A program made the position numbers and the translations under genes. Below the pieces are notes generated by a model. The model was given only the letters and a program-made list of their open reading frames with translations. It was not told where the DNA came from and searched no databases. 34,302 nt of DNA from Bacteroidota bacterium (GTDB lineage Bacteria; Bacteroidota; Bacteroidia; CAIKAF01), in contig JAQCBQ010000003.1 of NCBI GenBank assembly GCA_027621385.1, positions 1-34,302 on the forward strand. The letters run 5' to 3'. This document shows, piece by piece, positions 1-34,302 of the stretch (position 1 is the first letter of the stretch; each line of letters begins with the position of its first letter).

Positions 1-972
1 CGCGATTTGATTGAAAAGGCCCGCAAATCTTCGCTGTTTGATTACCAGGGCAAACCCCTGGTGTTTATTGATGAAATTCACCGCTTTAATAAAAGCCAGC
101 AAGACGGACTGCTGGCCGCCGTGGAACAAGGCCTGTTTACGCTGATTGGCGCTACCACCGAAAACCCTTCCTTTGAACTGAATTCGGCCCTGCTGAGCCG
201 TTGCCAGGTGCTGACCTTGCAGCCGCTGAGCCGGGAGGATTTGCTGGAAGTGCTTCAACGCGCCCTGAATACGGATGCCTGGCTGCTCGAACGGCAGGTG
301 GATTTGCTGCAGCCCGATGCCCTGCTGCAGGCCGGCGGCGGCGATGCCCGACGCATGCTGAATGCCCTGGAAATGGCCGTGAATTATGCCTTTGACGGAG
401 AAAAGGCCCGAATTGATGGTGCGGTGCTGTCGGCCGCCCTGCAAGACCCCCGCTGGCGCTACGATAAATCGGGCGAGATGCACTACGATGTGGTTTCGGC
501 CTTTATTAAAAGCCTGCGCGGGTCAGATGTGCAAGCGGGGCTGTACTGGCTGGCCCGCATGCTGCACGGAGGCGAAAAGCCGGAATTCATTGCCCGCCGC
601 ATGCTGATTTTGGCCTCGGAAGACATTGGAATGGCTAACCCCAACGCTCTGCTGCTGGCTCAGGCTTGCCTGGATTCAGTGAAAGCCATTGGCATGCCCG
701 AATCGCGCATTATTTTGTCGCAAGTGGCGGTGTACCTGGCAAAATCGGCCAAATCGAATGCCTCTTACCTGGCCATTGATCGGGCACTGGATTTTGTGCG
801 GCAAACCGGCGACCTGCCGGTCCCCCTGCACTTAAGAAACGCCCCCACCGATTGGATGAAAAAGGAAGGCTATGGCAAAGGTTACCTGTACCCTCACGAT
901 TTTCCGGGAGGACAGGTGCCTCAACAATACGGCCCCGATGAGACGGAGTTGCCGCCGTTTTTTGAGGGCTGA
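1..972 (+). CDS. rarA: RarA/MgsA-type replication-associated recombination AAA+ ATPase, 5' truncated by window edge
   Basis: Frame is open from the window start; FIDEIHRFNKSQQDGLLAAVEQG (Walker B), IGATTENPSFELNSALLSRCQV (sensor 1), C-terminal GYLYPHDFPGGQVPQQY typical of RarA. Confidence 0.93.
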   Translation, partial: RDLIEKARKSSLFDYQGKPLVFIDEIHRFNKSQQDGLLAAVEQGLFTLIGATTENPSFELNSALLSRCQVLTLQPLSREDLLEVLQRALNTDAWLLERQVDLLQPDALLQAGGGDARRMLNALEMAVNYAFDGEKARIDGAVLSAALQDPRWRYDKSGEMHYDVVSAFIKSLRGSDVQAGLYWLARMLHGGEKPEFIARRMLILASEDIGMANPNALLLAQACLDSVKAIGMPESRIILSQVAVYLAKSAKSNASYLAIDRALDFVRQTGDLPVPLHLRNAPTDWMKKEGYGKGYLYPHDFPGGQVPQQYGPDETELPPFFEG

Positions 973-1045
973 ACCGCTGGATTGGGCATAAGGCTCTCCA
1001 TGGCTATGCCCAATGCACTGCTCAAAATTTATGTACCTTTAATCT

Positions 1046-2635
1046 ATGAGAAAATATGTTTTTTTCTTGGGCATGCTGCTGGGGCTGGTCGCCTGCAATC
1101 CCTCCGAAACCAACTGGGAGGTGGAGGCCTTAGCTCCGCTGATGCACAGCCGAATGACCATTCAAAATTTGGTGGGCGATTCTTCGGTGGCCGTTGATCC
1201 CAACGGTGATTTGATTCTGGAAATTCAGGGCAATGCCCTTCCGCTGAATTTGGATACGCTGTCGGCGTTCCGAACCTTGGCGGTAAACGATACTTTTTAT
1301 TGGGACTATCCGGCCATTACCATTTATCCGGGCATTGATATGCAGCTGCCGCCCATTTATATGAATTTTTATGTGCCCAATGCGGAAATGGTGGAGGCAC
1401 TGATGGAAGGTGGAAAAATCGATGTAGCAGTAACTTCATCCATTCCCCGTAAAATGAATTTTAGGTACGGGATTCCCATGGCTCGGTTGAACGGTCAGCC
1501 GATTGGGTTTTCGGGAAGTTTGGCGGCCTGGCAGCCCGGACAAAATCCGGTGGCCCTTAGCCGCTCCTTCAATTTGGCAGGCCATAAACTGGATTTGCGC
1601 GGGTTGGATTTGACGGGCTCAAACCGCCTGGAAATTCTGGTGGTGCCCTCCATTGCGGCCGGAGAGGAGCCATTGAATGTTCAGCAAGGCCAGGCGCTGT
1701 TTACCATTTCTACCCAGTTTACAGATATGGATCCCCTGTGGCTGCGGGGCGCGTTTTTATCGCAAGATTTGGACATTCCCGCTTCCTTGACGGCCATTCC
1801 TGAACTCAGCAAATTATCGGCCGATGCGGTTCAATTTGATCGGGCCAGTTTGGTGCTGCGGCTTGAAAATACGCTGGGTGCTGAACTCAAGGTCCGACCT
1901 CGGAGGTTCTGGGCAGAGCGGAGTCAAACCGGAGCTCAGGTAGATTTGCAGCATGCGATAATCAACAAAAATGTATGGATAGATCGGGCAGTTTGGAATG
2001 GAGGGGTTGGAGCACCTGCTCCCAAAACGTATTCTTGGGAAATCAACCATCAAAACTCCAACATCCTTGATTTTTTGTCGGCCATGCCTGATAAAATTGG
2101 GGTAGAGGTGGATGTCAGCGTTAATCCCATGGGGAATACGGCAGGTTTTATGGATTTTGTGTATCCGGATGCGCTCCCTAAATTCAGCATTGATGCCCGA
2201 TTGCCCTTGAAGTTTGCGGCTCAGAATTTGGCTTTTTCCGATACGGTGGCCTGGACCTTGCAGGAATCGGAATACGAAGCTCTTAAAAGCGCCACTCTGT
2301 GGCTGAAGGGGGAAACCATGTTTCCTTTTGAAACTCGTTTGCTGCTTGAAATGCTGGACGGTAGCGGACAGGTTTTAGACACCTTGATTCAGAATGTGGT
2401 GGTTCCTGCCGGTCAATTGAATCCCAATACAGGTCAGGTGGAACAGGCCATGGCTTTCAATCAGAGCGTAGAGCTTACCGAGGCCCGGCTTCAGGTTCTG
2501 AAACAAACCGAATTTTTTAAGCTTAGGGCTTTTTTCAATACGCCCCCCGGAGGCAATGTGGTTTCCATGAAGAGCCATTATTACATGGATTTTAAATTGG
2601 TGGCCCGGGCCGGAATCAATATTGGATTTAACTGA
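1046..2635 (+). CDS. Putative lipoprotein of unknown function
   Basis: 529 aa ORF; N-terminal MRKYVFFLGMLLGLVAC lipobox; stop overlaps the next ATG (TGATG). Confidence 0.8.
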   Translation: MRKYVFFLGMLLGLVACNPSETNWEVEALAPLMHSRMTIQNLVGDSSVAVDPNGDLILEIQGNALPLNLDTLSAFRTLAVNDTFYWDYPAITIYPGIDMQLPPIYMNFYVPNAEMVEALMEGGKIDVAVTSSIPRKMNFRYGIPMARLNGQPIGFSGSLAAWQPGQNPVALSRSFNLAGHKLDLRGLDLTGSNRLEILVVPSIAAGEEPLNVQQGQALFTISTQFTDMDPLWLRGAFLSQDLDIPASLTAIPELSKLSADAVQFDRASLVLRLENTLGAELKVRPRRFWAERSQTGAQVDLQHAIINKNVWIDRAVWNGGVGAPAPKTYSWEINHQNSNILDFLSAMPDKIGVEVDVSVNPMGNTAGFMDFVYPDALPKFSIDARLPLKFAAQNLAFSDTVAWTLQESEYEALKSATLWLKGETMFPFETRLLLEMLDGSGQVLDTLIQNVVVPAGQLNPNTGQVEQAMAFNQSVELTEARLQVLKQTEFFKLRAFFNTPPGGNVVSMKSHYYMDFKLVARAGINIGFN

Positions 2636-3885
2636 TGAACCCCATTCCTTTTTTATTTCCCCTGTTTGGTTGGTTTGGTACTCAGGCAAGACCTGATTTT
2701 TTTCAAGACCGGTATTCCAGTTTGGGGCAGGTGAGCCTGTATTCTGAGGGCAATTTTGAGTCGAGCCACATGAACGGCTGGTTTGTTTCTCAAGCCTTGA
2801 TTGGGCGCTCGTTTACTCAGGCTGATATGATGTCGGTGCAGGCCGATGGACAGGGTTATGCGTCAGGTCGCTGGGAAACCGGCTTTCGCTATTGGAGTTT
2901 GGATTCGGCCTTTGGAGGTGGCGCCTGGCGGCATTCGCTGGGATTTTCAAATACTTGGCAGGGCTATGCCTCCTACGATGCTGATTTGTTTGGATTGATT
3001 AGCCGAGGCAATGCGCCCTTCGCCGGCCAATCCCTGCCCTTGAATTCCAGCACGGGTTTTTTGACCAATTATCAAACCATTGATTTTTCATTGGCTCGGC
3101 CTTTCCATGGGCCGAACGCCTCTTGGTTTATCGGCTTTGGGCTGGGATTTGTGAACGGGAGTTTTTTTCGCGATGCCCAAATGCAAGGAGGGAGTTTCTA
3201 CACCCACCCCGAGGGTGACGAACTGCGGCTGGGCATGAACCAGGTGCAGCTTCGGGCCTCTGACCCTTCAGGCTCCGCTTTTTTGTACCCGGCGGGTTTG
3301 GGTTTTTCGTTTCGGGGAAGCCTGGAATACCAGCATAAGAAAGGCCATGTTGTTTCTTTTTCCGTTCAGGACGCCGGATTGATGTTTTGGAATCGACAGG
3401 GACAAACGATTGAACTGGATTCGGAACTGGTGTGGTCAGGCTTTGAGGTTCCAAACATTGCCGAGGTGGCTGAGACCTTGTTTCAAGATCAATTGGATAG
3501 CATTGCAGGGGATTTGGTGGTTTTAGACCAACGCCGTTCGTTTGAAACCATGCTGCCCGTCGGAATGCGGCTGGGGTACGGCCGCCGGCTGTTTCAGAAT
3601 ACCGCTTTGCTTCAGGCTCAAATGTACTATGCTCCCTATTGCATGCCCATTCCAGAACTGGAATTGGCTTTTTATTATTTGGGCAAAGGGCGCTTGAATG
3701 CCGGCATTAGCGCATCGGGTGGGGGAGTATGCCTTTGGAAAATAGGGCTTAATGTTGGAGTAGATGCAGGGAAGGGTTGGGCCTTTCAGCTGTTTACCCG
3801 CAATGCCGAATCCATTTGGCCCAATGCCGCCGGTCGCGGATTCTCGGCCGGATTTCAGATTAGTAAACGCATGTTGAAATCGTAA
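2635..3885 (+). CDS. DUF5723-like predicted outer-membrane/secreted protein
   Basis: 416 aa; signal-like N-terminus, alternating beta-rich glycine/aromatic composition, translationally coupled to the upstream lipoprotein; family call from overall resemblance. Confidence 0.65.
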   Translation: MNPIPFLFPLFGWFGTQARPDFFQDRYSSLGQVSLYSEGNFESSHMNGWFVSQALIGRSFTQADMMSVQADGQGYASGRWETGFRYWSLDSAFGGGAWRHSLGFSNTWQGYASYDADLFGLISRGNAPFAGQSLPLNSSTGFLTNYQTIDFSLARPFHGPNASWFIGFGLGFVNGSFFRDAQMQGGSFYTHPEGDELRLGMNQVQLRASDPSGSAFLYPAGLGFSFRGSLEYQHKKGHVVSFSVQDAGLMFWNRQGQTIELDSELVWSGFEVPNIAEVAETLFQDQLDSIAGDLVVLDQRRSFETMLPVGMRLGYGRRLFQNTALLQAQMYYAPYCMPIPELELAFYYLGKGRLNAGISASGGGVCLWKIGLNVGVDAGKGWAFQLFTRNAESIWPNAAGRGFSAGFQISKRMLKS

Positions 3886-3887
3886 CC

Positions 3888-5324
3888 ATGATTCGAACGG
3901 TATATCTTATCATTTTGGGCTTGACATGGAGCTGGTTTTTGATGCCGGCCTGGGGTCAAAGCACTTGGTTTAAAACCTTTAGTTGGGAGCCTTACAGTTC
4001 CGGGAAAACCGTGCTGGCCACCCGCGACAGCAGTTTGGTTTTTGCCGGCATTACCCAATCCAACCAAGGCGATGCCTTTTTGGCGGGGGCCGATTCCTTG
4101 GGAAATCCCTTGTGGTTTAAAACCTTGGGTGGGGCCGGTCAAGATGCTTTGAACTACTCCGTTTGGAATTCAGATTCCACCGTTTGGGCCTTGTTGGGAC
4201 AAACCAACAGCTACGGGCAAGGCGGTTACGATGCCTGGTTGGTTTTGGCAAATTCCAGCGGAGATACCCTGAAAACAATGACCTTTGGAGGCAGCGGCTG
4301 GGATTTTGGTCGGGGAATATTTCGAGATTCTGACGGCAATTTTTTGGTGCTGCTGCACACCTACAGCAGCGGAGATGGGGGAGGAGATGTGCGTCTGGTT
4401 CTACTTACGGATGCTGGCGATGTTTTACGCGATACCACTTGGGAGCAGAATGGGGTTGATGCTCAACCCAATGCCGCCCATCAATCTCCTTCCGGAAATT
4501 GGCTGATTGGAGGAAGCTATTTTCCGGGCCAGGTCGGAGAAAGCGATGTGTTTGCCTCGGTGGTTCAGCCCTACAATCTGTCTGCCGATACCACCATCTT
4601 TTCTGGCGCTCTCGATGAAGATGAGGTCTATTCCATTTGCCCCTTCATCAGCAATTCTGGCGCATTTTCTTGGCTGTTGAGCGGAAACATGAAGGATGCG
4701 CAGGGGCGTTGGAAAAATTATTTGTGGCGCATCAGCGAGCAGGGGGAAGATATTGGTCGCTTGAATTTGGGATTATCGGGCAGCACAGAACGCCGGCAAT
4801 CCCATACCGGTTATTATGCCGATGGGGGAGTTCAATTTACATTTTCAAGCCGATATGCCGACGACAGCTGGGATGTCTCTTTTGATAAAACCCAATATAT
4901 GAATTACCTGATGGGCACCTTATCGGCCCGGTACGGATACCAAAAAATGGCGGGCTATACCCAAATTTGGGATCAGGGTTTTATTGTGGTGGGTGAGAGC
5001 AATGAATATAGTTTAGGTCAGACTTCGGCCTTTTTAACCCGCTTTGGTTTTGATGGCAGTTGTGCCTTATCAACCACGCTAGGGCAGGAGTCGGTTCAGC
5101 CCTTAACTGGGCGCCTGTATCCCAATCCAGCTCAGGACAAGGTGCATATTGAGGGAATTCCACCGGGAACACCCTACCGCTGGGTTTCGATGAGCGGTCA
5201 AGAGCTAAAACAGGGGATTTTAACCCAATCCTTTCTGGAGAAACCAACTGAAACCGCAGATTTTATTCAACTAATTTTTGATATTAACGGAAACGGCCTT
5301 ACATTTAAGGTTAAATTTCGTTAA
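3888..5324 (+). CDS. Secreted protein with C-terminal T9SS (type A) sorting domain
   Basis: 478 aa; signal peptide; repeated beta-propeller-like segments; C-terminal LYPNPAQDKVHIEG...FKVKFR. Confidence 0.8.
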   Translation: MIRTVYLIILGLTWSWFLMPAWGQSTWFKTFSWEPYSSGKTVLATRDSSLVFAGITQSNQGDAFLAGADSLGNPLWFKTLGGAGQDALNYSVWNSDSTVWALLGQTNSYGQGGYDAWLVLANSSGDTLKTMTFGGSGWDFGRGIFRDSDGNFLVLLHTYSSGDGGGDVRLVLLTDAGDVLRDTTWEQNGVDAQPNAAHQSPSGNWLIGGSYFPGQVGESDVFASVVQPYNLSADTTIFSGALDEDEVYSICPFISNSGAFSWLLSGNMKDAQGRWKNYLWRISEQGEDIGRLNLGLSGSTERRQSHTGYYADGGVQFTFSSRYADDSWDVSFDKTQYMNYLMGTLSARYGYQKMAGYTQIWDQGFIVVGESNEYSLGQTSAFLTRFGFDGSCALSTTLGQESVQPLTGRLYPNPAQDKVHIEGIPPGTPYRWVSMSGQELKQGILTQSFLEKPTETADFIQLIFDINGNGLTFKVKFR

Positions 5325-5326
5325 GA

Positions 5327-5860
5327 GTGCTGCGTATAACTTTCTTATTGTGTGTGTTGGTTTGGTTTGGCTGTGATAGTGCCCGCAACGTTCAATACAA
5401 AGAACTTTCTGCTCTCCGTGAAAAAATCATGGAAGACAACATCAATGGCTTGACTGGTCCTGCACAACGCAGCTTGTGGATGGATTTTTCCAGCAAAGCC
5501 ATGGCATTTTACCGGGCCTATCCCACCGATTCCTCGGCCCCTTCCTTGTTGTTTAACGCCGCTGAATTGTATTTTAAAGCCAACGAAGCCGATTCAGCCC
5601 TGATGGCGGTGGGGATTTTAGATTCTTTTCCTCAGTTTTCCAGAAAGCCAGATCTGTTGTACCTGCGCGGTCAGATTCATCAAATGCTGTTTTTGGACTA
5701 TGATAAGGCCGAGCAGTATTTTTCCCAACTCGTGCAGGAGTATCCAAACCACCCTGCCTCGGCTTCAGCCATCACCTCGTTGGCGGTACTAAAGACCTTG
5801 AACGAGGTTGAGGCAGATAGCCTTGAATTTACTGCAGACAGCCTTCCGTATCAGCCTTAG
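5327..5860 (+). CDS. Small TPR-like lipoprotein
   Basis: 177 aa with GTG start; MLRITFLLCVLVWFGC lipobox; TPR-like helices (LLFNAAELYFKANEADSALMAVGIL, YDKAEQYFSQLVQEYPNHPAS). Confidence 0.7.
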   Translation: MLRITFLLCVLVWFGCDSARNVQYKELSALREKIMEDNINGLTGPAQRSLWMDFSSKAMAFYRAYPTDSSAPSLLFNAAELYFKANEADSALMAVGILDSFPQFSRKPDLLYLRGQIHQMLFLDYDKAEQYFSQLVQEYPNHPASASAITSLAVLKTLNEVEADSLEFTADSLPYQP

Positions 5861-5879
5861 AATTGCCTACCTTTAAGGC

Positions 5880-7025
5880 ATGAAAAAATCGACCCTTTGC
5901 GTGCATGCAGGCCATGAGCCTGAACCTGTAACCGGAGCCGTCATGCCACCGGTATTTTTCACTTCAACCTATGTTCAACAAGCTCCGGGTGAGCATCAAG
6001 GTTATGATTATTCTAGGGCAGGGAATCCCAGCCGTACCGTTTTAGAAAAGGCCCTGGCTGAATTGGAAGGTGGAACTCATGGCTTTTGTTTTTCATCTGG
6101 AATGGGAGCCGTTGATGCCGTATTGAAGACCCTTTCTACTGGCGACCACGTGGTGGCCATGAACGATTTGTATGGGGGAACATACCGTTTGTTTCGTCAA
6201 TCTTACGAGAAACTTGGCATTTCATTTTCATTTATTGGTTGTTCTTCTGAGGCCGAAATTGAATCGGCCATTCAGCCCGGAACCAAATTGATGTGGATTG
6301 AAACCCCAACCAACCCTACGCTGACGGTGGTAGATATTGCCCTATGCGCCTCCATCTGCAAGCGCCATGGCATCACTTTGGTGGTGGACAATACTTTTGC
6401 TTCTCCGATGCTTCAAAGCCCATTGGCCTTGGGAGCCAACATTGTTATGCACTCCATGACAAAATACTTGGGTGGCCATTCCGATTTAATTATGGGGGGA
6501 TTGGTAACCAGCGATGCCGCCTTGGCTGAAGCGCTTTTTTTTAACCAAAAAAGTACCGGAGCCACTCCCGGCCCAATGGACTGCTATTTGGCGTTGAGGG
6601 GAATTAAAACACTGCATCTTAGAATGAAGGCCCACGTGGAGAATGCCCAACAGATTGCCTTATTTCTGCAGGCACATCCTAAGGTTTCAAGGGTGTTTTA
6701 TCCGGGTTTGCCTGAGCATCCCGGACATGGCATTGCATCAAGGCAAATGTCCGGTTTTGGAGGTATGCTTTCCTTTGAATTAAGTACCAACACCGAAGAA
6801 AATGCCAGAACGTTTTTATTGGGAACGAAGCTGTTTGTGTTGGCCGAATCGCTGGGCGGTGTCGAAAGTTTGGTCTCTCATCCAGCCAGCATGACCCACG
6901 CCAGCATTCCAAGAGAAATCCGGTTAAGAAATGGAGTTTCGGATGGATTAATCCGGTTGTCGGTAGGCATTGAGGATGCCCAAGACTTAATTCAGGATTT
7001 GGAAACAGCCTTATCGGCCTGCTGA
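5880..7025 (+). CDS. Cystathionine gamma-synthase/lyase family PLP-dependent enzyme
   Basis: HAGHEPEP...TGAVMPPVF, YSRAGNPSRTVLEKALAELEGG, PLP lysine motif HSMTKYLGGHSDLIMG, C-terminal RLSVGIED. Confidence 0.93.
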   Translation: MKKSTLCVHAGHEPEPVTGAVMPPVFFTSTYVQQAPGEHQGYDYSRAGNPSRTVLEKALAELEGGTHGFCFSSGMGAVDAVLKTLSTGDHVVAMNDLYGGTYRLFRQSYEKLGISFSFIGCSSEAEIESAIQPGTKLMWIETPTNPTLTVVDIALCASICKRHGITLVVDNTFASPMLQSPLALGANIVMHSMTKYLGGHSDLIMGGLVTSDAALAEALFFNQKSTGATPGPMDCYLALRGIKTLHLRMKAHVENAQQIALFLQAHPKVSRVFYPGLPEHPGHGIASRQMSGFGGMLSFELSTNTEENARTFLLGTKLFVLAESLGGVESLVSHPASMTHASIPREIRLRNGVSDGLIRLSVGIEDAQDLIQDLETALSAC

Positions 7026-7034
7026 TTTGAAAAA

Positions 7035-7634
7035 TCAGCTCCCGCTTTTAATGGTTGGATATCCGTGCTTTAGGTGCCAATAATTCCAAAGGTAGCCCGT
7101 TGAGGCCCCAATGATTAGTCCTAAGGCAAATCCTCCAAGAACATCATAGGGATAATGCACTCCAAGGTAAATTCGGGAATACCCATTTAAAATGGGATAG
7201 GAAAACAAGAGCGCATTAAAGAGAAATTGGCGCTGGATGGGCATTTCATGCACCATTACTCCACTTATAGCCACCAATGTAGCGATCGCTGCTGAATTTG
7301 CTGCATGGGAGGAAACAAAGCCAAAACGTCCCCCACAGCCATCAATGACCCGAACCAAATGTCCATATTCCAAATTATGGCAAGGCCTGAATCGCTCAAA
7401 TACTTCCTTGAAACCGTGTACAGAAATAAAATCAGTCAAAAAAAGAGTAGATAAGGCAAAAAGAACAAATACGAAGACCTTTAATCCCAGTTTCCGAAAT
7501 CCCATTCCGAGAATCAAAACATAAAACCAAATCCAGGCGTATTTATTTGAAAACAGCAGCATGAATACATCCAATACCGGATGGTGAGCTCCGTTGATGA
7601 TGAAAAAGATATCCCTATCAACCTGCTCAATCAT
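7035..7634 (-). CDS. Phosphatase PAP2 family membrane protein
   Basis: [13 protein letters not shown] (KX6RP), [25 protein letters not shown]. Confidence 0.92.
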
Positions 7635-8619
7635 GGTGCAAACTAGACCAAACGCTGTCTTTAAGTTCTTGAATACCCAATCCAGTTATGGAGGAAAAGA
7701 AAATGGGATTCAAATCTGAAAGTTGGGCTTTCATTTCGGTCATAAGCTCATTGTCCAATAAATCGGCCTTACTTACGCCTACGATTCGTTTCTTTAAGAG
7801 CAATTCCGGATTAAAGGCTTCAAGTTCCTTTAGCAAAATGGAATAGGTCTTTCTGGGGTCAGAGTCATCGGCAGGAATCAGAAACAACAAACTGCTGTTG
7901 CGTTCGATGTGCTTTAAGAAGCGTATTCCAAGGCCTTTACCTTCTGAGGCTCCTTCAATAATTCCAGGGATATCTGCCCAGACGAACGATTTGAAATCGC
8001 GGTATTCCACAATGCCCAAATTGGGTACCAAGGTGGTGAATGGATAATCTGCAATTTCAGGCTTGGCGGCAGAAACTACCGATAATAAGGTGGATTTGCC
8101 GGCATTTGGAAATCCAACCAATCCTACATCGGCCAATACCTTAAGCTCTAGAATTTTCCACACATCTTGACCTTCTTCGCCGGGTTGGGCAAATCGGGGC
8201 GTTTGTTGGGTGGCTGATTTAAAGTGGTTGTTGCCCATGCCGCCTCTGCCTCCGGGAACCAGAATGACCATTTGACCATCTTCGGTAATTTCGGCCTCTT
8301 GTTCCCCTGTTTCGGCGTCTCGAGCAATGGTGCCCAATGGAACCTCAAGCAGTACATCTGCACCATTTTTTCCATGCATCAATGCACCCAAACCCATCCC
8401 GCCCGGTTCGGCAATGACGTGCTTGCGGTACTTCAAGTGAAGCAAAGTCCAGTATTGTTTGTTGCCACGCAAAACGATATGCCCTCCTCGTCCTCCGTCT
8501 CCACCGTCAGGTCCACCTTTTGCCGTTAGTTTATCTCGATGGAAATGAACGGAACCGGCACCGCCTTTTCCGGATCGGCAGCAAATTTTCACATAATCAA
8601 CAAAGTTCGACCCCGCCAT
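7627..8619 (-). CDS. obg: GTPase Obg/CgtA
   Basis: N-terminal glycine-rich Obg fold ([24 protein letters not shown]), [25 protein letters not shown]. Confidence 0.97.
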
Positions 8620-8620
8620 G

Positions 8621-9451
8621 TTATTCTTTTCGTTTTGGTTCCTGAGGCGTTTTTGATCCTCCGGAATATTTTAATTCAGGGAATGCTTTGACAAATTCTT
8701 CATGGCATTTTCCAACGGCTACCATAACATCGTATGTGGTAGCCTGAGCCACAAATTCTGTCCCTAGATTGCAAAATTTCACGAATTCTTCTAAGTCTTC
8801 AGGGGCAAGCCCTGTAATGCGCTGAAGCATGTCGGGAGTTAATCTTGCCTGAGCTTTGGCCTCCATAACGTCGCCCGACATCAAATCTCTTAGCTTATCC
8901 ATTTCTTTGGCTTGCCGACTGAATTTTTCATACAGTTTGGTAAACGGACCGGATAAGAGAACTCCCGTTCCAGGTCTTGGACTGTAATAGCCTTGTCGAA
9001 GTCGCCCCTCAGCCAGTGAGCGCTCGTTTTCAGCTACCCCCATTTTGCGGATTTGTTCAATGACTCGGTCGTAGGTGAATTGATTGAATTTGTAGGCCTC
9101 CAAATCATAGACAATGGGCTTCAGCAAGGCATTGAATGAAAATATGGGGGTTTGGGTTTCTTGGGGTAGAAAAAACCGGGTTACTTCATAGCCAATGGCT
9201 TGAAATTCTAGGGTGTCGTTTCTGCGTACCAATAAATTGTAGTATCCTGTGCCATCAGAAATCACGCCTTGACGTGTTCTGGGATTAATAATATGAGCAA
9301 AGGGAATGGGGTACAGCGAGTCTGCGCGCAAAACATAACCTGAGATTTGAACCAAATCGCTGGAGGCTTCTTTGGTTTGCCCCCAGACGCTTGAAATTGT
9401 CAGCAGTAGCAATAACCAAACATGAAAGAGGAGGTTTCTTGACGGGGCCAT
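8621..9451 (-). CDS. Carboxypeptidase-like regulatory-domain (CarboxypepD_reg-like) secreted protein
   Basis: Start placed at internal ATG ([25 protein letters not shown] signal peptide); [40 protein letters not shown]. Confidence 0.8.
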
Positions 9452-9530
9452 GCACAAAGGTAATAAAGCTAAGGTTCTGTATGGTTTTGTTTTACCTGCC
9501 CAACAGGGTTTAGGTCTATTCCCTACTGAT

Positions 9531-10400
9531 TTAGTCTTGTCTTTTTGATTTGATGTTGGGACCAAAGCGCTGAATCTGTCCCGGTTTGCCTAAGTCTTGG
9601 CTAGGATTTTTAAGATCCACATTGGGAATCAATACCCATTCTTCGCCATTAAACTCTAGGGCATCATAACTAAGGTCAGGTCCATAAAAGGCAAACTGCG
9701 ATTTCAATTCGGGCGAGGCCGGCGCCAAATGGTCCATGACAATTCGATTCCCTTCCTTTTCTAATTTAAGCATCATGCTGGCTTGGGCTGAATACCGGAA
9801 TGTTTTTCGTCCAATTTTAGCTCCTTCCCAAAGGATTAAGCGGCTGCCAAATTGGGGAAGTCCGGACCGGTCAAACGACAAGACTTCAACATGCTTGAAA
9901 TGAATATTCTCTTCTCCGGGATTAAAGCCCAACAGAAGAAAATGGAGCTGCCCTTTTCGCTTGAATGGAACCGCCTCATACACCAACATGGCGGGCCATT
10001 TTCCTCCCGATAGTACTTTTTTTGCCAGATTGAAATCCCATAAGGTTATGGCCTCGCTGCGTTCAAGTGCCAACACCGATTTTTGTTTATGGTCATACAT
10101 CAGCCCCCAACTGTGAAATCCTGATGCAGATCGAGTCAGCCAGGTGTACAGTGAGGTATGTTTACCCTTTAAACTAACCTGAGAAATGCTGGGGAGACTG
10201 TCTGTTGGTAAAGGGAGCCCGAGTTCCAAATTTTCTTGCAGGCCCAACCACAACGAATCGGCCTTAGCCAGCCATTGTTGCTCAGTAAGGTTTGGAGCCA
10301 AAGAAGCCTGATGCAAGGCCCCTAGGCGCTGCCAGCTCACTTGACCCATGAGTTGGGAGGTTAGAAAAATAAGGACAATGCTTGTTTTCCAGCTTTTCAT
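9531..10400 (-). CDS. Hypothetical secreted protein
   Basis: Start placed at MKSWKTSIVLIFLTSQLMGQ (signal peptide); about 289 aa. Confidence 0.75.
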   Translation of the reverse strand: MKSWKTSIVLIFLTSQLMGQVSWQRLGALHQASLAPNLTEQQWLAKADSLWLGLQENLELGLPLPTDSLPSISQVSLKGKHTSLYTWLTRSASGFHSWGLMYDHKQKSVLALERSEAITLWDFNLAKKVLSGGKWPAMLVYEAVPFKRKGQLHFLLLGFNPGEENIHFKHVEVLSFDRSGLPQFGSRLILWEGAKIGRKTFRYSAQASMMLKLEKEGNRIVMDHLAPASPELKSQFAFYGPDLSYDALEFNGEEWVLIPNVDLKNPSQDLGKPGQIQRFGPNIKSKRQD

Positions 10401-10437
10401 GATTTCAGTAAAACGGAAAACAATCAAAAATCATGCA

Positions 10438-10785
10438 TCAAAGATGCAACTTATCTTTTTTGGCAAACAATTCAGCCTCTGTTTCACGAATCAGTTCGTC
10501 ATCAACACAGCAATCTACAGGGCAAACTGCGGCACATTGTGGCTCATCATGAAAACCAACACATTCGGTGCATTTATCGGAAACGATATAATACACATCC
10601 ATAGAAACCGCATTTTGAGACGCATGGGCATCAATGCTGGTTCCGCTTCTCAAAACAAAATTTCCTGAAACCGATGTCCCATCGGCAATTTTCCATTCTA
10701 CCCCCCCTTCATAAATTGCATTGTTTGGGCATTCTGGCTCGCAGGCTCCACAATTAATGCAATCATCGGTTATTTTAATAGCCAT
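10438..10785 (-). CDS. 4Fe-4S dicluster ferredoxin
   Basis: DDCINCGACEPECPNNAIY and DKCTECVGFHDEPQCAAVCPVDCC cysteine motifs. Confidence 0.95.
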   Translation of the reverse strand: MAIKITDDCINCGACEPECPNNAIYEGGVEWKIADGTSVSGNFVLRSGTSIDAHASQNAVSMDVYYIVSDKCTECVGFHDEPQCAAVCPVDCCVDDELIRETEAELFAKKDKLHL

Positions 10786-10817
10786 ATCAACAATCGTTTT
10801 AAGATATTTGCAAAAGT

Positions 10818-11843
10818 ATGAAAAATATCCCCCTTTTAAGGGATAGGCTGCAGGTTTTGGAATCGATGGGTTTAGCCATGGAAAAGATACTGAGTCCTAG
10901 TCCCTCGAAGCCCAATCCAATTCTCCAGGCGGCTCAGCAAGGAAACCCTTGGTTTACTGAAAATGAACTGCTTCGGTCCATCGGCGCCCTTCGGCCTTGG
11001 TTGAAATCAGAGCGACTGCTTCAATGGCTGAATCACGAGGGTATGCCTGAAGAGCCCTTTATTCCCAAAACGATTGGAATTATTATGGCTGGGAATATTC
11101 CCCTGGTGAATTTTCTGGATGCATTGGCGGTTTGGCTCTCTGGAAATAAGGCCCTAATAAAATTGAGCAGCTCAGATGCCATTTTGCTTCCCTATTTCGT
11201 TCAAGAGTCCGGTATGCCAGAAAGCATGGTGGAGTTTGTGGATCGGAAATTAACCGGCTACGACGCCGTGGTGGCCACCGGAAGTGCCAATTCTAATCGT
11301 TATTTTGAATATTACTTTCGGCAAGTTCCACATATTTTACGCAGCAGCCGAAGCAGCGCCGCTCTGCTCAATGGCGATGAAAGCAGCTCTGATTTGATGC
11401 AGCTGGGAAAGGATGTGTTTTCGTATTATGGTCTGGGCTGTCGAAATGTTTCACACCTGTTGCTTCCTTCAAATTATGACTTTGAGCCTTTGATTCAGTG
11501 CTGGAAGGAATCGTTCAGCCATGTCGGTCTTCACAGCCGGTACATGAATAATTACGACTATCAAAAGGCCGTTTTATTGGTAGCCAATATCCCTTTTATA
11601 GACGGAGAATTCTTTCTGCTTACGAAATCCAATGCGCTGGCCTCACCGGTATCCGTTATTCACTACAGTTATTATGATGAATACAACGCCATGTTGGATT
11701 GGAAAGAAAAAAATGAGCTGCAATGCTGCGTGGGTACAACCCATATCCCCTTTGGCGGAAGCCAGGAACCCGATCTGCTCGATTATCCCGATGATGTTAA
11801 TCTGATGCAATTCTTAAAAGGACTGCAACCAAAATCAAAGTGA
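10818..11843 (+). CDS. Acyl-CoA reductase (LuxC-like)
   Basis: IGIIMAGNIPLVNFLDALAVWLSGNKALIKLSSSD; divergent from the ferredoxin gene as in many Bacteroidota. Confidence 0.88.
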   Translation: MKNIPLLRDRLQVLESMGLAMEKILSPSPSKPNPILQAAQQGNPWFTENELLRSIGALRPWLKSERLLQWLNHEGMPEEPFIPKTIGIIMAGNIPLVNFLDALAVWLSGNKALIKLSSSDAILLPYFVQESGMPESMVEFVDRKLTGYDAVVATGSANSNRYFEYYFRQVPHILRSSRSSAALLNGDESSSDLMQLGKDVFSYYGLGCRNVSHLLLPSNYDFEPLIQCWKESFSHVGLHSRYMNNYDYQKAVLLVANIPFIDGEFFLLTKSNALASPVSVIHYSYYDEYNAMLDWKEKNELQCCVGTTHIPFGGSQEPDLLDYPDDVNLMQFLKGLQPKSK

Positions 11844-11875
11844 ATAATGTATCTTTAACGTAAAATACACCGATT

Positions 11876-12301
11876 ATGAAAATGTTTTGTGCTCTTCTTT
11901 TGTCCTTTTCTTCGCTGTTGGGCATGGCTCAAACCAATCAAAAAGCGTTGGACGATTTTTCTACCCGCTTTGGAGGAGAAGCCTCTTGGGCCAATGAAGG
12001 TGGACAAATCGTGGCTTCATTCAAAAAAGGAGCCGGTCCTGCCTATGCCGAATATTCTACCGATGGTCAATTCCTTGGATTAGCCAGCCTTACCGATTTT
12101 AATGCTCTTCCTGAAAAGGCCAAAGAAACCTTAAATCGCGGATTTACCGGCTCAGGTGGAATGTATCAGGTGGAATATGTGCGCGTGTTCTCCACCGAAA
12201 GCAGTCCAAAGTTTGCAGCGCTAATGTCTGCCAATGGTCAACATTTGAAATTGTATTTCAATGAGGCCGGCGATATGGTGCAGCGCTCCATCTGGCAATA
12301 A
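11876..12301 (+). CDS. Hypothetical small secreted protein
   Basis: 141 aa; MKMFCALLLSFSSLLGMAQ signal peptide. Confidence 0.75.
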   Translation: MKMFCALLLSFSSLLGMAQTNQKALDDFSTRFGGEASWANEGGQIVASFKKGAGPAYAEYSTDGQFLGLASLTDFNALPEKAKETLNRGFTGSGGMYQVEYVRVFSTESSPKFAALMSANGQHLKLYFNEAGDMVQRSIWQ

Positions 12302-12787
12302 TTATCCGGTTAACCCGGCTTTGTGGTACGATTCATTCTTTAGAATCGTCATGGCTCTATACACCTGCTCTGTCATTACCAAGCGGGCCATTTCGTGCGG
12401 CAAGGTGAAGTCCGATAAGGTCCAATGGTTCGGATACCTCAACTTAAATTCGGCCGTAAATCCGTTCGCGCCCCCCAACACCAAGCCTATTTTTCGTTGG
12501 TTGCGCTGCTGAAAAGACTCAATTGCGCTAGCCAATTGGGTTGAGCTCTGACGCTTTCCATGCTCATCCAATAAAACGACCACATCCAAGGTGCTCAGAA
12601 TTTTATCCATCCGTTCGCATTCAATCCGGGCTTTTTCCTGATCTGAATAGTGGCCTTTTACATCTGCAACCTCAATCAATTTAAGTTTTAAATAATGTTT
12701 TAAACGCTCCTCATACAGGCGGCAGCCTTCAATGGCATACTTTTGCTGCAGTTTTCCAACAGCTACAATGCTCAATTCAATCGACAT
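12302..12787 (-). CDS. rlmH: 23S rRNA (pseudouridine1915-N3)-methyltransferase RlmH
   Basis: LVLGGANGFTAEF, LSDFTLPHEMARLVMTEQVYRAMTILKNESYHK; start at MSIELSIVAVGKL. Confidence 0.96.
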   Translation of the reverse strand: MSIELSIVAVGKLQQKYAIEGCRLYEERLKHYLKLKLIEVADVKGHYSDQEKARIECERMDKILSTLDVVVLLDEHGKRQSSTQLASAIESFQQRNQRKIGLVLGGANGFTAEFKLRYPNHWTLSDFTLPHEMARLVMTEQVYRAMTILKNESYHKAGLTG

Positions 12788-12826
12788 TGGCTTAATTTTT
12801 GTGCAATTTTGCATTTATTTTTTGGT

Positions 12827-13210
12827 ATGCGCCGATTCCTTTTCGTTTTTCTTTGTGCCATTCCCCTGTGGGTTGTTGGACAATCTCCTGTACAGTTGGC
12901 CAGAACTGCCCTCCTTCAAAAGGATGCGGCAGCCTTTGTGCAACAAGCCCATCCAACCCTGAACGTACGCATTTTATCCAATGAGGGCGTGTATTCCCAA
13001 GCTCAAGCCGCTCAACTCATCCGTTCCTTTTTTAAAGAATACCCCGGATATTCTGTTGCGATAGATCAGGTACACGAGAAAAAAGGACAGCCTCATTTTT
13101 TTATTGGGGAATGGAAAACCAACCGAAAAAAATTCAGAATCTATGTCCTATTCAAAGAATTGAATGGGATTGAACGCGTTCACTCCTTTGAAGTGCAAGA
13201 AAATGATTGA
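12827..13210 (+). CDS. DUF4783-like secreted protein
   Basis: Start at MRRFLFVFLCAIPLWVVGQ (signal peptide); upstream of nadC with overlap. Confidence 0.75.
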   Translation: MRRFLFVFLCAIPLWVVGQSPVQLARTALLQKDAAAFVQQAHPTLNVRILSNEGVYSQAQAAQLIRSFFKEYPGYSVAIDQVHEKKGQPHFFIGEWKTNRKKFRIYVLFKELNGIERVHSFEVQEND

Positions 13211-14063
13211 TGCCAATTCTTCCTTCACCTCCTTTTTACATCAAGCATTTAACGAGGATGGTTCTGATTTGGGCGATGTAACCTCATTGGGCATTTTCGG
13301 TAAGCATCAACAGGCAAAGGCCCTGTGGTTGGCCAAAGAAGATGGAGTGTTTTCTGGGGCTCAGTACATTGCACCGATTTTTCAATTTGTTGACCCCAAT
13401 GCGCAATGCAATCTGTTGATTCATGATGGCCAACCTTTTCATTCAGGAGATGTATTGTTGGAAGTTCATGGGCTGGCTCATGCCTTGCTCTCCAGCGAAC
13501 GCATTGCCTTGAACCTGGTGCAGCGCATGTGCGGCATTGCCACCAAAACCCATACCCTCTGCCAACGCATAGCTCATACCCATTGCCGCTTGTTGGATAC
13601 GCGCAAAACAACTCCGCTGCTGCGCAGTTTTGAAAAAGAAGCGGTAAGGCATGGGGGAGGTCAAAATCACCGCATCGGACTTTTCGATATGTGCATGATT
13701 AAAGACAACCATCGGGATTTTGCCGGTGGCATTACCCCCGCATTTCAACGCCTAACACAGTACTTGAAATCCCAACATTTGGATTTGCCGATTGAAATCG
13801 AAACCCGCAACCTCGACGACGTAGCTGAAGTTCTTGCTTTACATGCACCCGTTAAACGCATCATGTTTGATAATTTCAGTCCCGAGCAGGTCCGCCTGGC
13901 CGTAAATTTGGTGCAGGGCTCCATCGAAACCGAAGCCAGCGGAGGCATCAATGAGTCCAATTTGGTCAGCTATGCTGAAACAGGAGTCGATTTCATTTCT
14001 ATGGGAGCCTTAACCCATTCGGTTCGAAGCATCGATATTAGTATGAAAGCGTTTCTGCCATGA
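13203..14063 (+). CDS. nadC: Nicotinate-nucleotide pyrophosphorylase (carboxylating)
   Basis: Start at MIDANSSF; LNLVQRMCGIATKT, LLDTRKTTPLLRSFEKEAVRHGGGQNHRIGLFDMCMIKDNH, EASGGINESNL. Confidence 0.97.
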   Translation: MIDANSSFTSFLHQAFNEDGSDLGDVTSLGIFGKHQQAKALWLAKEDGVFSGAQYIAPIFQFVDPNAQCNLLIHDGQPFHSGDVLLEVHGLAHALLSSERIALNLVQRMCGIATKTHTLCQRIAHTHCRLLDTRKTTPLLRSFEKEAVRHGGGQNHRIGLFDMCMIKDNHRDFAGGITPAFQRLTQYLKSQHLDLPIEIETRNLDDVAEVLALHAPVKRIMFDNFSPEQVRLAVNLVQGSIETEASGGINESNLVSYAETGVDFISMGALTHSVRSIDISMKAFLP

Positions 14064-14956
14064 AGGGCCGTTGGATTGTGTTCTTGCTTGGCAAACCCGA
14101 ACTTCAAGGTTGGCTGAAGCAAGTACAATCGTTTTCCCCGCCTGGATTCGGCGGAGTTTCCCTGTGGCGCATCGCCAATTACTTTTTAAACGGAGATCAA
14201 CGCAACAGCTTGTCGCTGCGCGCTTCATCGGTGGCATTCCAGCTGATGCTCGCCTTTTTTCCCTTTTTGATTTTTTTGGTGAGCCTGATTCCATTTTTTC
14301 CGGGAGGACAGCTTGGATATGAGTGGTTTCGGCTGGGCGAGGAGCTGCTTCCGCCACCTCTTTTTGAAGTGGTTGGTCCCATCATTGCCGATGTACTTCT
14401 GAAAAAAAGGGAGGGCTTTGTATGGATTACTTTGTTTGTTGGATTATGGCTCTCTTCAGCCGGAATAAAGGGTTTGATTCAGGCCTTCAATGCCTCAGCT
14501 TTAATTTTAGAAGAACGAAAACCCGGTCAAGTTCGAATTATTTCGCTGTTGGTTATGCTGTTGGGCAGCTTGGCCTTAGGCTTGGCCATCACCATTTTTC
14601 AGGCCATAGACTTTTTATCTGGAACGTTCGCCTGGCTTTCAAGTCACTTGGGCTGGTTGTTTAGCCTCGGCATGACCTGGGTGTTTGTAGCGGCCTTATT
14701 TCGCATTGCGCCGGCAAAATCCTTGGGACTTCGCTTTTTCTCAGCCGGAAGTTGGATTGCTTCCCTGTTTTTACTCTTATTTTCCTGGGCTTTTGGGCTC
14801 TATGTCGAGCGGTTTTTCCAATACAATAAGGTGTTTGGCGTGGTGGGCGCCGTTCCAATGGCCATGATTTTTTTATACCTGGCCGCGTTGGCCTTGCTCA
14901 TTGGATTTGATGTGGATGCCGGAATTGCAAGGGGGAAGGCGGCTTCAAAAGGTTGA
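14060..14956 (+). CDS. YihY/BrkB family membrane protein
   Basis: SLSLRASSVAFQLMLAFFPFLIFLVSLIPFFP and multiple hydrophobic helices; ATGA overlap with nadC. Confidence 0.9.
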   Translation: MKGRWIVFLLGKPELQGWLKQVQSFSPPGFGGVSLWRIANYFLNGDQRNSLSLRASSVAFQLMLAFFPFLIFLVSLIPFFPGGQLGYEWFRLGEELLPPPLFEVVGPIIADVLLKKREGFVWITLFVGLWLSSAGIKGLIQAFNASALILEERKPGQVRIISLLVMLLGSLALGLAITIFQAIDFLSGTFAWLSSHLGWLFSLGMTWVFVAALFRIAPAKSLGLRFFSAGSWIASLFLLLFSWAFGLYVERFFQYNKVFGVVGAVPMAMIFLYLAALALLIGFDVDAGIARGKAASKG

Positions 14957-14971
14957 TTTTAGGTTTGATTT

Positions 14972-15121
14972 GGGCGGCAGACGGGCTTTCAGGGCTAGTC
15001 CGCTTCAAAAGCTGATTGGTACAGCGGCTTTGCGGGGGCTTCCAAGGTCGCCTCCGCAGCGCGCGTACCATTCAGCTTTTGTGCGCGTACTAGCTCCTTC
15101 AATCCCTGCCGCGGGGCGGCG
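14972..15121 (+). repeat. Copy 1 of an intergenic structured (hairpin) element family
   Basis: GGGCGGCAGACGGGCTTTC-AGGGCTAG-TCCGC ... AAAAGCTGATTGGTAC (15007-15022) pairs 15/16 with GTACCATTCAGCTTTT (15065-15080); apex GCTTCCAAGGTCGC (15038-15051); right end GCGTACTAGCTCCTTCAATCCCTGCCGC. Confidence 0.85.
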
Positions 15122-15182
15122 ATTAAAATTAAATTTCTAGGAAAATTGAAAACGGCTTTAAGCCCGGTTCTGCTTTTGAAAT

Positions 15183-16187
15183 CTAAGACATTTTTCCAAC
15201 CAAAACACACAAATCTGCCAAGCGGTTTGAATAGCCGGCTTCATTGTCATACCAGCCAAATACCTTTACTAGGTTGTCTTTAACAAAGGTCAGTTCAGCA
15301 TCAAATATGCAGGAATGTGGATTTCCTACAATGTCGGCCGATACAATCGGATCTTCGGTGTATTCTAAAATTCCTTTCAATTCATTTTCAGCCGCTTTTT
15401 TAAACGCCGCATTTAAGGTTGCCGCATCCACCGGATTGCGAACAATAAGCGACATGTCGGTTAGACTGCCCGTGGGCGTTGGTACCCGGACGGAAGTCCC
15501 ATCCAATTTACCACTCAAATGGGGGAAAATTTTTCCGATGGCACGGGCAGCGCCGGTTGATGTTGGAACCAACGATAAGGCGGCAGCCCGGGCCCGACGC
15601 AAATCGCTATGCGGTGCATCCTGCAAGCGCTGGTCGGCCGTGTAGGCATGGATGGTATTCATAAAACCATTTTCAATGCCACATACATCATCTACAATTT
15701 TCACCAAAGGACTCACGCAATTGGTGGTGCAAGAAGCATTGGAAATAATCGTGTCAGAAGCAGTTAAACTTCCTTCGTTGGCTCCCAAAACCACCATTTT
15801 AATGTCTGAAGATTTTGCCGGAGCAGACAACAGCACTTTTTTAGCTCCCGCCTGAATGTGCTTAGATGCACTTTCTGAATCTAAAAATAAGCCGGTGCAC
15901 TCCAATACCACATCAATATTCATTTCTTTCCATGGCAGTTCCGCCGGATTTTTTATGGCCGTAATTCGAATTTCATGACCGTTTACCACAAGATTTCCTT
16001 CTTGGGTGCTTACCGTGCCCAAAAATCTTCCATGAATGGAATCGTATTTCAATAAGTGGGCTAGGGCAGTGGCCCCTGTCAAATCATTGATGGCAACGAC
16101 TTCAACATCTTCTTTGGTTTGTAAGGCCCGAAAGGTGATGCGGCCAATTCGACCAAATCCATTGATAGCAACCCGAATTTTTTTCAT
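15183..16187 (-). CDS. gap: Type I glyceraldehyde-3-phosphate dehydrogenase
   Basis: INGFGRIGR, SNASCTTNC active site, WYDNEAGYSNRL. Confidence 0.98.
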   Translation of the reverse strand: MKKIRVAINGFGRIGRITFRALQTKEDVEVVAINDLTGATALAHLLKYDSIHGRFLGTVSTQEGNLVVNGHEIRITAIKNPAELPWKEMNIDVVLECTGLFLDSESASKHIQAGAKKVLLSAPAKSSDIKMVVLGANEGSLTASDTIISNASCTTNCVSPLVKIVDDVCGIENGFMNTIHAYTADQRLQDAPHSDLRRARAAALSLVPTSTGAARAIGKIFPHLSGKLDGTSVRVPTPTGSLTDMSLIVRNPVDAATLNAAFKKAAENELKGILEYTEDPIVSADIVGNPHSCIFDAELTFVKDNLVKVFGWYDNEAGYSNRLADLCVLVGKMS

Positions 16188-16340
16188 GGTGTATTGAAAT
16201 TAATTTGGCGCAAACTTAATATTTAAGAGCCTAAACTCCCCATGTTTTTTAGAATATTAACCCCTTTTTTCTGCTTTCAGGCTTAACATTTGCTTTTACC
16301 CTTTGCAATTGCGAAATTTGCAGAACATACGTTATCGAAC

Positions 16341-18599
16341 ATGAAGCACTTTTTAATAAGCACCCTGGGATTGTTGGTCGGAGTTATGGCCACAGGAAAC
16401 ATGAACCTGAATGCTCAGCATCAACACCACACCTGCGGTAGTCATTTAAGCGATTACGCTAAACACCACCCTGATTTTTGGGAAGGCTATGTGAAATTCA
16501 TTGAGGAATTTAAAGAGTTTAAATCGTTGGATTTAAATCAATTTGAAACCGCTGAAAATGGAAAACGCATCATTCCTGTGGTTGTGCATGTGATTCATGA
16601 AGGAGGTTCCGAGAATATTTCTACGGCTCAAATTTTGAGCCAGCTGGCTTCTGTAAATTTGGATTTCACCTATACCAATGCCGATAAGGTGGTTATCCCA
16701 CCTTATTTTGATAGCATCGCGGCCGATGCCAACATTGAATTTCGTTTGGCAACCAAAGCCCCCAATGGAGCGTGTACCGATGGAATCAATCGGGTGTATT
16801 CTTACAAAACAAATACCGCCCGCGATTACACCGGCTTTAAAGCGCTTAGCTATTGGGATCGCGCCAAATACTTAAATATTTGGGTTGTTAAAACCATCGA
16901 TAACGATGGCAATCCCTTCGGAAATATTTTAGGATACGCTCAATTTCCTTATTCATTTGGAGGTCAAAACCCGGTTACTACCACCGACGGTATCGCTATG
17001 ATTCACAACCGTACCGGTAAAACCGGCACGGCTGCAGGTACAGCCGGTAGAACCATGACGCATGAAGTTGGGCACTGGTTGGGACTAATCCACATTTGGG
17101 GCGATGACGATTGCGGCAACGACCAAGTGGATGATACTCCATTTTCCCGTCAGCCTAATTTCGGTTGCTTCAATTTCCCAAAAGAGGCTACCTGCCTGGA
17201 ATTAACATCAAATAGCACCGCCGCTGATACCATCGCGCGTTTCCAAATTGGTGAGATGTTCAACAATTACATGGATTACACCGACGATGATTGCATGAAC
17301 ATGTTCTCGAAAGGTCAAAAACAGGTAATGGATTTTGTGTTCAATACCATTTCATTCCGCACCAATTTGATTACTGCTCAAAACGCCTTGGTTACCGGAA
17401 CCGATGATGCGTCTCAGGCCAGTCCTTGCGCCCCAGCTCCCATCGCTGATTTTTGGTCAAGGCAAGGCACAAACAATTTTGAATCGCTGAAAATGATTTG
17501 TGCAGGCTCTTCAGTAAACATGAAGAATGGAACCCACAACGGCAGCACTGCCGGAAATTCCTACACCTGGGATTTACCCGGAGCGGTCGGAACTACCTCT
17601 TCCGATCCTGAGCCCTTGGTTCAATACGATGTTCCCGGTCGGTATGATGTAAAATTAACCGCCACCAATGCCAGCGGAACTGGGTCCAAAACCCGGGAAG
17701 GTTATGTTATGGTTTCGTCTCAACAAGCCATGGACAACAATTACCGTTATTACGATGCCATGGAAGCCGGTCCCGGTTACAGTTTCTTTGCCGATGACAA
17801 ATGGGTGATGATCAATGAGGGTGCCAATCCAACGAAAGGCTGGGAAAAGGTGAACTTTGGGGGTTATAAAAGCTACGGCGCTGCGCGTTGCAATGCCACC
17901 GGCACGCTTCGGTATGAGCGGTTCTTTATGGTTTCTCCATCCTACGATTTAACTGCCGTTGACAATCCCTTGTTGGAAGTGAAGTACGCTTATTCTCAAA
18001 GTACAAATCAACCTTTTATTGAGCAAAACGACGAGCTTCGGGTCTATGTGTCTACCAATTGTGGAGAATCTTGGCAGCTTAGAGGCATGAAGGTGCGCAA
18101 TCAAGGAAATTCAATAACCTCATTGGCCGGTACCAATTTGATTACTGCCGGTCTGTATGCTCAGAATTTCATTCCCGCATCACCCGATGAATGGTCTTAC
18201 TTCACCGTTGATCTGAACAACTTCACCAGCCGCGATAACGTTCGTATCATGTTCCATTACACCAGCGGTGGGCCTTTCGGAAATCCATTGTACATTGATG
18301 ATTTTACCATTTCTGATGCTACAACTTCCATTGCTGAGCAAGCTGTTGAGCCTGGATTTAAAATGTTCCCCAACCCATCTTCAGGACATGTTCAAATTCA
18401 ATTTGACGAATCGACTGTGGTAGGAGATGAAATTGAGGTGTATGATTTGGCAGGTCGCCGGATTCATTTGGCCCATGTATCTTCATCCTCAGAGGCTGGA
18501 ATTACATTAAACCGTTCCATTTTCGGAGAAAGCGGTATGTACTTGGTAAAGGCCATCGTAAATGGTCAAGCCCAAGTGCGTCGCTTGATGATTCACTAA
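16341..18599 (+). CDS. Secreted M43 (pappalysin-like) zinc metalloprotease with PKD domain and T9SS sorting domain
   Basis: Start at MKHFLISTLGLLVG; HEVGHWLGLIHIWG zinc motif; PKD-like GTHNGSTAGNSYTWDLPGAVGTTSSDPEPLVQYDVPGRYDVKLTATNASG; C-term FKMFPNPSSGHVQIQF...QVRRLMIH. Confidence 0.9.
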   Translation: MKHFLISTLGLLVGVMATGNMNLNAQHQHHTCGSHLSDYAKHHPDFWEGYVKFIEEFKEFKSLDLNQFETAENGKRIIPVVVHVIHEGGSENISTAQILSQLASVNLDFTYTNADKVVIPPYFDSIAADANIEFRLATKAPNGACTDGINRVYSYKTNTARDYTGFKALSYWDRAKYLNIWVVKTIDNDGNPFGNILGYAQFPYSFGGQNPVTTTDGIAMIHNRTGKTGTAAGTAGRTMTHEVGHWLGLIHIWGDDDCGNDQVDDTPFSRQPNFGCFNFPKEATCLELTSNSTAADTIARFQIGEMFNNYMDYTDDDCMNMFSKGQKQVMDFVFNTISFRTNLITAQNALVTGTDDASQASPCAPAPIADFWSRQGTNNFESLKMICAGSSVNMKNGTHNGSTAGNSYTWDLPGAVGTTSSDPEPLVQYDVPGRYDVKLTATNASGTGSKTREGYVMVSSQQAMDNNYRYYDAMEAGPGYSFFADDKWVMINEGANPTKGWEKVNFGGYKSYGAARCNATGTLRYERFFMVSPSYDLTAVDNPLLEVKYAYSQSTNQPFIEQNDELRVYVSTNCGESWQLRGMKVRNQGNSITSLAGTNLITAGLYAQNFIPASPDEWSYFTVDLNNFTSRDNVRIMFHYTSGGPFGNPLYIDDFTISDATTSIAEQAVEPGFKMFPNPSSGHVQIQFDESTVVGDEIEVYDLAGRRIHLAHVSSSSEAGITLNRSIFGESGMYLVKAIVNGQAQVRRLMIH

Positions 18600-18650
18600 T
18601 CTAATCTACGGCCCAAAAGGCTAAGGTAAATTTACCAGAGTCAATCCTGT

Positions 18651-18803
18651 TCGCCGCCGGCGGGCGGGATTGATTCCGTGTAGCGCGCAAAGATGCCGTC
18701 GGTAGGCGGCGCGCGGCGAGGAGGCGACTTTAGGAGCCACCGCAGCCCGCAGCCGCCCCGAACGGCAGCTGCGTACTACCGGAGAAAGCCCGGTTACCCG
18801 CCC
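18651..18803 (-). repeat. Copy 2 of the intergenic structured (hairpin) element family, opposite orientation
   Basis: On the minus strand: GGGCGGGTAACCGGGCTTTC-TCCGGTAG-TACGC ... apex GCTCCTAAAGTCGC (plus 18724-18737) ... GCGCGCTACACGGAATCAATCCCGCCCGCCGGCGGCGA; imperfect GC-rich arms between. Confidence 0.82.
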
Positions 18804-18817
18804 AAATCTAAATCCAA

Positions 18818-20107
18818 TTAGTGGGAAAAGGCCCAAAACGTCGGTTCAGGCAATTTCCATTGATTTAACAGTGTTTTTCGGAACAGATTCAGCGCTGCAA
18901 ACGAGCTGCGTTCAATGTTCCCAGAACGGTCAGAAGCCATTTTAAATGCACGGGAATAGGTGCCTTCCGGACCTGAAATTCCCACCCAAATCAAACCCAC
19001 GGGCTTTTCGGGCGTACCCCCACCAGGGCCCGCAATTCCTGAAGTACTAATTCCATAAATGGCTCCGGTTAAATTCCGAACTCCTTTTGCCATAGCCTCA
19101 ACCACCTGGCTGCTTACGGCACCATGCTGATTGATGTCTTCAGGATTAACTCCCAACATTCTGATTTTAACAGAGTTGTCATAAGCAACGACGCCTCCCA
19201 TAAATGCCGCTGAGGCTCCAGACACCGCTGTCAACAAGCTGGCTATGTTGCCCCCCGTACAGCTTTCTGCCGTGGCCAGCGTAGCCCCGCTTTCGATTAA
19301 ATGCTTCAATACCTGTTCCGGCAGTTCCTGATGGTTCAATCCAATGCACTCGTAACCAAGAAGCTGCTGAAGTTTCTCTGCCTCCAATTGGAATTCTTCT
19401 TGTCCTGCCTTGCTGGGTGAGGTCAAGGACAAACGGAGTCGGACTCGACCTGCTTTTGGAAGATAAGCCAGAGAAATATGGTCGGGCAATTGATTTTCCC
19501 ATTCCCGCAAATGAACCATAAGTTGCGATTCCGGAATGCCTTCGGTGTGAAAGGTCATGTGTTGAATGGGGGCCAATTGAAATTTGGATTTTAAGAAATC
19601 CAATCCGTAGGACTCCATTAAATATTCCATTTCGCGAGGAACGCCGGGCAAACTGATTAAAATGCCATTTTCGGTATCGAACAACATGCCTGAGGCTGTA
19701 CCAATTCGGTTTAGCCAGGTGCTGCAAGAACTGGGCAGTTCTGCCTGACCGCGGTTTACCTCATCCAGGCTTCGGCCTCGGGCTTGCATAAATGCCTGTA
19801 AGACCTGCAGCACCTGTTCGTCGGTTCGCCAGCTGTCATTAAAAAATTCCCGCAGTGTATTTTTTGTAATGTCATCTTTTGTTGGACCAAGTCCGCCGGT
19901 TAAAATTAAGATGTGCCCTTCCTGCATCAGTTCTTTCAATGTGCTTTCAATGCTGGATTTGGAATCGGCGATGCTGCGCTGCTCTACTACCTGCAGTCCG
20001 ATTTCGTTCAATCGGGCAGCCAACCACGCGGCATTGGTATTAATAACCTGACCAATCAGCAATTCATCTCCAATGGATACGAGGTAAACAGCAGTGCTTT
20101 TTTTCAT
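18818..20107 (-). CDS. cinA: CinA family nicotinamide-nucleotide amidase
   Basis: IGDELLIGQVINTNAAWLA, LTGGLGPTKDDITK, ATAESCTGGNIASLLTAVSGAS, YGISTSGIAGPGGGTPEKPVGLIWVG. Confidence 0.96.
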   Translation of the reverse strand: MKKSTAVYLVSIGDELLIGQVINTNAAWLAARLNEIGLQVVEQRSIADSKSSIESTLKELMQEGHILILTGGLGPTKDDITKNTLREFFNDSWRTDEQVLQVLQAFMQARGRSLDEVNRGQAELPSSCSTWLNRIGTASGMLFDTENGILISLPGVPREMEYLMESYGLDFLKSKFQLAPIQHMTFHTEGIPESQLMVHLREWENQLPDHISLAYLPKAGRVRLRLSLTSPSKAGQEEFQLEAEKLQQLLGYECIGLNHQELPEQVLKHLIESGATLATAESCTGGNIASLLTAVSGASAAFMGGVVAYDNSVKIRMLGVNPEDINQHGAVSSQVVEAMAKGVRNLTGAIYGISTSGIAGPGGGTPEKPVGLIWVGISGPEGTYSRAFKMASDRSGNIERSSFAALNLFRKTLLNQWKLPEPTFWAFSH

Positions 20108-20260
20108 GGTGTGGTTCTATGTAAATGATTAACAACTTTTAACCGGAAACTCATGATTGAATTCATGCGAAAGGCGAGTCAAAAATTCTATTTTTGTTTT
20201 GAGTTCGTGAAAATTGGTTCAAATGTACGCTGAAGGTTCAAGAACTTAATCAAAATAGAT

Positions 20261-21244
20261 ATGGATATACAAGCCTTAAATCAGAAAATTGCTGAAGAAT
20301 CTGCCTTTGTTTCTGCAGTGCGCCTAGAAATGGATAAGGTCATTATTGGGCAGCGTTACATGACCGATCGGTTGTTGATCGGATTGCTTAGCAATGGGCA
20401 TATTTTATTGGAAGGAGTGCCGGGATTGGCCAAAACATTGGCCATTAAAACCCTAGCTCAAGTGGTGGATGTGAGTTTCAGCCGAATTCAATTTACTCCA
20501 GATTTGCTGCCGGCCGATGTGGTTGGAACGGTGATTTACAATCCCCGCAGTGAATCGTTTTCGGTGAAAAAGGGTCCTGTGTTCTCTAATTTTGTTTTGG
20601 CCGATGAAATCAACCGGGCGCCTGCAAAGGTTCAAAGCGCCTTGCTCGAAGCCATGCAAGAGCGTCAGGTGACCGTAGGAGATCAGACCTTTTCTCTGCC
20701 CGATCCATTTTTGGTGCTGGCCACACAAAACCCGGTCGAACAGGAAGGCACCTATCCCTTACCCGAAGCTCAATCCGACCGCTTTTTGCTAAAAGTGGTT
20801 TTGGATTACCCCCAGAAGGCCGAAGAGCAAGAGATTATCCGCTTGAATATGCTGCAGGAATTTCCTACAGTGAACGTAGCCGTTCATAAGGATCAAATCA
20901 TTCAAGCCCGCACTGTGGTGCGCGGAATGTACATGGATGAAAAAATTGAACGGTATATTGTGGACTTGGTGCATGCTTCTCGAGACCCTCAGGGAAATGG
21001 AATTCAAGGACTAAAGGAATTGATTTCGTTTGGAGCTTCTCCACGCGCTTCCATTAGTTTGGCTTTGGCATCCAAGGCCTATGCTTTTTTACAGGGCAGA
21101 GGCTATGTCATTCCTGAAGACGTGCGGGCCATTGCAAAAGACGTGTTGAGGCATAGAATTGGATTGACCTACGAGGCAGAAGCCGAGGAAATGACCTCCG
21201 ATGATGTGGTGGATGCCCTTTTGAATAAAGTGTTGGTCCCTTAA
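20261..21244 (+). CDS. MoxR family AAA+ ATPase
   Basis: HILLEGVPGLAKT, LADEINRAPAKVQSALLEAMQERQVT, LATQNPVEQEGTYPLPEAQSDRF. Confidence 0.97.
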   Translation: MDIQALNQKIAEESAFVSAVRLEMDKVIIGQRYMTDRLLIGLLSNGHILLEGVPGLAKTLAIKTLAQVVDVSFSRIQFTPDLLPADVVGTVIYNPRSESFSVKKGPVFSNFVLADEINRAPAKVQSALLEAMQERQVTVGDQTFSLPDPFLVLATQNPVEQEGTYPLPEAQSDRFLLKVVLDYPQKAEEQEIIRLNMLQEFPTVNVAVHKDQIIQARTVVRGMYMDEKIERYIVDLVHASRDPQGNGIQGLKELISFGASPRASISLALASKAYAFLQGRGYVIPEDVRAIAKDVLRHRIGLTYEAEAEEMTSDDVVDALLNKVLVP

Positions 21245-21264
21245 TTTTCCAGACTAGGAGAATT

Positions 21265-22164
21265 ATGGAATTGGTACAATCCGGTCCTGACGATTTAAAA
21301 GACCTTCTTAAAAAGGTACGGCGCATCGAAATTAAGGCGCGTGGCCTTACCGATCAGCTGTTTGCAGGTCAATATCATGCCGCCTTCAAAGGAAGAGGCA
21401 TGTCATTCGCTGAGGTCCGAAATTACCAGTATGGAGATGATGTTCGTTTTATCGATTGGAATGTTACTGCTCGATTTAATGAACCTTTTGTAAAGGTGTT
21501 TGAGGAAGAACGAGAACTCAGTGTGATGCTGATGATGGATGTCAGTGCCTCTTCTGGTTTTGGGTCTCATCACCGTTCATTGCGCGAATTGGCCGCCGAA
21601 ATTGCTGCCATTATTGGCTTTTCTGCCGTTCAAAACAACGATAAAATAGGGGCTGTTTTTTATTCATCTCAGGTGGAACAATTTATTCCCCCACGTAAAG
21701 GCCGCTCTCATTTTTTAAGAATCTTACGCGATTTTCTTGCGTGCACGCCAACGCATGCGGGTACAAGGACCGGAGTTGCCATGGAATATTTGGGCAAAAT
21801 TCTTCGAAAAAAATCTACGGTGTTTTGCATCAGCGATTTTATAGAGCCCAGTTTTTCTGATGCGCTAAAAATTGCGGGCAGAAAGCATGATTTACTGCTG
21901 ATGCGCATCAATGACCCCATGCTGTGTCAACTTCCGGATGTGGGTTTAATTAAACTGAGAGATCCGGAGACCGGCGCCGCCTATTGGCTCGATACGCACC
22001 AAAAAAAGGTTCGTACCCATTGGCAGGCCCATTGGCAAAACCATCAGAAAAAACTAAAATTGGCTGCCCAACGGTATGGCATTGACCTGGCTGAATTTAA
22101 CTCGGCTTCCGATGTGACTCGACCTTTAAACCAGTTGTTTCAATCCAGAGGTGTTCGACGATGA
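21265..22164 (+). CDS. DUF58 domain-containing protein
   Basis: GRGMSFAEVRNYQYGDDVRFIDWNVTARFNEPFVKVFEEERELSVMLMMDVS. Confidence 0.95.
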   Translation: MELVQSGPDDLKDLLKKVRRIEIKARGLTDQLFAGQYHAAFKGRGMSFAEVRNYQYGDDVRFIDWNVTARFNEPFVKVFEEERELSVMLMMDVSASSGFGSHHRSLRELAAEIAAIIGFSAVQNNDKIGAVFYSSQVEQFIPPRKGRSHFLRILRDFLACTPTHAGTRTGVAMEYLGKILRKKSTVFCISDFIEPSFSDALKIAGRKHDLLLMRINDPMLCQLPDVGLIKLRDPETGAAYWLDTHQKKVRTHWQAHWQNHQKKLKLAAQRYGIDLAEFNSASDVTRPLNQLFQSRGVRR

Positions 22165-23078
22165 AAAATAAAATTTCATTCTTCCTGCTTTTTTCACTTG
22201 CCCTAGTATGCCATGGACAAGGAGGATTTGGATTGGCTTGGAAATCTGAAAAGGATACTGTTTTATTGGGCGAGCCCTTTGATTTAACCTTGGAAATTCC
22301 AGCTCAAAAACTTCAACGTGAAATCATTTGGCCCAGTTTTACAGATAGCCTAGGTAGGTTTGAAATTCTTCAGGTAAATTGGTTGGACAGTGGCGAATAC
22401 AGAGCTGGTTTTAAATTAAATATAGTTGGTTACGATTCAGGCAGCGTTTCTATACCGGCCATTGAACTGGGTTTTTTAGACCAGGGCGATACGATTTGGC
22501 TTGAAATCCCCTCCAAATCCATCGAGATTCTATCACCACTGGTCAATTTAGAAGCTGATTTTCAAGACATTTTGGCAAATCCGGACCCGGGCTACCATTG
22601 GCATGAATTTATTCCCATTTTCAGTATTATTCTGCTTGTTTTGGTGTTGGGTATAGCTCTTTTTTGGTACCTGCGTAGAAAAAGGCGAAAAATACCTTCG
22701 GCGCCTGTACTGCCTGCCATCAATCCTTTCGATGCGGCTATACACGCATTGGATTCTCTATCCCATCAGGCGGGAAATCTATCAGATGAGGAAATAAAGG
22801 CATTTTATACCGATGCGGTAGATGTACTTCGTACCTTGGTGGATGAAGTGTACTGCCTGGATGTATCTGAAATGAGCAGCTCAGAATGGCTGTCAGTTTG
22901 GAAACGGAGACCGGAGAACGAACTTACCGGTAAGGAATTGGCTTTCGTTTTGTATGTGGCCGATTTGGTCAAATTCGCAAAACAACAACCGGGGCCCGCA
23001 GAACGTTCTCAATTGATTGAGGCCGCAAAAGTTTTTATTGAGGCCTGTCGGAAACACCAACAACCCAACTTGAATTGA
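22161..23078 (+). CDS. Membrane protein of the bat operon (BatD-N/DUF4381-like)
   Basis: Signal peptide, single TM (IFSIILLVLVLGIALFWYLRRKRR), acidic helical C-terminal domain; ATGA overlap with the DUF58 gene. Confidence 0.7.
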   Translation: MKNKISFFLLFSLALVCHGQGGFGLAWKSEKDTVLLGEPFDLTLEIPAQKLQREIIWPSFTDSLGRFEILQVNWLDSGEYRAGFKLNIVGYDSGSVSIPAIELGFLDQGDTIWLEIPSKSIEILSPLVNLEADFQDILANPDPGYHWHEFIPIFSIILLVLVLGIALFWYLRRKRRKIPSAPVLPAINPFDAAIHALDSLSHQAGNLSDEEIKAFYTDAVDVLRTLVDEVYCLDVSEMSSSEWLSVWKRRPENELTGKELAFVLYVADLVKFAKQQPGPAERSQLIEAAKVFIEACRKHQQPNLN

Positions 23079-23082
23079 TTCA

Positions 23083-24102
23083 ATGAATGAGCTGGTAAAC
23101 ATAAAATTTGACTATCCATTGGTTTTCATACTGATTCCAATTGTTGGGGTGTTTTATTGGTACAACTGGAGACGCAGAAAGGCGGGGCTGAGCTCATTTT
23201 GGAATCATCCCTTGTTGCCCGGCTCAAAAAATGTGTACCCCAAAAGCCTTCGATTTCGGTTGCTGTGGTTGCCCGATTTTTTAAGGATTCTGGTCTTTTT
23301 ATTGTTGGTTTTGGCCTTGGCCCGGCCGCGTGGACATATCGGTATGACAGAGGTGAATCGGGAAATCATCGATATTCAATTGGCTATGGATATTTCAATA
23401 TCGATGAAAGCCAAAGACTTTTCACCCGATCGCCTGGGCGTTTCCAAGAAAATCGCCGCTGAATTTATTGAGGGAAGGCCCAACGACAGAATAGGTTTGG
23501 TTATTTTCTCCGGTGAAAGTTTTACCCAATGCCCAGCTACCCTTGACCATGAAGTGCTGCAAATTTTACTTTCAAAAATTGAAACAGGAATGCTGGTCGA
23601 CGGAACGGCAATTGGCGCGGGCCTTGGAACTGCCGTTGCTCGACTAAAGGATTCCGAGTCCATCAGTAAGGTGGTTGTTTTGCTTACCGATGGGGTGAAC
23701 AACAGTGGAAATATCGCTCCCAGTACGGCAGCTGAAATCGCAAAAACCTTTGGAGTACGCGTATATACTATTGGCGTGGGTAAAAAGGGTAGTGCTCTAT
23801 CTCCTGTAAGTATGAATCCCAACGGAAGTCTGGTGTTTGGAATGGCCCCTGTTGAAATTGATGAAACGCTGTTGAAAGACATTGCCAATCAAACAGGTGG
23901 CAAATATTTCCGGGCTGAAAATGAACAATCCCTAAAGGCCATTTTTGAAGAAATTGATTCCCTGGAAAAGACCTTAATCCAAGACAAGGAGTTTTATGTG
24001 CGGCCTGATTTGTTTTGGCCCGTTGTTGCCCTGGCAGCTTTAATTCTTTTATTGGAATGGGTGCTTCGATTGGTTTGGTTTAAAAGTTTGACGGAACAGT
24101 GA
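23083..24102 (+). CDS. batA: VWA domain membrane protein BatA
   Basis: IDIQLAMDISISMKAKDFSPDRLGVSKKIA MIDAS-type motif; TVLLTDGVNNSG-type segment (VVVLLTDGVNNSG); TM helices at both ends. Confidence 0.9.
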   Translation: MNELVNIKFDYPLVFILIPIVGVFYWYNWRRRKAGLSSFWNHPLLPGSKNVYPKSLRFRLLWLPDFLRILVFLLLVLALARPRGHIGMTEVNREIIDIQLAMDISISMKAKDFSPDRLGVSKKIAAEFIEGRPNDRIGLVIFSGESFTQCPATLDHEVLQILLSKIETGMLVDGTAIGAGLGTAVARLKDSESISKVVVLLTDGVNNSGNIAPSTAAEIAKTFGVRVYTIGVGKKGSALSPVSMNPNGSLVFGMAPVEIDETLLKDIANQTGGKYFRAENEQSLKAIFEEIDSLEKTLIQDKEFYVRPDLFWPVVALAALILLLEWVLRLVWFKSLTEQ

Positions 24103-25112
24103 GTTTTGAATATCCGGCATATCTGACCTGGTTCTGGATTTTACTCCCCCTGGTCGTTCTCTTCGCCTTCGATTTTCGATGGAGGATGAACCGATTTTTG
24201 CGTTTAGGCAATCCAACTACCGTTCATAAAACCCTGGGTTTATTCCCCAGATATATATTGATTGCTAGGTATACGCTTCGCTTGCTGTTGGTTTCAGCAC
24301 TCATTTTAATCCTTGCTCGACCCAAAGGCGGTCTTACCGATAGCCCCAGAAAAAAATCCGGGACTCAATTGGTTTTCTGTTTGGACGCCTCGCGGTCTAT
24401 GTTGGCAGAGGATTTACAACCCAATCGCCTGTCACGGGCCAAACAGGCTATTTCAGCCGTTTTGAAACGCCTTCAAGGAGATCAGGTTTCGCTGGTTGTC
24501 TTCGCCGGTTCTGCCCATATTCAATTGCCCATGACTTCCGATTATGGAGCCGCGATGATGTTCCTGGATGCAGTTTCTACCGATTACCCCTCGGTGCAAG
24601 GGACCTCTATTTCAGCCGCCTTGCGAGAGGCCATTAAAACACTTCCAGAAAAATCCGATTCAGAACCTGCCCTTATTTTAATGTCGGATGGAGAAGATCA
24701 CGAAGGGGATTTACCTCCCGTTCTTTCTGATTTAAAACAGCGTGGAATACGGGTGTTTGCAATGAGCATTGGGGGAAATGTGGCAGCACCAATTCCAAAC
24801 AATGGGGCTTACCTAACCGATGCACAGGGAAAATTGGTGTTTACCCGACCCAATGAAGAAATGCTATCTCGGATTTCCACTGAAACCAATGGTTTGTTTG
24901 TAAGGGGCTCTGATCCATCTACCGCCTTAAATAAAATCATGGCCGAGATTGATCGATTGAAAAAAAGTACAGCCCTGGCCAGCGAAAACTCCATAGGTCG
25001 CGAAGAACTCTTTCTTCCTTTCCTATGGTTCGCTTTTGGCTTATTGTGTTTGGATTTGTTTTTTGTCCACCAATGGGAAAAATGGTTAAGAAAATGGAGC
25101 ATTTTCGGTTAA
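24099..25112 (+). CDS. batB: VWA domain membrane protein BatB
   Basis: GTG start; LVFCLDASRSMLAEDLQPNRLSRAKQAI; LILMSDGEDHEGD. Confidence 0.9.
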   Translation: MSFEYPAYLTWFWILLPLVVLFAFDFRWRMNRFLRLGNPTTVHKTLGLFPRYILIARYTLRLLLVSALILILARPKGGLTDSPRKKSGTQLVFCLDASRSMLAEDLQPNRLSRAKQAISAVLKRLQGDQVSLVVFAGSAHIQLPMTSDYGAAMMFLDAVSTDYPSVQGTSISAALREAIKTLPEKSDSEPALILMSDGEDHEGDLPPVLSDLKQRGIRVFAMSIGGNVAAPIPNNGAYLTDAQGKLVFTRPNEEMLSRISTETNGLFVRGSDPSTALNKIMAEIDRLKKSTALASENSIGREELFLPFLWFAFGLLCLDLFFVHQWEKWLRKWSIFG

Positions 25113-25807
25113 TCTTTGTTGGTTTGCTTGGGCTTGGGTATGGATTTGTAATCCATGCTCAGATTCCTGGGTTGCAGTCGTATAAACCATTGCGCAATGG
25201 CAATAAGGCACTGCAACAAGCTCAATACCAGAAGGCAGATTCGCTCTTCCAAACCTACCTTAAATCCCATGCCGATAATCCCTTTGCACAAATGGGATTG
25301 GGAAATGCCCTGTATCAAAACGGCAATCCTGATTCTGCCCGGTATTGGTTTGATCGGGCCAGTCAAGGATTCGATAATCCAAAGCATATTTCAACCGCCC
25401 AACACAATTTAGGTAATACGTATATGAAAGCCGAAAAGTGGAATGAGGCAGCTCAACATTACAAGGAAGCCCTAAAGCAATGGCCTGAAAATGAAAAAAG
25501 CCGATATAATTTGGCCTATGCGTTGAAAAAAATCCAGCAAGAAAAACAGCAGCAACAACAGCAACAACAACAGCAACAACAGCAGCAAAATCAACAGCAA
25601 AACCAGCAACAGCAGCAAAATCAGCAACAAAATCAGCAGCCTGAAAATAAACCTAAAAATCAACCCAATTCATCCAAACAAAACATCAAAAAGCAAGATG
25701 CTGAACGCATTCTTGATGCCCTAAACCGTCAAGAAAAAGAAGCTCAAAAGAATCGAGATAAGGACTCCCCCTCAGGTTCCATGGTTCACCCTGAAAAAGA
25801 TTGGTAA
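25082..25807 (+). CDS. batC: TPR protein BatC with polyglutamine/asparagine tract
   Basis: Start taken at the internal ATG (25082; 25094 also possible); TPR repeats; Q/N-rich C-terminal segment; sits between batB and batD. Confidence 0.85.
   Translation: MVKKMEHFRLIFVGLLGLGYGFVIHAQIPGLQSYKPLRNGNKALQQAQYQKADSLFQTYLKSHADNPFAQMGLGNALYQNGNPDSARYWFDRASQGFDNPKHISTAQHNLGNTYMKAEKWNEAAQHYKEALKQWPENEKSRYNLAYALKKIQQEKQQQQQQQQQQQQQQNQQQNQQQQQNQQQNQQPENKPKNQPNSSKQNIKKQDAERILDALNRQEKEAQKNRDKDSPSGSMVHPEKDW
25547..25639 (+). repeat. CAG/CAA-rich polyglutamine-coding low-complexity tract within batC
   Basis: Encodes QQQQQQQQQQQQQNQQQNQQQQQNQQQNQQ by mixed CAG/CAA/AAT/AAC codons. Confidence 0.95.
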
Positions 25808-25809
25808 GT

Positions 25810-27540
25810 ATGAAGACCTTTGTTCGAATCGTATTTTTTATTCTTTTTACTCTGAATTCAATCTGGGCTCAACAGATTCAGGTATCGGTGCAACCTCAAA
25901 ATCCGGTTGTCAATCAACCCTTCCAGATCAGCTACGACATTTCTGGTTTGGCTGGACAATATAAATTGCCTTCGTTTGATCCCTTTGTAAAACTTGGAAC
26001 GTCGCAACAACAAAGCATCGTCAATGGAGTTTCTTCATTTAAGATTTCCGTTCGGCTGCTGGCAAGGTCATCGGGGAAATCTGAAATTGCTCCCCTTCAA
26101 TTGTTGGCCAATGGTCGTGTAATTGCCCAGTCCAATCCGGTGCAAATCAACGTACTTGATGAGGCCTCGGCCAAAGCCAAAACCCAATCCAATTCCAACT
26201 CTGCCGCGGTTAAAAAATCCGATAATCAAATTTTTGTAGTCGCCCGACTTGAAAAATCAACGGTTTATGTTGGCGAACCGCTTACCGTAAGCATTGATTT
26301 GTATTCCAAATACAGTTCTGTTCAATTTGAATCGGTAAAGTTCCCTTCTCTTTCTGGGGGCTGGGTTCAAGATATTCCAGAAGCAGAAGATCAACAGTTT
26401 CGACAAACGCAGGTAGAAGGAGAGCCCTTTTTGGTAGCAACCCTGAAAAAGTATGTCCTTGTCCCTCAGGTTCAAGGAAAAATCTCGATCGACCCTTTGT
26501 TGGCAAGCGTGGTGGTGAGTTACCGTGAAGCTTCTTCCGATCCGTTTGATGTTTTCTTTGGTGGTCGTGTGGTAGAAAAAAAGGTGGAGTTAAAAACACC
26601 CAAAGTAACCCTGACCGCCCTTCCCATTCCATTCGACAACCGCCCCGATAATTTCAGCAATGGGGTAGGGGACTTTGAACTTAGCGTTCGTCCGGGACCT
26701 ACAACGCTCAGTGTCAACGATGCCTTTGAATACAGCGTTACCGTTAAGGGAAATGGGAATTTGAATTTATTGGAACTCCCTAATTTGAATGTTCCTGCCG
26801 AATTTGATGCCTTCGCACCCGATGTTCAAGAAAAAATTTCCTTCACCGAATCTGGAGTGACGGGATCTAAGCAAGTAAATTTTATTTACATTCCAAAAAC
26901 ACCCGGAAAGTACACCATTCCACCGTTTACCTGGTCTTGGTTTAATCCTGCTACCAAAAAATTTGAATCGTTTAGTTCAGATACACTTCATCTAACAGTT
27001 AATGGTTCAGCGCAGGACCAAGACCTGTCTCAATCCGGACCCATAAAGTTTCAAAATACAATTCCTCAGGGGCGATCATCTAAACTTCCTGAAAGGTACG
27101 TTTCTTTTTATGCCAGCCTTTCTTTTTTCGTTTGGCTGATTTTTCTGGTTGGCCTGCTGCTTTTATACACCTTTTGGGGCAAAAAATGGCTGGTACGCTT
27201 GCGCAATAAACGTTCTCTTTCTTTAACCACTTCAACTCATGTCCTGGACGAATTAAACCGATGGAAATCCAATCCGTCCAAAGAGCAGACCTCGGTTTTA
27301 ATTAATACCATGCAGGCCTATATGCGCGACCAATGGAAGCTTCCCATTTCCCAGCAAACGCCCAACGATGTATTGGCTTTTTTTAAACCTTTAGGACTAG
27401 AACAGGAAATCAAAGATTGGTTAAGCCTGATTCAACAGCTTCATTTTCTGGCCTTTGCATCTGTAGCTCCACAGGAGAATGCAAATCAAATCAATGGTCT
27501 TCTACGCAAAACACTTAAAACACTTGAATCACAAAAATGA
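25810..27540 (+). CDS. batD: BatD (BatD/oxygen-tolerance family)
   Basis: Start at ATG 25810 (MKTFVRIVFFILFTLNSIWAQ); VSVQPQNPVVNQPFQISYDISG, VYVGEPLTVSIDLYSK, IYIPKTPGKYTIPPFTWSWFNP. Confidence 0.92.
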   Translation: MKTFVRIVFFILFTLNSIWAQQIQVSVQPQNPVVNQPFQISYDISGLAGQYKLPSFDPFVKLGTSQQQSIVNGVSSFKISVRLLARSSGKSEIAPLQLLANGRVIAQSNPVQINVLDEASAKAKTQSNSNSAAVKKSDNQIFVVARLEKSTVYVGEPLTVSIDLYSKYSSVQFESVKFPSLSGGWVQDIPEAEDQQFRQTQVEGEPFLVATLKKYVLVPQVQGKISIDPLLASVVVSYREASSDPFDVFFGGRVVEKKVELKTPKVTLTALPIPFDNRPDNFSNGVGDFELSVRPGPTTLSVNDAFEYSVTVKGNGNLNLLELPNLNVPAEFDAFAPDVQEKISFTESGVTGSKQVNFIYIPKTPGKYTIPPFTWSWFNPATKKFESFSSDTLHLTVNGSAQDQDLSQSGPIKFQNTIPQGRSSKLPERYVSFYASLSFFVWLIFLVGLLLLYTFWGKKWLVRLRNKRSLSLTTSTHVLDELNRWKSNPSKEQTSVLINTMQAYMRDQWKLPISQQTPNDVLAFFKPLGLEQEIKDWLSLIQQLHFLAFASVAPQENANQINGLLRKTLKTLESQK

Positions 27541-28301
27541 TGCTCCAACTTCGACTCACGGTGTTGTTTTCCTTGTTGGGCTTTTTTACCCTCCAACACG
27601 CCTCTATTATTGAAGATCAGGATATATTGACAGCCTCCGATCGCCAGTTTAAGGCCGGTTTGCTCGACTCTGCGTATTCAGGTTATTCCCGGCTGCTGGA
27701 ATCCGGCTATAAGAATCCGCATATTTTCAATATGTTGGCGGCCACTTCACTGAAACAGCAAAACAAACCCCTGGCTGTGAAATGGTTATATGATGGCTTG
27801 CTGTTGTTCCCCGATTCCAAGGTGTTGGAATCCAATCTAAAGTACATTGAACTTTCGGAGGAACTGCCCTCCGGACCGCGCCCTTTTCTTCCCTGGGGAG
27901 TGCATCTGTTTTCTACCCATACCTGGGCATGCATTTTTCTGGTTTCCATTGGATTTGTTTTGGTGGGATTAATCATTGGTACTTGGTTCACCTCAACGCC
28001 CCTTCGGCGTTGGATGTCTGGGTTGGTATTGGTTTCCATCGGTCTGGGACTGGGCTCCATTTTTGCCGCTCAATGGCGCTACAACCTGTCTAAAAAACAA
28101 TACGGAATTGTCAAAATCAACCAATGTCCGGTCTTGGTGAAACCTCAGCCCGATGCAGAGGTCTTAATGTATTTGGTCCCCGCTCAAGCCATGGAAATCA
28201 TTGAATGGCAAGACGGCTGGGCAAGGGTTAAAAATCCCGACGATGTGGAAGGTTTTGTGAATCAAGACCAGCTTATTCGCTCAGAAGCCTTAGGATTTTA
28301 A
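27537..28301 (+). CDS. batE: BatE: TPR plus SH3-like domain membrane protein
   Basis: ATGA overlap with batD; TPR N-terminus, two TMs, C-terminal SH3-like (VKINQCPVLVKPQPDAEVLMYLVPAQAMEIIEWQDGWARVKNPDDVEGFV). Confidence 0.85.
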   Translation: MMLQLRLTVLFSLLGFFTLQHASIIEDQDILTASDRQFKAGLLDSAYSGYSRLLESGYKNPHIFNMLAATSLKQQNKPLAVKWLYDGLLLFPDSKVLESNLKYIELSEELPSGPRPFLPWGVHLFSTHTWACIFLVSIGFVLVGLIIGTWFTSTPLRRWMSGLVLVSIGLGLGSIFAAQWRYNLSKKQYGIVKINQCPVLVKPQPDAEVLMYLVPAQAMEIIEWQDGWARVKNPDDVEGFVNQDQLIRSEALGF

Positions 28302-28303
28302 GT

Positions 28304-28822
28304 ATGCGCATTCTGTTGCTCAGCGATAGCCATGGTGCCTTACCTAAAAAAATCGAACCATTCCTTAAAGAAGCAGATGAAATCTGGCATGCCGGTGACA
28401 TCGGTCCTTCAGGTTGCCTTGATTTTTTGGAAAGTATGGCTCCGGTGCGGGCAGTGTATGGCAACATCGACGGCCGGGAAATTCGCCTCCGATGCCCGGA
28501 ATATCTAAACTTTAATGTTCAAGGCTTGTCCTTTTTTATGATGCATATTCTGGGGCGTCCCGGTCGATATTCGGCTCAAGCCAAGTCCCTGATTCAAAAA
28601 CAGTCCCCTAAATTCGTCATTTGTGGGCACTCCCATATCGCTCTGGTGGCTCCGGGTCAGTTTCCCGGAACCTTGCATTTAAATCCTGGCGCTATTGGCA
28701 ACCACGGCTGGCATAAATCCATCACTGCGCTCCGCTTTCAAATTGAAAATCAGGCACTTTCGAATCTTGACTTGATTGATTTGGGTCCGCGTGGCACCGA
28801 GCAGCCGATGGTATATTTCTAG
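28304..28822 (+). CDS. YfcE/MJ0936 family metallophosphoesterase
   Basis: RILLLSDSHG, IWHAGDIG, AVYGNIDGREIR, VICGHSHIALV, LNPGAIGNHG. Confidence 0.95.
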   Translation: MRILLLSDSHGALPKKIEPFLKEADEIWHAGDIGPSGCLDFLESMAPVRAVYGNIDGREIRLRCPEYLNFNVQGLSFFMMHILGRPGRYSAQAKSLIQKQSPKFVICGHSHIALVAPGQFPGTLHLNPGAIGNHGWHKSITALRFQIENQALSNLDLIDLGPRGTEQPMVYF

Positions 28823-28830
28823 TATTTTTT

Positions 28831-28972
28831 GGGCGGGTTTCGGGCTTTCAGCGGCAGTACGCGGGGAAGTTGGGGGCGGCAGTGCAGAAAAAGGAGCTCC
28901 TCGCGTCGCTCTTTTTCTGCGCTGCCGCCAGCCCAACTTCCCCTTGCGCGCTGCCTGCTTCAATCCCGCCCG
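28831..28972 (+). repeat. Copy 3 (best structured) of the intergenic hairpin element family
   Basis: GGGCGGG (28831-28837)/CCCGCCC (28965-28971) terminal inverted repeat; GGGGAAGTTGGG-GGCGGCAG-T-GCAGAAAAAG (28863-28893) pairs with CTTTTTCTGC-G-CTGCCGCC-AG-CCCAACTTCCCC (28911-28943); apex GCTCCTCGCGTCGC (28896-28909). Confidence 0.9.
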
Positions 28973-29047
28973 CAATGGCCCAATACCTCAACGCTGATGT
29001 TAATAAATTTAAGGCCAATGGCACAATAATCAAGATGCAATTGGATG

Positions 29048-29740
29048 CTATTCGGAAGTTAAATCGGACAAAAATTGCTGCTTTAACTGGGCGGAATGCC
29101 GAAACGATCGTTCTGCCCAAGCAATTTTTAAATCCAATTGTTCTGCCAAACTAAGTCCAAATTGACTTGGCTGTTGTTCCCGCATTTTCCAGGTAAGGTG
29201 GTGCATGCACACGGCCGCAGAAACACTTACATTTAGGCTTTCAGTAAATCCAACCATTGGAATTTTCATGTAGCCGTCAGCCGAGTGAAGCGCCTCTTCA
29301 CTCAAGCCCTGCATCTCAGTTCCAAAAACAAGGGCCAATGGAACACTGCAGTCCATGGTCTCTAAATTTACATCGTTCTTATGTGGACTGGCAGCGTATA
29401 TGGTATATCCTAAGGTCCTCAGTTTGGAATAGCATTGCTGTACCGCATCCTCACCTGAATACCTGTGAATGCTCAACCAACGGCTACTGCCCAGTGAAAT
29501 TTCGTGGCTGGTGCTAAAGGGATTTGTTTTTTCAATAACATGCACATCCTGAACCCCGAAGCAATCGCAGGAACGAAGTACAGCACTGGCATTGTGCGCT
29601 TGAAAGAGATTTTCTAAAACAATGGTCAACCTTCGCGTACGCAAAGCCGCTTTTTCATTGAACAACAACGCCTTATGAGGCGTAATTTGTTCCAACAAAC
29701 ATTCCAGGTAGCTCGACTTCCGATCTCCCGGAACATCCAT
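29048..29740 (-). CDS. TrmH/SpoU family RNA 2'-O-methyltransferase
   Basis: TRRLTIVLENLFQAHNASAVLRSCDCFGVQDVHVIE, LALVFGTEMQGLSEEAL, IPMVGFTESLNVSVSAAV. Confidence 0.95.
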   Translation of the reverse strand: MDVPGDRKSSYLECLLEQITPHKALLFNEKAALRTRRLTIVLENLFQAHNASAVLRSCDCFGVQDVHVIEKTNPFSTSHEISLGSSRWLSIHRYSGEDAVQQCYSKLRTLGYTIYAASPHKNDVNLETMDCSVPLALVFGTEMQGLSEEALHSADGYMKIPMVGFTESLNVSVSAAVCMHHLTWKMREQQPSQFGLSLAEQLDLKIAWAERSFRHSAQLKQQFLSDLTSE

Positions 29741-30162
29741 TACAATACCAATTCTAAATTGGAAAAGAAGAATGAGGCTTCAATGCCTGCATTTTCATCG
29801 CTATCGCTTCCATGAACGGCATTGGCGGCAATGCTTTGAGCATATTTGGCGCGAATGGTACCGGGCTCCGCTTTGCTGGGATCGGTGGCTCCAATTAAGG
29901 TGCGAAAATCAGACACCGCATTTGCTTTCTCCAACACGGCCGCTACAATTGGCCCGGAAGACATATAGCTCACCAATTCACCATAAAATGGACGCTCTTT
30001 GTGAACCGCATAAAATTGGCCCGCTTGCTCTGCGCTCAATTGCAAATACTTCATACCCACAACCTTGAAACCGGCTGCCGTAATATCAGCAATAATGTTA
30101 CCCATGTGTCCATTGGCTACCGCATCGGGTTTAACCATAGTAAAAGTTCTGTTTCCGCTCAT
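29740..30162 (-). CDS. ndk: Nucleoside-diphosphate kinase
   Basis: [29 protein letters not shown] active-site histidine; start at MSGNRTF. Confidence 0.96.
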
Positions 30163-30187
30163 TGCGCTTGGTTTTGTTAATTTCGTG

Positions 30188-30195
30188 CAAAAGTA
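30188..30195 (-). promoter_or_regulatory. Possible -7 element (TACTTTTG) for ndk
   Basis: Matches Bacteroidota TAnnTTTG on the minus strand upstream of ndk; no clear -33 element. Confidence 0.4.
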
Positions 30196-30210
30196 CATAA
30201 ACCAGCCGAT

Positions 30211-31197
30211 TTGAAACCTGCATTTGATAACCTAGATTGGAATTCGTTAAAATCAATGGGAAAGGTTGTTGCCATTTGCCACAGCCGACCCGACGGAGAT
30301 GCCATTGGCAGCCTCTTGGGCTGGCACTGGATTTGCCAATCCTATGGTATTGATTCCCTCCCCATGTGCCCCGATCCCATACCCGATTATTTGGGATTTC
30401 TCCCGGGAACGGAATCTCTTTTTGTTTTCAATCCTACCGATCAAAATCCGGCAGAGCTCCTTCTGAATGAGGCCGGTTTAATTGTTTTACTTGACTTTTC
30501 AAGAAGAAACCGATGTGGAGACGAGCTGTCTGCGCTGTTGGCCAAGGCCAAGTGCCCCGTTTGGTGCATTGACCACCATCCCGAACCCGAGAGCTTTGAT
30601 GCCTTGTTCCACGATACCAGCGCAAGTTCTACCTGTGAATTGGTGGTTCGGCTTACCTCTGAACCCTGCACGCCACAGGCCGCCATGTGTTTAATGACGG
30701 GGCTGTTGACCGATACAGGCCGTTTTCAATTTGCCACAAGCCCTGCTACTTTTCAAGCGGCTTCCATTCTATTGAATTCCGATATGGATTACCGGGCTCT
30801 CACCGACCGGTTGTTCGAGCAAGAGTCCTTGCAAACCTTACGCCTTCGGGGGCATATTCTAAAAGATAAACTGATTCAATCTTCAGAATTGCCCATGGCT
30901 TGGATTGAACTTTCCTTTCAAGAAAGCAAATCCCTAAATCTGAAATCGGGCGCCACAGAAGGCTGGGTGAATTTTGGACTTGCTATTGAAGGAAATCAAG
31001 CCTCTTTTTTGCTCCATGAAAAAGAGGAAGGAATTACCCGAATTTCCTTCCGATCTAAGAATCAAATAGAGGTAAATCGATTCGCAGAAAAATACTTTCA
31101 GGGTGGAGGACACAAATATGCCGCCGGAGGACGTTTTGAAGGGAACAGTGCAGCAGCACTTCAATTTTTATTGGAACGCGTACATGAACTTTTTTAA
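30211..31197 (+). CDS. DHH/DHHA1 phosphoesterase (NrnA-like nanoRNase / pAp phosphatase)
   Basis: [48 protein letters not shown] start proposed. Confidence 0.94.
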
Positions 31198-31726
31198 GGC
31201 CCCCATTCCGTTCTTTATCCTGCTTGGCTTTTTAAGCCAGGCCTGTGGAGGCGCGTCACCTGAAGTTCCTCCACCCCCTCAAATCTCTGAAAAAAAGCTT
31301 CAGGAAGAATTAATTCAGGTCAACCAACGCATGATTCAAGAAGAACAATGGTTGATAAAAAAATACCTGGAGCGCAGAAATCTGCCCTTTGAATCCTTTG
31401 GAACAGGCTTGCACCTGGTTCGACTGTCCAAACCCTTAACCGGCTCTAAACCCAAGGCGGGCGACTATGTTCAAATTGAATATTCGGCCTCGTTGTTGGA
31501 TGGTACCCCATGCTTTCGTTCAGAAGAGGCAGGAGAAGTGCTTCGCTTGGCATTCGACCCCATTGAATCTGGCTTGCAAGATGGAATTTTGAAGATGCAA
31601 ACAGGAGAGGAGTGCTTGCTGTTGATACCATCGCACCTGGCCTTTGGGCTGTTGGGCGATTTAGATAAAATTCCGCCCTATACTCCAGTGGCATATAAGG
31701 TAAAATTGATGCGCATTCAGCCATGA
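31184..31726 (+). CDS. FKBP-type peptidyl-prolyl isomerase lipoprotein (GldI-like)
   Basis: Start at [21 protein letters not shown] (lipobox); GDYVQIEYSASLLDGTPCFRS, EECLLLIPSHLAFGL; overlaps the 3' end of the DHH gene. Confidence 0.85.
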   Translation: MNFFKAPIPFFILLGFLSQACGGASPEVPPPPQISEKKLQEELIQVNQRMIQEEQWLIKKYLERRNLPFESFGTGLHLVRLSKPLTGSKPKAGDYVQIEYSASLLDGTPCFRSEEAGEVLRLAFDPIESGLQDGILKMQTGEECLLLIPSHLAFGLLGDLDKIPPYTPVAYKVKLMRIQP

Positions 31727-32592
31727 GGAACCCCTTTGTTTTCTATTTTGTTTTCACTGCTCTTTTTCAGGCCTGTGGATGGGGTTCCGGTTTTGAAGAG
31801 CTGGGTCCTGAAATGAGCTTGAAATTGGACACCGATTTGGATGGTGGTCCAACGGGCGATTCTGTGGTATGGCTTAGAATGTCCGCCTGGATTTCAAATT
31901 CCGAGGATTCAATTTTGGAACCCACCTCCGGATTCAATTTAGAGGTGCACAAAGTTGCTTCCACCAATCCCAACGATTTAATAGCGGTGTTGCCGCATTT
32001 AAGTGCCGGAGATTCAGGAGCAATTCAGTGGACCAAACAGGCATTCCAAAGCATACCTGAATTTGAAAATCTGGTGTTGAATGGCTTGAAATCAGATAGT
32101 TTGGTGCGGCTTCGGTTTCGGGTCTTGGAAGTTCGAAATCGAGAAGGTCTTGAGGCCCTAAATCGAGAAAAAGAGCAACAGGCTGCCGCCTACGCGGTTG
32201 ATGAATTCAAAGCCTACATTCAACTGTATAGGCAAGATTTGGTCTCCATTCCATTTTCACCCTTTGTTATCAAAGAAACCTTTCAAGAAAAGGCCAAACA
32301 GCTGCAGTATGGTGATTCCATTCGCATCCGTTACCTCTTGCTCACCTTAGATGGTCGGCCTGTGGAAGGAGATTGGTCCGATTCCGGACAACTTCATTTG
32401 AAAATTGGTCCCAGCAGCCTGTTTCCAATGGCTTTTTTTGAAGGACTAATGCAATTTAAAGAAGGAGAGCAGGGCCTACTGTTAATCCCGTACACCCACT
32501 GGAGTTCCAATCCCCCTTCCGCTTGGGCAAAGTATGGATTGCACGCCTTTGATAATTTGGTGTATAAGATCGACGTCGAACGGGTATTTTAA
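31723..32592 (+). CDS. Second FKBP-like lipoprotein
   Basis: Lipobox TALFQAC; YGDSIRIRYLLLTLDGRPVEGDW...FEGLMQFKEGEQGLLLIPYTHWSS; ATGA overlap with the upstream FKBP gene. Confidence 0.78.
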   Translation: MRNPFVFYFVFTALFQACGWGSGFEELGPEMSLKLDTDLDGGPTGDSVVWLRMSAWISNSEDSILEPTSGFNLEVHKVASTNPNDLIAVLPHLSAGDSGAIQWTKQAFQSIPEFENLVLNGLKSDSLVRLRFRVLEVRNREGLEALNREKEQQAAAYAVDEFKAYIQLYRQDLVSIPFSPFVIKETFQEKAKQLQYGDSIRIRYLLLTLDGRPVEGDWSDSGQLHLKIGPSSLFPMAFFEGLMQFKEGEQGLLLIPYTHWSSNPPSAWAKYGLHAFDNLVYKIDVERVF

Positions 32593-32613
32593 CTCAAATT
32601 GGGGGGTAATGCC

Positions 32614-32898
32614 TTATTTCCCCTTTTGTTTTTCCCACTGCTTGCGCAGGGCATCGATGCATTCATCCAAGGCAGTTTCAAACCTTGGTCCCTGTTTTTT
32701 TGCAAACAAATCATTCCCCGGAACCCGAAGTCGGACTTCTGCTGCTTTGTTGTTTTCAACGTCTTGAGTCCGTTTGTAGGTAACCTCTACCCCAACCAAC
32801 TCCGGAATTCGATCGTAGAAAGTGGATAATTTCTTTGTAGTGCGGTCTTTTAAGGTCTCTTTAAGATTTAGAGATGGTGCAAGAATTCGAATGTCCAT
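32614..32898 (-). CDS. hpf: Ribosome hibernation promoting factor (HPF/RaiA family)
   Basis: MDIRILAPSLNLKETLKDRTTKKLSTFYDRIPELVGVEV...DLFAKKQGPRFETALDECIDALRKQWEKQKGK. Confidence 0.93.
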   Translation of the reverse strand: MDIRILAPSLNLKETLKDRTTKKLSTFYDRIPELVGVEVTYKRTQDVENNKAAEVRLRVPGNDLFAKKQGPRFETALDECIDALRKQWEKQKGK

Positions 32899-32905
32899 GG
32901 CAACA

Positions 32906-32988
32906 GGGTGTTTTTAATTGGTAATGAAGAAAGGCAATGATGCCTTCCCATGCTTACAAGTTACCAAACCTTTTAATTCAAAACACCC
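32906..32988. repeat. Nested inverted repeat in the xerC-hpf gap
   Basis: GGGTGTTTTTAATT (32906-32919) vs AATTCAAAACACCC (32975-32988), 13/14 complementary; GGTAA (32920-32924)/TTACC (32961-32965); AAGGCA-ATGA-TGCCTT (32931-32946). Confidence 0.7.
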
Positions 32989-33000
32989 AATTAAAATAAA

Positions 33001-33921
33001 TTAACCTTGTTGTCCTTTTGGGTGGGCCTTGGCATAGGCTGTTTTTAGTCGCTCGATGCTAACATGGGTATACACTTGTGTGGCTGCCAGGCCTGCATGT
33101 CCCAATAACTCTTTAACGGCTAAAATATCTGCACCTTCACTGAGCAGCCAAGTAGCAAAGGTGTGGCGAAGCAAATGGGGTCCACGGTAATCGCTTTGAG
33201 TAACCTGACTCAGGTATTTTTTAGTTTGGCTGTACATCCAATCTCCGGTGCAGGCCTTCCCTTGATTGGTCAGGAATAGAGCATCTGTAGAGATACCCCC
33301 ACCGATTTGAAGAATAAAATCTGCTCTTTGTTTCAAATACTCCTTCAGCCAATCTACTAGGATTGGATGCAGGGGTATCAGCCGTTCTTTTTGTCGTTTT
33401 CCCATCACGCGGATGGTACTTCCTGCAAAAGAAACATCACCGGTTTTCAGTCCAACCAATTCTGCCCTTCGCATGCCGGTATATAAAAAGCAACCCAGCA
33501 TGGTTTTGTCTCGGTATCCGGCGAAGTCTGAACTGAGTTGGAACAACGAAGCCAATTGCTGGGCTTGAGATGGGGTTAAAAAATGCGGTTGCCGTTTGGG
33601 TGTTTTTAAATTTTTCAGGTCTTGCGTAGGATCAATATCTATTCGTTTTTGCCGCTTCATGAACTGAAAAAAGGTTCTAAGCGTGGACAACGTTCGATTG
33701 ATGGAGGTTCTGGCCAGGCCTTTGTGCCTTAAATGAATTAAAAACGACCGGATATCGGTTGGTTCAATAGAATTCCATTCTTCAGTGCCATCAACACCAA
33801 ATAAAAAGACCCGGAGTTGCTCCAGGTCATTCTGATATGCTCGAACGGTATGCGAAGATAACCTACGCTCCGCTTTCAGGTACGATAAAAAGGACGAGAT
33901 GCCATCTGTGCCGGCGTTCAT
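33001..33921 (-). CDS. xerC: Tyrosine recombinase XerC-like
   Basis: GCFLYTGMRRAELVGLKTGDV, GPHLLRHTFATWLLSEGADILAVKELLGHAGLAATQVYTHVS. Confidence 0.95.
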   Translation of the reverse strand: MNAGTDGISSFLSYLKAERRLSSHTVRAYQNDLEQLRVFLFGVDGTEEWNSIEPTDIRSFLIHLRHKGLARTSINRTLSTLRTFFQFMKRQKRIDIDPTQDLKNLKTPKRQPHFLTPSQAQQLASLFQLSSDFAGYRDKTMLGCFLYTGMRRAELVGLKTGDVSFAGSTIRVMGKRQKERLIPLHPILVDWLKEYLKQRADFILQIGGGISTDALFLTNQGKACTGDWMYSQTKKYLSQVTQSDYRGPHLLRHTFATWLLSEGADILAVKELLGHAGLAATQVYTHVSIERLKTAYAKAHPKGQQG

Positions 33922-33941
33922 GGCCGAGATAGCTTCCCAAC

Positions 33942-34139
33942 TTAAATGTTGGTTTCCTGACGGCGAATTTGCTCGATGTAAGCAGCCTTAGTAATTTCAT
34001 CACGACGCTCTACCGATGGTTTGGTAAAGGCTTGACGCTTTCTAAGTTGCTTCAAAGCACCTGTTTTTTCAAACTTACGTTTGAACTTTTTAAGGGCGCG
34101 ATCGATGTTTTCACCTTCTTTAATTGGGATAATCAACAT
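33942..34139 (-). CDS. rpsU: 30S ribosomal protein S21
   Basis: MLIIPIKEGENIDRALKKFKRKFEKTGALKQLRKRQAFTKPSVERRDEITKAAYI. Confidence 0.97.
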   Translation of the reverse strand: MLIIPIKEGENIDRALKKFKRKFEKTGALKQLRKRQAFTKPSVERRDEITKAAYIEQIRRQETNI

Positions 34140-34162
34140 GTGATAGTCTTTTTAATGGAGTG

Positions 34163-34193
34163 CAAATGTAGAGAAATCCTTTTTGTTTCTCAA
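34163..34193 (-). promoter_or_regulatory. Bacteroidota sigma-A-type promoter for rpsU
   Basis: Minus strand TTG (plus CAA 34191-34193), 20 bp spacer, TACATTTG (plus CAAATGTA 34163-34170). Confidence 0.6.
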
Positions 34194-34211
34194 ATATTTT
34201 CATGCAGTTTT

Positions 34212-34241
34212 TTGTAAAACTCAGGGATGAACGTATATTTG
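34212..34241 (+). promoter_or_regulatory. Bacteroidota sigma-A-type promoter for tRNA-Arg
   Basis: TTG (34212-34214), 19 bp spacer, TATATTTG (34234-34241), 13 bp before the tRNA 5' end. Confidence 0.75.
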
Positions 34242-34254
34242 CCCCACTTTAATA

Positions 34255-34302
34255 GGCCCCGTAGCTTAATTGGATAGAGCATCTGACTACGGATCAGAAG
34301 GT
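34255..34302 (+). tRNA. tRNA-Arg(ACG), 3' truncated by window end
   Basis: GGCCCCG-TA-GCTT...GAGC-A-TCTGA-CTACGGA-TCAGA; anticodon loop CTACGGA reads ACG. Confidence 0.92.

What the first reader, a model, noticed from the sequence alone, without database searches (positions are those of the whole stretch)
28831..28972. Structured intergenic element family, best copy: conserved ends, ~30-bp hairpin and a conserved apical motif
Seen directly: a 142-bp block with terminal inverted repeat GGGCGGG/CCCGCCC, a conserved left box CGGGCTTTC and right box TCAATCCC, a basal stem AGCGGCAG/CTGCCTGCT, then a long hairpin. The hairpin arms GGGGAAGTTGGG-GGCGGCAG-T-GCAGAAAAAG and CTTTTTCTGC-G-CTGCCGCC-AG-CCCAACTTCCCC have 30 Watson-Crick pairs, one T/G and a 2-nt bulge. 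The apex contains GCTCCTCGCGTCGC. The same architecture recurs at 14972-15121 and 18651-18803 with different middle-stem sequence. Nothing coding explains it. Inference: a REP/MITE-like mobile hairpin or a structured RNA family. I recognise no named family with this exact layout (constant ends, constant apex, variable stem).
Basis: partly seen in the sequence, partly recalled or inferred. Interest (0 to 1): 0.86.

Follow-up and report, generated by a model that had tools for sequence, protein, structure and literature searches.

The report
Giant Flavo-1-type dispersed hairpin repeat
The three hairpins are copies of a 145-base palindromic repeat that occurs about once every 8-9 kb in this group of Flavobacteriales, and it is an enlarged relative of a motif catalogued as the RNA "Flavo-1", but its copies ignore the direction of transcription and its arms pair too strictly for an RNA, so it looks like a DNA-level repeat.

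Summary
All three window copies belong to one family: at least 149 copies in this 2.36-Mb genome and about one per 9 kb in a near relative. It is homologous to Rfam RF01705 "Flavo-1" (reverse strand): searches in both directions land on the same loci, although the window copies themselves fall below Rfam's threshold. This form is a genus-specific giant version (145 against 76 positions) with a long variable stem and conserved apex GGCTCCTNNNGTCGCC. Orthologous copies diverge about 1.7% while their flanks diverge 7.5%, so the element is constrained. Evidence points to DNA rather than RNA: random orientation in same-direction gene gaps (61 against 55); no G.U preference in the variable stem (24 G.T against 37 A.C; tRNA control 22 against 0); no U-tract after the hairpin on either strand. 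It is not a RAYT-driven REP: Y1 transposase is absent from three high-copy genomes, and Y1 genes in relatives carry a different repeat. At about 75% genome identity, same-site copies are mostly no more alike than copies elsewhere, so the family turns over. Best reading: a strand-symmetric, REP-like palindromic DNA element read by an unidentified protein.

The parts
28831..28976 (+). Element copy A (the finding): TIR GGGCGGG/CCCGCCC, left box CGGGCTTTC (28841-28849), apex GCTCCTCGCGTCGC (28896-28909), right box TTCAATCCC (28959-28967)
   Evidence: R1 match 28832-28976, 113 bits
14972..15115 (+). Element copy B
   Evidence: fold z -5.8; R1 match 14973-15115, 117 bits
18651..18803 (-). Element copy C, on the minus strand, with the exact core GGCTCCTAAAGTCGCC at 18723-18738
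   Evidence: R1 match 18657-18802 minus, 133.5 bits
28811..28830 (+). T-rich, C-poor 5' flank of copy A (a family-wide feature of the last ~20 nt)
   Evidence: family profile
28304..28822 (+). Upstream ORF whose stop lies 8 nt before copy A
29048..29740 (-). Convergent ORF on the other side of copy A
14060..14956 (+). Upstream ORF whose stop lies 15 nt before copy B
18818..20107 (-). Minus-strand ORF whose stop end faces the 5' end of copy C, 14 nt away

Best explanation
The element is a giant, genus-specific form of the Flavo-1 superfamily: a dispersed palindromic DNA repeat that sits in intergenic gaps, close to stop codons and away from promoters, in either orientation. I infer that an unidentified protein recognises the basal boxes (CGGGCTTTC / TTCAATCCC) and the apex (GGCTCCTNNNGTCGCC) on an extruded or single-stranded hairpin, and that the arms stay complementary because that DNA hairpin is what is read, or because one arm templates repair of the other. 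Over longer times copies are lost and new ones appear at other or the same sites; over short times they are fixed and conserved. Shown: family, copy number, homology, constraint, strand symmetry, turnover. Inferred: DNA as the acting form, a protein partner, hairpin recognition, dispersal mechanism.
For: Homology to Flavo-1: RF01705 scores loci that R1 found independently (L083 E 4e-4, L081, L079), and model R2, trained only on this genus, gives 6 hits in 24 Flavo-1 loci, all 6 at the RF01705 position and strand, each weak (E 0.02-0.7); control loci gave 1 chance hit in 113 kb. Orientation: same-direction gaps 61 with and 55 against transcription, p 0.64; G036 9/11 and G004 4/7; a published F. 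psychrophilum transcriptome also found Flavo-1 hits 'indistinctly' sense or antisense, many outside the newly defined transcribed regions (PMC9723704). Strict Watson-Crick arms: variable stem G.T 24, A.C 37 against about 3,100 WC pairs; tRNA stems 22 G.T, 0 A.C. Constraint: 51 orthologous copies, flanks 7.46% substituted, apex 0.54%, left box 0.98%, variable stem 2.0%; paired positions 0.85% against unpaired 3.9% (counts). Placement: 1.54 per kb of convergent gap, 1.04 tandem, 0.66 divergent. Turnover: at about 75% genome identity 8 of 11 same-site copies are no closer than many copies elsewhere, and some sites differ in presence.
Against: No protein partner or mobilising enzyme was identified. 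No clean empty site with exact ends was recovered. Single-sided changes in orthologous pairs lean to A.C over G.T (13 against 4), which would fit G.U tolerance on the Flavo-1 RNA strand, though the larger set does not repeat it strongly. When the 5' end faces a stop codon it sits very close (median 21 nt), so placement is not fully symmetric. The tRNA control is helped by ARAGORN accepting G.U pairs.
Confidence: 0.6

Rival explanations
1. A bidirectional RNA hairpin at transcript ends: when transcribed from either side the hairpin protects mRNA 3' ends or aids termination, so orientation does not matter.
For: Close to stop codons (median 21 nt on the 5' side), enriched in convergent gaps; very stable fold; pairing conserved. 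REPs are reported to stabilise mRNA and cause termination (PMC6006769).
Against: No U-tract after the hairpin on either strand; no G.U preference on either strand; Flavo-1 hits in F. psychrophilum often lie outside the newly defined transcribed regions; about 15% of copies lie between divergent genes (33 of 224).
Confidence: 0.22
2. A REP/REPIN moved by a RAYT (Y1 tyrosine transposase).
For: High-copy intergenic palindrome; every close pair is a tail-to-tail inverted doublet, about eight distinct sites; Bacteroidetes TnpA-Y1 subclass 2.6 is flanked by 'atypical secondary structures' (PMC6006769).
Against: No PF01797 in G000, G001 or G005, all with at least 79 copies; copy number does not follow Y1 number over 40 genomes. 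In Y1 loci of the same genus and family (L209, L210, L212) the gene sits beside repeats of AGCTCCGTAGGAGC, a different palindrome. A Flavo-1 box scan around 12 Y1 loci found none; one R1 hit lies about 775 bp away in L214. No GTAG/CGTC foot at the ends.
Confidence: 0.07
3. A MITE of a DDE transposon.
For: Terminal inverted repeat, high copy number, intergenic.
Against: No target-site duplication signal for lengths 2-12 over a range of boundaries; the strong signals were internal covariation. Median nearest paralogue only 84% alike, maximum 96%. No autonomous parent was looked for.
Confidence: 0.06
4. A conventional one-strand non-coding RNA, as Rfam classes Flavo-1.
For: Compensatory changes; slight A.C excess would fit the Flavo-1 strand.
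Against: Random orientation in three genomes, hundreds of copies per genome, no G.U preference.
Confidence: 0.05

Closest known systems
Flavo-1 RNA motif, Rfam RF01705 (Weinberg et al. 2010, PMC2864571)
   Same: Basal boxes and internal loops (GATTGAA-CGG ... GAAAGC), stem with a variable distal part, multi-copy, Bacteroidota; R1/R2 and RF01705 land on the same loci.
   Different: 145 against 76 positions, long near-perfect stem, conserved apex GGCTCCTNNNGTCGCC, GC-rich ends, at least 149 copies; no Flavo-1 match up to E 10 around copies A and C. Strand symmetry and strict pairing do not fit the RNA label.
REP / REPIN / BIME with RAYT (PMC6006769, PMC3733652, PMC3116915)
   Same: Intergenic, high copy number, palindromic, near stop codons, some inverted doublets.
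   Different: Several times longer than the 20-40 bp REPs, no GTAG or CGTC foot, no RAYT in three high-copy genomes; the genus has a separate REP (AGCTCCGTAGGAGC) beside its Y1 genes.
MITE
   Same: Short, non-coding, terminal inverted repeats, many copies.
   Different: No target-site duplication found; no parent element known.
Intrinsic transcription terminator
   Same: Strong hairpin just past stop codons.
   Different: Hairpin of about 50 bp, no U-tract on either strand, orientation ignores transcription.

Membership tests
Flavo-1 (RF01705) | Basal sequence/structure boxes of the model | tested here: met
   Reciprocal: RF01705 hits R1-found loci; R2 from this genus hits only the Flavo-1 positions in 24 loci, 6 of 6, individually weak, control
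Flavo-1 (RF01705) | Score at or above Rfam gathering threshold (42 bits) | tested here: not met
   Window: only a tRNA at gathering; no Flavo-1 up to E 10 around copies A and C. Met in same-family genomes G006, G008, G012
Flavo-1 (RF01705) | Transcribed as an RNA | not testable with these tools
   No RNA-seq; literature ambiguous (PMC9723704)
REP/REPIN with RAYT | Y1 tyrosine transposase in the genome | tested here: not met
   PF01797: 0 in G000, G001, G005; 1 in G003
REP/REPIN with RAYT | Cognate repeats flanking the Y1 gene | tested here: not met
   L209, L210 and L212 show AGCTCCGTAGGAGC repeats beside Y1, not this element
REP/REPIN with RAYT | 5' GTAG or CGTC foot, 20-40 bp | tested here: not met
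   Ends are T-run + GGGCGGC and GCCGC; 145 bp
REP/REPIN with RAYT | Inverted doublets | tested here: met
   All close pairs are plus/minus, 3' ends facing; doublets are a minority of copies
MITE | Terminal inverted repeats | tested here: met
   GGGCGGC/GCCGC
MITE | Target-site duplication | tested here: not met
MITE | Autonomous parent transposon | not tested
   No search made
Intrinsic terminator | U-tract directly after the hairpin | tested here: not met
   C/A-rich 3' flank on plus, A-rich on minus
Intrinsic terminator | Orientation follows transcription | tested here: not met
   61 against 55, p 0.64

The most novel reading that the evidence does not exclude
Flavo-1 is not an RNA but a strand-symmetric chromosomal DNA hairpin system of Bacteroidota, with up to hundreds of sites per genome read by an unknown protein (chromosome organisation, topology or a new ssDNA transposition system), in which hairpin-templated correction keeps the stem perfectly paired while its sequence drifts.
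Probability: 0.3. Interest if true: 0.82.

Novelty: new variant of a known kind. Interest (0 to 1): 0.58.

Why it matters
Flavo-1 has been listed as a structured RNA since 2010 with no known function. The copies here are numerous and constrained enough to test what it is, and three simple statistics (orientation, G.U preference, missing U-tract) point away from RNA. If right, an Rfam family should be re-described as a DNA repeat, and there is an unknown protein or dispersal system to find that is not the RAYT system. The wobble-symmetry test can be applied to other high-copy 'RNA motifs'.

Tried and rejected
Flank pairing as an extension of the stem: rejected, real flanks pair no better than re-paired ones. 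Target-site duplication: none. RAYT: rejected. Rfam microRNA hits on copy A: far below gathering scores, chance matches of a long hairpin. G000 against G003: 51 of 51 cleanly syntenic copies shared, too close to show insertions; one further apparent absence had a broken flank. First tRNA control had the stem ends wrong and was redone. Pattern hits of the apex in unrelated taxa look like scattered single chance hits and were not pursued.

Full report
What is there. The window is contig C38 of a 2.36-Mb, 246-contig genome. The element at 28831-28972 is as described and folds far better than shuffled sequence. Copies at 14972 (plus) and 18651 (minus strand) are the same thing. All three lie between convergent genes, with the 5' end 8-15 nt past a stop codon.

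The family. The apex GGCTCCTNNNGTCGCC occurs 78 times in this genome, against 0 for the pattern read backwards. Twenty-eight copies aligned give a consensus stem in which 33 of 38 pairs show two-sided compensatory changes. Model R1 built from them finds at least 149 copies at E <= 0.01; 150 candidates was the cap. In 1.19 Mb of the near relative G003 it finds 132, about one per 9 kb, roughly 1.6% of the DNA. Same-genus genomes G001, G003 and G005 are also full (capped at 79), G002 and G004 hold a diverged form (55 and 51), and same-family genomes have 0-21. Matching contig lengths and hit positions identify G003 as MAG LaPlata_bin-1703, G001 as ErkenSummer_bin-6618 and G005 as K_DeepCast_35m_m2_130, recorded as Flavobacteriales or Bacteroidetes MAGs and, by their names, probably lake bacteria.

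Relation to Flavo-1. At gathering threshold Rfam finds nothing but a tRNA in the window, and a search around copies A and C up to E 10 gives no Flavo-1. But on loci that R1 found in other genera, RF01705 matches the reverse strand at E 4e-4 to 0.28, and it passes its cut-off in same-family genomes. The reverse test: R2, built only from basal parts of copies of this genus, gives six hits below E 1 in 24 Flavo-1 loci, all six at the RF01705 position and strand; each is weak on its own. Control loci gave one chance hit. Classical Flavo-1 copies in G036 show the same design, constant base and variable distal stem. Flavo-1 passes its cut-off in 35 of 297 genomes of the phylum and in none of 14 controls. 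I conclude homology; the window form is a giant variant that fails the formal Rfam score.

Constraint. Of copies in G000 and G003 with both flanks mapped, 51 pairs are shared. Median element identity is 99.3%. Immediate 60-nt flanks are 7.46% substituted, against 0.54% in the apex, 0.98% in the left box and 2.04% in the variable stem. From the counts, paired positions are substituted at about 0.85% and unpaired ones at 3.9%. The element is under purifying selection or active homogenisation.

DNA or RNA. Three tests point to DNA. First, in gaps between genes of the same direction the element lies with transcription 61 times and against it 55 times (p 0.64); in G036 9 and 11, in G004 4 and 7. 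Second, in the variable stem, scored without favouring wobble, G.T mismatches number 24 and A.C 37, while tRNA stems give 22 and 0. An RNA stem should accumulate G.U on the functional strand; a DNA hairpin, or arms that correct one another, need not. Ortholog pairs lean to A.C over G.T 13 to 4, a small sample that would fit the Flavo-1 strand; I do not dismiss it. Third, the sequence after the hairpin is C/A-rich on plus and A-rich on minus, so no U-tract follows on either strand. The F. psychrophilum transcriptome paper independently says Flavo-1 hits are indistinctly sense or antisense and that many lie outside its newly defined transcribed regions (PMC9723704).

Placement. Density is 1.54 per kb in convergent gaps, 1.04 in tandem and 0.66 in divergent gaps. 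When the 5' end faces a stop it is 12-52 nt away (quartiles); distances to start codons are larger. Every close pair of copies is tail-to-tail. The gene calls are my own codon-score ORFs, not a trained gene finder.

Mobility. G000 and G003 share all cleanly mapped sites, so little moved recently. Against the K_DeepCast and Erken genomes at about 75% identity, 11 elements had a same-orientation partner at the syntenic site, 4 a flipped one and 4 none, in one direction of comparison. Among the 11, only 3 are each other's closest copy; the other 8 rank 15th to 73rd. So sites are reused or homogenised, and copies turn over. Exact empty sites could not be aligned, and no target-site duplication shows.

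Mobilising enzyme. PF01797 is absent from G000, G001 and G005. G000 is 94% complete and fragmented, but G001 and G005 are 100% and 99% complete. In the Y1 loci of G002, G004 and G010 that I folded, the gene sits beside repeats of AGCTCCGTAGGAGC, a different palindrome. The RAYT route is therefore unlikely for this element. No other enzyme class was searched.

Judgement. A strand-symmetric palindromic DNA repeat, homologous to Flavo-1, with an unidentified reader protein, is best supported (0.6). A bidirectional transcript-end hairpin is the main rival (0.22). Binding, hairpin extrusion and arm correction are inference.

Noticed in passing
L209, L210, L212 (Y1 transposase loci of G002, G004, G010): Y1_Tnp genes sit beside many copies of AGCTCCGTAGGAGCG, a REPtron-like arrangement that is separate from the element studied.
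   Followed up: partly
L214:1903-1947 (+) and 2046-2090 (-): Two inverted sub-threshold matches to Rfam Acido-Lenti-1 (RF01687) lie just beyond a Y1 transposase gene; Acido-Lenti-1 may also be a REP-type DNA repeat rather than an RNA.
   Followed up: no
G036 copies L369, L370, L372, L375, L377: The variable distal part of several Flavo-1 copies contains other repeat-like palindromes (e.g. GCTTCGACAGGCTCAGCCTGA) as if inserted into the stem.
   Followed up: no
L110:1-294, L135:1799-2154, L145:6395-6719, L126:1-46: A roughly 46-nt unit repeated at about 86-nt spacing, shared by the K_DeepCast and Erken genomes; the spacing looks CRISPR-like, not tested.
   Followed up: no
G000 contigs C8, C26, C91, C143, C181, C215: Several contigs begin inside an element copy, so the repeat probably breaks the assembly.
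   Followed up: no
window:34255-34302 (+): A tRNA match cut off by the contig end.
   Followed up: no
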